Of a stretch of 64,000 nucleotides of DNA, positions 1 to 64,000 are shown piece by piece. The notes under the pieces are model-generated. The model saw only the letters and a list, made by a program, of their open reading frames with translations, was not told the origin of the DNA and made no database searches. Within the stretch, counting starts at the first letter, position 1. The number at the start of each line of letters is the position of its first letter. A program made the translations under genes and the position numbers. The stretch comes from Candidatus Bathycorpusculum termitum (GTDB taxonomy: Archaea > Thermoproteota > Bathyarchaeia > Bathyarchaeales > Bathycorpusculaceae): positions 1-64,000 of the forward strand of contig JAIRTW010000056.1 of the NCBI GenBank assembly GCA_031254875.1, written 5' to 3'.

Positions 1-219
1 AACGAAACACACAAACCCAAACAACCAAAAAAACGCGAACAACCAACCACCACCTACTACAAATACGCCAACAACCAACTCTACCAAACCCTCATCAAAG
101 ACACAAAAGAAGCCCCCCCAAACACAACAAAATACAAAAACGAACTAACCACCCTCTCCATAACCAAAGCCAACGACCCACCCCCACTATACCTCACCCA
201 ACCCCAAACAATTGTTTAA
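1..219 (+). CDS. 3' end of an unrecognised protein (partial)
   Basis: Frame 1 is open from the first base to TAA at 217-219, giving the last 72 residues of a protein that starts outside the window. It is absent from the ORF track because it has no start here. I recognise no family. The tail is polar, rich in Thr, Asn, Lys and Pro, with an aromatic patch (TTTYYKYANNQLYQTL). The coding strand is roughly four fifths A or C, with G and T nearly absent, and almost every codon ends in A or C. This is more extreme than any other gene in the window. It converges with the dap operon. It could be a fast-evolving or transferred gene. The open frame is seen; that it is translated is inferred. Confidence 0.5.
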   Translation, partial: NETHKPKQPKKREQPTTTYYKYANNQLYQTLIKDTKEAPPNTTKYKNELTTLSITKANDPPPLYLTQPQTIV

Positions 220-566
220 AATCTTGTGGACTTAATTTAACAGCCTTCTCATACCGATCCATACATTAGAACAACCGATTAAACACAATAAACACAAAAC
301 AAGCTAATCCACACTATTATAATTTCCGAGGAGGTCTATTTTCGTGTTATGCTGTATTCGAATAAATATTGGGTGTGTTATAGAAATAAGGCAAAATACG
401 TAGCCACATGGCAAAAAATGGACAAAAGGAACCTTTGCGGAAAAATATGAAGAGACAAACTGAGACACCCAACCATAAATTATAACTTGATCAAAGAAAT
501 ATACGTGCAAAGTACTTAATTAATCGATAAAAATGGACATTAAATATTAAAATAATGGACCGCGGA
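220..566. other. AT-rich spacer with a strong SD and a 33-codon ORF
   Basis: This spacer lies between two convergent genes. It holds one striking signal, a Shine-Dalgarno-like GAGGAGGT at 329-336 on the plus strand. Behind it are a GTG at 344 that closes after 19 codons, and an ATG at 349 opening a 33-residue frame (349-450) beginning MLYSNKYWVCYRNKAK. Neither product is recognised. No transcription terminator stands out. The rest is AT-rich with no further signal that I see. Confidence 0.3.
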
Positions 567-1727
567 TTAGAAGGCGTTTGCAATACGGTTGCAGGCTTCT
601 TTGATGCGTTCTTTAGGTTGTGTAAATGTTATACGTACGTAGCCTTCCCCCTGTTTACCAAAACCAACGCCGGGCGTAACAGCCACTCCGGTTTCAAGCA
701 TCTTGGTAGCGAATTTCATGGAGTCGCCTTTGCAATTAACCCAGACATAGAAGGTAGCTTTCGGTTTCTCGCAATGGTAGCCGAGTTTGGAGATGGTGTC
801 GACGAGAAGATCGCGGCGTTCCTGCAGGATCTGGTTATTTTGACGCAGAAACTCCGGGGGATCACAGCTGGTATAGCTACCCAGTGCTTTCACTGCAGCC
901 TTCTGCGTATACACTGGCGGTCCTGAATCGATTTGGGCTTTCACCTTAGCTAAGCCTGCAATAAGATCCTTATTTCCCACAGCAAAACCAATGCGGTCCC
1001 CGGTCATATTAAACGTCTTGGATAATGAGTGGAACTCTACCGTAACATCCAAGGCACCATCAATTTCTAGAATACTTGGTGCCCGGTAACCGTCGTAGGT
1101 AATTTCTGAGTAGGCATTGTCGTAACAGAGAATGATGTTGTTTTCTTTGGCGAATTCAACGGCTTCTTTTAGGGTTTTGTGGTCGGCGGTGGCGGCGGTG
1201 GGGTTGTTGGGGTAGTTGATGAACATCATTTTGATGCGGCGGGCATCAACTGCTCTGAAATCAGGGTGATAGCCGTTTTCTTCCAGTAGCGGCAGAGGGC
1301 TGGCGGTGCCGTCACAGAGGATTGTGCTACCATTGGCATAAACGGGATACGCAGGGTCTGGACAAAGTACCTGGTCACCCGGATTGATGAATGCACGGGC
1401 TATGTTTGCTATGCCCTCTTTGGAGCCCAATAATGCAATAACTTGGTCGGGTTGCAGATCTACACCAAAGCGGATCTTGTACCAGCTTGTGACGGCAACA
1501 CGAAAATCAGGTTCGCCTTGGCTGAAGCTGTAGTTATGGTTTTTTTGGTCAGCAGCCTCTTTTGCTAATGCATCTGTGATAAATTGAGGCGGAGGCAGAT
1601 CAGGATCGCCAATGGACAACGAGATAAGATCTATACCCTGCGCTTTCTTTGCTTTTTGGATTTTCTCTATCTCAGCAAAGAGGTAGGGTTGTAGCCGCTT
1701 GATTCTTTCAGCATACTCAAAGGTCAA
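567..1727 (-). CDS. dapL: LL-diaminopimelate aminotransferase
   Basis: 386 residues, a PLP fold-type I aminotransferase that makes LL-diaminopimelate directly from tetrahydrodipicolinate and glutamate, bypassing the succinylase or acetylase steps. The SLSKTFNMTGDRIGFAVGN segment carries the Schiff-base lysine, and NYPNNPTAA plus the N-terminal SIGDPDLPPP are typical class I/II landmarks. It is the last gene of the lysine operon. Its ATG overlaps the dapF stop by 4 nt (ATGA), which fixes the start and suggests translational coupling. Family assignment is strong. The DAP-specific substrate is inferred mainly from the operon, because related aminotransferases act on other amino acids. Confidence 0.9.
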   Translation of the reverse strand: MTFEYAERIKRLQPYLFAEIEKIQKAKKAQGIDLISLSIGDPDLPPPQFITDALAKEAADQKNHNYSFSQGEPDFRVAVTSWYKIRFGVDLQPDQVIALLGSKEGIANIARAFINPGDQVLCPDPAYPVYANGSTILCDGTASPLPLLEENGYHPDFRAVDARRIKMMFINYPNNPTAATADHKTLKEAVEFAKENNIILCYDNAYSEITYDGYRAPSILEIDGALDVTVEFHSLSKTFNMTGDRIGFAVGNKDLIAGLAKVKAQIDSGPPVYTQKAAVKALGSYTSCDPPEFLRQNNQILQERRDLLVDTISKLGYHCEKPKATFYVWVNCKGDSMKFATKMLETGVAVTPGVGFGKQGEGYVRITFTQPKERIKEACNRIANAF

Positions 1728-2566
1728 AATAGTGCCTCCCTAAACAGTTTACCTTCATAGACCTTCTCAGCGGGGCCCGTCATATAGATGCCGTCTTCGC
1801 CGGTTGCGATTTGAAGGTCTCCACCCTGTAAGTGAACAGTAACTTTGTCTTGAACTTTGTCAAGTTTTCGGGCGGCGGCAAACGATGCACAGGCTCCGGT
1901 GCCGCAGGCCAAGGTTTCTTTGCAACCCCGTTCCCAAACGCGCACTCTAATCTCACATGGATTCAGCACTTGAGCAAAGATAGCATTGATTCTCTGCGGG
2001 AACGCCTCGTGAGTTTCAAAAAGTTCTCCAACAGAACAAACAGGGAAGATATCTACATTTTCGATGAAGGTGACACAGTGAGGGTTGCCCATGGATAGGC
2101 CGGTTACTTGGTAGACTTCATTGCCGACTTGAAGTTTTTGGTCTATGCATGTGCCTTCGCCGATCATAGGCAATGAGGCACGTTGCCAGTTTGGTTTGCC
2201 CATATTAACCTTTACAGCTGAAACTATGGCGTTTTCGAGTGTAAGCCAAACCTGCTTTATATCTGCTAAGGTTTCTATGGTGAACTTGGTTTTTTTGACG
2301 ATGCCGTTTTCGTAACAGTATTTGCTGAAGCATCGGATGCCGTTGCCGCACATTTCAGCTTCACTACCATCTGCATTGAAAATCCGCATTTTTACATCAG
2401 CAGTTTTGGATGGGTAAACCAACAAAAGTCCATCTGCACCGACTGAGAACCGTCGTTGACAGAGTAACCCAGCCCATCTTGAGACGTCTTTATCGCTGAT
2501 TTTTCCTTCACGATTATCCATGACGATGTAGTCGTTTCCTAAGCCATGCATCTTCCAAAACTTCAT
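1724..2566 (-). CDS. dapF: diaminopimelate epimerase
   Basis: 280 residues from the ATG at 2566; the track's start 3 nt earlier is a TTG. It interconverts LL- and meso-diaminopimelate with two catalytic cysteines. Both expected motifs are visible: NADGSEAEMCGNGIRC near residue 70 and ETLACGTGACAS near residue 220. The N-terminus FWKMHGLGNDYIVMD is diagnostic of the family. The start codon abuts the lysA stop (1-nt overlap) and the end overlaps dapL, so the three genes are surely co-transcribed. It supplies the substrate for LysA, and meso-DAP has no other obvious use in an archaeon without peptidoglycan. Confidence 0.95.
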   Translation of the reverse strand: MKFWKMHGLGNDYIVMDNREGKISDKDVSRWAGLLCQRRFSVGADGLLLVYPSKTADVKMRIFNADGSEAEMCGNGIRCFSKYCYENGIVKKTKFTIETLADIKQVWLTLENAIVSAVKVNMGKPNWQRASLPMIGEGTCIDQKLQVGNEVYQVTGLSMGNPHCVTFIENVDIFPVCSVGELFETHEAFPQRINAIFAQVLNPCEIRVRVWERGCKETLACGTGACASFAAARKLDKVQDKVTVHLQGGDLQIATGEDGIYMTGPAEKVYEGKLFREALF

Positions 2567-3855
2567 CAAGTGTCGCCCTGTACTTTCTGATTGGTTACTA
2601 AGTCTTTTAGTTGTTCACGTTCCCTGACAACCAAGGGTTTGCCTCCACGTATGAGAACTTCTGCCGCTCTTGGGCGCGAATTGTATTGGCTGCTCATACT
2701 GTAGCCGTAAGCGCCGGCATTGAGGACTGCTAGGAGGTCACCTTCGGCTATTTCAGGTAATGGGCGATCTTTTGCGAGCAGATCCCCCGATTCACAGATC
2801 GGACCTGCTACATCGCAGGGCTCTTTATCAGTTGCAGTTAGTTTGTTGGCAACCAATATAGGATGGTAGCTACCATACATTGCAGGGCGTATCAGTGTGT
2901 TGAAGCCGGCGTCTACCCCGACGAATCTGCGGTTGGGCGTAACTTTTATAGTGTTTACAGTTGTCAAGAGGATGCCGGCGTCGGCGACGAGATATCGGCC
3001 GGGTTCCACAAAGAGAAACGGCTTGCCCAGTCCGTAATCCTTGGTTTTGTTCTTAAATAGGTTGACGACTTTGTTGGAGAATTCCTGAAGGTCAAGTTCT
3101 TTATCCTCAGGTTTGTAGGGGACGCCAAAGCCTCCACCTATGTCGATGAATTCAAAGTCTATACCGACTTCTTTATGCACCCGTTTGGCTATACCCAGCA
3201 ACTTTTCCACTGCCAGCACATAGGGTTCGAGATCAAGGATGCCTGAGCCAATGTGCATGTGGATGCCAAAGCGTTCCACGCGAGCGCGTTGGGCGATGGC
3301 ATAGGCTTGAATGACTTCTTCTTCCCAGAGGCCGAACTTGGATTCTGGACCTGCGGTGATGCAATGGTTGTGATGCCCAGCGCCGACTTCGGGGTTGACG
3401 CGCACTGAGAGAATTTGGGGAACGGAGATTTTGAGGAGGCGATCAATTTCAGATTGGGAGTCTACGTTTATGGTGATGTTAGCGTCGGCAAGCATCTTTA
3501 ATTCGTCGTTTCTTACGTTTGTGCCCGTGAAGAGGATGCGATCAGGTGTAAAGCCGCTACTGAGTGCCAAAAACACTTCGCCGGGACTTACCGTATCGAG
3601 GTATGCACCCTGAGACTGCAGAATGCGAAGCACGTTGAGATTTGTGTTGGCTTTAGCGGCGTAATAGATACGTACATACTTGTAGTTGTTAACCAAGGCG
3701 CTATAGAGGCGGTTATAGTTATCTCGGATGCGTTTCTCGCTTATCACATAGAGCGGAGTGTCGTAGGTTTTGGATAGTTCGGCTGTTGAGACGCCATCAA
3801 AGTAGAGGATTCCTTTATGATCTTCTAGGGGGTCACGAAGTTTTCTCTTAACCAT
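2566..3855 (-). CDS. lysA: diaminopimelate decarboxylase
   Basis: PLP-dependent fold-type III decarboxylase that converts meso-DAP to lysine and CO2. Motifs: YYAAKANTN with the PLP lysine, a HIGSG segment, the IDIGGGFG glycine loop, EPGRYLVADAG, and CESGDLLA with the cysteine that completes the active site from the partner subunit. The track ORF begins at 3978 and would overlap asd by 85 nt with a non-homologous arginine-rich leader. I prefer the ATG at 3855, preceded by GGTGA at a normal distance, giving 429 residues, the usual length. Fourth gene of the dap operon. Confidence 0.93.
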   Translation of the reverse strand: MVKRKLRDPLEDHKGILYFDGVSTAELSKTYDTPLYVISEKRIRDNYNRLYSALVNNYKYVRIYYAAKANTNLNVLRILQSQGAYLDTVSPGEVFLALSSGFTPDRILFTGTNVRNDELKMLADANITINVDSQSEIDRLLKISVPQILSVRVNPEVGAGHHNHCITAGPESKFGLWEEEVIQAYAIAQRARVERFGIHMHIGSGILDLEPYVLAVEKLLGIAKRVHKEVGIDFEFIDIGGGFGVPYKPEDKELDLQEFSNKVVNLFKNKTKDYGLGKPFLFVEPGRYLVADAGILLTTVNTIKVTPNRRFVGVDAGFNTLIRPAMYGSYHPILVANKLTATDKEPCDVAGPICESGDLLAKDRPLPEIAEGDLLAVLNAGAYGYSMSSQYNSRPRAAEVLIRGGKPLVVREREQLKDLVTNQKVQGDT

Positions 3856-3893
3856 AAGCTTCACCAAATTTTCATCGAATAAATCATGAGTGT

Positions 3894-4952
3894 TTATGCT
3901 AAGCCTTTCACTACATAGAGTTCTGCGCTCAGTATTCCTCCGCCGGCGGCTCCGCGGATTGTGTTGTGGCTCAGACACATGTACTTCAGAGTCATGAGGG
4001 GGTCTTTCCGCAACCTGCCAACCACGACGCTCTGTCCTTGTCCTGCATCTCGGTCGTATCGGGGCTGAGGGCGGTTCTTTTCATGGCGGATAATTATGGG
4101 TTGTGTTGGTGCAGAGGGCAGTTTGAGTTTTTGTGGTTCACCTTTGAACTTTGTGAGTGCTGTTTCAACTTCTTCGAGAGATGGTTCTTTGTCGAGTTTT
4201 ATGAAAACAGATTCGAGATGCCCATCTTTGACGTTGACACGGTTGCAACTTGCGCTAAGTTGGAATTCTGCATAATCGATAGTTACTCCGTTAAAGGAGC
4301 CCAAGATTTTTAGAGCTTCAGTTTCCATCTTTTCTTCCTCACCCGAAATGTAGGGAATTACATTATCGATGATATCCAATGAAGATACGCCAGGGTAGCC
4401 TGCGCCGCTGAGCGCCTGCATTGTGGTTACCATAACCTGTTGTATGCCGAACTGCATAAGCGGTTTTAATGTAAGGGTCATGCCTATGGTACTGCAGTTG
4501 GGATCTGTTGTGATAAAACCTTTCCAGTTGCGTTTCTTCTGTTGTACCTTAACAAGCTCAATATGGTCCGGGTTGATTTCGGGAATAATCAAGGGCACGT
4601 CTTTGTCCATACGGTGGGCGCTGGCTTTGCTAAATACTGGATAGCGGGCGCCGAATTCGTTTTCCGTTGGTCCTGCCGAGTCGCTAGGGAGTGATGTAAA
4701 GACTAAGTCGAAGTCACCTGTCTGTTCTGCTGATTTGACATCTATGTTGGCAACCGGCATCTCGCCGATTTCTTTAGGCATATCTGTCTCCATCAGCCAA
4801 GTGGTGGCGTCTTTGAATTTTTTGCCGGCGCTCCGCTCAGAAGCAGCAAGCACCGAAATCTCAAACCATGGATGCCCCTGCAGGAGTTGAATGTAGCGTT
4901 GCCCGACGGCTCCGGTTGCGCCTAAAATGGCGACTCTACGCTTATTGGACAT
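3894..4952 (-). CDS. asd: aspartate-semialdehyde dehydrogenase
   Basis: 352 residues, NADP-dependent reduction of aspartyl phosphate to aspartate semialdehyde, the branch point to lysine, threonine and methionine. The N-terminus VAILGATGAVGQRYIQLL is the Rossmann nucleotide loop. TTDPNCSTIG (about residue 150) carries the catalytic cysteine, and the C-terminal HNTIRGAAGGGILSAEL is typical of the archaeal/fungal-type enzyme. It sits between dapB and lysA. An aspartokinase gene, needed one step earlier, is not in the window. Confidence 0.95.
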   Translation of the reverse strand: MSNKRRVAILGATGAVGQRYIQLLQGHPWFEISVLAASERSAGKKFKDATTWLMETDMPKEIGEMPVANIDVKSAEQTGDFDLVFTSLPSDSAGPTENEFGARYPVFSKASAHRMDKDVPLIIPEINPDHIELVKVQQKKRNWKGFITTDPNCSTIGMTLTLKPLMQFGIQQVMVTTMQALSGAGYPGVSSLDIIDNVIPYISGEEEKMETEALKILGSFNGVTIDYAEFQLSASCNRVNVKDGHLESVFIKLDKEPSLEEVETALTKFKGEPQKLKLPSAPTQPIIIRHEKNRPQPRYDRDAGQGQSVVVGRLRKDPLMTLKYMCLSHNTIRGAAGGGILSAELYVVKGLA

Positions 4953-5017
4953 GTCGTTTCTTCCTAACAGTTTTCTATTATGTAACTTGATAAAAAGTTA
5001 ACGGGTGCTTTTGGGAT

Positions 5018-5803
5018 TTAGTTTAATCCCAGCACATCAGCCATGCTGTATATTTTGGGTGTTGCTTGGTGGCTCAGCCACTCAGCGGCATATACTGCAC
5101 CCTGAGCGAACACATTGCGGTTAAAAGCGGTGTGTTCGATGCGAAGCATTTCATTTGGTCCAGCGACGATAAGGTCATGGATGCCTGCGATGCCTCCCGC
5201 GCGGAACGTGGTGACTTCCAGTTCCTGTGGTTGGCGGGGGCTTATGCCTTCTCTGCCAGAAATCGTTTTAGTGTAGCCTCGCACACTACTGATGATTTCG
5301 CTGAGCTTTTTTGCGGTGCCGCTTGGGGCGTCTTTTTTGTCGATGTGGTGGATTTCATTTATGCTGAAATCATAGTTTTGTGGGAAGGCGTTGAGCTGTT
5401 CGGCGAGTTTAAAGAGGATGTTAACACCGATGCTATAGTTGGGCGAGAACACCGCAGGAACTTTGTCCGACATCGTTGCTATAATCTGTTTGTTCTGTTC
5501 CGCTGTGAAGCCAGTGGTGCCCAGGATTATACGTTTGCCAAAGCTAGTGGCGATTGGAATGTTGATTAAGTCGGCGGCTGGAGTGGTGAAACTGATGAAT
5601 ACATCAGCATCCCCCATGGCTTTCTTGATGTCTGCGGAGATTTTTATGTCAGAGTTGAAGCCGAAGTCACGCAGAGATTTACCTACTGCTGGGTTGTTTG
5701 GGGCTTCTGTGGCGCCTGTGATTTGGTGTCCTTTGGTGGTGGCTTCAGCGATTATGGCTTGGCCCATCCTGCCTGTTGCGCCTGCAACACAGAGCTTAAG
5801 CAT
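5018..5803 (-). CDS. dapB: 4-hydroxy-tetrahydrodipicolinate reductase
   Basis: NAD(P)H-dependent reductase acting on the DapA product. The N-terminal LCVAGATGRMGQAI is the dinucleotide-binding loop. EIHHIDKKDAPSGTAKKL contains the DapB signature (catalytic His and the K-DAPSGTA loop), and a C-terminal HTAFNRNVFAQGA segment follows. The track start at 5845 adds a leader lying inside dapA. The ATG at 5803 overlaps the dapA stop by 8 nt (ATGCTTAA), puts the Rossmann loop at residue 4 and gives 261 residues, the family norm. Second gene of the operon. Confidence 0.94.
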   Translation of the reverse strand: MLKLCVAGATGRMGQAIIAEATTKGHQITGATEAPNNPAVGKSLRDFGFNSDIKISADIKKAMGDADVFISFTTPAADLINIPIATSFGKRIILGTTGFTAEQNKQIIATMSDKVPAVFSPNYSIGVNILFKLAEQLNAFPQNYDFSINEIHHIDKKDAPSGTAKKLSEIISSVRGYTKTISGREGISPRQPQELEVTTFRAGGIAGIHDLIVAGPNEMLRIEHTAFNRNVFAQGAVYAAEWLSHQATPKIYSMADVLGLN

Positions 5804-6833
5804 AGGTGAGGCCCTCAAGGTACTTGGTGTTGTAGAGTCGGTCATTTAAGTCGACGCCGAAATGGTCGGCGATTGGCTGGAGGATTTGGGGGTTGGCTTT
5901 ATGGACCTTACGTGCGGCGGATAGGATAATTTCGAGTCCGTTTGGCGTTATTTTGCCCAGCGGCTGGCGGCATGGGCCCGATGGTATACCCAATACGTTC
6001 ATCAATGTTTTGATTGCTATAGGGTTGCGGGCTCTGTATGCTACGGGTCCGTATGGTGTCTGTTCAGTGGTTTTAATGGTTATGATGCTGAAGAGGGGTT
6101 GAAGTGCTTGGGCAATTATGCTGGCGGCTTCATCATTGCCATCGAGCGCATATTGTACCATATCTGATAGTGCTCTGGGTGCTACATTGGATGCGACCGA
6201 GATGACGCCGCTGGCACCGATGTCAGGGGAAATAATCATTGTATAGGTTTTGTCATCATCCCCGCTTAGGATATCAAAGTTTTCTCCGCAGAGTTTGCGG
6301 GTTAATTCCATGTTTTTGAGGTCGCCTGTTGCCTCTTTGACGCAGCGTACATTTGGGTACTGGGTGTGGAGGATGGCGAGATCTTGGGGCAGGAGCTGGG
6401 TGCCGGTTCTGCCCGGAATGATGTAGGGTATGATTTGGACTTCGGGGAAGCGACTGGCGATGGGTTCAATGTATTCTCGGCGGATTTCTGTGGAACTGGG
6501 TCCGTTGTAGTAGGGGTCGACGAGGAGCACGGTGTTTACGCCTGCATTCTTGGCGTGCTGGGTGCCTTCGATGGCTTCTTGTGTGCTATTGCTGCCTGTG
6601 CCTGCGATGGTTAAGCACTGGGTTCCCACGTATTCGCGGGTTTTCTCTATGACTTTACTGTGGTCATTCCAGTCCAGCGTGGGCGATTCGCCGGTTGTAC
6701 CGACGGCAAGAATGCCTCTAACGCCATTTTTTACTTGGAAATCTATTAACTGTTGTAATCCGTCGTAGTCTACTTGACGGTTAGGGGTCATAGGGGTTAT
6801 TAATGCGGTGTAGCAGCCGTTGAATGTTGCCAT
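5796..6833 (-). CDS. dapA: 4-hydroxy-tetrahydrodipicolinate synthase
   Basis: Class I aldolase condensing pyruvate with aspartate semialdehyde. GVRGILAVGTTGESPTL is the classic DapA motif with paired threonines, and YIIPGRTG and VKEATGD (Schiff-base lysine) are both present. At 345 residues it is about 45 longer than most DapA proteins, owing to an extended C-terminal helical part ending near GVDLNDRLYNTKYLEGLTYA. The final segment might bear on regulation or assembly, which is inference. First gene of the operon, with the Shine-Dalgarno-like GAAGG ahead of the ATG. Dihydrodipicolinate-synthase-family aldolases of sugar acids are alternatives, but the operon makes DapA nearly certain. Confidence 0.93.
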   Translation of the reverse strand: MATFNGCYTALITPMTPNRQVDYDGLQQLIDFQVKNGVRGILAVGTTGESPTLDWNDHSKVIEKTREYVGTQCLTIAGTGSNSTQEAIEGTQHAKNAGVNTVLLVDPYYNGPSSTEIRREYIEPIASRFPEVQIIPYIIPGRTGTQLLPQDLAILHTQYPNVRCVKEATGDLKNMELTRKLCGENFDILSGDDDKTYTMIISPDIGASGVISVASNVAPRALSDMVQYALDGNDEAASIIAQALQPLFSIITIKTTEQTPYGPVAYRARNPIAIKTLMNVLGIPSGPCRQPLGKITPNGLEIILSAARKVHKANPQILQPIADHFGVDLNDRLYNTKYLEGLTYA

Positions 6834-6900
6834 TTAAATTCCTTCTTAATAGGTATTGAGTGCTATATACAATATTTAAAGTTTACGTTTTTCAGATTTT
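6834..6900 (-). promoter_or_regulatory. probable promoter of the dap/lys operon
   Basis: Read on the minus strand, GTAAACTTTAAATATTG lies about 45 nt before the dapA ATG and looks like a BRE plus TATA box (TTTAAATAT). AAGAAGG follows at about 7 nt from the start codon. This is the only good promoter-like signal before the six-gene operon. No operator or riboswitch-like structure is evident to me. Confidence 0.5.
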
Positions 6901-7361
6901 TATTACGAAAAACGGAAATATGGCGGCTTTAATGATTAAAATAACCTCTGTCTATGACTGGTTTTCGTAACTCTTTTAACAGACAACTTAAGACACAATA
7001 GTATTGCCAAAATATTACCTAGCCATAAATCCCCCAAAAAAATAAGCAAAGACAAAATTCTCCGCTTCCAGAATAATTTGTCGGTGATTGCCCTCGTGGA
7101 TAACCCGCCCTTAGCTCCAATTCAGTCCTACAATCCTCCATGTCAGCCTACAGAAACAGTGCCGAAAAGAGTTTGCTCTGTGGATTTTGACTTTTCATAC
7201 CCTCGTTGATTCCTTTTATCAGCCACTCAAAATATCATTTGTCCAAAATAATGACACAACAATATATAGTAACCTAAAAAATTATGATCTTCATCCAAAG
7301 AGGATAAACACGAATTAAAAAAGGAAAAATTTGGGTTGAGACATAGACGCTGTCTGCAGGA
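6901..7361. other. spacer between rpl24e and the dap promoter, no gene seen
   Basis: About 460 nt of AT-rich sequence downstream of rpl24e. The track ORF 7274-7486 is a shadow that runs into rpl24e. I see no convincing ORF, tRNA or hairpin terminator. A small non-coding RNA cannot be excluded by eye. Confidence 0.4.
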
Positions 7362-7559
7362 TTACCCTTTGCCCTTTTCTTCCTTGCCGAAGTACTGAGT
7401 CCATTTGAGTTTGCGTGCATCGCGTTTAAATGATAGGCTACTTTTCTTACATTTACTAGAGTCGAACCAAAGGATCGAGCCGTCATTTTTAACGTACATC
7501 ATGCCTGTGCCAGCTGGGAAATCAGCACCACAGAACGAACATTTTCTCGGTTTTGGCAT
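7362..7559 (-). CDS. rpl24e: 50S ribosomal protein L24e
   Basis: 65 residues with the L24e zinc ribbon: KCSFCGADFPAGTGMMYV at the N-terminus and SSKCKKS after the central WFDS, giving a four-cysteine site (CxxC and one later Cys pair position). The tail is basic. It is a structural protein of the large subunit in archaea and eukaryotes. Third gene of the L7Ae-S28e-L24e set, an order found widely in archaea. ndk and infB, which often follow, are absent here. Confidence 0.96.
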   Translation of the reverse strand: MPKPRKCSFCGADFPAGTGMMYVKNDGSILWFDSSKCKKSSLSFKRDARKLKWTQYFGKEEKGKG

Positions 7560-7580
7560 GACAAATTTCTCCTATCAGAT

Positions 7581-7802
7581 TTATCTTGTAATTTTCTTTG
7601 CTTCCCGTTCGGTTTCCCGGAGCATCAGGATATCTTGAACGCGGACGGGCCCTTTAACGTTGCGTGTAATGATTCGACCTTTATCTCTGCCTTCCATGAT
7701 GCGGACACGAACCTGCGTGATTTCCCCGGTTACACCTGTACGGCCGATGATTTGAATAACTTCGGAGGGTGTTAGTTCATCAGATGTTTCTTTGCTACTC
7801 AT
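7581..7802 (-). CDS. rps28e: 30S ribosomal protein S28e
   Basis: 73 residues, an OB-fold small-subunit protein. [21 protein letters not shown] and the ending [14 protein letters not shown] (the near-invariant LRETEREA motif) identify it. It starts one base after the L7Ae stop, so the two are probably translationally coupled. Confidence 0.97.
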
Positions 7803-7803
7803 A

Positions 7804-8184
7804 TTATTGAGTGCCTCGTTTAACCTGATCGATGCGGTTCACGATTTCTTTGATTAAGCCGGTTGCTTCTCCTTCTCTCATGATGCATGTTGCTGCGCAT
7901 GGAACATCAATACCGATGGATTTGCCGAGCTGTTCTTTGCTTGGCACAAACACGTATGGAATTTTGCGTTCGTCACAGAGTAATGGCAGATGCGCGATGA
8001 CTTCTGGTGGGTCAACGTCTTCGGCAATGACAACGAGTTTTGCTTGGCTACGCTCTACAGCTTTGGTGGCTTCGTTAGTTCCTTTCCTAACTGATCCTGA
8101 TTTTGAAGCAAGCGTTAGGGCTTCATAGGCTGCATCCACGAGTTCTTTTGGGGCTTCATATTTTACATAAAATGGTTTAGACAT
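7804..8184 (-). CDS. rpl7ae: 50S ribosomal protein L7Ae
   Basis: Kink-turn RNA-binding protein of the ribosome, and in archaea also of box C/D and H/ACA RNPs and RNase P. Landmarks are [20 protein letters not shown] and [17 protein letters not shown], followed by [13 protein letters not shown] take the ATG at 8184 ([10 protein letters not shown]), which follows a GGGTGAGG ribosome binding site, and not the track start 15 nt earlier. This gives 126 residues. Notably it is divergent from gar1, another protein of the H/ACA particle. Confidence 0.96.
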
Positions 8185-8350
8185 ATTTCTTAGCCTCACC
8201 CTTTTTTAAGGCACAGTCTTATCCCCCTTTCATCTTTAATAAGCTTTCTGCACTAAAGTTGCATACTTGTCCCTCCGCTTTATTTGCAACCCAGAAACCT
8301 TTAAATCCCAAGTTGCGGCTACCTACATGTTTTTGAGAGGGGAAAAACAT
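8185..8350. promoter_or_regulatory. divergent promoter region rpl7ae / gar1-tfb
   Basis: On the minus strand GCTTATTAAAGATG near 8230-8245 is TATA-like for the ribosomal operon. On the plus strand ACCTTTAAATCCC at about 8298-8310 is a good BRE/TATA element roughly 50 nt before the gar1 start. The second signal lies inside the track's ORF 8267-8605, which argues that the ORF is too long at its 5' end. Confidence 0.55.
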
Positions 8351-8605
8351 TTGCAAAGATTGGGTAAACTAACAAATATATCTCCTTCAGGAAACGTTAT
8401 AGTAAAAGCAGAGGCCCCTCCAAAAATCGGCTCCGAAGTTGTTGATGAGAACCTAAATGTTATCGGTAAAATTTTCGATATTATTGGGCCAGTCTCAGCT
8501 CCCTATGCGGTGATTAAACCAACAGTTAGGGAACCTGCCAGTTTAGTGAACAAACCCGTATATTTGCTTCTCTCAAAACCGCAACGGAGCAAACGAAAGA
8601 AATGA
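8351..8605 (+). CDS. gar1: H/ACA RNP protein Gar1
   Basis: 84 residues: [54 protein letters not shown] is the Gar1/Naf1 beta-barrel, ending in a basic tail. It is part of the guide-RNA-directed pseudouridylation complex. The track starts at 8267, but the TTG at 8351 follows GAGAGGGG by about 8 nt, begins exactly where Gar1 homology begins, and lies downstream of a TATA box inside the longer ORF. The 3' end overlaps tfb by 4 nt (ATGA). The gar1-tfb pair is a common archaeal arrangement. Confidence 0.88.
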
Positions 8606-9573
8606 GCGGAGATACCAAATTACATATCCCCGTAGAAGACAAAACTGCAGTGCAAACAGACACCCCCAAAACACGGATTTGTTCCGAATGTGGAAGTACT
8701 CGACTTATGCATGATTCCGAAGCCGCCGAAATAGTATGCATGGACTGCGGTATCGTTGTGCAACAGAAACTTGCTGACCGCGGGCCTGAATGGCGGGCTT
8801 TTGATGAGGAACAACGCTCGAAACGCACACGCGTTGGCGCACCTCTCACCTATACTATCCACGATAAAGGATTATCCACAACCATCGACTGGCATGACCG
8901 CGATATCTATGGCAAAAGCCTCTCACCGGGCCAAAAAGCGCAGGTTTACCGCCTGCGGAAATGGCAACGCCGCATCAGGGTTTCCGACGCAACCGAACGC
9001 AACTTGGCATTTGCGCTCTCCGAAATTACAAAGATTTCCAACAACCTCAACTTACCCAAAAACATCCTTGAAACAGCCTCTGTTATCTACCGTAAAGCGG
9101 TAAAGGAACGCCTCATCCGAGGCCGGTCGATTCAAGGTGTCACGGCGGCCGCACTTTATTTGGCATGTAGACAATGCGGACTGCCCAGAACTCTAGATGA
9201 AATCTCACAGGTTACAACTGTGAGTAAGAAGGAGATTGGGCGATGCTACCGTTTTCTCATACGGGAACTCAACTACTCAATTCCGCCGCTAAAACCCAGC
9301 CAGTATATCACCAAATTTTCCAATCAGCTTACCATGCAAGGTAAAGTGGAAGAGATCGCCCACAAAATTCTGGGGGCTGTCAAAGAGCTCAAACTGACAT
9401 CCGGCAGAGGGCCCACCGGTATAGCAGCTGCAGCAAGTTACGTTGCTTCGGTGCTGACGGGCGAACGCAAGACGCAAAGGGAAATCGCAGAAATTGCGCA
9501 GGTCACAGAAGTTACGATTCGCAACCGTTACAAGGAACTCGTGGAACGCTTGATGTTCCAGATAAGCATCTAA
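8602..9573 (+). CDS. tfb: transcription initiation factor IIB
   Basis: 323 residues. The N-terminal zinc ribbon ([20 protein letters not shown], then MDCG) recruits RNA polymerase. The B-finger/linker region ([21 protein letters not shown]) is well conserved. Two cyclin repeats follow, ending in a helix-turn-helix ([19 protein letters not shown]) that contacts the BRE. Coupled to gar1 by an ATGA overlap. It is full length and looks functional, and is the clearest archaeal marker here. Confidence 0.97.
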
Positions 9574-9584
9574 GTGATGAAACA

Positions 9585-9809
9585 GTGACTGAAAAAGAGC
9601 AAAAATCAAATAGCCTAAGAATCACAAAAATTTTGATGTTCGTCTGTAGCATTACGGCGATTGTATTACTTTTCTACCTGTCAACAATTGGTGTCATCTC
9701 AAACAATGCCTATCTTGGCGGTGGATTTGGTATAGTGATAGCCGTAGCAATAATCAATTATGCCCTTATCCGAATTTATGGCAACAAACAGCCAAAGAGG
9801 CTCGCTTAA
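9585..9809 (+). CDS. small two-helix membrane protein
   Basis: 74 residues starting with GTG at 9585, 11 nt after the tfb stop. A charged N-terminus is followed by two predicted membrane spans (ILMFVCSITAIVLLFYLS and GGGFGIVIAVAIINYALI) and a basic end (KQPKRLA). No family recognised. The close spacing suggests that it is carried on the gar1-tfb transcript. Codon use resembles its neighbours. Confidence 0.55.
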   Translation: MTEKEQKSNSLRITKILMFVCSITAIVLLFYLSTIGVISNNAYLGGGFGIVIAVAIINYALIRIYGNKQPKRLA

Positions 9810-9896
9810 AAACACCCGCCTATCCATTATATAGCGGCATTGTGTGAACTAACTGCTTTTATGCCCGACTATAGTTAACATCATCTTTCGAGGGAT

Positions 9897-10820
9897 ATGA
9901 TGTACACAAAACAAATTGGGAAAAACCTCTACCAAGTCGAACTCGACACCGGCGGCTTCAAACAGCTCATTTGTAGTTATATCATAGCAGGCTCAAAACC
10001 TATGCTCATCGAATCCGGTCCAACCAACTCAGTGCACAATCTCCTCGGTGGCATACATGAGCTGGGTATAGCACCGAAAGATATAGAGTATATCGCAGTA
10101 ACCCATATTCATCTTGATCACGGTGGCGGCGCAGGCACATTGCTCAAATCCCTACCCAACGCCAAAGTCCTCGTCCACCCCCGGGGGGCCGCTCACTTAA
10201 TCGATCCCGAACGCCTCTGGTCCTCTAGTCAAGCCGTCTTAGGTTACGTCAGCAAAGTCTTCGGTAAACCTGAGCCAGTCCCCAAAAACCGCATAATCCC
10301 AATAACTGAGGGTATATTCGATTTGGGTAACGACGGTAAACTTGTAGCCCTTGAAACTCTGGGACACGCTTCACACAACATCAGCTTCCAAGAAAGCTTC
10401 AACGGGGGCGTTTTTCCTGGCGATGCTGCAGGCACATACCTGCCCGAATGTAACGTGGTTGTTCCCACAACACCTCCGCCGTTCTATCTCGAATCGGCAC
10501 TGGTGTCGCTTGATAAACTTATCGCCCTCAACCCAACCGAGCTCTACTTCAGCCATTTTGGGCGGGCGGATAATGCAATTAACCGGCTTAAAGCTTACAA
10601 GACCCAACTGCAACTCTGGGCAGATGTCACAGAAGCGGGTGTAAAAGCGAATTTAAGCTTAGAGGAAATTCGAAACATCATCATCAAAACAGACCCTGCC
10701 ATGACAAAAATCGCCAATTACATCCAAAATCACCCGATCTACAAAAAAACAATGCTGGAAAACTGCATTCAAGGATTCATCGAATACACCAAAAACAAAC
10801 AGACAAAGGCACAGCCATAA
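9897..10820 (+). CDS. MBL-fold metallo-hydrolase
   Basis: 307 residues of the metallo-beta-lactamase superfamily. THIHLDHGGG (about residue 76) is the metal-binding HxHxDH motif. Further ligands are in LGHASHN, FPGDAAG and YFSHFG, so a two-metal site looks complete. The C-terminal helical part resembles glyoxalase-II-like or lactonase-like members. The substrate cannot be read from the sequence. TATA-like ATTATATAGC lies about 70 nt upstream, and GAGGG precedes the double ATG start. It stands ahead of rtcB on the same strand with a 47-nt gap, so co-transcription is possible. Confidence 0.8.
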   Translation: MMYTKQIGKNLYQVELDTGGFKQLICSYIIAGSKPMLIESGPTNSVHNLLGGIHELGIAPKDIEYIAVTHIHLDHGGGAGTLLKSLPNAKVLVHPRGAAHLIDPERLWSSSQAVLGYVSKVFGKPEPVPKNRIIPITEGIFDLGNDGKLVALETLGHASHNISFQESFNGGVFPGDAAGTYLPECNVVVPTTPPPFYLESALVSLDKLIALNPTELYFSHFGRADNAINRLKAYKTQLQLWADVTEAGVKANLSLEEIRNIIIKTDPAMTKIANYIQNHPIYKKTMLENCIQGFIEYTKNKQTKAQP

Positions 10821-10867
10821 ACGTTTTAATAATCTGCTTCAGCTCTTGTTCTGAAGGTTGAACTGGT

Positions 10868-12349
10868 TTGGGCGAAAATGAAAGCAGGCCTGCCCCTGAA
10901 CGGGTGTCTCTTGAAAAAATAAACGATTACATGTGGCAGATTCCCAAGTACAAACCACAGATGAACGTTCCCGGCATAATTTTTGCCAATCAAGCATTGC
11001 TAGAAAAGATGCAAACTGACCGTACACTTTGGCAATGTAGCAACGTGGCACAACTGCCCGGCATCTACAAACACTCTATCACACTACCGGATGGTCATGA
11101 AGGTTACGGGTTCCCAATTGGAGGCGTCGCGGCAACCGATTACACAGACGGTGTCATAAGCCCCGGTGGTGTTGGCTACGACATCAACTGCGGTGTTCGA
11201 CTACTCGCAACCAATATAACCGAAGAGGTAGTCCGCCCTAAACTATCACCACTTACCGAAGCAATCTTCCACAACATACCCTCAGGTTTAGGAAGCCGCA
11301 GAAAAGACCTAACCATCACCAGCCGTGACCTTGACACACTCGCCATTGAAGGCGTTCAGTGGCTCATTGACCGCGGTATAGGCTGGGCAGAAGACGCCAA
11401 ACACTGCGAAGAAAACGGTCACATGCCTAATGCCAACCCCGACAAAGTTAGCCAAACCGCCAAAAACCGAGGCTTAAGCCAAATCGGCACGCTAGGTAGC
11501 GGTAACCACTTCCTAGAAATCCAAAAAGTAGACAAAATCTTCAACCCTAAAACCGCCAAAACTTTTGGTATCACCCACGAGGGACAAATTACCGTTATGA
11601 TCCACTGTGGTAGCCGTGGATACGGTCACCAGGTCTGCTCAGATTACCTCCGCGTGATGGAGCATGCAGTGCAGAAGTACAAAATCCGTCTGCCCGACCG
11701 TGAACTAGCATGTGCACCCGGCAACAGCCAAGAAGCCCAAGACTATGTTGAAGCCATGGCATGTGCTGTCAACTATGCCTTTTGCAACCGCCAAGCCATT
11801 ATGCACTGGGTCAGACAGAGTTTCCAGCAAGTCTACGGGCAAGACCCCGAAAAGTTTGAGCTCAAACTGGTTTATGATGTTGCTCACAACATTGCCAAAA
11901 TGGAAACTCATGATGTCGGGGATGGTGTGCAGAAGAAGGTTTGGGTTCACCGCAAAGGCGCTACTCGCGCGTTTCCCGCCGGACATGAAGCTGTACCCGA
12001 AGATTACCGAAGCGAGGGCCAGCCAGTGCTTATCCCCGGAAGCATGGGCACCAGCTCTTGGATACTGGTGGGTACACAGAAAGCCATGGAGCTAACGTTT
12101 GGATCTACAGCTCATGGTGCTGGACGCATGATGAGTCGTTTTGCGGCCAAGAGGCAATTCTGGGGCGGAGATATTAAGGCCAGTCTCGAAAAAAGGGGTA
12201 TCACAGTTCGCGCTGCCAGCTCCTCGGTGCTCGCAGAAGAAGCAGACCCCGCCTACAAGAACGTAGATATGGTTGCAGAGGTCAGCCACCAAATCGGTAT
12301 AGCCACCAAAGTCGCTAGGCTCACACCGTTGGCAGTCGTCAAGGGTTAA
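10868..12349 (+). CDS. rtcB: tRNA-splicing ligase RtcB
   Basis: 493 residues, a GTP- and Mn-dependent RNA ligase joining 2',3'-cyclic phosphate and 5'-OH ends in tRNA splicing and RNA repair. Motifs: GYDINCGVRL (metal-binding DxxCG), TLGSGNHFLEI, IHCGSRGYGHQ, LIPGSMGTSSWIL and STAHGAGRMMSR with the histidine that takes GMP. No intein is present; the length is normal and the motifs follow without interruption. The start is a TTG at 10868. A GTG further in at VSLEKINDYMW is an alternative. No archease gene is adjacent. Confidence 0.95.
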   Translation: MGENESRPAPERVSLEKINDYMWQIPKYKPQMNVPGIIFANQALLEKMQTDRTLWQCSNVAQLPGIYKHSITLPDGHEGYGFPIGGVAATDYTDGVISPGGVGYDINCGVRLLATNITEEVVRPKLSPLTEAIFHNIPSGLGSRRKDLTITSRDLDTLAIEGVQWLIDRGIGWAEDAKHCEENGHMPNANPDKVSQTAKNRGLSQIGTLGSGNHFLEIQKVDKIFNPKTAKTFGITHEGQITVMIHCGSRGYGHQVCSDYLRVMEHAVQKYKIRLPDRELACAPGNSQEAQDYVEAMACAVNYAFCNRQAIMHWVRQSFQQVYGQDPEKFELKLVYDVAHNIAKMETHDVGDGVQKKVWVHRKGATRAFPAGHEAVPEDYRSEGQPVLIPGSMGTSSWILVGTQKAMELTFGSTAHGAGRMMSRFAAKRQFWGGDIKASLEKRGITVRAASSSVLAEEADPAYKNVDMVAEVSHQIGIATKVARLTPLAVVKG

Positions 12350-12368
12350 CTCCCTTTTCAATTTACTC

Positions 12369-12540
12369 ATGAAAACATTTGTGTTTTTGTGGTTCTTCCA
12401 GCGTCGGCGCGCCGCCGACGGTGTACTCTTCTATGAAAACATTTGTGTTTTTGTGGTTCTTCCAGCATCGGCTCGCCGATGATGCGCTCTCCCATGAAAA
12501 AACCTCGGATCATAGCGTTTTTCATTGCACTTCTATGAAA
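12369..12540 (+). repeat. tandem hairpin repeat, two full units plus degenerate copies
   Basis: Two units of 64 and 61 nt begin at 12369 and 12433 and share their first 34 nt exactly, opening ATGAAAACATTTGTG. Each then forms a perfect 7-bp hairpin: CGTCGGC-GCGCC-GCCGACG in unit 1 and CATCGGC-TC-GCCGATG in unit 2. The second stem pair changes from G-C to A-T on both sides, so pairing is kept. Shorter decayed starts (ATGAAAAA, ATGAAAAC) follow at 12494 and 12535. Each unit could also encode a peptide starting MKTFVFLWFFQ. It sits between rtcB and the next plus-strand gene, where a terminator would be expected. Confidence 0.7.
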
Positions 12541-12643
12541 ACTCGCTTTATGAGATTTGGTTGAGACCTTTTTTGGAATAGTTTAGGCAATAAGCTATTT
12601 ACAGTTGTCCCGCATGTTAGTACGGTACTTTGGAGGAATAGCA

Positions 12644-13207
12644 GTGCATTTAGGCTTTGACATAGACGGCGTAATCGCCAATTTTTCTTTGCCCCTAATC
12701 GAGAGAATCAGAAGAGACTACGGTGTAGTGGTCAAGGAAAGCGACATCTACTGCTATGATCTAAACGTCGTTTTTGGTATAACTAAAGCTGAAGAAACCA
12801 AACTCGTCGAGGATATATTAATCGACAATCTGCCACTCTATGATGGTGCCAAAGAAACCCTAGAGCAGCTAAACAAGGAAGGCCATAGCATCTATCTTTT
12901 GACGGGTCGGTGGGGCCATCTCAGAGAAGCCACAGAGATGTGGCTTAAAGAAAACGGTGTCCATTATACAGAGTTGCATCTGCTGGATGTGGGTAAAAAA
13001 TACCAAGCTAATGTCGCACCGTTGGATGTAATCGTGGAGGACTCGCTGGGGGAAGCCATAGAGTGGAGCGGTAAGGTCAAAAACATTCTCATCTATGACC
13101 ATCCTTGGAATAAGACCCTAAACGTGCGGGGCTTAACCAAGCGGGTGTATTGCTGGAGTGATATTTATCATGAAATTCAGCAACTGCAAGCGAGCAGGAA
13201 TAGATAA
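12644..13207 (+). CDS. HAD-family phosphatase, 5'-nucleotidase (NT5C)-like
   Basis: 187 residues from the GTG at 12644, which follows GGAGG by 8 nt; the track start at 12605 is upstream of that site. FDIDGVIANFS at the N-terminus is HAD motif I (DxDG), LLTGRWGH is motif II and VIVEDSLGEA supplies the acidic motif III/IV. The compact layout matches the 5'(3')-deoxyribonucleotidase / COG5663-like group. A phosphatase role is likely; the substrate is unknown. No evident functional partner nearby. Confidence 0.75.
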   Translation: MHLGFDIDGVIANFSLPLIERIRRDYGVVVKESDIYCYDLNVVFGITKAEETKLVEDILIDNLPLYDGAKETLEQLNKEGHSIYLLTGRWGHLREATEMWLKENGVHYTELHLLDVGKKYQANVAPLDVIVEDSLGEAIEWSGKVKNILIYDHPWNKTLNVRGLTKRVYCWSDIYHEIQQLQASRNR

Positions 13208-13216
13208 AGGGCCTCT

Positions 13217-13384
13217 ATGTTTTTGTGTTTTCGGCTTTTGCGTTATGGGATTAAGTGGTCTCTTCTAGCTACTGCGGGTACGGTTGAGTGGGTGAGGGGA
13301 CAAGCTGGCGATATGTTTGTTCATATGATTAAAGAATCAAACCTATCCACTAGGAGTTTACTGAGGAAGATTAACACGAAATAA
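13217..13384 (+). CDS. possible 55-residue ORF of unknown function
   Basis: An open frame too short for the track, starting ATG at 13217 after AAAGGG and ending TAA at 13384. It reads MFLCFRLLRYGIKWSLLATA and ends in a basic tail. No family recognised. It could be a small membrane peptide, a gene remnant, or chance. It lies in the 400-nt gap before cysK, whose remainder shows only the inverted repeat listed next and AT-rich sequence. Confidence 0.25.
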   Translation: MFLCFRLLRYGIKWSLLATAGTVEWVRGQAGDMFVHMIKESNLSTRSLLRKINTK

Positions 13385-13571
13385 CGTAAAAACGCAAAGT
13401 ATCAGCTAAATTAACATTACCCAAAAAACAATGCGTCTTACTCTGTTAGTGGCTGATGCTTCACATGTTGGCTGTGATGAACATGTCATAAAATTAAATG
13501 TAGTATTCGGGTTTGACAGATTCGGGAATCGGTGTTTTTTTTGCAAAATGTTACACAAATAAGTCAGGAGC

Positions 13572-13593
13572 AACACTTCCATAACAGTGTTAT
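13572..13593. promoter_or_regulatory. inverted repeats just upstream of cysK
   Basis: AACACT-N8-AGTGTT (13572-13591) overlaps the shorter palindrome ATAAC-AGT-GTTAT (13581-13593), 18-40 nt before the cysK ATG. Either could be a DNA operator or a 5' leader hairpin. Short enough to be chance. Confidence 0.3.
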
Positions 13594-13610
13594 ATGAAGC
13601 GTGAGAACTC

Positions 13611-14555
13611 ATGACAATAAACAATAGCGTGTTAAACACAATAGGCAAAACGCCCCTCATACGTCTAAATAAACTCACCGAAGGCACAAATGCCCTTATC
13701 GTGGGCAAACTCGAATCCCTCAATCCCGGCGGTAGCATAAAAGATCGCATCTGCAAAAGCATGATAGAAACCGCTGAAGCCCAAGGCTTAATCAAACCGG
13801 GTGCAACAATCATCGAATCCACATCTGGTAACACCGGCATCGGACTCGCCATGGTCGCAGCCGTCAAAGGCTATAAACTCATCCTAACTATGCCTGAAAC
13901 CATGAGCATAGAACGCCGTAGCCTACTCAAAGCATACGGCGCACAACTCGTGCTCACACCTGGACCAGAAGGTATGGGCGGCGCCATCAAAAAAGCCGAA
14001 GAACTCGCCGCCTCCACGCCAGGTAGCTTTATCCCCCAGCAATTCAAAAACTTAGCCAACCCTCAAGTTCACCGTGAAACAACCGGACCTGAAATATGGG
14101 AAGACACCGACGGCAAAGTCGACATCTTCATCGCAGGCGTCGGCACAGGCGGAACCATAACAGGCGTATTAGAATACATCAAACCCAAAAAATCCACCTT
14201 TAAAGCCATAGCCGTGGAACCCGCAACATCGCCAGTACTCAGTGGTGGGCAGAGAGGTTCCCACAAAATCCAAGGCATCGGTGCAGGCTTCAAACCAGAG
14301 GTTCTCAATCTGGACGGCGTTGATGAAATCATCAAAGTAACCGACGAAAACGCACTAAAAACTTCTCGTGCATTAGCCAAACAGGAAGGTTTACTAGTAG
14401 GAATCTCTGCGGGAGCTGCAACCTGGGCTGCCATCGAAGTTGCCAAACGCCCCGAAAACAAGGACAAACTCATTGTAGTTATCCTGCCCGATACAGGTGA
14501 ACGTTACCTGAGCATGGGGCTCTTCCAAGAGCCGACTTCACCCTCAACTGTCTAA
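13611..14555 (+). CDS. cysK: cysteine synthase A (O-acetylserine sulfhydrylase)
   Basis: 314 residues, PLP fold-type II. GGSIKDR (about residue 45) holds the Schiff-base lysine, [11 protein letters not shown] binds the substrate carboxylate, GTGGTITG binds the PLP phosphate and PDTGERYLS is the C-terminal signature. It replaces acetate of O-acetylserine with sulfide to make cysteine. The serine acetyltransferase cysE follows 84 nt later, so the two-step pathway is complete. This route is of bacterial type and patchy in archaea, so acquisition by transfer is plausible. Confidence 0.95.
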
Positions 14556-14639
14556 TCTTCTTTTCCTTTCTTTTCTTTAAACCAGACGCTTCTCTTATAT
14601 TCCCCTCTCGCCAATACAGAGGAAAGGGAAGAAACAGAT

Positions 14640-15698
14640 ATGGATGTAAATCCACCCAGGCCTAAAGAATGCAAAGACTGCATAGAACAGAACAAAGATA
14701 CTGATTGCTGGAACCCCGATCGTATGCTCGACACACTAATGCACACCACTCATACGGTGGAACAGGATTGGATGACAAGGGGTATACCAAAGCTAGTCGA
14801 TGATTTCATGGTTAGCTACGAAAAATTTGGCGGTATGGATCATCTCGAAGGACGTGATTTACCCAGCAAAAAAGTCGTCATTGAGGTTTTGGAAGATTTG
14901 TTCACGGTTCTTTTCCCCGGTTATCTTGGCGATTCAGAAATAACTAAAGCCAGCGTAAAATACCATTTAGGCATCAAATTGACCTCAATTTACACACGGC
15001 TCACTGATGAAATCGAGAAGAGTCTCAAATATATCTGCCGAAAAATCAATCAGTGTCCACAGGATCTATGCCAGAAACGGGCAAATGTGGTGGCTCGGGA
15101 GTTGCTTGAAAGATTACCCGAAATCCGTGGTAAACTCAGCGGTGACATCCAAGCGGCATACAGTGGCGACCCCGCGGCGGTGAGTACCGATGAAGTTATC
15201 CTAAGCTACCCCTGCGTCTTGGCAATTACAACTTACCGCATAGCGCATGAACTCTACATCAGTAGCGTACCCCTGATTCCCCGTATTATGAGCGAGTACC
15301 TGCACAGCTTAACCGGTATCGACATTCATCCGGGCGCAAAAATTGGCAGAAACTTTTTCATCGACCACGGCACCGGCGTCGTTATAGGCGAAACCGCAGA
15401 AATCGGTGATAACGTCAAACTCTATCAGGGCGTAACACTTGGTGCATTGAGTTTTCCCAAAGATGAAAAAGGCAACATCATCAAGGGACGCAAACGTCAT
15501 CCAACAATCGGCAACAATGTGATCATTTACAGCGGCGCGACACTTTTGGGTGCGGAAACAGTGGTGGGTGACAACGTGGTTATCGGCGGCAACGTCTGGA
15601 TAACTGGTCCAGTATCATCCGGAACAAAAATAACCATCGCCGTACCAGAGCAGAAATACAGGATGGAAAACCATCACACAGAAAAAAGCCCTGCTTAA
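14640..15698 (+). CDS. cysE: serine O-acetyltransferase
   Basis: 352 residues. The C-terminal half is a left-handed beta-helix of hexapeptide repeats with HPGAKIGRNFFIDHGTGVVI and GETAEIGDNVKLYQGVTLG, including the catalytic histidine. The N-terminal half is a long helical domain with a Cys-containing start (KECKDCIEQNKDTDC). The length matches the long, EpsC-like form and not the 270-residue enteric CysE. It makes O-acetylserine for CysK immediately upstream. A GAGGAAAGGGAAG stretch precedes the ATG. Confidence 0.92.
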   Translation: MDVNPPRPKECKDCIEQNKDTDCWNPDRMLDTLMHTTHTVEQDWMTRGIPKLVDDFMVSYEKFGGMDHLEGRDLPSKKVVIEVLEDLFTVLFPGYLGDSEITKASVKYHLGIKLTSIYTRLTDEIEKSLKYICRKINQCPQDLCQKRANVVARELLERLPEIRGKLSGDIQAAYSGDPAAVSTDEVILSYPCVLAITTYRIAHELYISSVPLIPRIMSEYLHSLTGIDIHPGAKIGRNFFIDHGTGVVIGETAEIGDNVKLYQGVTLGALSFPKDEKGNIIKGRKRHPTIGNNVIIYSGATLLGAETVVGDNVVIGGNVWITGPVSSGTKITIAVPEQKYRMENHHTEKSPA

Positions 15699-15778
15699 AA
15701 ACCACTGGTAGCTCAGCAAAAGACTAATTACTTATTTACAGACAAAAACGGAAGGATACAACTAAAAGAGGGAGACGG

Positions 15779-16885
15779 TTAATCTTCTCTCCACTTAAAC
15801 AGTTTTACTGCTAAGGTGAAGATAACCAGCGTTATAACCCCTAGAACCGCTATGTCAACCAGTGCCGCGGAAATGTTGTTGTAAACCATGACGTTATTTA
15901 AGCCCTCGGTAACGTAGAAGAGCGGCAGTACACGGGCAACAGTCTGCAGGTATTCAGGCATAATGCTGATGGGGAAAAAAGTGCCTGCTAGAAACATCAT
16001 GGGGAAAGTTATGATGTTGCCGATGACGCCTGCGGTCTCCGGATTCTTGGTTACGGTACCGACTAGCATACCCAGTGCTGCAAAGAGTATGGGACCCAAT
16101 ACTAGGAAAGGTATCAGCCATGGCGACAGCGTGACATGTACTCCAAAGACAAAGACGCCCACTCCAACCATCAGCAGAAAGCCTGCGGCGCTTAAGAGGA
16201 TGTAGAAGAGCACTTTGGCGGTAAGCCACTCCATTTTGGTTAGTGGGGTAAGGGAGAGTTGTTTGAAGAGTTTAGCTTTCTTGTATTCGCTGGATATGTT
16301 AACCAGCGAGAACATGGGACTGGTGAGGATGGAAAAACCGATTAAACCTGGAATTAAAAAGTCCACATAGCTGGTTTGTTGGGTGTTGATGGTTGCTGAG
16401 GTTAAGCCTATGACTACGGTGCCATTGAAGCGCTGGAGGTTGAAATAGTTGGCATATCCATTGACTGTGCCGGTAACTATGCCGCTTGTGCTAGACGCCG
16501 GATTGCCATAGACGGTGATATTAACTTGATTTCCCGCAATATATTCGGCTGAGAAATTTGGCGGGATAACTATGCCCTCTGAAGCAGATTTAGATGCTAA
16601 GAAATCAACAAAATTATCTGAGGGATTAATCGTGATGACCTTGATGGTGGTGGATTCGTTTAGTGCGGTGAGGAAACTGTCACCTATGTTTTGCCCAAAA
16701 ATGCCAGTGTCTTGGTTTTGGGCATAAACGTTAACTGTTCCATCTCCACCGCCAGCGAAGATGGCTCCAAAAATCAAAATCAACACAACGGGGAAAATTA
16801 AACCGAAGAATAAACCGAATTTGTTCCTAAGGTACCCTACACTGAACACTTTAAAGTCTGCATAGATACGTTTTACGCTTACCAC
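15779..16885 (-). CDS. ABC-2 type transporter permease
   Basis: 368 residues. One N-terminal membrane span (FGLFFGLIFPVVLILIFGAIF) is followed by a large extracellular domain (about residues 50-175) and then five spans, the usual layout of the drug/lipid exporter permease family (DrrB/YhgE-like). It begins 2 nt downstream of the ATPase gene stop, so both form one unit. The exported substrate is unknown. Confidence 0.85.
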   Translation of the reverse strand: MVSVKRIYADFKVFSVGYLRNKFGLFFGLIFPVVLILIFGAIFAGGGDGTVNVYAQNQDTGIFGQNIGDSFLTALNESTTIKVITINPSDNFVDFLASKSASEGIVIPPNFSAEYIAGNQVNITVYGNPASSTSGIVTGTVNGYANYFNLQRFNGTVVIGLTSATINTQQTSYVDFLIPGLIGFSILTSPMFSLVNISSEYKKAKLFKQLSLTPLTKMEWLTAKVLFYILLSAAGFLLMVGVGVFVFGVHVTLSPWLIPFLVLGPILFAALGMLVGTVTKNPETAGVIGNIITFPMMFLAGTFFPISIMPEYLQTVARVLPLFYVTEGLNNVMVYNNISAALVDIAVLGVITLVIFTLAVKLFKWRED

Positions 16886-16887
16886 AC

Positions 16888-17847
16888 TTAGTGCCTCCGT
16901 TTTTTGTCTGTTTTAGCTTCTGGTGCTGTTTCTTCCTGTCCGTCGAGGGGTTCACGGATGAGTTTAATGAACACATCATCGAGGCTGTCTTGGCGGGTTT
17001 GGATGTTGCTCCACTCTAGGCCTGATTGCTCAGCTGCCGCCAAAGATGCTAACGCATCAGTTCTCTTCTTGAGTGGTATAGTGATTGTGCCTCTTTGCGG
17101 GTTATACTCTACCTGTAGCTCAGTGTTTTCTCTAATATAATCTGCAAGTCGTTGACTGCCCTTAATTTCTAGACGCTCGCTGGAACCGTATTGCTGGATG
17201 ATTTCTTGGGTTGTACCGATGGCAACGATGTGTCCGTGGTCCATGATAGCGACCCGGTCAGAGAGTTGCTGGGCTTCGTCGAGGTAGTGTGTAGTCAAGA
17301 TGATGGTTTTGCCTTTAGCTTTTAATTTGCGGATGACTTCCCAGATAGCTCGGCGTGCATTGGGGTCTAAGCCTGTGGTGGGTTCGTCGAGGAAAAGCAG
17401 TTCCGGTTGATTCACTAGTGAGAGGGCTAAACCGGTTTTCTGTTTTTGTCCGCCGCTGAGGCTTTCGAAGCTGTGTTTAGCCATGTCTTCGAGGAGGACT
17501 TCCCGTAGGATAGCGTCGGCGTCCACTTTAACGTGGAAGAGGTCAGCATAGTAGTTTATGGCTTCTCGAGGAGTGGTTTTCTCAAAGAAAGTAAAGTTCT
17601 GAGGGATAACGCCGATTTTTTTGTGCAGTTCATAACCGTTTTTCCACGGGTCAAACCCCAAGATTTTGACATCTCCGTTGTCCCGCTCGCGCAGGCCCTC
17701 CATGATTTCGATGGTAGTGGTTTTGCCCGCGCCATTGGGTCCCAGCAATCCGAAGACTTCGCCTTCTTTAACGGTAAAGGAGATGTCATCGACAGCTTTG
17801 AGGTTGCCGTAATATTTCTTTAATCCAGATACTTCGATTGGTAACAT
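16888..17847 (-). CDS. ABC transporter ATP-binding protein
   Basis: 319 residues. Walker A GPNGAGKTTT, signature LSGGQKQKTGLAL, Walker B LLFLDEPTTGLD and the switch histidine in ILTTHYLDEA are all present, so the ATPase looks active. A C-terminal DUF4162-like domain and a charged tail follow, typical of DrrA-type exporters. It pairs with the permease directly downstream. A TATA-like AAATTTATAGTG lies about 40-50 nt before the start. Confidence 0.92.
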   Translation of the reverse strand: MLPIEVSGLKKYYGNLKAVDDISFTVKEGEVFGLLGPNGAGKTTTIEIMEGLRERDNGDVKILGFDPWKNGYELHKKIGVIPQNFTFFEKTTPREAINYYADLFHVKVDADAILREVLLEDMAKHSFESLSGGQKQKTGLALSLVNQPELLFLDEPTTGLDPNARRAIWEVIRKLKAKGKTIILTTHYLDEAQQLSDRVAIMDHGHIVAIGTTQEIIQQYGSSERLEIKGSQRLADYIRENTELQVEYNPQRGTITIPLKKRTDALASLAAAEQSGLEWSNIQTRQDSLDDVFIKLIREPLDGQEETAPEAKTDKKRRH

Positions 17848-17947
17848 TTAATGGAGCCATCTCTTGATGTCACTATAAATTTGCCTCCATTGCTCTCGTT
17901 TGGGTAAAAAATATAGCTTTCGGCTATAGAAACCAAAAACTCTATAG

Positions 17948-18472
17948 TTATATATGTTTGCCAGTTGAGGCTGATTTTTTGAGGATTTTACGGTTTGAGC
18001 CGCCGCTGAGGCTATTTGCCAAAAACTCTGCTAAATCTTGCGGCGAAAGATAACGGGGGCCTCGCTCATGGTAAACCTGCAGTTCAAAGGTACCCTTCCC
18101 AAACATCATCCGTAGCATATAGTAATCAAATTTTAGCGCCTGTAGTTTTCCACAGTTGTCCTTGTAATAGCGTATTGCACAGAAAAAATCCAGTATATGT
18201 GCCTGCTCCTTTGAGACATAATCAAGTGCCTTTTTCGCTTGAGCGTCATTGAGAAAGGTAAAACCGTCTGTTTCTGCCAGTCCAAACTCGAAGATAACCA
18301 CGCCGCCTGGTACTGTTGGTATAGTGACTTCTTCAAAGCTAAATTTCTGTCGGTTTAATCCTCCAAAAAACTGGATTAAGCGTTGCTGGAGTTGCCGGCT
18401 TGAAACCATGGCGAGATAACTCTCGGTATGGTGAGCATTAGGGGGAAAATTATCGTAGAAGCCAAGAGTCAA
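17948..18472 (-). CDS. unrecognised soluble protein downstream of an SSSCA1-like gene
   Basis: Up to 174 residues. The track start is a TTG 7 nt after the preceding stop; an ATG at residue 22 (MVSSRQLQQRL) is an alternative. Mixed alpha/beta sequence with no membrane span, ending in a basic tail. Features are a central FFGGLNRQKFSFEEVTIPTV and LVQ-type strands near YHERGPRYLSPQDLAEFL. I cannot name a family. It is in an apparent operon with the zinc-binding protein gene before it. Confidence 0.6.
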   Translation of the reverse strand: MTLGFYDNFPPNAHHTESYLAMVSSRQLQQRLIQFFGGLNRQKFSFEEVTIPTVPGGVVIFEFGLAETDGFTFLNDAQAKKALDYVSKEQAHILDFFCAIRYYKDNCGKLQALKFDYYMLRMMFGKGTFELQVYHERGPRYLSPQDLAEFLANSLSGGSNRKILKKSASTGKHI

Positions 18473-18479
18473 GAGGAGT

Positions 18480-18851
18480 TTAAGCCTTCATTTTCTTGAT
18501 TTTCTCAACACTATTTAGCAGTTCGCTTAGTGCGAGGGTAAGTTTTTGGAGTTCATCTACATCTTGGGTTGCTTCGATTTTGTCCTGTATATCATCGATT
18601 TTACTCATCAGAACGGCTTCAAGCTTATCGTAGGCGTTGCTGTTTTGTGTTGAAACAGCTTGTTTGGGCGGTTCTTCGCCTTCTCGGACTACAACAACTC
18701 TTTTCTCGTCTTTTGCACACCAGAGAAAGCCATCTTTTAGCCGAAACAGTGGTGAAGCGCAGACAGGGCAAGCGAGATCGGTTAAGGTGGCACCCTGCCG
18801 TAGCAACTCTGCCATGCGCTTGATTGGGCTGTCTTCTTTATCTTGTTGCAT
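18480..18851 (-). CDS. SSSCA1 / UPF0148-type zinc-binding protein
   Basis: 123 residues. RMAELLRQGATLTDLACPVC...LFRLKDGFLWCAKDEK matches the Sjogren's/scleroderma autoantigen 1 (Auto_anti-p27) family, with a zinc site formed by CPVC and a later cysteine plus acidic or histidine ligand. The C-terminal third is a heptad-like helix (KLEAVLMSKIDDIQDKIEA) that probably oligomerises. Function in archaea is unknown. First gene of a two-gene operon, divergent from the UPF0147 gene with about 80 nt between them. Confidence 0.75.
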   Translation of the reverse strand: MQQDKEDSPIKRMAELLRQGATLTDLACPVCASPLFRLKDGFLWCAKDEKRVVVVREGEEPPKQAVSTQNSNAYDKLEAVLMSKIDDIQDKIEATQDVDELQKLTLALSELLNSVEKIKKMKA

Positions 18852-18932
18852 GTTAAACCCTGAAAGTAAATACGTATAAATACATATATAACTTGATTAC
18901 TGCGAAGAGACAATAAAACGGGGAACCATTTT

Positions 18933-19211
18933 ATGGTGCGTAAGAAGAAAACTGAAGAATATGAAGCAAAGATCAAGCAGGCACTGGTTGTGCTAGGTGA
19001 AGTCTCTGAAGACAGCACGACGCCGCGTAACATACGCCGAAGCGCCAAAGATGCTATGAACGCTCTGCAAAGTAACGAATACACGCCGGCTGTGAAGGCT
19101 TCAAACGCGGTTGCCTTGTTGGATGAGATACTTCAAGACCCCAACATGCCGCCTTATACAAGGGTTAAACTCTGGAACGTCATGAGTTTTATAGAAGCCA
19201 TAAAAGATTAG
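18933..19211 (+). CDS. UPF0147 family protein
   Basis: 92 residues, all-helical. VLGEVSEDSTTPRNIRRSAKDAM and PNMPPYTRVKLWNVMSFIEAI are hallmarks of UPF0147, a small protein found almost throughout archaea with no assigned function. Length and ends match the family. The start follows a short TATA-containing spacer shared with the SSSCA1 operon. Confidence 0.9.
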   Translation: MVRKKKTEEYEAKIKQALVVLGEVSEDSTTPRNIRRSAKDAMNALQSNEYTPAVKASNAVALLDEILQDPNMPPYTRVKLWNVMSFIEAIKD

Positions 19212-19525
19212 TACAGTGCATTGAGGCTACTCTTTTCTTTTTCAGAATACTTCTAACGTTCATTTCTGTAATGCATTCAAAACTAAACTGGATCTGCATA
19301 TTCCACAGTAATCCTAACTGAACTCAGTCACGAGTAGCAATAAACAAAAACTGTATACTATTATAATTAGCTAGTAGTCATGAAACCGGTATCGACGGTG
19401 CTTATAATTTCTATCTAAATATTGTCCTTTTTTATTTTTCACCTATAGCGGCGTGCTTATTTTGCCTGTTTAGGTATGATGAAAAATAAAGGGTGTAAAG
19501 TGAATACTTTAACCTGTTTGTCTGT
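19212..19525. other. spacer between convergent genes, no gene seen
   Basis: About 310 nt between the 3' ends of the UPF0147 gene and the PadR-type regulator. Several T-runs (CTACTCTTTTCTTTTTC just after the UPF0147 stop) could serve as an archaeal terminator. Nothing else is supported. Confidence 0.4.
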
Positions 19526-19990
19526 TTAGCGGTTTTCTAAATTGCTTGCTTGTTTGTATGATTGAGCGCAGTGGATACAGCAGAACGTCCTTTCGGTACC
19601 GTTGATGGTTTCGTGATAGACGCCTTCGTAGATTTTGCAGTTACAGTGGGTACAGCCGTGAAGGCGGGGTTCAATGGCGGTGGAGATAAGTTCGACAAAG
19701 CGTTTGAAGAGGTTGGTGCAGAGTTCTTTGCCTGTTTCAGTTAACTCGAAATTTTTACGTTTCTTCTCTCCCACCATCTTTGCGGTATGTTTGACGTAGC
19801 CTTTTTCTTCGAGTTGCTGGAGAAAGGGATAGACGAGGCTGGGGCTAATTTCTTTTTTGACTTGGTATTTAAATTGACTTATGATGTTGTAGCCGTGAGT
19901 GGGACCCTTGTAGAGTATGGTGAGTATATAGAAGCGACTGAAGTCACTGATTAATTCATCCATACCTTCGGCATTTTCATCTTTAGCCAT
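19526..19990 (-). CDS. PadR-family regulator with a C-terminal TRASH-like zinc site
   Basis: 154 residues. Residues 15-95 form a PadR winged helix (SRFYILTILYKGPTHGYNII, then PSLVYPFLQQLEEKGYV). The last 50 residues carry CTHCNCKIYEG and a TFCCIHCAQSY end, the cysteine pattern of TRASH-type metal-binding domains. The usual PadR C-terminal dimerisation helix is short. The fusion suggests a metal- or redox-sensing repressor; that is inference. It is divergent from the FAD dehydrogenase gene, a candidate target. AT-rich sequence with TTTAGATATTAAATG lies just upstream and may hold its operator. Confidence 0.8.
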   Translation of the reverse strand: MAKDENAEGMDELISDFSRFYILTILYKGPTHGYNIISQFKYQVKKEISPSLVYPFLQQLEEKGYVKHTAKMVGEKKRKNFELTETGKELCTNLFKRFVELISTAIEPRLHGCTHCNCKIYEGVYHETINGTERTFCCIHCAQSYKQASNLENR

Positions 19991-20149
19991 AACACATCCC
20001 GTGATAATAGAAACACTTTAGATATTAAATGTTTAAGATATGTATCCTAAAAATACAAAGTACGCCAGTTTAATCCAAGCAACAAATGGCGCTAACAGTT
20101 ATATGTGAGCTGCGGTATCTACTTTTGGGTTCCAGAGGGATATAGGCCT

Positions 20150-21535
20150 TTGAAATATGACGTAATTATCGTGGGCGCAGGCCCCGCAGGCATCTTCTCA
20201 GCATTAGAACTAACCGAATATACAAACCTTAACGTCCTTGTTATTGACCGGGGCACAGACATCGACAAACGCAAATGCCCCTCAAAACGCGGCTTTGAAT
20301 GCGTTAACTGCGAACCATGCGCAGTACTCTCAGGTTGGGGCGGTGCAGGCGCCTACAGCGATGGTAAACTCACCCTATCCACCGAAGTCGGCGGATGGTT
20401 AAACCAATACGTCTCCACCAAAGAACTACAAGATCTCGTCAAGTACTGCGATGAAATCTACCTTAAATTCGGTGCCAGCAAAGAAGTCTACGGTATCGAC
20501 ATCAAACAAGTCGATGAAATCGAACGCCAAGCATCATTGGCTGGATTAAAACTTATCAAACAAGAAGTTCGACACATGGGCACCGACCGTTGCCTAGAAA
20601 CACTCAAACGCATGCGGGAATACCTCGGCAACAAAATCACATTTATGCCCAAAACTGACGTAAAGGGGCTTATCGCCGAAAACAATATCATCCAAGGCAT
20701 TGAAACCGTGGACGGCGAAAAAATCGCGGCTAAATATGTGATTATCGCACCGGGCAGAAGCGGTGCTGAGTGGTTGCAAACTGAAGCACAGGTCCGCGGC
20801 TTAAAAACCGTTAACAACCCCGTAGACATCGGCGTCCGTGTCGAATTGCTGGCTTCGGTTATGGAAAAACTTACCAAAGTCCTCTATGAACCAAAATTGG
20901 TTTACTTCTCTAGGTCATTCGATGATCAAGTCCGTACCTTCTGTGTTTCCCCCTATGGCGAAGTCACCACCGAATCCTACGACGGTGTCCTAACCGTCAA
21001 CGGCGGTAGCCAGGCAGAAACTAAAACCGCTAACACCAACTTTGCGATTCTAGTCAGCACCCAGTTCACAGAACCATTCAAAGAGCCTATTGCATACGGT
21101 AAATACATCGCGCGGCTCAGCAACCTGCTCAGTGGCGGTGTCATGGTGCAGCGTCTCGGTGACCTCAACCACGGTAGGCGTAGTACGCCAGAGCGCATAA
21201 CTCACAGCGTTGTCACTCCCACCCTCAAAAACGCTACCCCCGGTGACCTCAGCTTTGTCTTACCCTACCGTTACATAACTGACATCCGTGAAATGCTCGA
21301 AGCCCTTGACAAAATTGTCCCCGGAGCCGCATCGCCAGAAACCCTGCTATATGGTGTCGAAGTCAAATTCTATTCGTCTCATCTGCAACTAAATCATGCC
21401 TTGGAAAGTCGAATCCAGAACATGTTCACAATCGGTGATGGCGCGGGCGTCACCCGTGGCTTAATACAAGCCTCCGCCTCCGGTGTCATTGTTGCCAGAG
21501 AAATTCTCAAACGAGAAAAACTATTGAAGGTATAA
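20150..21535 (+). CDS. FAD-dependent dehydrogenase (COG2509-like)
   Basis: 461 residues from the TTG at 20150, 9 nt after GAGGGA; the track start at 20105 adds a leader before the FAD loop. YDVIIVGAGPAGIFSALEL is the N-terminal dinucleotide motif and FTIGDGAGVTRGLIQASASG near the end completes the FAD site. A conserved cysteine-rich stretch (KRGFECVNCEPCAVLSGWGG) follows the first strand. It belongs to the poorly characterised FAD dehydrogenases related to geranylgeranyl-reductase/BaiN-like proteins. The substrate is unknown. It is followed after 6 nt by the zinc-ribbon gene, so it may lead that operon. Confidence 0.82.
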   Translation: MKYDVIIVGAGPAGIFSALELTEYTNLNVLVIDRGTDIDKRKCPSKRGFECVNCEPCAVLSGWGGAGAYSDGKLTLSTEVGGWLNQYVSTKELQDLVKYCDEIYLKFGASKEVYGIDIKQVDEIERQASLAGLKLIKQEVRHMGTDRCLETLKRMREYLGNKITFMPKTDVKGLIAENNIIQGIETVDGEKIAAKYVIIAPGRSGAEWLQTEAQVRGLKTVNNPVDIGVRVELLASVMEKLTKVLYEPKLVYFSRSFDDQVRTFCVSPYGEVTTESYDGVLTVNGGSQAETKTANTNFAILVSTQFTEPFKEPIAYGKYIARLSNLLSGGVMVQRLGDLNHGRRSTPERITHSVVTPTLKNATPGDLSFVLPYRYITDIREMLEALDKIVPGAASPETLLYGVEVKFYSSHLQLNHALESRIQNMFTIGDGAGVTRGLIQASASGVIVAREILKREKLLKV

Positions 21536-21541
21536 GCAAAC

Positions 21542-22285
21542 ATGGCTGTGGCTCAGAACATCAGTTGTTCGCATTGCGGTGCACCTGTGGAGTTCAAGCC
21601 AGGCGAAATCATAGCTACCTGCAAGTACTGTGGTTTCACAACCGTTATAGAAACCGGGAAAGCCTTCAACTTTGAGCATTCTGTTCTTCCCAATCGCTAC
21701 ACCCCTGCGCAGATGGAGGATCTAGTGCGGGACTGGATGCGTTCGGGCTTCATGAAACCCAGTGATTTGGCAAAGAAGTCCAAAATTATCGAAAAAAACC
21801 TCACCTACCTGCCATTTTGGATAGCGTCTGTGGAGGCCTCAACCAAATACAAGGGTATCTTTGAACGTATAGCCCCCCCAATAGTTAAAGAAGGCGAAAT
21901 CAAAAAGGAATACAATTGGTTAGTGCTGGCAAGGCAGGCCTCAGATTTTCCTACTCGTGCCTACAACGTTCCCTTGGAGGGCAAAGTGCCCTATGATTTC
22001 CGCAAGATCGAAGGCTTCGCTAAACTGCTAAACAGTGAGATGGAACGAGACCAGGCATTGGTGGTTGCACGCCAGCAGATTGATGTCCATCATCGTTTTC
22101 TGCTCCAGCAGGATATCGATCGCATTGTTGAAGCCTCTACCACTGTAACACTCAAACAGCTGGTGTATCTACATGCGCCTGTATGGTTCATCAGGTATGA
22201 GTATAAGGGTAACCTCTATCAGATAATCATCGACGGCGCAAAAGGTATGGTCCTTAAGGGTGACATTCCAAACCGCAAGTTCTAG
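21542..22285 (+). CDS. zinc-ribbon protein of the PspA/SPFH operon
   Basis: 247 residues. A treble-clef-like ribbon CSHCGAPVEFKPGEIIATCKYCG occupies residues 9-32. The remainder is a globular alpha/beta region with two similar parts (FWIASVEASTKYKGIF and APVWFIRYEYKGNLYQIII), suggesting an internal duplication. No membrane span. The position before PspA-like and SPFH genes recalls the zinc-ribbon members (YdjG-like) of bacterial pspA-ydjGHI operons. That comparison rests on gene order and domain type, not on alignment. Confidence 0.65.
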   Translation: MAVAQNISCSHCGAPVEFKPGEIIATCKYCGFTTVIETGKAFNFEHSVLPNRYTPAQMEDLVRDWMRSGFMKPSDLAKKSKIIEKNLTYLPFWIASVEASTKYKGIFERIAPPIVKEGEIKKEYNWLVLARQASDFPTRAYNVPLEGKVPYDFRKIEGFAKLLNSEMERDQALVVARQQIDVHHRFLLQQDIDRIVEASTTVTLKQLVYLHAPVWFIRYEYKGNLYQIIIDGAKGMVLKGDIPNRKF

Positions 22286-22343
22286 CTAACATTTAAAAGC
22301 GAGCGTTTTTTATAACGAATTGAAAACATGGGAGGAAGTGGAA

Positions 22344-22883
22344 ATGAGCGAAAATAAAGATATGTATGCCCAAGCGAAAAGCCAAATGAGGCTTTCTGAG
22401 CGCATAGTAGCGGCGCTTCCTGGGTTCCGCGGCTATAAAGAAAAAGAACTCCGACGGGAATCCGACAAGTTAGTCAGAACTCATCTCGCACTCAAACTGT
22501 CTCGAGGCAAAAATAATGTCAGAACGATTGCCCAAAAAATCGCGGATAAACGTTATCTTGACGTCTTAACCGACATCGACCGTTTAACCGCAAAGATGGA
22601 TCGCATAACCGAAAAAGTTAACCATGCATCATACGGTTACGCAGGCTTCTTTGACATAGTTAAAATCCAAGAAGAAAACCTTGACCGCATGATAGCCTAC
22701 GATAACCAGCTTATTGACAGTGTCAACACCTTAACCGACCAAATTGACACACTAAAAGCTCAGCTCATAGACGGTGACTACACCAACCTTAAAGACAAAA
22801 TTCAAACCGTAACCGACAAATTCGAGCTACTCGAAGACGTGTTTGATAAACGCCAAGAGGTCATCAAAGGAGTGCATGTCTAA
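22344..22883 (+). CDS. PspA-like coiled-coil protein
   Basis: 179 residues from the ATG at 22344, 7 nt after GGAGGA; the track start at 22320 is a TTG. Almost wholly helical and charged, with long heptad stretches (VLTDIDRLTAKMDRITEKV, then NQLIDSVNTLTDQIDTLKAQ). ALPGFRGYKEKELRRESDKLVR near the start resembles an amphipathic membrane-contacting helix followed by a hairpin coil. This suits a PspA/ESCRT-III-like scaffold but I cannot prove homology. The stop overlaps the SPFH start (TAATG), so translation is coupled. Confidence 0.5.
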   Translation: MSENKDMYAQAKSQMRLSERIVAALPGFRGYKEKELRRESDKLVRTHLALKLSRGKNNVRTIAQKIADKRYLDVLTDIDRLTAKMDRITEKVNHASYGYAGFFDIVKIQEENLDRMIAYDNQLIDSVNTLTDQIDTLKAQLIDGDYTNLKDKIQTVTDKFELLEDVFDKRQEVIKGVHV

Positions 22884-23860
22884 TGCCACAAGTTATTGAA
22901 TGGACAAACGCTGGTGCAGATGATATTGTCTGGCGCTACCCCCAAGAGGACATAACATGGGGTGCCCAGCTTATTGTCCGCGAATACGAGTTGGCAGTGT
23001 TCTTCCGTGATGGCAAAGCCTATGACGTGTTCCAAGCCGGCAGGCACACTCTAACCACCCTAAATTTGCCCCTGCTTACCGGTTTACTGACAAGACTGGC
23101 AGGGTTTGGCGGCAATAAACCGTTCAAATCCACGGTCTTATTCATCAGTACCAAAATATTCGCCGGCAAATGGGGAACACGCGCGCAGACCACCGAGCTT
23201 GCACCCCTACAGGTATATGGCCAGTTTTGGTTCAAAGTAGCCGACTCTACCCTGTTTGTTAACGAAGTTATCGGCGGACAAAAAGCCTACACCACTGATA
23301 GTGTCAACAGTTTCCTCCGTGGCTTTCTTAACGAAAAAATCATCACCGAACTCAGTCACTATGACCTTGTATCCGTATTCACTCGCTTAAACGAAACTTC
23401 TAGTATCGTCAAAAATACGCTAATCGACTACTTCAAACGTGTCGGTATCGAACTCACCGACCTCCGCTTCGAAGGTATCGATACCACGCCCGAATACCGA
23501 GAACGCCTCTTCTGGCTTAAAACTGGTAACACCGCAGCCGGCGACGTATTACGCATGGAGACTTTGAAGAGCTCAGCCGAATCTCTTGGTAAAGGTGGCG
23601 GCTCAGGAGCGATGGGTGCAGGTATGGTACTTATCCCACAAATCATGAACCAACAAGGAGCCCCCCAAGTAGCGCCAGCGGCGGCCCTAGTTATCTGTCC
23701 TAAATGTGGAGAAAAAGTGCCCGCGACCAGCAAATTCTGTCCCAGTTGCGGAACTAACCTCACTCCGCCAAGCCAGCAGGCGATGACCTGCCCCAACTGT
23801 GGCAAATCTATCCCCGCTCACAGCAAATTCTGCCCAGAATGTGGACACAAAACCAGCTAG
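22883..23860 (+). CDS. SPFH/band-7 domain protein with two C-terminal zinc ribbons
   Basis: 325 residues. Residues 1-220 are an SPFH domain of the 'virion core protein' (YdjI-like) type: VIEWTNAGADDIVWRYPQED, REYELAVFFRDGKAYDVFQAG, GRHTLTTLNLPLLTGLL. A glycine-rich linker follows, then two zinc ribbons (CPKCGEKVPATSKFCPSCG and CPNCGKSIPAHSKFCPECG), 18 of 19 spacing positions shared, so the ribbon was duplicated. No signal peptide. It probably oligomerises at the membrane face. Coupled to the PspA-like gene by an overlapping stop/start. Confidence 0.8.
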   Translation: MPQVIEWTNAGADDIVWRYPQEDITWGAQLIVREYELAVFFRDGKAYDVFQAGRHTLTTLNLPLLTGLLTRLAGFGGNKPFKSTVLFISTKIFAGKWGTRAQTTELAPLQVYGQFWFKVADSTLFVNEVIGGQKAYTTDSVNSFLRGFLNEKIITELSHYDLVSVFTRLNETSSIVKNTLIDYFKRVGIELTDLRFEGIDTTPEYRERLFWLKTGNTAAGDVLRMETLKSSAESLGKGGGSGAMGAGMVLIPQIMNQQGAPQVAPAAALVICPKCGEKVPATSKFCPSCGTNLTPPSQQAMTCPNCGKSIPAHSKFCPECGHKTS

Positions 23861-23871
23861 GCGTCAAAGTC

Positions 23872-24213
23872 ATGGGCTCTGAACAAAAACGAACCCTGCT
23901 GACCCTCGGCTTTTTCTTTCTTGCTATCACAGTTGCCATACTGTTCCACGCTGTCGGGTTCATCAATTGGACACTGATTGTGCCGGTGGTGTTCGTGTTT
24001 TGTGGTTTATGGTTGCTTGCCCTTGGTGCCATACGTATGGGTAAAACTGAACGGTATGAGCGTAGTGGCTTCAGCACCATTATGTTTGGGCTGATAACGC
24101 TCGCCGTGGGCGGTGCTTGGTTTGTCTTTACCATCAACTGGCTCTACTCAGTGGTCGTTATACTGCTGGTTGTTGCCGCCTTAGCCATTGTGGCAGCGCT
24201 CCAACACAAATAA
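23872..24213 (+). CDS. small four-helix membrane protein
   Basis: 113 residues from the ATG at 23872; the track ATG at 23839 would overlap the SPFH end. Four predicted spans (LLTLGFFFLAITVAILFHAVG, WTLIVPVVFVFCGLWLLALG, MFGLITLAVGGAWFVFTI, VVVILLVVAALAIVAAL) with a basic loop KTERYERSG between the second and third. No family recognised. Last gene of the zinc-ribbon/PspA/SPFH group, so it could be the membrane anchor of that system (inference). Confidence 0.65.
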   Translation: MGSEQKRTLLTLGFFFLAITVAILFHAVGFINWTLIVPVVFVFCGLWLLALGAIRMGKTERYERSGFSTIMFGLITLAVGGAWFVFTINWLYSVVVILLVVAALAIVAALQHK

Positions 24214-24336
24214 CCTTTTCTTTTATATTTTCAAATGTAAACATGGAAAGTTATCAGAAATAACGTTAACTGTGGCGTATAAAATCATGCCATACGTAAG
24301 TAACAAAAAAGAAGAAAGGTTGGTTTTTGACCTTTT

Positions 24337-26883
24337 TTATGGCCGTTTTCTGATTGCCATCAAGAGAACTATGGCTACAATTATTATGGTTATGATGATT
24401 GCGGCTACACCTGATAGGATGTAGGTTTCAATGGGTGACGGGGCGGTTTGTGTTTGTGGTTCGGGTGTTGCAGGTGCGTGGTCAACAACAAATGAGGAGA
24501 TTGCGTTTGAGGGCCAGTAGGATTCGCTGCCTGCGAATGAGGCGTAGACTGTGTATGCGCCTTCGATGTCTGGTTTCCAGTTGATGCTGAAGAATCCGTC
24601 AGCGGTTGTTGTTTCACCGATTTCTCGGTAGTTGTTATTTCTGTCGACAACGCTGATGGTAACTGGAACACCAACTGTATTGGATGGGCGGGGTTTTTGC
24701 ATGTAGACATATTCCATCCATGCGCCTTGGCTCTCATCAGAGACTGCTGGTACACCTGAGGGGAATCTTGCTGTCTGTTCTGGTTGTTGTGTTCCTGCGG
24801 AAATGTCCATAACGGTTCCTCTGATTACTATGGAGTTACCAAGTGCAGTCGAGGTCATGGGTGCTTCGACTGTTAATGCACTTGGGCCTTTGCCGATTGC
24901 GGTGATTTGGTGGTTGTAGCAGTTGTTAAATACATAGACACCGTCTGCGGTTGCAGCGTATGTACGTCCTGGGAAGCCTCCGTAGCCCATTATACTCCAG
25001 AGTTCTTCACCGGTGGTTGTGTTGAGTGCACGTAGTTTTGCGCCTTTCCAGAGGGGTGAGTCGGGTGAATGTTCGCCTGTTTCAACATATACTTTGCCGT
25101 CAGCAACTAGGGTGATGAATTGCGGGTAGTATCCGTATGCTGTTTGGAAGCCAGAGGACGTGCTGTTTTTGGGGTTAGACCGATCGTTGCCGTTTGTCCA
25201 CAGTAGAGAGCCATCTTTGGTATCATAACCATAGACTACTCCACCCATACCCGCGTGGTAGAGGCGCCCGTAGGCAATCATGAATAGTTGACCTGCGAAG
25301 GTTCCGTCGAAGTATTCATAGTCAGAAACGTCTGCGATTGGTTTGGTTGTCCAGAGGTAGTTGCCGTTATCTAAGCTATAGCCTTGGAAAACCATGGTTT
25401 CTTTGTCCCGTAGGACAAATACACGGTTTATTGGGTCAACCGTTGGCAGTCTTCGGGTAACGCCATCTGGTGCTGAATAGTTTTTCATCCACAGTAGTGC
25501 TCCACGGTTTTCTGGTTTTAGGCTGATTGCCCACATGGTGTAGGGATTTGGGGTTTGGAAATCAGCGAATGATGGTAAGCTGGTGCTGCCCACTAGTATG
25601 TCATTGTATAATGCGAATTGTGCTGAAGTGCCGGTAGGTATGGATGAGGGGATGGTAATGTTCCAATCGTAACAGGAAGCTAGATTTGCGACTGCTGTTG
25701 CCGGTTGACCGATGGCTGTGCCTGAAACTGGCCAGATGACCTTAGAAGAGTTCCACTGAGCTAACCAGCGGTTTCCAATATCTAGCTGGTAGCGTAGGAT
25801 TTCTCCGTTGGGTCCCATATTTGCTGTGCCCGAGGGAACGCCTGTGACGTTGATTCTGAGTTGTCCTGTGACGGGGTCATATCCATATCCGAAGTTGTTT
25901 GTGAAAAGCATACCGGGTGGAACAACGCCATGCTGATTTTCGCTGTTGAAGTCGTAGAGGTAGCCAAAGCTTGGTGCAGAACTGCCGCTCACACCAATTT
26001 TGTCGCTGTACCATAATTCTTTGCCTGTGCGTAAGTCGACAGACATGTAGCCTCCGCCTGAGGGAGTGTTCTGTACTGGTAACCCGTAGAAGAGTCTTCC
26101 GTTCATGATGATGGGATTAGCAAATCTTGCTTGGTATGCGAGGCCTGAGAAGAACATGTTACCTTCGTTGCCGAGTTTGCTTCCGCCTACCACTCCGCCT
26201 TCATCGATGGATTTTGTCCAGATGATGTGGGCGCTGTTGGGGGCGATGCCGTCAGGTTGAACTCTGATGCCGTTTGCGATGCTTGGGTGAGATTCGCCAA
26301 GCCAGTTAGATGCAACAGACCACCAGTCAGTATTTTGTCCTTCGATGGGACGTGCCCAATATTCTGTTGGAAGGGGATAGCTGGTTATTGCATCTGGCAG
26401 GGGTTCTTCTTGTACCGTCAGCGTTATGGTTTTACTTGTGGCACCTAAGAAAACGTCATTTCTATATGTAGATGAAGCGCTCCAAGTGTAGTTTAGGTCA
26501 GGGTAGCTAAATACAAATGAGTATGTGCCGACTTCTTTAGGTGTAAATTGAATGAACTGTGTTGAAGTTGTGTCAGTAACAATAGGCCATGTCATGGTTT
26601 CGTTGTGCCCATCAGGATGGGTTATTACCAGTTTATAATCGTGGAATCTGACTTCGTTTCCAACGGTAGCGCCCGGTAATACGAGGCCAGCCCACATAAC
26701 AACGTTGACATATTGGCCGACACCGACGGGGTTGGGTTCGACGGCGAGGAAAGCGTAGGTGGGAATGTTCCATGGAGGTGAGTGTGCGGTTGTGCTCTGT
26801 AACAGTACAATTGGTGTTCCGATTGTTATAATTAGCGATATCGCAATCAAAGTAGTCAATATTTTATTTTTTGATGTTTGCAT
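24337..26883 (-). CDS. secreted/anchored PQQ-like beta-propeller protein
   Basis: 848 residues. N-terminal signal peptide (TTLIAISLIITIGTPIVLL), then an immunoglobulin-like domain (about 35-155), a beta-propeller with PQQ-type blades (NGRLFYGLPVQ, VYGYDTKDGSLLWTNG, ALNTTTGEELWSI), another Ig-like domain (GFFSINWKPDIEGAYTVYAS), a Pro/Thr linker and a single C-terminal span (IIITIIIVAIVLLMAI) ending RKRP. It is therefore displayed outside and held by its tail. No PQQ cofactor site can be inferred. It may be an S-layer-associated or sugar-binding surface protein. Confidence 0.78.
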   Translation of the reverse strand: MQTSKNKILTTLIAISLIITIGTPIVLLQSTTAHSPPWNIPTYAFLAVEPNPVGVGQYVNVVMWAGLVLPGATVGNEVRFHDYKLVITHPDGHNETMTWPIVTDTTSTQFIQFTPKEVGTYSFVFSYPDLNYTWSASSTYRNDVFLGATSKTITLTVQEEPLPDAITSYPLPTEYWARPIEGQNTDWWSVASNWLGESHPSIANGIRVQPDGIAPNSAHIIWTKSIDEGGVVGGSKLGNEGNMFFSGLAYQARFANPIIMNGRLFYGLPVQNTPSGGGYMSVDLRTGKELWYSDKIGVSGSSAPSFGYLYDFNSENQHGVVPPGMLFTNNFGYGYDPVTGQLRINVTGVPSGTANMGPNGEILRYQLDIGNRWLAQWNSSKVIWPVSGTAIGQPATAVANLASCYDWNITIPSSIPTGTSAQFALYNDILVGSTSLPSFADFQTPNPYTMWAISLKPENRGALLWMKNYSAPDGVTRRLPTVDPINRVFVLRDKETMVFQGYSLDNGNYLWTTKPIADVSDYEYFDGTFAGQLFMIAYGRLYHAGMGGVVYGYDTKDGSLLWTNGNDRSNPKNSTSSGFQTAYGYYPQFITLVADGKVYVETGEHSPDSPLWKGAKLRALNTTTGEELWSIMGYGGFPGRTYAATADGVYVFNNCYNHQITAIGKGPSALTVEAPMTSTALGNSIVIRGTVMDISAGTQQPEQTARFPSGVPAVSDESQGAWMEYVYMQKPRPSNTVGVPVTISVVDRNNNYREIGETTTADGFFSINWKPDIEGAYTVYASFAGSESYWPSNAISSFVVDHAPATPEPQTQTAPSPIETYILSGVAAIIITIIIVAIVLLMAIRKRP

Positions 26884-27254
26884 TTTTTCTTTTTCTCCAA
26901 ATTTTTATTGAACTATTGAAGTGTATGCTTCTATTATTCAATTGGTCAACATTTGCATCAAGTTAACATTTAACTCTTTGCCCTAAAAGTTAGCTCCAGT
27001 TTAGAAACGCTGTATCCCTCTTCCCAATCAGTAGGATCCAACCTTGAACTACCCATACCCTCTTCAAAAACAAGGTATTTACCAAAATCTACACGTTTTG
27101 AGTATTTGCCGTCTACACGGTTTTATCTGTTGTTTTGCTATCGGTAAATTCACAGGCTATTATGATAACCTTTTCTTGTTTTCACTATCAGTGGTTTGAT
27201 ATTTAGTAGAATCGTATTCTACAAAAACGAGATATGAACTTCTGTTTTTCGGGT
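26884..27254. other. AT-rich spacer upstream of the propeller gene
   Basis: About 370 nt downstream of the methyltransferase gene and upstream of the propeller gene, both on the minus strand. I see T-rich patches, no ORF of note and no clear hairpin. The promoter of the propeller gene should lie in the first 100 nt; AACATTTAACTC is only weakly TATA-like. Confidence 0.35.
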
Positions 27255-28088
27255 TTATTTTTTGGCTATCCAGTAACTCATTTCGGGTTTACAGATCAGT
27301 CGGTATGGATAGAACAGGGGATTAGGTGTCCACGTTGCGTTCTGGTAATAATCTATACGCTTATAATAGACAAAGTGCGATTGCCTAAACACTGTTTCTA
27401 TGTCTTGATGGTTTAAGGTGTGGTCTTTTTTGAACCAGTAGTCTGAGAGGGTATAATCTATCATGGGAACCCTCAAGCCGGTGACTTGGAAATATAAGCT
27501 ATTGATTATGGGGTTAGAATGCAGATAGAAGCCCTTGATTACCGCTGCCAACATACTGCGTTCGCTTGTCCAGTAGAAAGGTGAGGCTTCATGGTCGATG
27601 TAGATCACACCACCTTTCTTGAGCAGGCCTGTAAGCGTTTGAAGCGCGGCTGTGTAGTCAGGCAGATGATGTAGCACCGAGTAGCCGGTGACTAAATCAA
27701 ATGTGTCCCGCTCAAAAGTTAAATCTTCAACGGGTGAATTAATCACCGTTAATCTGTTACCAAGAAAGGACGAATACTTTTTTTTGAGAATATCACACAT
27801 TTCCGCTGAAATATCTATGGCCGTTACATGATAACCCATCTGTAGCAGTTTGCCGGTTAAGTTGCCGGTTCCCGCTCCCACATCTAAAGCATTTTTTTTG
27901 CTGTTTCCAATAAGCCGATCAACTTCTCTGAGCTTGGTTACTATACGCTTCTGCTCTTTTCTGCTATAAACTTCAGGATGGAGCCGCTCGTAGTATTTTG
28001 CCTCCTGCCGATGAACAGTGATGTTAGCTTCAAGAATTCTCTGTTTTAGAATATGGTCGTTTTGCAAATGCATGGCTCCAATGGGCAT
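27255..28088 (-). CDS. class I SAM-dependent methyltransferase
   Basis: 277 residues. ALDVGAGTGNLTGKLLQMGY is motif I for SAM binding, followed by VTAIDISAEM, an acidic motif and YSVLHHLPDYTAAL with GGVIYIDHEASPF. The C-terminal 90 residues are specific to this protein and may read the substrate (FQVTGLRVPMIDYTLSDYWF). The target could be a lipid, a quinone-like compound or a sugar. A second ATG five codons in is possible. Divergent from the radical SAM gene across a 316-nt gap. Confidence 0.82.
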   Translation of the reverse strand: MPIGAMHLQNDHILKQRILEANITVHRQEAKYYERLHPEVYSRKEQKRIVTKLREVDRLIGNSKKNALDVGAGTGNLTGKLLQMGYHVTAIDISAEMCDILKKKYSSFLGNRLTVINSPVEDLTFERDTFDLVTGYSVLHHLPDYTAALQTLTGLLKKGGVIYIDHEASPFYWTSERSMLAAVIKGFYLHSNPIINSLYFQVTGLRVPMIDYTLSDYWFKKDHTLNHQDIETVFRQSHFVYYKRIDYYQNATWTPNPLFYPYRLICKPEMSYWIAKK

Positions 28089-28404
28089 TAGATTTGGTAT
28101 ATGTTCGATTTGTAAGCTAATAAGTCTTAAAATTAAAAAGTTGTTTTTCGATACACCCTGTAGATAAAACCGTCAAGATTAGGCCTGTAAACATAGAATA
28201 AATCTGGTTTATCCGAATTCCGAAATGGAGTTCCATGCAGATAAAGCGGTGATACACTATATCTAGCATGACTCCTAAAGATAGGCCTGTTCAACGACTG
28301 AGCCATCTAACATAGAACGTTGCGTTCGTTTCCAACAGATGGTTCCCATTTTGTGCAAACCTATTAATCAAAGTTTAGGCGTGTTGTCTTAAGGAGGGTC
28401 TGTA
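28089..28404. other. divergent intergenic region with short direct repeats
   Basis: 316 nt between the methyltransferase (minus) and radical SAM (plus) genes. AGGCCTGT followed by ACATAGAA occurs twice, near 28180 and 28283, with different gaps. AATTTTAAGACTTATTAG near 28110-28135 read on the minus strand is TATA-like. AAGGAGGG before 28405 is the ribosome binding site of the radical SAM gene. Confidence 0.4.
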
Positions 28405-29862
28405 TTGCGGATTTGCTTGATTAATCCACCAAGGATACAGCCAAAAGCATGGGGACGCCCCAACGTTTTTCCACCTATAGTTCTGGCATCCGTTGCTGCG
28501 GTGCTTGAAAGAAACAATCAAGTTAACATCATCGACTCGCCTACTGAAGGCTGGAAAAACCTGCTGGAGCTGGATGCGACCAAGTACCGAGTGGGTTTGA
28601 GTGCAGAAACCATCGCAGACCGCATCAGAAGTTGGCAGCCAGATGTCGTCATCGTTGAAATTCCATTTTCAGGCTGGTCCAAAACAGCCTACGAAGTTGT
28701 TACCATCACAAAAAACATCAACAAGGCTATCTCAGTGGTATTGTTTGGCCTTCATCCATCCTCCCGCCCGGAAGATTGTCTGCAAAGTAGTGAGGCGGAT
28801 TTTGTGGTGGTCGGTGAACCCGAAATAACTCTCGCTGAGCTGGTTTTGGCGCTGGAGCAGAAAAAAACCGATTTAGCCAGCATCGACGGATTAGGTTACA
28901 GAAAAAATGGTAAAGTCGTCTTAAACCGCAGACGGGATGTCATCGAAGACTTAGATACCCTGCCCCTGCCCGCCCGGCACTTGTTACCCCTGCAAGTTTA
29001 TGCCGATGTCGTCAAAGAAAATCCCTTGCGCGGAGAAATTACCAAACCCAACACTATAATTATCACCAGCCGAGGCTGCCCCTTTAGTTGTGTCTTTTGT
29101 ACACATTCTCTTGTGTGGGGCAAAAAATGGCGCTCCCGAAGCCCCAACAACGTGGTTGACGAGATAGAACATGTCATCAAAACCTACGGAATCAAACAGA
29201 TAGATTTCGCTGACGACAATATGACCTGGGACCCCAAACGCATAGCCGATATATGCGATTTAATCGTGAAACGCGACTTACGGTTTGAATGGTTCACGCC
29301 CAACGGCATCCGTGCTGACACACTTAGCGAGGAGTTGCTCCGCAAGATGAAGCGTGCGGGTTGCAAAAAAATCCGGGTTGCCCCCGAATCAGGCATACAG
29401 CACATCGTTTCCAACGTTGCCAAAAAAAATCTTGACCTAAAAAAGGTCGAGGCTGCAGTCGTAGCCTGCAAAAAAGTCGGCATTAAAGTCGGTTGCTTTT
29501 TTATCATGGGTTTAATCGGCGAAACCAAAGAGGACATCGAAGCCACAATCCAGTATGCCTACAAACTCAAAGCGCTGGGCGCAGAGAGTTTCATCTTTAG
29601 TATCGTCATGCCACTTTATGGTACAACATTCTATGAGCAGGCAAAATCCAAAGGCTATATCCGTGAGGGCTTCTGTGACTATACCTTAGCAGCGACCGAA
29701 CCCCTTGTGGAAACACCCCAGTTTACTGCCCAAGAACTAACCGAGTTGTGCATGAAAGCTAACGCGATAAACCGGACCGTCACCACAAAAAAAATTCTGA
29801 GAGCAATACGGCATCCCCGAAAAACCGCTAAGATACTCCTGGGTAAACCAAACTCAACATAA
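28405..29862 (+). CDS. B12-binding-domain radical SAM protein
   Basis: 485 residues starting with TTG, 6 nt after AAGGAGGG. Residues 1-150 form a cobalamin-binding Rossmann-type domain (CLINPPRIQPKAWGRPNVFPP, VVLFGLHPSSRPEDCL). The radical SAM core follows with SRGCPFSCVFCTHSLVW supplying the CxxxCxxC iron-sulfur ligands and GVRIAP-like VAPESGIQHI. The type is shared by methylases, hopanoid and bacteriochlorophyll enzymes, and lipid-linked reactions. The reaction cannot be told from sequence. The divergent methyltransferase may act in the same modification. Confidence 0.85.
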   Translation: MRICLINPPRIQPKAWGRPNVFPPIVLASVAAVLERNNQVNIIDSPTEGWKNLLELDATKYRVGLSAETIADRIRSWQPDVVIVEIPFSGWSKTAYEVVTITKNINKAISVVLFGLHPSSRPEDCLQSSEADFVVVGEPEITLAELVLALEQKKTDLASIDGLGYRKNGKVVLNRRRDVIEDLDTLPLPARHLLPLQVYADVVKENPLRGEITKPNTIIITSRGCPFSCVFCTHSLVWGKKWRSRSPNNVVDEIEHVIKTYGIKQIDFADDNMTWDPKRIADICDLIVKRDLRFEWFTPNGIRADTLSEELLRKMKRAGCKKIRVAPESGIQHIVSNVAKKNLDLKKVEAAVVACKKVGIKVGCFFIMGLIGETKEDIEATIQYAYKLKALGAESFIFSIVMPLYGTTFYEQAKSKGYIREGFCDYTLAATEPLVETPQFTAQELTELCMKANAINRTVTTKKILRAIRHPRKTAKILLGKPNST

Positions 29863-30079
29863 AACAGAAAATACAGCATGAAACTGATCTCTACATGCGA
29901 TAAAATAGTAATAATAAAGACGCTGATTAAGCGGATGCCGAAAAGACTACGACCGCAACATAATCCTTGATTAAAGCTGTCAAGAAAGCAAAATATAGCG
30001 GTGACACAGTACCCGCATGTCTGATCTATATAGTTTGGAACTCAAAAAACAGCCGGCTTGAAAAAAGGCGCAATAATAT

Positions 30080-30120
30080 AGGCAGTTACGCTGGAAGCAT
30101 CTAGGTGGTTGCCTGTTTTT
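30080..30120 (+). other. hairpin with T-run upstream of the DHS-like gene
   Basis: AGGCA at 30080 and TGCCT at 30110 pair, and the stem extends inward to about ten pairs with three G-U wobbles. GTTTTT follows. It could end the upstream transcript or be a leader structure. The rest of the 300-nt spacer 29863-30175 shows no gene. Confidence 0.3.
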
Positions 30121-30175
30121 CAATAACAAATTTCAAATACCTGCCTTCTAACATAAAACACAGGTGTATATTGAC

Positions 30176-31249
30176 ATGAGTAACGATTACTTTACCAAGA
30201 AACTCGAACCAATCAAAGTCACCAAGCAGAAACCGATTTCTCAATTATTAAAGGAAATGAGCAAAACTGCATATCAAGGCCGCAAGCTGGGCGAAGCCGT
30301 CGATGTCTGGGCAAATATGCTTAAAGAAAAAGATCTCGTTATTGCCTTGGGCTTCGCAGGTTCCATGTCTACAGCTGGGCAGTGGACAGTCATCAACTGG
30401 CTTATGGAGAACCGTTTCATAGACGTCTTGGTTTCAACAGGTGCAAACGTATCAGAGGATATCGTGGACGCGATGGGATTAGGTTACTGGCAGGGTAACC
30501 ACATGGTCAACGACGAAGAACTCCTAAACGCAGATGTCAACCGCTACTACGACGTCTTTGGCAAAGAAACCGACTACCGCGAAATGGAAGACCTCATCAC
30601 CGACTATGTCATGACCTGCAAAGAAGACCACATGTACACTTCCGCTGAGTTCCTCCACGGACTCGGCAAATTTTTGAATAAGAAAAAGATCCCTGCAATC
30701 GCAGCAGTTGCGGCAGCCAACAAGGTTCCAATTTTCAGCCCCGCACTAGTGGACAGTGCATATGGCGAAACCTTTCTCCTCGCCAAAAATAAAGGGCACA
30801 ACATCCACATAGACAGTGTCAAAGAATTCGACCAATTCATACAGATCGGAACAAAAACCAAAGAAGTCGGTGTCATCTACATCGGCGGGGGTGTCCCCAA
30901 AGATCTCACTCAACTCATCGCCATATCCGTCTCACCCATGACTGAAGATCAAGGCGTCAAAAATAGAAAAGGTGGTCTGCGCAAATCCTTGCAGGAATAC
31001 TACTACCCTCACAAATACGCTATCCAAATCACCACCGACTCTCCACAGTGGGGCGGACTCAGCGGTTGCACATTGGAAGAAGCAATCAGCTGGGGCAAAA
31101 TCAACAGCCAAACCGGAACCCGCGCGGTGTGCTACTGCGACGCAACCATCGCTCTACCCCTCATTGCACATGCCTTAGCTGAACGTATTCCTGAGAAGCG
31201 AAAAGGTCCTGACATGAGCTGGATCTTCAAAGATATGCCAAAAGCATAA
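30176..31249 (+). CDS. deoxyhypusine synthase-like protein, paralogue 1
   Basis: 357 residues from the ATG at 30176; the track's GTG is 12 nt upstream. Full deoxyhypusine synthase fold: LGFAGSMSTAGQWTVINWLM, DVLVSTGANVSEDIVDAMG, YIGGGVPKDL, and GLSGCTLEEAISWGKINS with the lysine that forms the enzyme-imine in DHS. The loop before it reads SGCTLEEA where true DHS has SGARPxEA, and both ends differ from paralogue 2. It may be a DHS-like or homospermidine-synthase-like enzyme acting on polyamines; this is inference from the altered loop. Confidence 0.75.
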   Translation: MSNDYFTKKLEPIKVTKQKPISQLLKEMSKTAYQGRKLGEAVDVWANMLKEKDLVIALGFAGSMSTAGQWTVINWLMENRFIDVLVSTGANVSEDIVDAMGLGYWQGNHMVNDEELLNADVNRYYDVFGKETDYREMEDLITDYVMTCKEDHMYTSAEFLHGLGKFLNKKKIPAIAAVAAANKVPIFSPALVDSAYGETFLLAKNKGHNIHIDSVKEFDQFIQIGTKTKEVGVIYIGGGVPKDLTQLIAISVSPMTEDQGVKNRKGGLRKSLQEYYYPHKYAIQITTDSPQWGGLSGCTLEEAISWGKINSQTGTRAVCYCDATIALPLIAHALAERIPEKRKGPDMSWIFKDMPKA

Positions 31250-31378
31250 ACCTCATTCTTTTTATTTTTGTAGTAGGTTGCTGATTTCCAGCACAATGGA
31301 ACACTGAATTACCTTAGTTAGCACCGACAATATGTCCTGCGGATCAGCTTTTAGGGCATTGTAGACAAAAGAGGTTGC

Positions 31379-32344
31379 TTACTTTCTTTTTTTATCCAGT
31401 CTATCAATTAATGCGCTTGTCATTATTGGCAACACCATTGTTGCGTCTCCTTCAATCATTATGCATTTGGCTTTCTCGCTGATTTTACCCCACGACACCG
31501 CTTCTCTGGGGCGTGCACCGCTAAGACTGCCGTCCCATTCGTCTGCTGTGCTGATATAGACAGCGTAATCTAAGCCGTCTTTGAACTGATTCCACCAAAT
31601 CGTGTGATGTTTGCTTATGCCGCCTCCAACTATGAGGGCTCCTGATTTTTTGGCATCAAAGACAGTGTTGTTGAGGTCATCTTCATCTTTTAGTAGGTTA
31701 ACTCTGAAGTCTTTGTGGTCTTGGCTGAAGAACCACAGCTGGTAGCCCACAGAGCCATCCGTTATACCTGGCACGTAGACGGGGATGTCGTTTTTGGCTG
31801 CCCAATAAAGAATAGAGGATTCATCGCAACAACGCAAGCCAATTTCGCGTGATAATTCGGCGGTGGAAAACTCTTTTTTTCCCTCCTTGTAGAGGTCAGA
31901 GAGCATAGTTTGGATTTTCTTTTCGATAATTGGGCCGTAACTGTCATTGGGAACAAGTACGTTGCCCAATCGGTTGATGCCTTCTTCATGTAGTTTGTTG
32001 TCGTTCATGATAAAGCCGCCTCTGTAATAGTCCTTCCAACATCGGGCGACATCGTGGTCAAGAGTGCCACAGGTCGTGATGATAACATCAATGAGTTTGC
32101 GTTTTACTAATTCGCGGATGACGCCCCGAGTACCCGTTGCAATGATGTCGGCGGTGAATGAAAGAAATTTAATGCATTTCTTGTCTGTAGCCATGGCTTC
32201 TATGATGTCCACACCCGTGGCGAGTTTGCCCGCTGTAAAACCCCACGCCTCCCTCATCTGACCCACAAGCTCATCCACTGTCATGTTTTCTATGAACTGA
32301 TAATCTTTTACTGCAATTTTATGTGTTCCCTGTGTCTTCGGCAT
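31379..32344 (-). CDS. dys: deoxyhypusine synthase, paralogue 2
   Basis: 321 residues. NAD-dependent transfer of the aminobutyl group of spermidine to a lysine of aIF5A. SLSGARPREAVSWGKISEKA matches the canonical active-site segment including the catalytic lysine. LSFTADIIATGTRGVIREL, TTCGTLDHDVARCW and GGGISKHHTIWWNQF are further conserved blocks. This one is the better candidate for the hypusine enzyme. It converges with paralogue 1 across 129 nt. aIF5A itself is not in the window. Confidence 0.88.
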   Translation of the reverse strand: MPKTQGTHKIAVKDYQFIENMTVDELVGQMREAWGFTAGKLATGVDIIEAMATDKKCIKFLSFTADIIATGTRGVIRELVKRKLIDVIITTCGTLDHDVARCWKDYYRGGFIMNDNKLHEEGINRLGNVLVPNDSYGPIIEKKIQTMLSDLYKEGKKEFSTAELSREIGLRCCDESSILYWAAKNDIPVYVPGITDGSVGYQLWFFSQDHKDFRVNLLKDEDDLNNTVFDAKKSGALIVGGGISKHHTIWWNQFKDGLDYAVYISTADEWDGSLSGARPREAVSWGKISEKAKCIMIEGDATMVLPIMTSALIDRLDKKRK

Positions 32345-32523
32345 TTCGTAGTCTCCGCTGAGAGGTTAACAAATAAGGGAATAAATAGGTGTCGCGAACC
32401 GCGACGCTAAATTGAGAGTAATTAACTATTCGACTATGTCGACATATGTTGTTTTCAGCCAAAGTATACGCTGTGGTTGTTGTCTGTCAGGGAATCTCAC
32501 ACCTGAAGTGTCTGAAACTGGCT

Positions 32524-32853
32524 CTAGAAGAATCCAGCATCACGTAACCTTAAGGCGTCTGTGATTTTGCCTTTAAACTGGACTTTACCAGTGAAGAAAG
32601 CTTTTTCGGCGCTTATTTTTCCGTTAACTAAATCCAAAAAATCTATACTGCTCAGCTTGAGCGATAAGCTAGGTGACGGTACAACGCCTTCTGTTACTTG
32701 GAGTTTCTGGTTTTTTACGGTGATACTCCAACTGCCGCTTTCTGGTCCAGATAAGTCAAGCTGGACTACTACGTCGATGCCTGAGGCCTTTTCTGGTTTA
32801 AATTTTATAGGTAAGATTTTTTCGATGAATTCTCGAGGTGTTTGTGCTTCCAT
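32524..32853 (-). CDS. SCP2 sterol-transfer-domain protein
   Basis: 109 residues: an SCP2 lipid-binding fold recognisable from VVVQLDLSGPESGSWSITVKNQKLQVTEG and the C-terminal FLDLVNGKISAEKAFFTGKVQFKG. It forms a hydrophobic tunnel protein; in prokaryotes the ligand is usually unknown. It lies 61 nt downstream of cofE on the same strand and may share its transcript. Confidence 0.78.
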   Translation of the reverse strand: MEAQTPREFIEKILPIKFKPEKASGIDVVVQLDLSGPESGSWSITVKNQKLQVTEGVVPSPSLSLKLSSIDFLDLVNGKISAEKAFFTGKVQFKGKITDALRLRDAGFF

Positions 32854-32914
32854 CCTTCTCCTCTCGTGCCTTTTGCTAAATGCAAGTCAGGCTTTTGAAC
32901 TTTGTTAAGAAAAA

Positions 32915-33760
32915 TTATCGGAAGATATCTTTCTCTTTTGGGCGCATAAGCACAGTTACGGCTGTATCTTCAGTGGGCTGATAATTGTAGCCCCGTACGA
33001 TGGCCGCTGGTATGCCCTCGCTGGCTTGCCCAATCACTAGCTCCGCCGCAGAAGCTAGCTCATCCGCTATAGCTGTTTGTTTTATTCTAAGTACGTAGCC
33101 AAATAGGTCTTTTTCGCCCCGCCTGTCACGGATCGGCTTAAACCCTGCGGTGCCAATTGCCACGTTGATTTCACCCATCCGAAATGGTCTGCCATGTGTA
33201 TCTGAAACAATCACCGCCACTTCTGCACCGCTGAGCCGCTTAATTTCTGCTCGAATACTTACAGCGGAGGCGTTGGGGTTTTTGGGCAAAGGCACCACGT
33301 TGTGATCTCCGCTGACGTTGGAGCGGTCAACGCCGGCATTGGCGCAGATGACGCCGCTGTTGGTTTCAGTTATGATGCTGTTCTGTCCTATGCGTACGAT
33401 GTCTTTGGTTTCCTGTAGTATAACTTCAACAAGTGCAGGGTCTTTACTGGTTTGATTGGCGATTTCCACCGCACGCTGGGACGGTTTAACTGTGTTGAGA
33501 TCTACGACGGTACCCTCGGATTTGGAGACCACCACATGCGTAACCACCACAACATCGCCCGGCTGGATTGGAGTGTTTTGCTTCTCTGCAGCCTCAACAA
33601 TCATTTTGCCCAAGTTGTCACCTGATTGTATTAGTGGTAGTCCCTCAACGGGAATCACTTGAATAGTGTTCGTGATGTTATCTCTCCTATTAGAATGCCT
33701 AACTGCCCCTGAACTTAAGGTTTGCTTCTGATGTGTCTGGGATGAGTTGGGAACCTTCAT
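32915..33760 (-). CDS. cofE: coenzyme F420-0:L-glutamate ligase
   Basis: Adds glutamates to F420-0 using GTP. IQVIPVEGLPLIQSGDNLG is the usual CofE N-terminus, with VVVTHVVVSKSEG, VSDTHGRPFRMGEINVAIG and the C-terminal IVRGYNY following. The given span uses the track ATG at 33760, which adds about 28 polar residues with no counterpart in the family. A better ribosome binding site, TAGGAGAG, lies 5 nt before ATC-ACG at 33676-33671, so initiation at ATC (33676) would yield a protein of normal length starting MTNTIQVIPVEGL. No ATG, GTG or TTG is available at that place. Function is certain, start is not. Confidence 0.9.
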   Translation of the reverse strand: MKVPNSSQTHQKQTLSSGAVRHSNRRDNITNTIQVIPVEGLPLIQSGDNLGKMIVEAAEKQNTPIQPGDVVVVTHVVVSKSEGTVVDLNTVKPSQRAVEIANQTSKDPALVEVILQETKDIVRIGQNSIITETNSGVICANAGVDRSNVSGDHNVVPLPKNPNASAVSIRAEIKRLSGAEVAVIVSDTHGRPFRMGEINVAIGTAGFKPIRDRRGEKDLFGYVLRIKQTAIADELASAAELVIGQASEGIPAAIVRGYNYQPTEDTAVTVLMRPKEKDIFR

Positions 33761-33884
33761 AACAGATATCTCTGGTCAAGCGTAAAACAATTCATAGTTA
33801 ACCAAAGTCTAACAGGATTTGGTAACCAAAAAAAAGAATAAAGTTAAGTTGGGAAGAGACCGTGGTCTCTATTGGATTCTGTGT

Positions 33885-34610
33885 TTAACTGCGGAATTTC
33901 TGGAGTTTCTGTAGCATTAGCTTGTCGCCTTCAGCATCACCCGCACAGGTTGCGATGAGGCCGTCGACAAGTCCGACACATTTAGCTGCTTTCTCTTCCA
34001 CAGTTTCCATGGTTGCAGCGGTTGGCCAGCCGATGAGTTTAAGGGTTTCTACGTTTCTAGATGTGCCGACCAAGAAGTATGCAAACAGCGGTTTGTTGAG
34101 TTTCTTGCATTCTTCGGAGACTGCTTTGAGCTGGTCAAATGAGTCATCGCTTAGTCTCATGAAGTAGACGAAGTCCCATGGCTGACGAACACGTTCCAGT
34201 GTGGCTTCGATTGACTGTCTCGCTGTTAAGAGGCATCCGAGTTTTAGGTTCTTTGTTTTTACGTCATTGCGTATGAAGTCCCTGGCTGTTTCAGATGACG
34301 GCAACTGCTTTATGGCTTCACCGAAGCGGGGTGTGTCTCCCATGGTGACTGCTAAGCCGTCGAGTCCAACGATGTCGGATGCAAGGGCTAAGCCGCCGAC
34401 TTCAACGGGGCCTTTATAGTGTAATATGAAGATTGGGCAGACATATTTGTCTGGGTACTTGTTTTTGAGTAAGCAGCTGACTACGACGCCGCTTGGCGCT
34501 GGGAAACCGGCAGCTCCGTCAGTTACATTCCATCCATCGACTAGGTCTTTAAGTTCTTCTGCAAGCTTGAAGAATTTACGTGTGGGCACAAACTCGTTTA
34601 AGATTTTCAT
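33885..34610 (-). CDS. MetF-like (methylenetetrahydrofolate reductase-type) TIM barrel protein
   Basis: 241 residues. PIFILHYKGPVEVGGLALASDIVGLDGLAVTMGDTPRFGEAI resembles the MTHFR core, where an aromatic/His-rich strand is followed by L-x-GD. LGCLLTARQSIEATLERV and AYFLVGTSRNVETLKLIGW recall the substrate-side strands. It is shorter than bacterial MetF (about 290). Located between cofE and an FrhB-family gene, it could serve the methylene-to-methyl step of the carbonyl branch feeding CdhDE. Activity and pterin specificity are inferred, and an unrelated TIM barrel is possible. Confidence 0.5.
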   Translation of the reverse strand: MKILNEFVPTRKFFKLAEELKDLVDGWNVTDGAAGFPAPSGVVVSCLLKNKYPDKYVCPIFILHYKGPVEVGGLALASDIVGLDGLAVTMGDTPRFGEAIKQLPSSETARDFIRNDVKTKNLKLGCLLTARQSIEATLERVRQPWDFVYFMRLSDDSFDQLKAVSEECKKLNKPLFAYFLVGTSRNVETLKLIGWPTAATMETVEEKAAKCVGLVDGLIATCAGDAEGDKLMLQKLQKFRS

Positions 34611-34754
34611 GGAGATTTCATCTCGGTTTAACAGGGGAAGCTTTCTGGGTTAAAAAATCTTTTGCATACCAAACCATTAGTCCATTCCATTCGTTGCTTA
34701 TCTTGGAATAAAGCCCTGACTCAACATTTTTAGTGGCTCAGATATTGCTCAGTA

Positions 34755-35588
34755 TTATCTCTTTTTTGCGTGTTTTCTTTTGAACTGGGCTATTTTGGTG
34801 ATCCCTTGGCTGTCAGCTACATCCCTTTCGGCATCCAAACCTGACACCAGTCTTGTTCCCTTTTTTGAGCGCACAATTACTGTGGAATACCCGGCTTTGT
34901 TGGTTGCTGAACCAACCGAAACATCCGCTAGTCGAGAAACAAAATCACTACAGAAACCGCACACCATCTCAGTTGCTCCCTCGAAGTCATTTATTTTGCA
35001 ACTAACCGCTCTGCCCTCAATCAACATGATAAATTTGCCCTGTTTAATCTGTACTTTTGTGGCTTTATCCAAATCAACACCTAATCTCGCCTTTATTTCT
35101 CCTTTGAGCTTCTGGGGGTTGAAGGCTCCAAAGCAGAACAACCCGATAACGGTGATTTCTATGTCTTTACCTATGGTCTGCTGAATTTTTCTGATCGCCG
35201 CTACCTCGCATGGTGTACAAACGACGGCTATACGGTTTTTACCTTGCGCTAGGAGCTCCCGCAACTTTTTGGTTACGGCGACTCTATAGTAGATGGTGCC
35301 TTTCGCCGCCAAAACCTCCTCTGCAGTTTCTGCCGCTACAACATCTGCGTTGTATCCGTCTTTGCGGCGAACAACTATAGCTATATCAAACAAGCCCTCC
35401 CGCATCCCTTTCAGTAGCAGAGCGGTGACTATGCCGCCATCTTGACCTTCAATTTGACTTTTTGCTGAAAACAAATCACAGTAGATGCCCAGTTCCTTAT
35501 CTTTGACTCCATCGAGAAACTGTTGCTCCCTTTTTTTTTCATCCTCTGCTCTGCGGTTCTGGATATTTTCCGGTTGTTCAGCCGCCAT
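34755..35588 (-). CDS. FrhB-family F420-dependent oxidoreductase subunit
   Basis: 277 residues of the coenzyme F420 hydrogenase/dehydrogenase beta-subunit family. SQIEGQDGGIVTALLLKGM at about 45 and VCTPCEVAAIRKIQ at about 125 are signature blocks, and EMVCGFCSDFVSRLADVSVG contains the conserved cysteine pair region. It would bind FAD and exchange electrons between F420 and a partner. No iron-sulfur ferredoxin domain is fused. It sits 144 nt upstream of the MetF-like gene on the same strand, so the two may form an F420H2-fed reductase (inference). The charged first 25 residues are not part of the family. Confidence 0.83.
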   Translation of the reverse strand: MAAEQPENIQNRRAEDEKKREQQFLDGVKDKELGIYCDLFSAKSQIEGQDGGIVTALLLKGMREGLFDIAIVVRRKDGYNADVVAAETAEEVLAAKGTIYYRVAVTKKLRELLAQGKNRIAVVCTPCEVAAIRKIQQTIGKDIEITVIGLFCFGAFNPQKLKGEIKARLGVDLDKATKVQIKQGKFIMLIEGRAVSCKINDFEGATEMVCGFCSDFVSRLADVSVGSATNKAGYSTVIVRSKKGTRLVSGLDAERDVADSQGITKIAQFKRKHAKKR

Positions 35589-35716
35589 CTAAACCGTAAC
35601 CCTCTATTTAGAAGCTGATTTAGACGCAAATAAAGTTTTAAGCCCACTAACTGTTTTTCTATTCTCTTGGTGTCTATGCTAATCGATGAGAGCATTTCCA
35701 TATCGGTAATGTGTAA

Positions 35717-35899
35717 TTAAAATTTCGAGAGTGTTCACGTAATAGATAGATTGCATCAATTTCCGTAGCTTTGCCCTGATTAACTCTTCTCTCTGATGGG
35801 CAGTTCGTGCATTTTTGCCCCGATTTTGCCCTTTTGATGGCTTGTAAAGGTCAGTACATTGACTTTTCTATCTAAAAGCGAACACTCTCAAAATTTCAT
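35717..35899. mobile_element. MITE-like element bounded by about 33-bp inverted repeats
   Basis: The left arm (35717-35750) and the reverse complement of the right arm (35867-35899) share AAATTTyGAGAGTGTTC and, after a 5-6 nt variable step, TAGATAGA. The pairing covers about 33 bp with a few mismatches and one indel. About 115 nt lie between the arms and encode nothing apparent. Size and structure suit a non-autonomous inverted-repeat element, though no target-site duplication is clear and no second copy was found by eye. It separates the LURP-one gene from the FrhB-like gene, so it could alter expression of either. Confidence 0.55.
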
Positions 35900-35911
35900 A
35901 GCACTTTAATC

Positions 35912-35934
35912 AAAACACGCTTTATGAGCGTTTT
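35912..35934 (-). terminator. hairpin terminator candidate after the LURP-one gene
   Basis: ACGCT-TTATG-AGCGT with flanking A and T runs (read on the minus strand AAAACGCTCATAAAGCGTGTTTT), 10 nt past the LURP-one stop. Confidence 0.4.
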
Positions 35935-35943
35935 CTAGGTATA

Positions 35944-36447
35944 TCAATGATGGTGGTAATAGTTACTATTAGTGTTAGTTTGTGTGGCCAAAGCACAATC
36001 TACCGCCAAAGCGACGCATAGGCATAAAAGCTCGTCACACGGATTGGTGATGTAAAGTTCGTAGCTGTCGCCCAATGTGAACCACTTTTTAGACAAACGC
36101 ATGATTTGTCTGCCACCATCGGTCAACGAATACTCGTGTGCCCAAAAGTCGCCTTCAAGCCGCCAAGACAATCCCTCCAAACGATAGCTCGGTTTGAAAA
36201 ACGTGACCTCTTTGACGATTTCGCACACAACACGTCCACCGATTTCGATATAATAACGCGGCAGCCATGACCATACCTTTTGCCGTATGAACGCGGCTTC
36301 CTCGCCATTTGGGTTGTAGACATGAAGTTTCTTGCCCCATGTGAATATCTCGCCCTCCACAGCAAATCGGTCGCTACCGTTTTCGTCTTTTACATAAAAT
36401 CGGTCGCGCCACGAGAATACTTTTTGTTTAAGATAGAGTTTTATCAA
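35944..36447 (-). CDS. LURP-one-related / tubby-C-terminal-like protein
   Basis: 167 residues. KQKVFSWRDRFYVKDENGSDRFAVEGEIFTWGKKLHVYNPNG shows the beta-strand rhythm of LURP-one-related (scramblase-like) barrels, repeated at AFIRQKVWSWLPRYYIEIGG and LSKKWFTLGDSYELYI, and ending in the characteristic C-terminal hydrophobic helix (LLCLCVALAVDCAL). The tail ends in NSNYYHHH. Function in prokaryotes is unknown. Possibly a single-gene unit. Confidence 0.78.
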   Translation of the reverse strand: MIKLYLKQKVFSWRDRFYVKDENGSDRFAVEGEIFTWGKKLHVYNPNGEEAAFIRQKVWSWLPRYYIEIGGRVVCEIVKEVTFFKPSYRLEGLSWRLEGDFWAHEYSLTDGGRQIMRLSKKWFTLGDSYELYITNPCDELLCLCVALAVDCALATQTNTNSNYYHHH

Positions 36448-37033
36448 TTACGCCTCCACGTCGTTATCCCCCAGATACCTCTCTTTGATATGTAGTAATC
36501 GCAATCGTTAAAACACATGAGTATTCGCATATAGATACATGTGCCATTTTTATGCTTTTACTATTTCTAACATTTTTTCTGTTGAACGCGTCTTGTATTT
36601 TACCATTTTTCGCCCCGCTACTCTATTTAGAAACCATTCCACCATCCACATTCTAACCTAAACTCTGCGAGTTTTTTGCACATACAGGACCTTTGCAGGA
36701 AATAGGTCAATTTTTCATGGAGGGGTTGTTTTGTGTATGTGCTCATATGACGGAAGATGTAAAATGCAAATATTTGTAAAAATGTACACTGCGATATTTT
36801 TCAGTATTTATACATCACATAAACTAAATAATTGTTTTAAAAAATTGGGCCGTTATGTGTGACCATAATACACAAATTTGTATATGTCAAAAATCGCGGA
36901 AATTAGGCGGTGATCTAAACATCAATTTTTTCCAAAAGGGCACAGCTAAACCGCGGCATTAAAAAATCCCTGTAATTGTCAATGGGGAAATGTAAATTAA
37001 TTCGACATATTTTCTTCTTTATTTGTGATTGTT
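36448..37033. other. AT-rich region upstream of the CODH/ACS maturation and structural genes
   Basis: About 580 nt without a gene between divergent units. It holds ACAAATTTGT (a perfect 10-bp palindrome) at about 36874 and AT-rich tracts, and GTAAATTAATTCG near 36990 is TATA-like, placing a start of transcription very near the cooC start, so that mRNA may be almost leaderless. No RNA gene seen. Confidence 0.4.
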
Positions 37034-37813
37034 ATGAAAATAGCTGTTGCTGGTAAGGGTGGAGTCGGCAAAACCCTCATCGCAGGTGGTATAGCCCGGG
37101 GCTTTGCTGAGCGCGGATTAAAAACAATAGGAATAGACGCTGATTCTTCTCCAAATCTAGGATTAACTTTAGGGTTAACTGCGGAGGAAACTCGAAAAAT
37201 AGTTCCCGTATCGGATAATCAGCCGCTTATCGAAACAAAAACCAGTACAGGCTACAGTGGTGTCTATAACCTCAACTTCAGTGTTGATGACATTGTCAAG
37301 CAGTACTCTGTGCCCACGCCGCTGGGTGTAAACCTCATTGTCATGGGTACCGTTCACACCATGGGTGCCGGTTGCATGTGCGCCCCAACAGCCGTTATTC
37401 GGGCTCTCTTACGGCACCTTGTGGTTGAAGTAAACGAAGCCGTAGTTATGGATCTTGAAGCAGGCGTGGAACACATCGGCAGAGGAACATCACGTCACGT
37501 CGACGACCTTCTCATAGTTGCCGACTCTAACATGAAATCACTTGAAATCGCCAAACATATCCACGGCCTGGCAACAGCCTCTGGTATGAAAAGCCTGCAT
37601 CTCATCGGTAACCGTGTCATGAACGCTACACAGCAGGAAGTCATTCAAACATTCGCCGACCAAAATGATATTCACGTGGCCGCATATGTGCCCTGGGATC
37701 AGAAAGTCATAGACTCTGACATGTTGGGCGTAACTCCACTTAAAAACAAAGGCATCGAAGCAGTAAAAGCTATAGATGGTATCTGTGAGCTTTTGCTTAA
37801 CAAAAAAATCTAA
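37034..37813 (+). CDS. cooC: CooC-type nickel-insertion ATPase 1
   Basis: 259 residues from the ATG at 37034; the track uses a GTG 9 nt earlier. SIMIBI P-loop ATPase that helps build the Ni-containing clusters of CODH/ACS. AVAGKGGVGKTLIAGGIARG is a deviant Walker A with the signature lysine, IGIDADSSPNLG is the switch I aspartate region, and GAGCMCAPTA contains the CxC motif that binds metal between subunits in CooC. AVVMDLEAGVEHIGRGTS is the Walker B/switch II part. All key residues are present. First of the cluster leading to cdhA-E. Confidence 0.9.
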   Translation: MKIAVAGKGGVGKTLIAGGIARGFAERGLKTIGIDADSSPNLGLTLGLTAEETRKIVPVSDNQPLIETKTSTGYSGVYNLNFSVDDIVKQYSVPTPLGVNLIVMGTVHTMGAGCMCAPTAVIRALLRHLVVEVNEAVVMDLEAGVEHIGRGTSRHVDDLLIVADSNMKSLEIAKHIHGLATASGMKSLHLIGNRVMNATQQEVIQTFADQNDIHVAAYVPWDQKVIDSDMLGVTPLKNKGIEAVKAIDGICELLLNKKI

Positions 37814-37908
37814 TTTTATTATCCCTTAACTGACGAGGTTTTTACCCTCATGGGGTTAGTCAGGCTCTAAAATTTAAGGCAAAACAGACTATATTTTATT
37901 GAGGAATT

Positions 37909-39231
37909 ATGCATCATATAAAAATGTATAAGCGAAGCCGTTCCTTAGCACGGTTTGATGTAGCCAGTTTTGGCGCAAAAGGTGACGGCGTTACAGACGA
38001 CACTAAAGCCATCAATGATGCTATTTTAGCGGCGGAAACTTCCGGCGGCGGTATCGTAGTTTTCCCCAAAGGTATCTTCAAATGCATGGCGGTACGCCCA
38101 AAAAGTGCAGTTACCCTACAGGGACAAGGCTGGGGCGAGTCCATACTCAAGGGGTTTGACGATAAAAGCAACAACGCAATCATAGATGGTACAGGCTACT
38201 TCTCCCAGGCCTCTCCCCTCACCGAATTCAATATGTCAGATTTAGAGTTAGATGGTAAAGAAATGAACCGAAACGGCTATCACTACAATCGAAAAGGTAT
38301 CGGCAATCAATGGATAAAAAACTCGGTTTTCCAAAATATTTTTGTGCATGATACTCCCGCAACCGGCATCGGAACCGATTTCACAATCAATGTCTACTTC
38401 ACCAGTAGCATAGTCAAAGACTGTGGTACAGAGGGTAAAGTCGGTAACGGCATAGGTAGCAACGGTTTTGGTATCGGTGTAGGCGATGTAACCGAAGTTG
38501 TGATTTTCTCTGGATGTCAAGCAATCGGCATAGCCAACAACGGTTTCACACTCGAAGCGCAGATAACCCAAGGTATCGGTTATGCATCGATAACTGACTG
38601 CTACACTGAGCGGTGCCGCAACGCGGGTTATTCAAACTCCGGGTCACAGGGAGTTACAATCAACGGATGTACCGACAACGCCAGTAAACTCGGTGTGTAC
38701 GTAAGCTCCAACGCCTCTAAGCCTGGAAACCAAACTATAATCAGCGATTGCCAATTCATCAAACAGCAAAGCCACGGCGTATACTCCGATGATCCAGCTA
38801 ATAACCATCTGCAAATCCATGGGTGTCTCTTCAATGGTTGTAGTGGTTCCGCTATCAAAAGTTATGGTAGTTATTGTAACTTCAGCAACAACACCTTCAA
38901 AGATTGCAAAGAAACTACCATTCTCTGCGAGCCCGGAACAAACGCAGATGGCAAAGGTTACCTAATCGCAGACAATCTCGTCCTAAACGGTGGCGCGGCC
39001 GGCATCCAGATAGACTCTACCAAACAAGCCATTATCGGCTTGATAGTTAAGGGCAACATAATTTTGGACTGCAAAGGCGTAGGAATAAAGGCTATATGCA
39101 AAGGCAATATGAACAGCGGTGGCTATGCCGCTTCGGTTATAGAGGGTAATGCATGTAACTGTAACGCTCCCCCCCAAATCGACGTGCCCAGTAACTGTCG
39201 CGGTTTAGTTGTCAGAAATAACATCGAATAA
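37909..39231 (+). CDS. right-handed beta-helix (pectate-lyase-like) protein
   Basis: 440 residues. DVASFGAKGDGVTDDTKAIN is the classic opening of the pectate lyase 3 / polygalacturonase-like superfamily, followed by GGGIVVFPKGIFKC and about ten helix coils rich in Asn, Gly and Cys (ITDCYTERCRNAGYSNSG, SDCQFIKQQSHGVYSDD). No signal peptide and no membrane span, so it would be cytoplasmic unless exported in an unusual way. It breaks the otherwise functional cooC-cooC-cdh order. GAGG lies 4 nt before the ATG. Family is clear; role here is unexplained. Confidence 0.8.
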   Translation: MHHIKMYKRSRSLARFDVASFGAKGDGVTDDTKAINDAILAAETSGGGIVVFPKGIFKCMAVRPKSAVTLQGQGWGESILKGFDDKSNNAIIDGTGYFSQASPLTEFNMSDLELDGKEMNRNGYHYNRKGIGNQWIKNSVFQNIFVHDTPATGIGTDFTINVYFTSSIVKDCGTEGKVGNGIGSNGFGIGVGDVTEVVIFSGCQAIGIANNGFTLEAQITQGIGYASITDCYTERCRNAGYSNSGSQGVTINGCTDNASKLGVYVSSNASKPGNQTIISDCQFIKQQSHGVYSDDPANNHLQIHGCLFNGCSGSAIKSYGSYCNFSNNTFKDCKETTILCEPGTNADGKGYLIADNLVLNGGAAGIQIDSTKQAIIGLIVKGNIILDCKGVGIKAICKGNMNSGGYAASVIEGNACNCNAPPQIDVPSNCRGLVVRNNIE

Positions 39232-39382
39232 CAAAATGTCATAGAAAGCGTCAGACAATACGTTACAACATTGATTTTTACTTCGAAAACTCAGCCTTTA
39301 ACTGCTAAGGATGGAAAAAATCCATCATGTAAACCATAGAAATATATGCGGCTTTTTGCTTAAGAAATTAAGGTTATTTTAG

Positions 39383-40147
39383 ATGAAAACTCTTGTTACT
39401 GTCGGACGGGGCGGAACTGGAAAATCCAGCTTTAGTGTTTTGATGGCTAAAGCCTTCATTGAAGCCAATCAGTCACCCCTGTTGCTGGTTGACGCTGACC
39501 CAGACCAGAATCTAGGCGAAATGTTGGGTGTAGACCTCAAAGTAGCAGGCAAGTCTACTATAGCTGACTTACTTGTGAGCACCTTTATCGAAGGTGGTGG
39601 AACCACCGTAGGTGTTGCTCCAACCCAGCGTATTGAAAGTCGTATTTGGGAAAAGGGGTTGTTTGAGAGCGAAAATTTTGATTTCATGGCTGTGGGCAAT
39701 AAATGGGTTGAAGGGTGTTACTGTATGCCCAACAGTGCCCTCAAGGGTGCCTTGGAATCATTGGCAAAAAACTACAAGTATATAATCGTTGACTCTCCTG
39801 CTGGGCTGGAGAATCTAAATAGGCGCATAACCTCTGAGGTTAGCGATATTTTTGACATCTTAGACCATTCCAAAAAGTCACAGGATCATGTCAGACGGGC
39901 TTACAAAATTGCCAAAGAAGTTGACATGAAATTTGAAAACTTTTACTTAATAGGTGGCTACCGGTTCCCTGCTGATTTAGGTAAGCGGGCTGAGGAAGAG
40001 TTAAAATTCAAATATCTGGGGAAAATCGAGGCGGATGATCAACTGGACCAGTTTGTTCTCGATGGAGATTCGCTTTTAGACTTGCCAAATACCAATAAAG
40101 CATATTTGTCAGTCAAGCAAATTCTCCAAAACTTGGGCTATTTGTAA
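39383..40147 (+). CDS. CooC-type ATPase 2 with altered P-loop
   Basis: 254 residues. VTVGRGGTGKSSFSVLMAKA aligns with the CooC P-loop, but the deviant Walker A lysine (GKGG) is arginine; the second lysine and following serines are kept. LLLVDADPDQNLGEMLG, EGCYCMPNSALKGAL (CxC) and YIIVDSPAGLENLNRR retain switch regions and the metal motif. Dimer-driven catalysis of this ATPase family depends on the first lysine, so activity or regulation may differ from CooC1. It immediately precedes cdhA. Confidence 0.85.
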   Translation: MKTLVTVGRGGTGKSSFSVLMAKAFIEANQSPLLLVDADPDQNLGEMLGVDLKVAGKSTIADLLVSTFIEGGGTTVGVAPTQRIESRIWEKGLFESENFDFMAVGNKWVEGCYCMPNSALKGALESLAKNYKYIIVDSPAGLENLNRRITSEVSDIFDILDHSKKSQDHVRRAYKIAKEVDMKFENFYLIGGYRFPADLGKRAEEELKFKYLGKIEADDQLDQFVLDGDSLLDLPNTNKAYLSVKQILQNLGYL

Positions 40148-40224
40148 CCGTGATTTTCTTTACACAATTTTTCAGAAACCTTGCATTTCTCTGAGTCCAA
40201 TCTGGCTTTTTGGCTAAAATTCTG

Positions 40225-40283
40225 GAAAGGTTTAAAAAGATTGTAATTTAGTGTAGTGATAAACCTTTACTGAGGTTTCCAAT
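40225..40283 (+). promoter_or_regulatory. promoter of cdhABCDE
   Basis: GGAAAGGTTTAAAAAGATTG near 40224-40243 is one of the strongest BRE/TATA-like elements in the window, about 45-50 nt before the TTG start of cdhA. ACTGAGGTTTCC lies 10 nt before the start as a moderate ribosome binding site. Confidence 0.6.
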
Positions 40284-42629
40284 TTGACTAAAAACGTCCA
40301 TGTAAAAATAGACGAAATGAAGACCAACGTCGGTCTCATCAAAAACCTCGAGTTATCCATCGGCAAAGTTGTCAATGACAACTATACTGAGCCCATGGGT
40401 CCAACTCCAATGCCCTCCGTTACTGCACTGAGAGATTGGGACATGAAACTTCTCGCCAAGTACAAGGCTTTCTATATGCCTGACTGCGATTCATGTTGCC
40501 TTTGCACTTTCGGCAAATGTGATTTGACCGCTGGCAAACGCGGTGCATGTGGTTTAGATATCCGGGCCCAATCATCCCGTATTGTCATGATTGCTTGCGC
40601 AATCGGTTCGGCATGCCACTCAGCACACTCAAGGCACTTGGTTCATCATTTAATCGAGAAATACGGCCGCAAATTCCCCTTGGACATTGGAGGTTTAAAC
40701 ATTAAAGTTGAGGCGCCCGTCACACGTCTTGTAACAGGTATCAAACCCGAAACGCTCGGTGACTTGGATGATGTTTTAGCATATGTTGAAGAACAAATTA
40801 CACAAGTTCTTGCAGTAGCCCACACAGGTCAAGAAGCAAGTGCATTAGACTTTGAGTCTAAAGCAATGCACGTTGGTATGTGTGACCACGTAGGCATGGA
40901 GGTCGGAGACATTGCACAGATTTCCGCTTTAGGTTATCCAAAAGCTGATCCTGAAGCACCACTCGTGAAACTGGGTATAGGTAGCGTTGAGCGCTCAAAA
41001 CCAGTCATCATGTGCATCGGTCACAATGTCGTTCCATCTGTTGGTATCATTGACTACGCAAAAGAAACCAAAGTTGATGATAATCTCGAAGTAGTCGGTT
41101 TATGCTGTACAAGTCACGACATGACACGATACTATCATCGTGCTAGAATCGTTGGCCCAATTAGCTGGGAACTTAGATTTATTCGTGCAGGATTAGCAGA
41201 CGTTGTTGTACTCGATGAACAATGTGTCCGAACAGATGTTGCTGAAGAAGCGGCTAAAGTTAACGCGCCAGTTATCGCCGCCTCAGAGAAAAATTGTGTT
41301 GGCTTCAAGAACCGCACAAATGATGACACAAACGCAATCGTGGACGACCTTGTTAGCGGCAAAGTTAAAGGCGTACTTATCCTTGACCCAGAAAAAGTTG
41401 GTGAAGTAGCAGTTCGTGTCGCACAGGCAGTAGCTCCCGTACGCAAACGTAAAACCATTTTACCAACACCTGAAGAAATTGTCACAATCGCAAAAACTTG
41501 TACACAATGCAAACTATGCCAACGCAACTGCCCACAGGACTTCGCAATTCCACCAGCCATGAAAGCTGCCGCTACTGGAGACATCTCACTTCTAACAGAC
41601 CTCTATGAAGTCTGTATCGGATGCGGCAAGTGCGAAGGAGCATGCCCGCAGAAAATCATGATACACAGTCTAATAGTCAAAGCAGGCGAAAAAGCGATGT
41701 ATGCCGAAGACAACCTGTGTCGCGTCGGCAGAGGCGCAATCCAAGATACTGAAATCCGCAACGTCGGTAGCCCAATTGTACTCGGCGAAATTCCCGGTAT
41801 TGTAGCACTCGTCGGTTGTAGCAACTATCCAAAAGGCGGCAAAGACGTCTACGAAATAGCCCGAGAATTCGCAAGCAGGCGGTACATCGTCGTCCTATCT
41901 GGATGCTCAGCAATGTCCGCAGGCAGTTACCGCAACGCCGAAGGTCAAACCATCTGGGAAGAATTCCCGGGTGGATTCGAAGCCGGCGGAGTCTGTAACG
42001 TTGGTTCATGTGTAGCAAACAGCCATATTGCTGGTGCAGCAATCAAAGTAGCAAACATCTTCGCAAAACGTAATCTAAGAGGCAACTATGAAGAAATCGC
42101 GGACTATATCCACAACAGACTCGGCGCAGTCGGTTTAGCTTGGGGCGCCTACAGCCAAAAAGCAGCCGCCATCGGTGCAGGCTTCTGGCGTTTAGGTGTA
42201 CCCGTAATCATCGGCCCGCACGGTAGCAAATACCGTCGTGTTCTTCTGGGCAGAAAAGAAGACCCCCAGAACTGGGAAGTTCTTGACGCACGCACTGGCG
42301 AAACAGTTAACGTCGGACCCACACCAGAACACCTCTTCAACATTGCAGAAACCAAAGAGGAATGTATCGTTGCAATCGCTAAACTTTGCATGAGACCCAA
42401 CGACACTTGGAAAGGGCGCAGTATCAAACTAAGTCACTACGTTGACCTCAGCAAACGCTACTTGGGTGTCATGCCAGACGACCTGCATCTCTTTGTCAGA
42501 ACAATGGCTGATGTCCCCTCAACTATGAAAGATGAATTCACCAAAATCTTGGCAGAAAAGAACTGGAAAGAAACCATCATTCCAGACCCCACCTTGTTGC
42601 CAAGAATGGTACGAAAAATGAAGGAGTAA
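40284..42629 (+). CDS. cdhA: CO dehydrogenase/acetyl-CoA synthase alpha subunit
   Basis: 781 residues starting with TTG. Ni-Fe-S carbon monoxide dehydrogenase of the archaeal ACDS complex. CDSCCLCTFGKCDLTAGKRG holds B/D-cluster cysteines. HSAHSRHLVHH and CCTSHDMTRYYHRA supply proton-relay and C-cluster region residues. CTQCKLCQRNCPQ and CIGCGKCEGACPQ are two ferredoxin-type [4Fe-4S] sites found in the archaeal alpha subunit only. VALVGCSNYP, LSGCSAMSAG and NVGSCVANSH are C-cluster ligand segments. Length and domain order match methanogen CdhA. Oxidises CO or reduces CO2 with ferredoxin. Confidence 0.97.
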   Translation: MTKNVHVKIDEMKTNVGLIKNLELSIGKVVNDNYTEPMGPTPMPSVTALRDWDMKLLAKYKAFYMPDCDSCCLCTFGKCDLTAGKRGACGLDIRAQSSRIVMIACAIGSACHSAHSRHLVHHLIEKYGRKFPLDIGGLNIKVEAPVTRLVTGIKPETLGDLDDVLAYVEEQITQVLAVAHTGQEASALDFESKAMHVGMCDHVGMEVGDIAQISALGYPKADPEAPLVKLGIGSVERSKPVIMCIGHNVVPSVGIIDYAKETKVDDNLEVVGLCCTSHDMTRYYHRARIVGPISWELRFIRAGLADVVVLDEQCVRTDVAEEAAKVNAPVIAASEKNCVGFKNRTNDDTNAIVDDLVSGKVKGVLILDPEKVGEVAVRVAQAVAPVRKRKTILPTPEEIVTIAKTCTQCKLCQRNCPQDFAIPPAMKAAATGDISLLTDLYEVCIGCGKCEGACPQKIMIHSLIVKAGEKAMYAEDNLCRVGRGAIQDTEIRNVGSPIVLGEIPGIVALVGCSNYPKGGKDVYEIAREFASRRYIVVLSGCSAMSAGSYRNAEGQTIWEEFPGGFEAGGVCNVGSCVANSHIAGAAIKVANIFAKRNLRGNYEEIADYIHNRLGAVGLAWGAYSQKAAAIGAGFWRLGVPVIIGPHGSKYRRVLLGRKEDPQNWEVLDARTGETVNVGPTPEHLFNIAETKEECIVAIAKLCMRPNDTWKGRSIKLSHYVDLSKRYLGVMPDDLHLFVRTMADVPSTMKDEFTKILAEKNWKETIIPDPTLLPRMVRKMKE

Positions 42630-42644
42630 ACGGAGGAATAAACT

Positions 42645-43190
42645 ATGTCCTGTGAACCATGGCTATGTGCAGAAATCGCATCAACTAAAAAAGCAAACCC
42701 CATCCAAAAACCCGAGATAGCAGTTGCAATGATAAAGAGGGCACAACGCCCCCTACTCATTGTAGGTAGCCAGATCGTTGATAGATGGATGGAAGGCAAA
42801 CAAGCAATCGAATACATCATCGAACTTGCAAACGCATCAAAAATCCAAGTTGTCGCAACCGCTCATATGGTCCGCGAATTCATCAACCGTGGATACACTC
42901 CGGCCGCTTATATGAACGCGATGGAAATCAGCCAGCGCGTCGGCGACCCAGCATGGATGGGTCTAGACGGCAAAGGCCGCCCCGATCTAGTCATATACGT
43001 CGGTATGCCCTACTACATGGAAGCCCTGATTTTGTCAGGTCTCAAACATTTCGCACCTGACCTCAAAACCATGACCATCGACAACATGTACCATGTCCAT
43101 GCAAGCTGGTCTTTCCCCAATGCAAGCTTGGAAGAATGGGCAAGCAATCTCAAGGTAATGACCTCAAAATTTAATGAAGGAGGAAATTAA
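42645..43190 (+). CDS. cdhB: CO dehydrogenase/acetyl-CoA synthase epsilon subunit
   Basis: 181 residues. The small partner of CdhA, a DHS-like NAD/FAD-binding-domain fold with RPLLIVGSQIVDRWMEGKQA, VATAHMVREFINRGYTPAAYM and DLVIYVGMPYYMEALILSGL. It follows cdhA after 15 nt, with GGAGG 7 nt before the ATG. It stabilises the CODH component and may modulate electron transfer. Confidence 0.93.
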   Translation: MSCEPWLCAEIASTKKANPIQKPEIAVAMIKRAQRPLLIVGSQIVDRWMEGKQAIEYIIELANASKIQVVATAHMVREFINRGYTPAAYMNAMEISQRVGDPAWMGLDGKGRPDLVIYVGMPYYMEALILSGLKHFAPDLKTMTIDNMYHVHASWSFPNASLEEWASNLKVMTSKFNEGGN

Positions 43191-43191
43191 A

Positions 43192-44601
43192 ATGTCAATG
43201 TTTAAAGATATACCTGTAGAAGTTGGCGTAATCTACGAAGGCGAACGTATCCGCAGAAACGACATGCAAGTCGAGCTCGGCGGCCCTACAGTCCAACAAA
43301 AATTTGAATTGGCAAAAGTAAAACCCCTTGACCAGATCGAAGATGGCAAAGTCACCATAATCGGTCCAGACTTAAAAGATTTGAAGGAAGGTGGCGTTTA
43401 CCCGTTCGGCATCCTCATTGAAGCCGCAGGCGAAAAACTCGATGCAGGCCTCGAAGGTGTCATAGAACGGCGCATTCACGGCTACCTCAACTATATCGAG
43501 GGGTTCATGCACCTAAACCAGCGCTATGACATATGGATACGCATTGGCAAAAAATCCTTCCAGAAAGGCTTAAACAACTTTGAAGCCATCGGCAAAGTTC
43601 TCTACAGACTCTTCAAGAACGAACTGCCAATAATCGAAAAACTCCAAGTTACCTTCATAACCGATCCCGCAAAACTTGACCAGCTTACACCTGAGGCAAT
43701 CCAAGCCTACGAAACACGCGATGCAAAAGCACGCGGCCTCAAAGACTCTGAAGTAGATACCTTCTACGGATGTGCACTCTGCCAATCCTTCGCACCAAGC
43801 CACGTCTGTGTTATCACACCACAAAGATACAGCAACTGCGGTGCCATTAGCTGGTTCGACGGCAAAGCCTCCGCAAGCATTGACCCCAAGGGGCCAGTCT
43901 TCGCAATCCAAAGAGGCGACATGATCAACGAAGAAAAAGGCGAATTCAGCGGTATCAACGATGCAGCAAGGCAACGTAGCATGGGTGAAGTCAACCAAAT
44001 CTGGTTATATACCGCTTTTGATCACCCACACACTAGTTGTGGATGCTTCGAAGCAGTAACATTCTACATCCCAGAAGTCGACGGAATGGGCGTTGTTCAG
44101 CGCAACTTTAAAGGCGCAACAGTAAACGGCTTACCCTTCAGCACACTAGCAGACTCCGCGGCAGGCGGACGCCAAATCGATGGCTTCCACGGAATGTCTA
44201 TCGAATACATGCGAAGCACCAAATTCTTCGCCGCAGACGGTGGATGGAACCGCATCGTTTGGGTACCTAAAGAAATCAAAGAAAAAGTCAAAGAATTCAT
44301 CCCCAAAGACCTCGTCGACAAAGTTGCAACTGAAGATGACGCCAAAAACATTGATGAACTCAAAGCATTCCTCAAAGCAAAGAATCACCCAGTAGTTGCA
44401 AAATGGACCGATGAAGAACCAATAGCCGAAACAGCCGCAGTTACCATTAACGAGGACGCAGCAGGTACCATGATGCCAGTTGCAACAGCAGGTTCACTGC
44501 CACTCATGGCCGGCGGATTCAAAATCATACTCAAAGACGCCAAGATCTATGCCAACAAAGTCATCATCCAAACCGTCAAAGACAACAAAGACAAACGGTG
44601 A
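43192..44601 (+). CDS. cdhC: acetyl-CoA synthase beta subunit (A-cluster)
   Basis: 469 residues from the ATG at 43192, 6 nt after GGAGG; the track start at 43174 overlaps cdhB. The Ni-Ni-[4Fe-4S] A-cluster site is visible as FYGCALCQSFAPSHVCVITP, followed by YSNCGAISWFDG and TSCGCFEAV. The N-terminal CODH-binding domain of bacterial AcsB is missing, as expected of the archaeal form. The C-terminus ends in a domain after an Ala/Glu-rich linker. It condenses CO, methyl and CoA. The last 4 nt overlap the cdhD start (GTGA). Confidence 0.97.
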   Translation: MSMFKDIPVEVGVIYEGERIRRNDMQVELGGPTVQQKFELAKVKPLDQIEDGKVTIIGPDLKDLKEGGVYPFGILIEAAGEKLDAGLEGVIERRIHGYLNYIEGFMHLNQRYDIWIRIGKKSFQKGLNNFEAIGKVLYRLFKNELPIIEKLQVTFITDPAKLDQLTPEAIQAYETRDAKARGLKDSEVDTFYGCALCQSFAPSHVCVITPQRYSNCGAISWFDGKASASIDPKGPVFAIQRGDMINEEKGEFSGINDAARQRSMGEVNQIWLYTAFDHPHTSCGCFEAVTFYIPEVDGMGVVQRNFKGATVNGLPFSTLADSAAGGRQIDGFHGMSIEYMRSTKFFAADGGWNRIVWVPKEIKEKVKEFIPKDLVDKVATEDDAKNIDELKAFLKAKNHPVVAKWTDEEPIAETAAVTINEDAAGTMMPVATAGSLPLMAGGFKIILKDAKIYANKVIIQTVKDNKDKR

Positions 44602-45839
44602 TCTCTACGACTCACCACGACACCAATAAAAAAAAGGACAATGAATGCCTGCAGTTAAGTGATGAAATCATAGCTGCGCTTGCTAAATTCCAGGAGATAG
44701 AACTGGAAGACTTTCAGCTGGACGCTAAAGAACTCGAAATCTTCTTTACGCCCAGCATGGCCACACAAGTCCTGCCTAAGCTCAAACTGCCCGGCGCAGG
44801 CTTACTAGCTGGCGGCAAACCCTCAAGTTTGCTGTCCGCAAACTTCCTGCCGCCAATCGAAAAGTACCCCAGCAAAATCAGTTCCGTTAAACTCGGCGCA
44901 ACCAAAAGTGAAGGCGGCACTCGCGGTAAAACCTTCACGATAGGCGGAGAACTCTCTCCTGCTTTCTATACGTTTGAGAATGTAATTCCACACAAACCCA
45001 TCATTACCTTAGACGTTTTCGACATGGAAGTACCCCTGTCCAAAGCGGTCAAGATGCACGTTAAAGACGTCATCGCTGACCCTGCGGCGTGGGCGAAGCT
45101 TGCAGTCGAAAAATTCGGCGCAGACATGGTTACAATGCACCTTATCAGCGTAGATCCGCTTCTCAAAGACGCCTCGCCTAAAGAAGCCTGTAAAACCGTC
45201 GAAAAAGTCCTCCAAGCCGTAGATGTGCCACTCATCATCGGTGGTTGCGGCGACCCAGTTAAAGATACCGCACTCTTCGAAGAAGTATGTGACCAGTTCC
45301 CAGGTGAACGCTTCCTAATAAGCTCCGTTACACTCGATATGGATGTTGAGAAATGCGCTAAATTCATCAAAAAAGCCGGTAACGTAGTTCTTGCATTCAC
45401 ACCTATGGATCTTAACTTTGCACGCGAACTCAACAGACGCCTCTATGACAACCTTGCACACGAAGATATAGTCATGGACTTAACAACTGCTGCACTTGGC
45501 TACGGTTTAGATTATGCATTCACCAACATGGAACGCGCACGTATCGCCGGATTAATGGGCGACCAAGAACTCGCACACCCCATGAGTAGCGGCACAACCA
45601 ATGCATGGGCCGCCCGTGAAGCATGGCTTAAGATGTCGGCTGAATGGGAACCACGCGAACTCAGAGGCCCGCTTTGGGAAGTCACCACAGCTCTAACATT
45701 GCTACTCGCAGGCGTCGACCTATTTATGATGATGCACCCTGCAGCCGTAAAAACACTCAAAGATGTAACTAACTACTTAACAAGCGGCAAAAAAGCAGAC
45801 CCAGCCAATTTTGCTGATTGGGTCAAAGTGAAAGCTTAA
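44598..45839 (+). CDS. cdhD: corrinoid/iron-sulfur protein delta subunit
   Basis: 413 residues starting with GTG. TIM-barrel small subunit of the corrinoid protein; with CdhE it carries the methyl group from the pterin to the A-cluster. PITLDVFDMEVPLSKAV, PLIIGGCGDPVKDT and MDLTTAALGYGLDYAFTNMERAR are hallmark segments. Overlaps cdhC at GTGA and ends 14 nt before cdhE, with the cdhE ribosome binding site beside its stop. Confidence 0.95.
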   Translation: MISTTHHDTNKKKDNECLQLSDEIIAALAKFQEIELEDFQLDAKELEIFFTPSMATQVLPKLKLPGAGLLAGGKPSSLLSANFLPPIEKYPSKISSVKLGATKSEGGTRGKTFTIGGELSPAFYTFENVIPHKPIITLDVFDMEVPLSKAVKMHVKDVIADPAAWAKLAVEKFGADMVTMHLISVDPLLKDASPKEACKTVEKVLQAVDVPLIIGGCGDPVKDTALFEEVCDQFPGERFLISSVTLDMDVEKCAKFIKKAGNVVLAFTPMDLNFARELNRRLYDNLAHEDIVMDLTTAALGYGLDYAFTNMERARIAGLMGDQELAHPMSSGTTNAWAAREAWLKMSAEWEPRELRGPLWEVTTALTLLLAGVDLFMMMHPAAVKTLKDVTNYLTSGKKADPANFADWVKVKA

Positions 45840-45853
45840 GGAGACATGACAGT

Positions 45854-47278
45854 ATGGCAGAAAAGAAAAAAGCCGGATTAAAAGAACTCAGCCCCATCAC
45901 AATTTACAAAAACTTGCCTAAAACTAACTGCAAAGAATGTAATCAAGACAACTGCATGGCATTCGCCACAAAGATTGTTAACCGTGAAATCGAACTTGAC
46001 ACATGCAAACCCCTGCTAAAATCCGAATACGCAAAACAGTACAACACACTAAAAGAACTGCTCAAACCCGCAGTTAAAGAAGTCACTATCGGAGTTGGCG
46101 ACAAAGCCAAAAAAATTGGCGGTAAGCTAGTAATGTACCGTCATGAATTCACATACAAAAATCCCACGGCCATCGCTATCGACGTCACAGATGAAATGCC
46201 CGAGAGCGAAGTTATCAGTCGCGTACAAAAAACCGAGAACTTTAGCTATGAATATATCGGCAACACCCTTAAACTTGACTTAATCGCCGTTCGAAGTACC
46301 AGTGATGATGCAGACAAATTTAAAATGTGCGTTAAAAAAATCTCTGAAATCACCCAGCTACCGCTCGTCCTTGTCGCCCTCAACCCAGCTATAGCCGAAG
46401 CAGGCTTAATGGCAATACCCAAATCCAGACCACTCATCTACGCTGCAACTACCGCCAACTGGAAAGAGATGGCAGAACTCGCCATAATGTATGATGCTCC
46501 CCTTGTCGCATCCGCGCCAAACGACCTAAACGCGCTCATCTCATTGGCAAAGACATTACAGGCCTACGGCGTCAAAGACGTCGTGCTAGACCCCGGAACC
46601 TTCGCAAACGAAGGCTTAGCAGATACACTCAATAATTTCACCATGCTACGACGTGCTGCCACTAGAGGCGGCGAAGAACTCGCAGGTTTACCCCTACTCG
46701 GCATACCCATGGTTGCTTGGGTAAACAAGGGCGAAATGGCAGACGACCTCGTTAAATGGCGTGAATCCTACATCGCTTCGATGCTGATCACCCGCTTCGC
46801 AGATGCACTTATACTGCACAATAATGATGGATGGAGTCTGCTTCCAACAGTAGTGCTAAGACAAAACATTTACACTGACCCCCGAAAACCAGTCGCAGTT
46901 GCACCCGGACTCAAAGTCTTCGGTACCCCCGACGAAAACAGCCCCGTTATGTTCACAAGCAACTTTGCGTTGACCTACTACACCGTTGCCTCAGACATCG
47001 AGAGTAGCAAAACCAATGCTTACCTTATTGTTGTTGACGCAGAAGGCGCCGCTATTGACAGCGGAGTTGCAGGACGCAAACTTACAGCTGAAAAAATCGC
47101 AGACGCAATCAAATCCAGTGGCATCGAAAGCAAAGTTAAGCACCGCAAAATCATAAGCCCAGGCAAAGCCTCACGTATCAGTGGCGAAATCGAAGAACTA
47201 TCCGGCTGGAAAGTCTTGGTTGGACCACGTGACAGTAGTGAGATCCCCAAGTACATTATCGACAAGTGGCAGCCATAA
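45854..47278 (+). CDS. cdhE: corrinoid/iron-sulfur protein gamma subunit
   Basis: 474 residues from the ATG at 45854 behind AAGGAGAC; the track start at 45818 lies inside cdhD. The N-terminal [4Fe-4S] domain reads PKTNCKECNQDNCMAFATKI. A TIM barrel follows (VTDEMPESEVISRV to PLLGIPMVAWVN), then a C-terminal B12-binding domain with PVMFTSNFALTYYTVASDIE. It holds the corrinoid that accepts the methyl group. Last gene of the operon; a pyrimidine-rich T tract follows. Confidence 0.96.
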   Translation: MAEKKKAGLKELSPITIYKNLPKTNCKECNQDNCMAFATKIVNREIELDTCKPLLKSEYAKQYNTLKELLKPAVKEVTIGVGDKAKKIGGKLVMYRHEFTYKNPTAIAIDVTDEMPESEVISRVQKTENFSYEYIGNTLKLDLIAVRSTSDDADKFKMCVKKISEITQLPLVLVALNPAIAEAGLMAIPKSRPLIYAATTANWKEMAELAIMYDAPLVASAPNDLNALISLAKTLQAYGVKDVVLDPGTFANEGLADTLNNFTMLRRAATRGGEELAGLPLLGIPMVAWVNKGEMADDLVKWRESYIASMLITRFADALILHNNDGWSLLPTVVLRQNIYTDPRKPVAVAPGLKVFGTPDENSPVMFTSNFALTYYTVASDIESSKTNAYLIVVDAEGAAIDSGVAGRKLTAEKIADAIKSSGIESKVKHRKIISPGKASRISGEIEELSGWKVLVGPRDSSEIPKYIIDKWQP

Positions 47279-47281
47279 GCT

Positions 47282-47312
47282 GCTTTTCTTATCTTTTCTT
47301 TTTAGTTTTTAG
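47282..47312 (+). terminator. T-rich terminator after cdhE
   Basis: CTTTTCTTATCTTTTCTTTT begins a few nt after the cdhE stop, a run of T-tracts typical of archaeal intrinsic termination. No strong stem is needed or seen. The rest of the 180-nt gap holds the promoter of the next gene. Confidence 0.5.
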
Positions 47313-47456
47313 CTTCGTCATCGCATCTTATTCATACGATATAAACCGGTAACGCTTGTTTTGCCGAATTAAGATTGTTACCTATTATACTCAGCCGCAG
47401 AATTTAGGGTAAAGATTTATCCACAAGAACGGCGAATAAATGGGAAGAGGGTACTT

Positions 47457-48398
47457 ATGGATCTAAACTTGCCCAGCGAAGACTTCATCAAAACAAGTTT
47501 CCAAGATGCCTGCAAAACACTTGGACTAGAAAATTTTGAGAAAAGTCTCAAACAAACCGTCATCTATGACATGACTGACGGTATGCGTACTTCCACCCTG
47601 TTAAAAGGTGCTGATGCCTATTACGATGGTGGAATCTTTGTCCTGCGGTTAATGAACATCATGCGGGTGCTGGGGATGCCTGCATGCTACATTAATGTTA
47701 TCGAAGAAAAACACCGTCAAAGAGAAAACTATTCCGATATCTACGACGGACTCAAACGGCTCTACGTTGACTATAAAGATTACGCCCAAAAATACGGTGT
47801 TAAGCTTAATTTCGTCGGCGACTTAGAAACCGCTCTTGAACCTCAAGGTTCCTCAGGCGTTTTCGCCGAAAAACTCAAGAGTCTATGTCAAAAAACCGCG
47901 GACAACACACAGTTTACAGCTAACTTTTTAATCAATTACTCTTTGGACTGGGCGATGAAGCACGAATCCTACTTCTCAGGGTTCCCAAAGATAGACGTGA
48001 CCATCCGTCACACTAAACTCCAGTTCCCAACCGGCATGATGCTTCCGCCATCGATTTCTGACTTTAGTAGCCTTATGTATGTCCAACAGGGCTCTGCAAG
48101 TAGCACTTGGAGCAATAACCAACTCATTTATCTAGTTGCTGTGGCACTGAGGAGTAAAATCCTAAACGAATCCACCCAATACTTCAAACAGTACGCCGAG
48201 GGTGAACGGGATTTTGTGCGTTCCCAGCGGGAAACTGAACTCTATCTCGTACACAGACGCCCCTTCACGGAGAAACTCATTGGTGACATCATGTATGACA
48301 AAATTAAAACCTCCTCTATCCCTGTAGCGGGTAGTCTGCCTCAGACCAAGAGGATGATGATAACAGGGAACCTTGGACCGGAAATATATGAGCTCTAA
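47457..48398 (+). CDS. divergent cis-prenyltransferase (UppS)-like protein
   Basis: 313 residues. Several segments line up in order with undecaprenyl diphosphate synthases: VIYDMTDGMRTSTLLKG (the catalytic Asp in DGxR), IMRVLGMPACYINVIEEKHR where UppS has the FSxENW strand, VKLNFVGDLETAL, KTADNTQFTANFLINYSLDWAM, and DVTIRHTKL where UppS has IRTSGE. The ENW and SGExRLS residues that bind pyrophosphate are replaced, so it may be an altered enzyme or a non-catalytic subunit of the Nus1/NgBR kind. It overlaps the UbiA gene, linking it to prenyl lipids. Homology is my reading, not tested. Confidence 0.45.
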   Translation: MDLNLPSEDFIKTSFQDACKTLGLENFEKSLKQTVIYDMTDGMRTSTLLKGADAYYDGGIFVLRLMNIMRVLGMPACYINVIEEKHRQRENYSDIYDGLKRLYVDYKDYAQKYGVKLNFVGDLETALEPQGSSGVFAEKLKSLCQKTADNTQFTANFLINYSLDWAMKHESYFSGFPKIDVTIRHTKLQFPTGMMLPPSISDFSSLMYVQQGSASSTWSNNQLIYLVAVALRSKILNESTQYFKQYAEGERDFVRSQRETELYLVHRRPFTEKLIGDIMYDKIKTSSIPVAGSLPQTKRMMITGNLGPEIYEL

Positions 48399-49260
48399 CG
48401 AAACTGGCACGGCAAACAGGCCGTCTTTCCGCAAAATTTTGCATATGGGACGCCCCTTCACGTCTCTGCTTGTGGGCTTGGGGGTTTTAGCTGCCTGCGT
48501 CGCCGGTGCCGGTTTAACTGTCGTTGAGTTGTGGTTGCCAGTAACCTTGGCAACTCTTGTGGGCTTCTCGTTTGGATTGGCAAGTAACGCCATAAACGAC
48601 TATCTCGACATTGAAATAGACAAAGTCGCCCACCCCGAACGCCCATTACCCTCCGGCATACTCAAACCCAAAACATACCTTGTTTTCGCAGTCACACTGT
48701 TTGTGATCTGCTTTATCTTAGCCTACTTCTTAAGTACAATATCCAGCATGGTGGCTTTTATACTGGTGGCGGTTGCCGTGGTTCTCCAAATCGGCTATGA
48801 ACTGGGCATAAAAAAGAAGAAAGCCGTCGGCAACATCCTCATAGGCTTCCAGACAGCTTTGGTTTTCATCTTTGGCGGCGTAATCGTGGGCGGTTTGGAG
48901 GCTACTTCAGCTATGGCGATATCCTCATTTTTAGCTATTGTTGGCCGTGAAATCATTAAAGATATAGAAGATATCAAAGGTGACATAGACCGTAGTACCC
49001 TGCCCAAAATAATCGGACCCAAAAACGCCGGTATCCTTTCCTCATTTCTGGTGATTTTAGCAGTTATCGTCAGCATATTAGCGTACTATCCCTTCCAAAT
49101 CTTTGGCTTAGGCTATCTGGTGCTTGTCCTAGTCTCGGATGGCATCTTCATCGGCTCCATCCCATCCATTTTCCAAAATCCTAACAAGGCGAGAAAACTG
49201 CTTAAATTTGCTATGTTGATTGCACTTATTGCATTCATCACCGGCCGTATCCTCCCCTAA
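48388..49260 (+). CDS. UbiA-family prenyltransferase
   Basis: 290 residues from the ATG at 48388, overlapping the previous gene by 11 nt. Eight to nine membrane helices. NDYLDIEIDKVAHPERPLP is the first aspartate-rich motif and KDIEDIKGDIDRSTLP the second, both needed to bind the prenyl diphosphate with Mg. It resembles archaeal digeranylgeranylglyceryl phosphate synthase, which attaches the second lipid chain of archaeol, though quinone-type acceptors cannot be excluded. Confidence 0.85.
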   Translation: MSSNETGTANRPSFRKILHMGRPFTSLLVGLGVLAACVAGAGLTVVELWLPVTLATLVGFSFGLASNAINDYLDIEIDKVAHPERPLPSGILKPKTYLVFAVTLFVICFILAYFLSTISSMVAFILVAVAVVLQIGYELGIKKKKAVGNILIGFQTALVFIFGGVIVGGLEATSAMAISSFLAIVGREIIKDIEDIKGDIDRSTLPKIIGPKNAGILSSFLVILAVIVSILAYYPFQIFGLGYLVLVLVSDGIFIGSIPSIFQNPNKARKLLKFAMLIALIAFITGRILP

Positions 49261-49276
49261 TTTAGGGGTTTCTTTG
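49254..49276 (+). terminator. hairpin terminator at the end of the UbiA gene
   Basis: CCCCTAA-T-TTAGGGG, whose left arm includes the UbiA stop codon, followed by TTTCTTTG. A short perfect stem with a T-rich tail. Confidence 0.55.
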
Positions 49277-49559
49277 TGATAAAGCCCCTGGACAAAAACA
49301 ACACTTGTTTTATTCAAGTAGCCGTTGTAACTTATAGAGTTGTTACTCAAATTAAATTCCATAGAATAAAAGTACAGCCAGGAAAGATACTGAATCTGTC
49401 GATTTTTGTATCGATCCTTTTACTGTTTTCTGTGTCCAAGTTGTCGTTAAGTTCAATCTGGTAGATGTCAAAAACCCCATGGGTTTTAGTTAAATTTGTA
49501 CTAAAAATTGATAAACCCCCTCCGTTACTTACATGCATACTTAACGTGAGAAGGGACCA
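49277..49559. other. leader/promoter region of the purF operon, no gene seen
   Basis: About 280 nt. GTTAAATTTGTACTAAAAATTG near 49490-49511 could hold the TATA box. The ATG at 49533 is in the purF frame but is closed by TAA three codons later. Track ORFs here (49276-49464 plus, 49347-49667 minus) look non-coding. Confidence 0.4.
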
Positions 49560-51044
49560 ATCACGGGCTGCGGTATATTTGGCGCAATAAACTATGAAAA
49601 TCAACCTGTCTTCCCCTATATTTACTGGGGACTGAGGGCACAGAATCACAGGGGACACCAGTCTCATGGCTTTCTCACATACAGCAAAGGCGAATTTTAT
49701 CCATACAAAAACCTTGACTTAGTGCCAAAGGTGAAGAGTAGCGCCATAAACGAATGGTTCAGCCGTCTACCTGGTTCGATTGGTATCGGAAACGTCCGCT
49801 ACACCACCTCGGGTAAATGCGACGATATCTCTATCGTACAAGGCACCCAGCCCTTCACAGCCGCCTTAGACGGTATAAAAGTCGCTTTATCCTTCAACGG
49901 TAACATCGTGAATACCCAGCCGCTCAAAAAAGAGATGGCCGAGAATTTCCCAGACTTTATCTATAACTGCGATTCTGACCTGGTTTGCCACAAAATGCTC
50001 CTTGGACTCAAACAGACCAACGATTTGGTGCTGGCCGCCAAAGGCGTCATGGAAAGTCTAGATGGTGCATTTAGCGTCACAGGAATAACCGGAGACGGCA
50101 CCTTCTTTGCCTTCAAAGACCCCCATGGAATAAAACCGCTCTGTGCTGGACATGACCCCAACAGTAAAACATACGCATTTTCATCTGAAACCGTTAGCCT
50201 CGATATGAACAGTTTCGTCCGAGACTTTGAACTAAACCCCGGGGAACTCGTTATCGCGTCCAAAACCGGCTTCAAACGTATCCAAATTATCCCAAATCCA
50301 AGGCATGCATTCTGTGCTTTTGAGTTTGCTTATTTTGCGCGACCTGACTCGTTTTTCAACGGCAAATACGTCTATGAAATCCGTGAAGATTTTGGTCGCA
50401 ACATAGTCAAAGAATACCCTCAAATCATTAAAGACAGCGATATCATTATGTCGGTGCCTGAAACCGGCGATGACTCCGCTATGGGTGTTCATGAGGCGTC
50501 TGGTCTCCGTTGGGAACGTGCTTCGCGCCGTCACCGTTATGTCACAGAACGTGCTTTCATTCTGCTAAACGCCGAACGTTACTCCACCATAGATAAGAAA
50601 ATTAACATTTTAGCTACCAAAATTAAAGACAAACGTGTCATCATCACCGAAGACAGTATCGTCCGCGGCGACACGACTAGAGTTATCATCGAGAAGATGC
50701 GGGAGGCCGGCGCAAAAAAGGTATATGTCTTTGTCACTTTCCCCCGCATCATCGGTCCCTGTTTCTATGGTATCGATATGTCCAGCTACGGCCAGCTCGT
50801 CGGTAGCAGGCACAGCGCGGAGGAGATTGCTAAAATCATTGACGCTGACGGTGTCTTCTATCAATCCCTTGAAAACTTACTCAAGGCAATAGGTAAAAAA
50901 GAAGACGAGCTTTGCATAGCATGTGTTACCGGCAAGTATCCTACGCAATGTGCACAAAAAATCGCTGATGTCATGAAGAAACGTTTCCAAGATGGTTATG
51001 ATGAAAAGGGGCGCGTCTACGAAAATGAAGATGTTCAGCCGTAA
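49560..51044 (+). CDS. purF: amidophosphoribosyltransferase, non-AUG start
   Basis: First step of purine synthesis: PRPP plus glutamine gives phosphoribosylamine. The track begins at 49722 and lacks the nucleophilic cysteine, yet the same frame continues upstream as GCGIFGAINYENQPVF then NHRGHQSHGF, the true glutaminase N-terminus. An in-frame TAA at 49542 bounds it, and between it and the Cys codon (49569) there is no ATG, GTG or TTG. The best site is AAGGGA followed by ATC-ACG-GGC-TGC, so I start at ATC (49560); ACG at 49563 is the alternative. Downstream, IVRGDTT is the PRPP loop. ATC as the initiator is inferred. Confidence 0.85.
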   Translation: MTGCGIFGAINYENQPVFPYIYWGLRAQNHRGHQSHGFLTYSKGEFYPYKNLDLVPKVKSSAINEWFSRLPGSIGIGNVRYTTSGKCDDISIVQGTQPFTAALDGIKVALSFNGNIVNTQPLKKEMAENFPDFIYNCDSDLVCHKMLLGLKQTNDLVLAAKGVMESLDGAFSVTGITGDGTFFAFKDPHGIKPLCAGHDPNSKTYAFSSETVSLDMNSFVRDFELNPGELVIASKTGFKRIQIIPNPRHAFCAFEFAYFARPDSFFNGKYVYEIREDFGRNIVKEYPQIIKDSDIIMSVPETGDDSAMGVHEASGLRWERASRRHRYVTERAFILLNAERYSTIDKKINILATKIKDKRVIITEDSIVRGDTTRVIIEKMREAGAKKVYVFVTFPRIIGPCFYGIDMSSYGQLVGSRHSAEEIAKIIDADGVFYQSLENLLKAIGKKEDELCIACVTGKYPTQCAQKIADVMKKRFQDGYDEKGRVYENEDVQP

Positions 51045-51093
51045 CTGCTATTAGGCGTTCCTTTCACAAAGTAGAACATAACGGGGTGTCTGG

Positions 51094-52509
51094 ATGGAAA
51101 GAATAGGTGTCCTGCTGGTTTCTTACGGTGCGCGAGAAGTTGCCATGGCCGATGCGCTTCTAAAAAGCCCAAACCACAAAGTCGAACTCTACATCGCCGA
51201 TAAGCAATGCAACCCTTTCAATGCCAAATACGCAACTAAGCACACGGTTATTCCAAGTCTTAATATCGCGGAAGTCTGCAAGTTTGCCATGGCAAACAAG
51301 GATAATCTGGATTTTGTTTTGGTGGGTTCTGAGAGTCCCATAATCAAAGGTATCCGTGATTTAATCGAGACGGAAACTGGTATTCCCGTTATCTGCCCCA
51401 AAAAGGCATATGCTATTGAAGAAAGTAAAGTGACACAGCGTATTCTCTTCGAGGAGATTGCACCCGAAGCTAATCCGCGCTTCAAAGTTTTTGACCCCGC
51501 CGAATACAAGACCAAAGCAGACGCGAAAGTAGCGGTTTACAAATGGCTCGATGAACTCGATAACCAGGCCGTCGTTAAACCCGACAAACCCGCTTTGGGT
51601 AAGGGTGTCGGTGTTTGGGGAGACCACTTCGCCAACCGCGAGCAGCTCTTTGAGCATTTTCTCTCCAGTTTTGAGGCCAGTTCAGTTATCATAGAAGAAA
51701 AGGTGCCTGGCGAAGAATCCAGTTGCATGGGCTTCTGTGACGGCAAACACTTCATTCTACTCCCCGACACCCGCGACTACAAACGCGCCTTTGATGATGA
51801 CCGGGGACCAAACACGGGTGGCATGGGTTCCTACAAAGACACAAAGGACTATCTGCCTTTTCTCACAGCTACAGACCGCAAGGCCGAGCTGGCGTTAGCG
51901 CAGAAGATTTTTGAGGGCTGGAAGAAAAAAATCCCCGATGATACCGCACTCCGAGGAGTGCCGCTCTACCTTGCATTTATGCATACCGGCAAGGGCATAA
52001 AAATCCTTGAAATCAACAGCCGCCCCGGCGACCCCGAAATCATGAACCTGCTTCCCATAATAAAAGACGACTTTGTAGATATCTGCCTTCGCATGGTGGA
52101 CGGTACTCTTAAAGATGTTGCAATGGAAAAATCAGCGACGGTGTTAACCTACAAGGTTCCCCCCGATTATGGTGGATATTCAGAAGTATATGCTGATAAA
52201 CTCGACAAAGCTGCCGTCGGCACTCCCGTTGACTTAACAAAGGCTGAAGCCTTAAGCAAAAAGTACGGCGACAAAATCCGCATTTATCCAGGCTCCATGG
52301 AAGTCCGCGGCGGCAAAAACTATGCACTCAAATCCCGAGCCGTCGGCATTCTCGGTATCGGTGAATCCATAGAGGAAGCCCGCCAAATCAGCCAGGAAGG
52401 TGCCAAAGCCATCACCGGCGGCGCATTGTGGAACCGCACTGATGTAGCTGCCAAAAAACACATAACAAAAAGTGCCACTAATATGGAGAAATTGAGATGC
52501 AAAACCTAA
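51094..52509 (+). CDS. purD: phosphoribosylamine-glycine ligase
   Basis: 471 residues. N-terminal Rossmann-like domain (LLVSYGAREVAMADALLKS), ATP-grasp core with VVKPDKPALGKGVGVWG and EEKVPGEESSCMGFCDG, RGPNTGGMGSY, and EINSRPGDPEIMNLLP as the metal-binding end. It joins the unstable PurF product to glycine. The usual bacterial glycine-rich loop is slightly altered but the catalytic parts are complete. It follows purF after about 50 nt and overlaps the next gene by 13 nt. Confidence 0.93.
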   Translation: MERIGVLLVSYGAREVAMADALLKSPNHKVELYIADKQCNPFNAKYATKHTVIPSLNIAEVCKFAMANKDNLDFVLVGSESPIIKGIRDLIETETGIPVICPKKAYAIEESKVTQRILFEEIAPEANPRFKVFDPAEYKTKADAKVAVYKWLDELDNQAVVKPDKPALGKGVGVWGDHFANREQLFEHFLSSFEASSVIIEEKVPGEESSCMGFCDGKHFILLPDTRDYKRAFDDDRGPNTGGMGSYKDTKDYLPFLTATDRKAELALAQKIFEGWKKKIPDDTALRGVPLYLAFMHTGKGIKILEINSRPGDPEIMNLLPIIKDDFVDICLRMVDGTLKDVAMEKSATVLTYKVPPDYGGYSEVYADKLDKAAVGTPVDLTKAEALSKKYGDKIRIYPGSMEVRGGKNYALKSRAVGILGIGESIEEARQISQEGAKAITGGALWNRTDVAAKKHITKSATNMEKLRCKT

Positions 52510-53585
52510 AACTCGTTATTTCCGACTGCGAAGGCCCAATCTCAAAAAACGACAACGCTTACGAATTATCCGCACATTTTATCCCCAACGGTGGCACACT
52601 TTTTACCAACATAAGTCGTTATGACGATATTCTTGTGGACGTTTTCCACAAACAAGGTTACTCTGCTGGTAGCACCCTCCGTTTGATTCTGCCCTTCTTC
52701 ACAGCATATGACATTACAGACGAACAGATAGAAGCGTTCTGCACCCAAAACATCTGCCTCATTCCCCATATCGCTGATGCATTGAGCCACATCCACGCCG
52801 GCGCTAAAGTTTTCATCGTCAGCACCAGCTACGAACACTACATCAAAGCCCTCTGCAAAACCATCAACTTCCCATACGAGAATACCTACTGTACAAAAGT
52901 GAGTCTCCATAAATACAAAGTCAGCTCAGAAGAGAAAAACCGTCTAAAGGCTATCGCCCAAGAAATCGCACAGATGCCCAAAATCGAAATTCCCCCAACA
53001 GCTGTGACTCTTGCAGATTTCTCTGCGGTTGACCAAGTAGCAATCCGGCGGCTTGACGAAATTTTTTGGACCGAACTCCCAAAAATGAATGCCGGCAAGT
53101 TACTCATAGATGTGGTTACGATCGGAGGACCACAGAAAGCAGATGCCATCCGTGATGCCGTCAAACGTCTGGATGCACAGCTGTCAAATGTGATGTATTT
53201 AGGTGACAGCATAACTGATGTAGACGCGTTCAAGCTGGTTCACGAATCCGGCGGATTGGCAGTCTCTTTTAACGGTAACGGTTATGCAATAAGAAACGCC
53301 GAGATCTCAGTGCTCTCAGGGAGTGCTCTTGTAACCGCAGTGGTTGCTGATTTATTCTGTAGATTGGGCAAGGAACAAACGCTCAAAGTGGTTCAGTTTT
53401 GGTGCAGAGCGGTACTCAGCGAAAACGGCATTAGCACCGCAATGCTGAAGCATCTGTTCACAGTTTACACTAACACACAGCCTGAAGTCCAAGTGATAAC
53501 TCCACAGAACATGGAGCAAATCATAAGGCAAAGCTGTGAGTTTAGGGAGAAAATCCGTGGAGAAGACATCGGGAGACTAGGATAA
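52497..53585 (+). CDS. HAD-superfamily phosphatase (COG4030 / EhaR-like)
   Basis: 362 residues. [19 protein letters not shown] is motif I, with Glu where most HADs have the second Asp. [14 protein letters not shown] is motif II and [16 protein letters not shown] motif IV. A large cap domain of about 120 residues lies between. This pattern fits the archaeal COG4030 family, annotated in methanogens as subunit R of hydrogenase A. Overlap with purD and a 1-nt gap to ftr place it in one operon. It may dephosphorylate a purine or pterin-pathway intermediate (inference). Confidence 0.7.
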
Positions 53586-53586
53586 A

Positions 53587-54492
53587 ATGAATAAAAAAAT
53601 AGACGATACTTTCATCGAAGCGTTCGCCGGTATCTATTGCCGTGTAATTATAACCGCAGATGATGTTGAAACCCTTTGTAAAGCCGCTTCAGACGCTACC
53701 GCAACTCCGTCTGTGGTGATCGGTAGAACTGAGGGTGGTGTGGAGCGTTACCTCCGTACAGAGGAAACTCCTGACGGCAGAGTTGGTGCAATACTGCAGT
53801 TTTGGGGTGAAATCAATGCCAAAAAAGACTTCGTCCAATCCGTAGAAAAATTTGAAAAAGAGCTCAGTTATCGTATCCGCCAAGACATACTTGTTAAACC
53901 TTTCACTGCTGTCTATGATGCACTTCCTGATGCCGAGGGCAAGATGGATATGATGGAGCGCGTAGGTCACTGCGGTGACGGATATGAATGGGTTGAGAAA
54001 CGACATGGCAGAGACGTCATTGTTGTCCCTTTGATGGTTCCGGATTTTGTCATCGAACGCTATATCGGCTATTCGCGGGGCGTGATGGGTGGTAACTTTT
54101 GGTTTATGTGCACAACCAAAGAAGCTCTCAAAGAAGCTGGTGCCAAAGCTCTTGATGCAATCCACCACATCGATGGTGTCATCACAACTTTTGACATTTG
54201 TTCAGCTGGTAGCAAACCTGAAACTAACTTCCCGCAAATTGGACCCACAACCAATCATTATTTCTGCCCCTCGCTCAAGACGAAGTTGGGTAGTGAATCC
54301 AAGGTGCCTGATGGTGTAGGTTATATTGCTGAAGTCGTCTATGATGGCATCTCCGTGGAGGCGCTTAAGGTTGCAACAAAAGCCGGTATCGAAGCTATCT
54401 TAGATATTGAAGGAGTTGTGCGTATCTCAGCCGGTAACTATGAGGGCAAGTTGGGTCAGTACAAAATCCCCTTACGGGAGATTTTTCGATGA
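53587..54492 (+). CDS. ftr: formylmethanofuran:tetrahydromethanopterin formyltransferase
   Basis: 301 residues. Transfers the formyl group from formylmethanofuran to H4MPT, second step of the archaeal C1 branch. [63 protein letters not shown] and the C-terminal [20 protein letters not shown] follow Ftr homologues block by block, and length is normal. The usual central PGG-type loop reads [19 protein letters not shown]. It shares an operon with purF-purD, and its last 4 nt overlap pfkB (ATGA). Confidence 0.9.
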
Positions 54493-55400
54493 CCCGTTTT
54501 GCTGTTATCGGCTTTGGGGCACTCAACGTTGATACACTCCTAAAAGTGGACAAAATCGCTGGTGCCGAAGCTGAGAGTTTTATCCATGACTATACGGAAG
54601 CTTGCGGTGGCTCAGCTGCTAATACCATCGTCGGCTTGGCACGGTTGGGTTGTAAGGTGGGTTTTATTGGCAAAGTTGCTGGTGACCCTGAAGGTAGTCT
54701 CCAAATCGAGTGCTTCAAAACTGAAGGTGTCAACACAGACGGTATCATACACTCGTCCAAAGGCAAAAGCGGTGTCTGTCTTGGATTCGTCGACAAAAAA
54801 GGTGCACGGGCGCTTTACATAAACCCTGGAGTAAATGACAGCATTGAATTCCGTGAGTTGCAGGCAAACTATATCACTGACACTCAGTTTCTGCACATGT
54901 CTTCGTTTGTCGGTGAAAAATCATTCCGGGCACAGAAAAAGCTCATGAGTTTTCTACCTGACGGCGTCAAAGTCAGTTTTGATCCTGGTTCTCTATACGC
55001 CCAGAAGGGGCTGGCGGCAATAGAACCCATAATTCAAAACAGCTATATCATGATGCCTAACTCGGTGGAGCTTGAACTTATCACAGGCGAGTCCGATGTC
55101 CCCCAAGGTGCTGCTCTACTTCTGCAGATGGGCGTCAAAATCGTCGCGGTTAAGCTAGGTGCTAACGGGTGTTATGTCACAGACGGAACGGAAAAACGTG
55201 CTATCGCGCCTTTCAAAGTCCCCGTTGCCGACACAACAGGCGCAGGTGATGCCTTCAACGCAGGTTTCCTCTACGGTTTACTCCACAACAAAACTCTCTT
55301 TGAATGCGGTAAACTGGGCAATTTTGTGGCTTCAAGAAGCGTAATGAAAATGGGTGCACGTGATGGATTACCGTATGAACAAAATTTGTTACTGTCTTGA
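54489..55400 (+). CDS. PfkB-family sugar/nucleoside kinase
   Basis: 303 residues, ribokinase fold. [15 protein letters not shown] is the first PfkB signature and [19 protein letters not shown] the second with the catalytic Asp and anion-hole glycines. [15 protein letters not shown] is the conserved Asn/Glu Mg-binding part. Substrate unknown; placement behind ftr and the COG4030 phosphatase suggests a phospho-sugar or nucleoside step in cofactor or purine metabolism (inference). Complete and translationally coupled to ftr. Confidence 0.85.
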
Positions 55401-55454
55401 TTTGATTATAGACCATTCTAAAACAATCCCATAATAAATCCCAGCTAAATCGTC

Positions 55455-56223
55455 TTATTTTTTCGTCCTAATCCAGTTGTGGAGTAGTTTTGTCTGTTCA
55501 GCTATAAAGTGTCTGCTATTCCACACAAGTCCCGACAGAATAACCATAAACCCCGCAAACTGCACCATTAAAGCGGGATCATCTGCCGGCAATGGGTCGA
55601 GAACATGGAAAGAGTAGCCGACATCGAGGTTGGGTTGCACCCAAAAAATCAGATATGAAGTTGTTGTCAGTTTTTGTGCAGTCGCTATATCGGTGATTAG
55701 AGGCATTGTTAAGAGTACTAGTCCTGCTATGACCCCTGTGGTCAACAGAATGCATCGGAGTTTGGTGGTTTGTTTGGTACTCTTGAGCAGAAGAGTGGTT
55801 TTGGTTGCCAGTGATGCGGCGGATAGGCTGAAGAGGTGCAAGGTATGATAGAGGTATTTGAAGGCGCTGGTGTAGGGGGCTTTGAGGTAGGTTAATTGCT
55901 AGGTAGAGTACCAAACCCCCGATAAAGACTAGCGTAAATAGGCATGCGGCATCGAAGAGAATCATCTTTTTGGGCAGACGCCGCCAGAACAGCAAAGTTG
56001 CCGCTAAAGAAACGGTGGTTGCCACACAGAAGAACAAGCCCAAGCCGTAGTTTACTATGAAGTCGGATGCAAAGGTGTAGGTGGGGGTGTAGTCTGGAAA
56101 GTTCCAGTCACGGAAGTCGTTGTGATTAAAGAGGTATAGTAGCTCTTTACCCCTGATGAGGTTGTACCAAAGAAAGGTTGATGTTACTACAGGAACAATA
56201 AAGACTGTGCGCTGAGTGAGCAT
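55455..56223 (-). pseudogene. membrane protein gene split by a frameshift
   Basis: Two overlapping minus-strand ORFs (55579-56223 and 55455-55841) make sense only together. The first gives three hydrophobic segments up to FTLVFIGGLVLYLAI and then turns into polar nonsense. The second frame continues hydrophobic from TYLKAPYTSAFKYLYH through LLTTGVIAGLVLLTMP to a basic end. The switch is near 55886-55900 and needs one base removed. The joined product would be about 250 residues with about six spans. It may be a real decay, programmed slippage or a sequencing error. Family not recognised. Confidence 0.6.
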
Positions 56224-56452
56224 TAGCTTTTTGTTTTTTGGGCGATGGTAAATATAGCGGATGGTAGGAGCAACTTTGTTTAAGATTTACGGTTGAACAT
56301 TCGAACAGAGGCTAAATTAAACGCCAAATACCGACATAGGGGCAAAAAAGTATAGTTACGGTTTAAAACTATTTTTCAAATAACATGCCGGGCTAAATCT
56401 GCAAATATGCTGAAATCTACAATTGGTAAATAAATTGAAATAAATTGGGAAA

Positions 56453-57643
56453 TTAGGCTTTGATTTTTTGGGCGATTTGTACGCCGTAGTTGAAACATTT
56501 TTTAATTTCTTCTTCGGTGGGAACCCACTTTAACTCGGTGCTGGGTTCCAGAACTTCAAAGCCTGCTTCCTTAGCCATCTTTACCATACCCCGTACAGCA
56601 CCGCCACCCCAGCCATACGAGCCAAAGAAGCCCCACAGTTTACCTTTAGGTTTCAATCCGGTGATGTAGATGAGGAACATGCCTACTGAGGGGAATATAC
56701 CGTTGTTGAGTGTGGGTGAACCCACCAAGACCACTTTGGAGTCGGTGATTTCGGTGACTATGTTAGTGTTCTCGGTGCATCGTAGCTTAAACAATTTAAC
56801 TTCGACGCCTTGACTTGCGATACCGTCACCGATTGCTCTTGCCATCTTGTTGGTGCTGTCCCACATGGTATCGAAGACTATGGATACTTTCGGTTTCACA
56901 GATTTACCGGCTGACCAGTTCATGTAGGCGTTGACGATTTTCATGGGATCTTTGCGCCAGATGATGCCGTGGCTGGGTGCGATGATGTCGATGGGTAGCT
57001 TCATGTCGATGACTTCTTGGATTTTCTTGACGATGAGCGGCGCAAAGGGGGTGAGGATGTTACTGTAGTAGGTCATGGCTTCCTTCATCAGAATTTCTTG
57101 ATCAACTTCATCATCAAAATGTCCCGAACTGGCAAGATGTTGTCCAAAGGCGTCGTTGGGCATCAAAATTTTGTCTTCAATTATGTAGGTGAACATGCTG
57201 TCGGGCCAGTGTAGCATTGGTGCCTCAAGGAATGTAAGCGTCTTTTTGCCCAAGCTGATTTTATCACCAGACTTGACGGTTTCAACCCGTTCAAAGTCGG
57301 TTCCGTAGTGTTTGACGAGTTCTTCTTTGCCCCGTGCGGTGGCATAAATTTTGGCGTTTTTAGCGAGTTTAGCGATTATGGGGAGGCCGCTTGAATGATC
57401 CATCTCCACATGATTGACTATGATATAGTCGATTTTTTCAAAGCTTGTTAATTCTGAGATATGTGTAATTAATTCATTACAGAATGTCGCTTTTACAGTG
57501 TCAACTAAAGCGGTTTTTTCGTCTTGAACCAAGTAGGCGTTGTAGCTAGTGCCGCAAGATGTTACGTAATCGTGGAAATCACGTATGTTCCAATCAACGA
57601 CACCGACCCAGCTGATTCCATTTTTAAGGGTAACTTTAGACAT
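56453..57643 (-). CDS. fprA: flavodiiron protein (F420H2 oxidase-type)
   Basis: 396 residues. Metallo-beta-lactamase-like domain with HVEMDHSSG (diiron ligands HxExDH), MLHWPDSMFTY and PSHGIIWR, then a flavodoxin domain starting VSIVFDTMWDSTNKMARAIG and GSYGWGGGAVRGM. No rubredoxin or NADH-oxidase tail, so it is a class A enzyme that reduces O2 to water, in archaea usually with F420H2. It would protect the oxygen-sensitive CODH/ACS. Its promoter carries two copies of one palindrome, listed separately. Confidence 0.94.
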   Translation of the reverse strand: MSKVTLKNGISWVGVVDWNIRDFHDYVTSCGTSYNAYLVQDEKTALVDTVKATFCNELITHISELTSFEKIDYIIVNHVEMDHSSGLPIIAKLAKNAKIYATARGKEELVKHYGTDFERVETVKSGDKISLGKKTLTFLEAPMLHWPDSMFTYIIEDKILMPNDAFGQHLASSGHFDDEVDQEILMKEAMTYYSNILTPFAPLIVKKIQEVIDMKLPIDIIAPSHGIIWRKDPMKIVNAYMNWSAGKSVKPKVSIVFDTMWDSTNKMARAIGDGIASQGVEVKLFKLRCTENTNIVTEITDSKVVLVGSPTLNNGIFPSVGMFLIYITGLKPKGKLWGFFGSYGWGGGAVRGMVKMAKEAGFEVLEPSTELKWVPTEEEIKKCFNYGVQIAQKIKA

Positions 57644-57661
57644 TCCAGTTCACACTCCAAA

Positions 57662-57768
57662 ATCAGTGAATAGCTTGAAGTTAACTGAGGGCGTCTTATA
57701 TGATTTTCGCAAGTGCATGCCTGCAACTATGCTATAAAAGTATCAGTTAATTAAAGCTGTTAACTGAT
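57662..57768 (-). promoter_or_regulatory. two copies of a TCAGTTAA palindrome at the fprA promoter
   Basis: O2 at 57742-57768 is ATCAGTTAA-N9-TTAACTGAT, a perfect 9-bp inverted repeat. O1 at 57662-57689 is ATCAGTGAA-N10-TTAACTGAG, the same palindrome with two changes. Between them AAATCATATAAGACG (57692-57706, read on the minus strand) is a TATA-like element. O1 covers the expected transcription start and O2 lies upstream of TATA. fprA begins at 57643. This looks like a dimeric regulator with a repressor-type and a distal site. Confidence 0.6.
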
Positions 57769-57852
57769 GATCCACATCCGACATTTCTTAAGATATGTCT
57801 TTTGCAAGTAAAATACTGTAAAGTCAAATAAAAGCTGAAAAGTTGGCTCCCC

Positions 57853-58128
57853 TTACTCTATACGTTTAATGATGTGGTACCCAAACTTTGTCTTAACAGG
57901 ACCCGAAATCTGTCCTTTTTGTAACTCAAACGCGGCTTTTTCAAATTCTTTAACCATCTTACCCCTCGTGAAGCTGCCGAGGTCTCCGCCTTTTTTGCCT
58001 GACGGACACAGCGAAACTTGTTTGGCAACATCACCGAATTTTTCGCCCTTATCGAGACGAATTTTTGCTGTGTTGGCTTCTGTTAGGGTTTTGACCAGTA
58101 TGTGGCAACAGTGAACTTTGGCTGACAT
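57853..58128 (-). CDS. parvulin-type peptidyl-prolyl isomerase
   Basis: 91 residues, a free single-domain parvulin. KVHCCHILVKTLTEA, LCPSGKKGGDLGSFTRGKMVKEFEKAAFEL and KTKFGYHIIKRIE match the family with conserved His residues at both ends. Cytoplasmic, as no signal peptide is present. It assists protein folding by proline isomerisation. Confidence 0.92.
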   Translation of the reverse strand: MSAKVHCCHILVKTLTEANTAKIRLDKGEKFGDVAKQVSLCPSGKKGGDLGSFTRGKMVKEFEKAAFELQKGQISGPVKTKFGYHIIKRIE

Positions 58129-58254
58129 AGATACATCTAGGGTGGTTTGGGGATATAACTTTTACTTGTTTTTAACTTCTATTTTTTCCATGTCGAATGT
58201 CTGTATTGTAGTTTTAGAGTTACTTAACATGGTGCAAATATAGTTGGCGACTCA

Positions 58255-58479
58255 TTGAATTTACATAAAATTGTTAAAATGATCGCTCTCCAAACGGCTG
58301 TCGCTTCGAACTTCGAAGTAACCGGGGCAGATAGTGTTAATACAAAAGCAACCATACCAGTAACCATGCAAGCCGATAACCCTCTCTTAAATATCGACGA
58401 AGAACAAACCCTTGATCGCGCTACCGTAGAACAGCTGGGCAAAATCATAGAGTTCCTGCTAAACATAGAAGAAGACTAA
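58255..58479 (+). CDS. small acidic protein of unknown function
   Basis: 74 residues from TTG at 58255, or 66 from the ATG at 58279, which I think likelier. Codons end often in C or A, as in real genes of this window. The product has a hydrophobic start (MIALQTAVASNFEV) and an acidic helical end (ATVEQLGKIIEFLLNIEED). No family recognised. No clear ribosome binding site. Confidence 0.4.
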   Translation: MNLHKIVKMIALQTAVASNFEVTGADSVNTKATIPVTMQADNPLLNIDEEQTLDRATVEQLGKIIEFLLNIEED

Positions 58480-58988
58480 CCAGACTGTTTTTACAAAATC
58501 ATCAGTTCATCTACTTATCCAGTCCATCTGTTTTGGGCTTATGTTTAACGCCTTGTTTAGCCAACGCCATATCAAAGTACCCCTCATTGCGGTCTACAGC
58601 CCTTAACCCCTAACTCTGCAAGTTTTTGGTAATATGTTTTTTAGTACTTGTGTAACTCGTTTAAATTTGACTAAAAATTAAAAACAACCTTAAATCGCGC
58701 CATATCAATATAAAAATTGTAGGATAATATTACCAAAATGTTGGTAATATCCCTAGAAAATTTCGTATAGTTTCGACTGTATTTGAGGTCATTTTTGAAT
58801 TTCAATCAAATTACGAGATTTCTGTTGTCATATATTGCCAAAAAATGGAAAAGTTAGGGCTTAACCTCACGATCTAAGGCGACCGTCGACATAAAAAACT
58901 AATGAAGCTAACCACGTGCATTAATTATGAGCGTATGGAAAAAAATATATGGCAATATAGGGGAATTTTCAGCGTAGAAACTATTATT
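58480..58988. repeat. gene-free region with repeated TGGyAATAT motifs
   Basis: About 510 nt of AT-rich sequence. TTGGTAATAT occurs at 58626 and 58741; the latter pairs with ATATTACCAA at 58727 as a perfect 10-bp hairpin with loop AATG. TATATTGCCA at 58831 and TGGCAATATA at 58950 form a second, distant inverted pair with T changed to C. All lie between the 3' ends of the small acidic ORF and the ferredoxin gene, so they are not in a normal promoter position. Confidence 0.5.
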
Positions 58989-59168
58989 TTATTCGACTAC
59001 CTGAATAGCACCTTCAGGACATTGTGCTTCACAGGCCCTGCAAACTAAGCATTCGCTTTCTTTACTGGGCACTGCCTTGCCGCCTTTAAGTTCATAAACA
59101 CTGACAGGGCATGTGTTCGCACAAGTTTCGCATCCAGTGCATTTGGCATCGACAACAATTTTCACCAT
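58989..59168 (-). CDS. 2[4Fe-4S] ferredoxin
   Basis: 59 residues, below the track's size limit. Starts MVKIVVDAKCTGCETCANTC and ends CPEGAIQVVE, giving two CxxCxxCxxxC sets (CTGCETCANTCP and CLVCRACEAQCP). A typical low-potential ferredoxin, and the plausible electron partner of CdhA. AGGTAAGAC precedes the ATG. It stands alone between a gene-free stretch and a large membrane protein gene on the same strand, 55 nt apart. Confidence 0.93.
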   Translation of the reverse strand: MVKIVVDAKCTGCETCANTCPVSVYELKGGKAVPSKESECLVCRACEAQCPEGAIQVVE

Positions 59169-59223
59169 TTTGTCTTACCTCCACTGATGTTTTCCAAAAA
59201 TTCGTTGTGTAAAATAAAAGGGT

Positions 59224-61032
59224 TTAGGTGGGTCGACGGATTTTTTCACGTAGTTTTAGCATAATTCCCCTAATTGCTGATTCCGCTTTATCGTGGATTT
59301 TCTGGTAGTTAACAATGTTTTGCTTATAGTTTTCACGTGAAATCTCACCTTTGCCATAGAGTCTCTCTAGATTCTCGATGTTCTTTTCAGATTCTGCTAG
59401 GTCAGCTTCAGCTAAATCCAGTTGTATAATCAAATCAGTATAGGTACCGCTGACGCGTCGCAACAGTATTTTAGAACGTTCTATATTTCGTGTCAAGTTT
59501 TCAATATGGATTTCTACGGCTTTCTTTTGAACTTTGTATTGGCGTCTTGGAACTTTTCCTTTTTGTGCTTTTGTATCCAGTGACTTTAATTCTGCGGATA
59601 ACTGTTTTTTTGCTTCATAGGTATCTACAAAGTCTCTGATGTTATCTACAGTCACTTGCTGGACCGGGTTCACATCATAGACCGGCTGAGAAACCTCAGG
59701 TTTAGCCGCCGCGACGATTTCTCCCGCTCTGTTCTTATAGGTTTTCTCTTTAGATTTGTGAATCCGGTAAACAAATGCGCCGACACAACCAATTAAAGCG
59801 GCAAACGATGCCCAAAACGTGGGTATAAACGAAACCCACACTGGACTATAGCTATACGATAACTCAACGATGTTTTGTTGGTGTGCAAGATGATCCACAT
59901 AACTTACATCCTCTGTTTCGATGGTGAGTATATCTTGGAAGGTGTTGCGAGTTAATGTAGCTGAAGCATCCAGCGCGGACGCCTGGGGCGAAACAAGCGT
60001 TGCTCCCTCAGGGAAACTAAACACAGTTGTTGCCTGCCCAACAAGATACTGTAAGCCCGGAAAAACCTTGAAATCCCTAAGTATATACTCGCTACCTTGT
60101 AACACCGCACCAGGTAGATTATACTGGACCGTTAGACTCGTAGACTGCCCCTGATTCACAAAGGTGCCAAGAATCGTGCTGGCCAAACGCATACCCGCGT
60201 TTTCAGTTAGTTTAGCCGATAGAGTTCCTTCGAATTGGTCTCTGACAACCACGTTTGTTGCTTCAAGTGGTAAACCCAGTATGAAGGCGCTTAGTTGCGA
60301 AGCGGAATTGCTTGTGATGTGGTAAGTATCCACTACGGTTACCTCCCCCGTGGCGTCGATGGTTATCTGGCGGTTTAAGCTGTTTATGACCGCTATCTGG
60401 AGAGTTCCCATCGGCAACACGACGTTGGCTTGTGCGGTTGAATAGGTGTAGGCGGGCAGGTTAGTCTTAACATAACTCATGCTTTTCTCTGTTCCGTCAG
60501 GTTTGTTTATGGTGATGGCTGTGGGGATGTTGGGAAACATTATGTTAACGTTGCATGTTTCAACGTTTTGAGTTAAACTTGGGTACGCTGGGAAATCAAG
60601 GATGTAACCGCCGTTTCCATCCTCGGTAACTAAGCGGTTGGATAACACAAATGCCACCGTGAAGACTGATGGCGTATTTCCCTCAAAGTAAATTTCTACC
60701 CCGTAGAATCCACTATGGCCGTCTAGTTGCACCCCTAGGTGCATGCCATATACCTGGGTTTTATCGTATGCTAAGACCTTGAGGATATCGGCACTGTACC
60801 GATAGGGCAGTCCAATCATAAAGCTATTTGGTATTTGTCCTGAAACATGGATGGTGTCGAGGATAACTACGTTGCCGGTATACATGATCTGTACTTGATG
60901 ATCAACCTGTGTGATGCTGTAGCTGTTTGTCTGTGCAGAAACCATGGTGAGAGGTAAAGATGCTGAAAGAACGATTAGGACACTAAAAACTGCAGTCAAC
61001 AGCGCTACTGCGGTTTGCTTCAAGAGATTCAC
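59224..61032 (-). CDS. membrane-anchored protein with duplicated beta domain and coiled-coil tail
   Basis: 602 residues. Signal peptide (VALLTAVFSVLIVLSASLPL), two similar outer beta domains (residues about 35-210: YTGNVVILDTIHVSGQIPNSFMIGLP; about 215-400: DATGEVTVVDTYHITSNSASQLSAFILGLP), one span (FIPTFWASFAALIGCVGAFVY at about 410) and a cytoplasmic coiled coil (IRDFVDTYEAKKQLSAELKSL and more). The duplicated part, with DFKVFPGLQYLVGQ and FSFPEGATLV, is reminiscent of ribophorin I of the oligosaccharyltransferase. That link is tentative. The ferredoxin follows on the same strand. Confidence 0.65.
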   Translation of the reverse strand: MNLLKQTAVALLTAVFSVLIVLSASLPLTMVSAQTNSYSITQVDHQVQIMYTGNVVILDTIHVSGQIPNSFMIGLPYRYSADILKVLAYDKTQVYGMHLGVQLDGHSGFYGVEIYFEGNTPSVFTVAFVLSNRLVTEDGNGGYILDFPAYPSLTQNVETCNVNIMFPNIPTAITINKPDGTEKSMSYVKTNLPAYTYSTAQANVVLPMGTLQIAVINSLNRQITIDATGEVTVVDTYHITSNSASQLSAFILGLPLEATNVVVRDQFEGTLSAKLTENAGMRLASTILGTFVNQGQSTSLTVQYNLPGAVLQGSEYILRDFKVFPGLQYLVGQATTVFSFPEGATLVSPQASALDASATLTRNTFQDILTIETEDVSYVDHLAHQQNIVELSYSYSPVWVSFIPTFWASFAALIGCVGAFVYRIHKSKEKTYKNRAGEIVAAAKPEVSQPVYDVNPVQQVTVDNIRDFVDTYEAKKQLSAELKSLDTKAQKGKVPRRQYKVQKKAVEIHIENLTRNIERSKILLRRVSGTYTDLIIQLDLAEADLAESEKNIENLERLYGKGEISRENYKQNIVNYQKIHDKAESAIRGIMLKLREKIRRPT

Positions 61033-61203
61033 CAGTCTGATTGTTCTATGTTACGTTAACCGGTTTATTTATTTTTACCGTATGGGTGATGGATGTACCA
61101 ATCGAGGAGACTAAAAAGCAAAATCGTTGCATGCGTTTTTCTCGTTTTAGTGTATGATGGGATTTGATCAACAAAACCCGCGCCAAATATATTTAATTTT
61201 TAG

Positions 61204-61279
61204 TAGCGGGGAGTAGATTTGAACTACTGATCTCTGGGTTATGAGCCCAGCGGGTTGATCCTGGCTACCCCACCCCGCT
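61204..61279 (-). tRNA. initiator tRNA-Met (CAT)
   Basis: 76 nt, no intron. Acceptor AGCGGGG pairs with CCCCGCT, discriminator A. The anticodon arm CTGGG-CTCATAA-CCCAG has the three consecutive G-C pairs of initiators, and the T arm is AGTAG-TTCAAAT-CTACT. The A1-U72 pair also fits an archaeal initiator. CCA is not encoded. TTAATATC about 50 nt upstream on the minus strand may be its TATA box. Confidence 0.93.
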
Positions 61280-61405
61280 ATGCTTCTGCGCTTCAAAACG
61301 GGCTGATGTACTTATTAGTTAAGGTGTTAGATATTAAGTTTCTTTTTCCTATCCGGCAAAAGGTTTTTAGAGGCGGCGTCTTTCCCTAAGGCTGGATAGA
61401 TTACG

Positions 61406-62077
61406 ATGGATAAGCCGTATTTACGTAAACTCTCAAACCCTGTGCTTGACAACCCCATATTTGTACAGGGACTACCGGGCTTTGGAAACGTAGGGAGAAT
61501 AGCGGCTCACTTCCTTATCAAATTCTGTGATGCCAAACCCTTCGCAGAATTATATTCGCCCTCCTTCCCCGATTACATATCCATAACCTCCAAGGGCATT
61601 GCCCATCTGCCTCGCTATGAATTCTACTACGCTCCCCTGGAGAAAAACACGTTAATTATCATGACAGGGGAAATTCAGCCCAGTTTCGACGATGTCGTTG
61701 CACATTATGAGGTCTGCGAGTTCGTGATTGATTTTGTGGAGAAACTTGGTTGCCGCTTCATAGTCACCATGGGCGGTGTTCCTATAACTGAAGACAAAAC
61801 ACAGGTTTATATTGCCGCAACTTCGCCTCGGCTGGCGACAGAGTTCATGGAGAAGGGCGCTGTTATCTACAGCAAGGGCCGAATCGTAGGCGGCACAGGT
61901 TTGACATTAGCTTTAGCGAAGGAACGTAAAATCGATGGCATCAGTTTGCTTGGGACAACGATGGGTTTTAAAGCTGATAAGGGCGCTGGATTTTTGGTTT
62001 TCAAGTTTTTGATGACGGCCTTAGGAAAAGAGATAAAAGAAGGTTTAGCTGAGAACAATCAAATTGAAGAGTCATAA
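61406..62077 (+). CDS. PAC2-family proteasome assembly chaperone-like protein
   Basis: 223 residues. NPIFVQGLPGFGNVGRIAAHFLI is the PAC2 N-terminal signature, followed by LIIMTGEIQPSF, FIVTMGGVPI and GRIVGGTGLTLALAKERKI. An archaeal homologue of the proteasome assembly chaperone family; function in archaea is likely in proteasome biogenesis but unproven. The stop overlaps the upstream end of the next ORF. Confidence 0.9.
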   Translation: MDKPYLRKLSNPVLDNPIFVQGLPGFGNVGRIAAHFLIKFCDAKPFAELYSPSFPDYISITSKGIAHLPRYEFYYAPLEKNTLIIMTGEIQPSFDDVVAHYEVCEFVIDFVEKLGCRFIVTMGGVPITEDKTQVYIAATSPRLATEFMEKGAVIYSKGRIVGGTGLTLALAKERKIDGISLLGTTMGFKADKGAGFLVFKFLMTALGKEIKEGLAENNQIEES

Positions 62078-62090
62078 GTTGGGCGCGACA

Positions 62091-62324
62091 ATGTCTGAAT
62101 CTAGTAAAGAAATCCAAGTTAGCGGTATAGAATCAAAGTTCGTCAAAATAGCCTTAACCATTGCCGCAGTGTTGTTGATCTTTGTCGGTCCAACCTACAT
62201 ACCCTACCTAATGAATGGTGTGCTAGGTATCGACTATTTTGTCTCCATCGGCGTCGGCGTGGTCTTCTTCATTTTGGGTTTGGTGTTGCTATTTTACCTT
62301 ATCTATAAAAAAGTCATAACCTAA
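62091..62324 (+). CDS. small two-helix membrane protein after PAC2
   Basis: 77 residues from the ATG at 62091; the track's TTG at 62064 overlaps PAC2 by 14 nt. Two spans (IALTIAAVLLIFVGPTYIPYL and FVSIGVGVVFFILGLVLLFY) with a basic end. Not recognised. Probably on the PAC2 transcript. Confidence 0.55.
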   Translation: MSESSKEIQVSGIESKFVKIALTIAAVLLIFVGPTYIPYLMNGVLGIDYFVSIGVGVVFFILGLVLLFYLIYKKVIT

Positions 62325-62347
62325 CCCAAATTTTTGCCTCAGATACC

Positions 62348-62519
62348 CTAGAGTGCATCATCAATCAGCTTTTTAGATTCTTCATCGGCACCAAAGAAGG
62401 ATAGGCCTGTTTTATTAATGATTCTTTTATGGCCGTCACTTTGGTAATAGTAGTTGGAATCCTATACCTTTCCAGTTTTGGAGTCCGACTAAATATGTGA
62501 ATGGTATGTTGTAAAACAT
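62348..62519 (-). pseudogene. possible remnant of a small gene
   Basis: On the minus strand an ATG at 62519 opens MFYNIPFTYLVGLQNWKGIG and stops at 62436, while another frame continues through a plausible protein end (SDGHKRIINKTGLSFFGADE ... LIDDAL) to TAG at 62348. The two could be one gene with a frameshift near 62450. Unrecognised and short, so weak. Confidence 0.25.
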
Positions 62520-62731
62520 TATCAATTCATGTGCGGCGGAAGTGTAATCTCCGCTCCTCTCGACAGCACGACTTTAAGCGCGTCGCCTTATCAAAGACTT
62601 TTCGATTTTTGTGTCCTGTTTACAGTCTGTCCTTCTTCTGTATAGTGGTTTTTCGTATAAATCATCCACCGACCCTCTAAAGTTCAAGAAATTAAACAGG
62701 ATTTTTGAACCGTGTCAAAGGGGCGTTTAGG
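62520..62731. other. spacer upstream of the remnant, no feature supported
   Basis: About 210 nt downstream of the protease gene. No ORF or strong hairpin seen. Confidence 0.3.
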
Positions 62732-63976
62732 TTAGAGTATGAAGGGTAATATGAGGGTTGAAATGACTAGAGCTGCGCAGATAATAGATACGCCCAAAGT
62801 TATCCGATGGATTGTTTTCTCGCTTAATCTGTTGCCGGCAAACCGTTTGAGTATTATATCTAAGATTCTGCCGCCATCCAGCGGGTAAATAGGTAGAGCA
62901 TTGAACATGGCGAGGTTAAAATTGACAAACCACAGCCAAAACAGTGTGTTTGCCACAATTACCCATGCCGATCCTAACCCATGTGTGTAGAACGGCGCCA
63001 GAAAATCAGAGTACGGTACCATCCCAGGAACAAGAGTTGGGGGAACTATGTACATTGTAATTCTCTCTATGGAGAATGTCTGATAGTTTTCCAGCCGTAC
63101 ATCTGTCTGCAGATCATAGGTGGTTATTCCCATGATGGTGCGATTGTCTGAAACTGTAAGGGTGACGGTGGTTGAATACTGTTGTTGCCATTCATCGCCT
63201 CTTACCACCTCAACCAGCACCGTATCACCAGCCGTTTTATTACCCAATATTGTCTGCAGGTTTGTAGTGCTGTTAACTGGTATGTTGTCGATTGAGACAA
63301 AAATATCTCTGGGCATAAGACCTGCCTCCTGTGCCGGCATTCCATCAATAACGCTGTTAATATATACGCCATTGGCAACAGGGCTTACGCCGCCCACCAA
63401 AACCAAGAGTAACATCAAACATACCGCACCAACAATGACGTTTCCACCAACTCCAGCCGCCATCACTTTGAGTGAGGGGCGAGCTCGGGATCTTTTTACC
63501 TGTTCTTCATCGACGTCGACAAACGCCCCGATAGGGATAATCAAGAAGAACACAATACCACTTGATTTAACGTTAAAGCCAGCATTACGGGCAATAATCC
63601 CATGAGCGCCCTCATGAATCACAATGGCAACTACTATGGCAATCCAGCCATAAACAATGGGCAACATAGGATTGATTCCGGGTAACATTAGAATCGATTG
63701 GGGACCTAGGTCGCGTGTAATTTCGCCGACTGCAGGATTACTTAGCAGAGCAAAAAGACTGTTTACTATAAGATAGAGCATTGCGCCGGTTACGAATGGC
63801 ACAAGTACTAGCAGAATCCATGAAATGTAGTGTGAAGCCCGAAGCGCCCCCAGCCGGTCGAAAACTTTTGCGAAACGTTTAGTTCGGATAATAATTAGGG
63901 GGAATTTTATGTCTATTCGTTTTTCTTCTTCTGCATCTGGGGGTTGTGCTTTGTTTTCTGTTTCGGGCGCAGTCAA
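62732..63976 (-). CDS. site-2 protease (M50) with PDZ domain, possibly 5'-truncated by the window
   Basis: 414 residues from the TTG at 63976; the frame stays open to the window edge, so the true start may lie beyond 64000. Intramembrane metalloprotease: HEGAHG (HExxH) near residue 120 and NALPIYPLDGG near 365 are the zinc-binding motifs, with a PDZ domain between (PAQEAGLMPRDIFVSIDNIPV). Six or more spans. A cytoplasmic N-terminal segment (FPLIIIRTKRFAKVFDRLG) precedes the first span. Such enzymes cleave membrane-bound regulators; the target is unknown. Confidence 0.9.
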   Translation of the reverse strand: MTAPETENKAQPPDAEEEKRIDIKFPLIIIRTKRFAKVFDRLGALRASHYISWILLVLVPFVTGAMLYLIVNSLFALLSNPAVGEITRDLGPQSILMLPGINPMLPIVYGWIAIVVAIVIHEGAHGIIARNAGFNVKSSGIVFFLIIPIGAFVDVDEEQVKRSRARPSLKVMAAGVGGNVIVGAVCLMLLLVLVGGVSPVANGVYINSVIDGMPAQEAGLMPRDIFVSIDNIPVNSTTNLQTILGNKTAGDTVLVEVVRGDEWQQQYSTTVTLTVSDNRTIMGITTYDLQTDVRLENYQTFSIERITMYIVPPTLVPGMVPYSDFLAPFYTHGLGSAWVIVANTLFWLWFVNFNLAMFNALPIYPLDGGRILDIILKRFAGNRLSEKTIHRITLGVSIICAALVISTLILPFIL

Positions 63977-64000
63977 TATAGAACGCTCAACACTCAGACG

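Follow-up and report, generated by a model that had tools for sequence, protein, structure and literature searches.

The purF locus

The DNA analyzed here, referred to as the window, is a 64,000-nucleotide stretch of a single contig from Candidatus Bathycorpusculum termitum. The genome is a fragmented MAG of 2.3 Mb in 123 contigs, and those of its close relatives that bear a name belong to Candidatus Bathycorpusculum, class Bathyarchaeia. The following features of the window define the purF locus.

49510 to 49515, + strand: GATAAA, the TATA-like promoter box of purF, whose spacing to the Cys codon is constant in both start types
49542 to 49544, + strand: in-frame TAA, the upstream limit of the purF frame as read in the sequence
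49551 to 49556, + strand: AAGGGA, a purine motif weakly resembling an SD sequence, 6 nt ahead of the ACG
49563 to 49565, + strand: ACG, proposed purF start codon from the homologous-codon comparison of 50 sequences
49566 to 49568, + strand: GGC (Gly -1), second codon of purF, almost invariant (GGC in 48/50)
49563 to 51044, + strand: purF coding sequence from the proposed start, with the catalytic Cys at 49569
51094 to 52509, + strand: purD, with a normal ATG start (TIGR00877 and GARS domains)

The purF region is the single purF copy in the genome. Its product matches the entire NCBIfam model TIGR01134 (residues 9 to 466, E=1.5e-92), with a score of 311 bits that is below the model's 350-bit cut-off, and contains the PRPP-binding motif TEDSIVRGDTTR. 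The best PDB matches are also PurF, and the Bacillus subtilis and Escherichia coli structures align with it starting at the Cys. In this alignment, Cys 49569 corresponds to residue 1 of 1ao0, 1gph, and 1ecb, which would place it at the N terminus of the mature enzyme. On the 3′ side of purF, the gene order is purD, a HAD-type phosphatase gene, ftr, and a PfkB kinase gene.

An earlier note on this DNA had reported that purF is intact downstream and has no in-frame ATG, GTG, or TTG between the TAA at 49542 to 49544 and the catalytic Cys codon, TGC at 49569 to 49571. Both observations hold. The TAA is followed by CGT GAG AAG GGA CCA ATC ACG GGC TGC, and the frame is open from the CGT at 49545 to the stop at 51044. 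The first canonical codon in this frame is the GTG at 49722, 51 codons past the catalytic Cys.

Start codons of purF in relatives

purF sequences were taken from the genus, family, and order and aligned using the Cys codon as the anchor. Two start types were apparent. The first, ATG(-8), has an ATG exactly eight codons ahead of the Cys; it is the type of most other Bathyarchaeia and is present in nearly all outgroups. The second, at codon -2, is found in Ca. Bathycorpusculum and several sister genera. Among the 50 distinct purF sequences from this group, codon -2 was ATA in 40, ACG in 4 (including the genome analyzed), and ATG in 6. Thus, the place of the codon is conserved, and its non-AUG forms are each one position off AUG: the first base is always A, the second is T or C, and the third is A or G. 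The codon that follows is GGC in 48 sequences and GGT in 2, and then comes the Cys codon, TG(C/T). A total of 44 species-level sequences, that of the genome analyzed included, have no AUG at the homologous position. In 35 of these 44, no ATG, GTG, or TTG was present ahead of the Cys as far as the next in-frame stop or within the 90 nt examined, and the other nine have such codons at non-conserved sites, eight of them 12 or more codons before the Cys and one, the TTG of L112, at -7.

The six ATG(-2) sequences bear on a point raised in the earlier note, which had regarded relatives with ATG at this position as an argument against non-AUG initiation. Such relatives do exist, but they are a minority, and they are scattered over different parts of the tree, as would be expected for a codon that may be either AUG or near-cognate. 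The note had also considered a miscalled base or an indel. Since the genome is a fragmented MAG, a decayed purF, or an error in sequencing or assembly, might be suspected from this sequence taken singly. However, the same codon is non-AUG in 44 species-level genomes from many studies, and the gene, present as the only copy, has an intact frame, 63 to 91% identity to its relatives, and ordinary synonymous variation. Because dozens of independent genomes share the non-AUG codon, sequence error is excluded, and the chance that error or decay explains the missing AUG is close to nil.

Upstream of codon -2, the sequences do not behave as coding DNA. In-frame stops occur at -3 (L089), at -4 (L020, L058, L081, and L083), at -5 (L028, an ATG species), and also at -7. 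The spacing between the GGG motif and codon -2 shifts by single nucleotides among relatives. The stops at -3 and -4 together with the 1-nt length changes mean that the leader is non-coding. A good example of this is the group of L089, L020, L058, L081, and L083, in which the stops leave AUA as essentially the sole possible purF start.

The comparison also identifies which codon is used in the genome analyzed. Non-AUG initiation of purF, as proposed in the earlier note, is strongly supported by it, but the codon named there, ATC at 49560, is the wrong one. AUC is a near-cognate codon and the pair ATC ACG is present in purF of G000 and G027, yet in relatives the position of the ATC is occupied by ACA, AAC, CAT, AAA, and others, and by a stop in L089. 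Nor is AAGGGA well placed for it, as had been thought: the motif is just 3 nt from the ATC and 6 nt from the ACG. A start one codon upstream, at ATC 49560, is therefore very improbable. We assign the start to ACG 49563 because the -2 codon is conserved and preceded by the SD-like motif, and because stops and 1-nt changes lie upstream of it.

Ile, Met, and Thr are also found at -2 in outgroup PurF, where they are ordinary residues, so the identity of codon -2 alone is no proof of a start. Third-position pairwise identity in purF was 0.92 for the GGC and 0.67 for the start codon, compared to 0.35 for fourfold sites, so that conservation here extends to the nucleotides themselves. The commonest codon had a share of at most 0.65 at 22 invariant internal Gly columns of PurF, compared to 48 of 50 for GGC at Gly -1. 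The consensus RNA structure around the start is weak (-1.6 kcal/mol). As a separate observation on codon usage, the GGC at 49566 to 49568 is far more conserved than every internal Gly codon compared in PurF.

Promoter, leader, and origin of the derived start

The median distance from the TATA-like box to the Cys codon is 57 nt in the ATA/ACG/ATG(-2) group and 54 nt in the ATG(-8) group. Since the box is at the same distance in both types, ATG(-8) lies about 30 nt from it, which fits a leaderless mRNA. The ancestral Bathyarchaeia purF mRNA was thus apparently leaderless and, with its box about 30 nt before AUG -8, resembles archaeal leaderless AUG mRNAs. In contrast, the derived purF lacks an AUG, and its short leader contains a purine motif; judged from the spacing, this leader would be roughly 20 nt long if transcribed from the same promoter.

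Several features of this leader are conserved. First, G at -15 is present in 48 of the 50 derived sequences. Second, other genera have GGAGG, a good SD, or AGGGG as the SD-like motif, which is weak in Bathycorpusculum (AAGGGA, about 4 pairs); the anti-SD in the 16S of the genome analyzed, CACCTCCT, is normal. Third, comparison of outgroup sequences, often ATG GGA GAG CAG TTA AAA ATC/ATA GCx TGC, with derived ones, for example GAGGAGGGGAATTAAAAATAGGCTGT, places the purine motif where the old start and the next codons had been. This suggests a path in which the ancestral AUG at codon -8 would have been lost and replaced by the GGG/GGAGG motif, and initiation would have shifted 18 nt downstream onto an existing Ile/Thr/Met codon while the TATA-like box stayed in place. 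Three changes between the start types are counted on the tree, although the hypothesis that the -2 start arose only once was not rejected (p-AU 0.09).

The same upstream region was considered as a source of other starts. An upstream AUG, or a start in another frame, followed by a frameshift or stop readthrough into purF could make use of the ATG at 49533 (ATG CAT ACT TAA) or the out-of-frame GTG at 49546. However, neither is conserved, stops and indels vary between species, and the TATA spacing predicts a transcription start that coincides with the ATG at 49533 or lies downstream of it, making this route extremely unlikely. A second way to obtain a normal start would be to create an AUG in the RNA, either by editing (e.g., C-to-U, ACG to AUG) or by processing (e.g., intron removal). 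In plant organelles, ACG start codons are edited to AUG, a precedent for a gene that, like purF here, has ACG in the start position. Editing sites that enable translation are treated in PMC12548569. Against this, the purF codon is also AUA, which is beyond repair by C-to-U editing and would require another chemistry (A-to-I). As for intron removal, there is no conserved upstream exon, and, with about 57 nt separating the TATA-like box from the Cys, the leader is short. Production of an AUG by editing or processing is thus highly unlikely.

Translation machinery

The initiator tRNA of this genome is encoded in the window.

61203 to 61279, - strand: initiator tRNA-Met(CAU), standard (ARAGORN)

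It carries the GGG/CCC anticodon stem and A1-U72, which are among the features listed for archaeal initiators (PMC6412873). It is the only initiator-like match in the genome, whatever the anticodon, and so no altered initiator tRNA was found next to this single CAU initiator in the genome analyzed. The same tRNA sequence is found, identical, in the G001 and G027 contigs. The initiation factor aIF1 is ordinary and was found in 29 of 32 genomes. Because both the tRNA and aIF1 are normal, the near-cognate purF start is most simply read by the ordinary initiator. The efficiency of such initiation could be very low, since archaeal aIF1 destabilizes complexes on non-AUG mRNA (PMC6237735). When the ATG of E. 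coli rpoS is changed to ATA, RpoS is still made, at a level down by up to 5-fold, and a figure of about 1% is quoted in the same study for the efficiency of an ATA start (PMC12864459). In that E. coli O104:H4 mutant, as proposed for purF, an ATA start yields protein at a lower level; however, the rpoS change is a laboratory mutation in a bacterium, whereas the purF ATA is a conserved natural state.

cofE and the screen for a shared rule

A second gene of the window has a non-canonical start.

33671 to 33673, - strand: ACG, probable cofE start codon, behind AGGAGA at 33683 to 33688

The gene was identified as cofE by TIGR01916 (E=1.1e-87). At its start position, ACG is found in 8 genomes of the genus, TTG in G019, and ATG in others. 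Three genomes have no canonical codon in the region, which reads ATC ACA in G001 and ATC CCA in G005 and G025. An in-frame ATG at 33758 on the - strand adds a 28-residue extension before the ACG (region 33671 to 33758). This extension is probably not translated, because stops interrupt it in relatives.

The earlier note had taken the resemblance of the purF and cofE starts as a sign of a possible shared rule. The cofE case itself stands, with its ACG in 8 genomes of the genus, but the rule does not extend to the genome. A screen of start columns covered 356 ortholog clusters (1039 genes) in about 2.4 Mb from nine genomes, after an earlier screen for such a rule in 146 clusters. A canonical start column was common to 314 of the 356 clusters, and on inspection the remaining ones were displaced starts, frameshifts, or single-genome oddities, except for purF and cofE. 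No conserved non-canonical start beyond these two was found in the 356 clusters. A genome-wide ACG/ATA start rule was therefore ruled out by the two screens, and the non-AUG starts are gene specific.

Other candidates were set aside. A first list of non-AUG genes, made from raw pairwise alignments, was overrun by shadow ORFs. Single-genome oddities were left uncounted as ambiguous or frameshift-like: argG and an MBL-like gene with CTG in G001, cdhD in G023, and ATA candidates in G021, where it follows a 1-nt deletion, and in G027, where an in-frame GTG lies two codons ahead. In argG of Ca. B. acetigenerans (G001, contig C1 near 77296), a 4-nt tandem duplication of AATA just past the ATG breaks the frame, which is either a real frameshift or an assembly error. 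In G023 (contig C2), a 1-nt insertion displaces the GTG with which the gene for a CdhD-like acetyl-CoA decarbonylase subunit starts in other genomes, and the first in-frame near-cognate codon is ACG; either a frameshift or a third case of non-AUG initiation might account for this.

Discussion

Comparison of homologous sequences shows the position of the purF start, the identities of its codon, and the loss of upstream coding. From these we infer that initiation, with Met, takes place at codon -2, and it is very likely that purF of Ca. Bathycorpusculum and its sister genera is translated from a near-cognate AUA or ACG two codons before the catalytic Cys. The short purine-rich leader would place the ordinary CAU initiator tRNA on this codon. 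The product would be Met-Gly-Cys..., and removal of Met-Gly, two residues, would leave an N-terminal Cys. N-terminal peptides fitting a start at 49563 would be (M)GCGIFG..., GCGIFG..., or CGIFGAINYENQPVFPYIYWGLR. In B. subtilis, the catalytic Cys of PurF is freed by the removal of an 11-residue propeptide. The Bathyarchaeia ancestor, with an 8-residue leader peptide ahead of the Cys, is similar in this respect, whereas the leader peptide of the derived lineage is predicted to be Met-Gly only and presumably is processed away.

Initiation at AUA or ACG is expected to reduce purF translation. Damping of the expression of the purF operon, suggested in the earlier note, is a plausible and reasonable consequence. 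ATA has persisted at a codon that can clearly be ATG, which suggests that selection has favored a weak or regulated start; lower translation may be the selected effect. A known case is infC (IF3) of enterobacteria, in which a phylogenetically conserved AUU start keeps expression low and is autoregulated by IF3. Like infC, purF is a housekeeping gene with a conserved near-cognate start. However, infC is bacterial and uses AUU, whereas purF uses AUA or ACG in an archaeal setting with aIF1 and has no known feedback. Autoregulation of the infC type does not apply, as purF does not encode an initiation factor and aIF1 is the product of a separate gene. It is conceivable, if on balance doubtful, that in this Bathyarchaeia lineage purF, which acts at the committed step of purine synthesis, is held by selection to AUA/ACG initiation, which would act as a translational throttle or would sense how stringent initiation is (through aIF1, aIF2, or the supply of Met-tRNAi). 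In this scenario, such initiation might have arisen more than once, and cofE would be under a similar control.

No report of a conserved AUA or ACG start in an archaeal housekeeping gene was found in the literature available as open-access text. Such a start, on a gene of an essential pathway in dozens of archaeal species, would be evidence that near-cognate initiation can become a stable, selected state in archaea. The purF series would represent a stepwise shift in which a leaderless AUG gave way to a near-cognate start that depends on a leader, and it offers a natural system in which to test the start-codon stringency set by aIF1 and aIF2. There is also a consequence for annotation. Gene callers limited to ATG, GTG, and TTG would begin PurF 51 codons past the catalytic Cys in this genome and 2 to 122 codons past it in relatives; therefore, an intact PurF glutaminase would seem to be absent and the enzyme would be misread as truncated.
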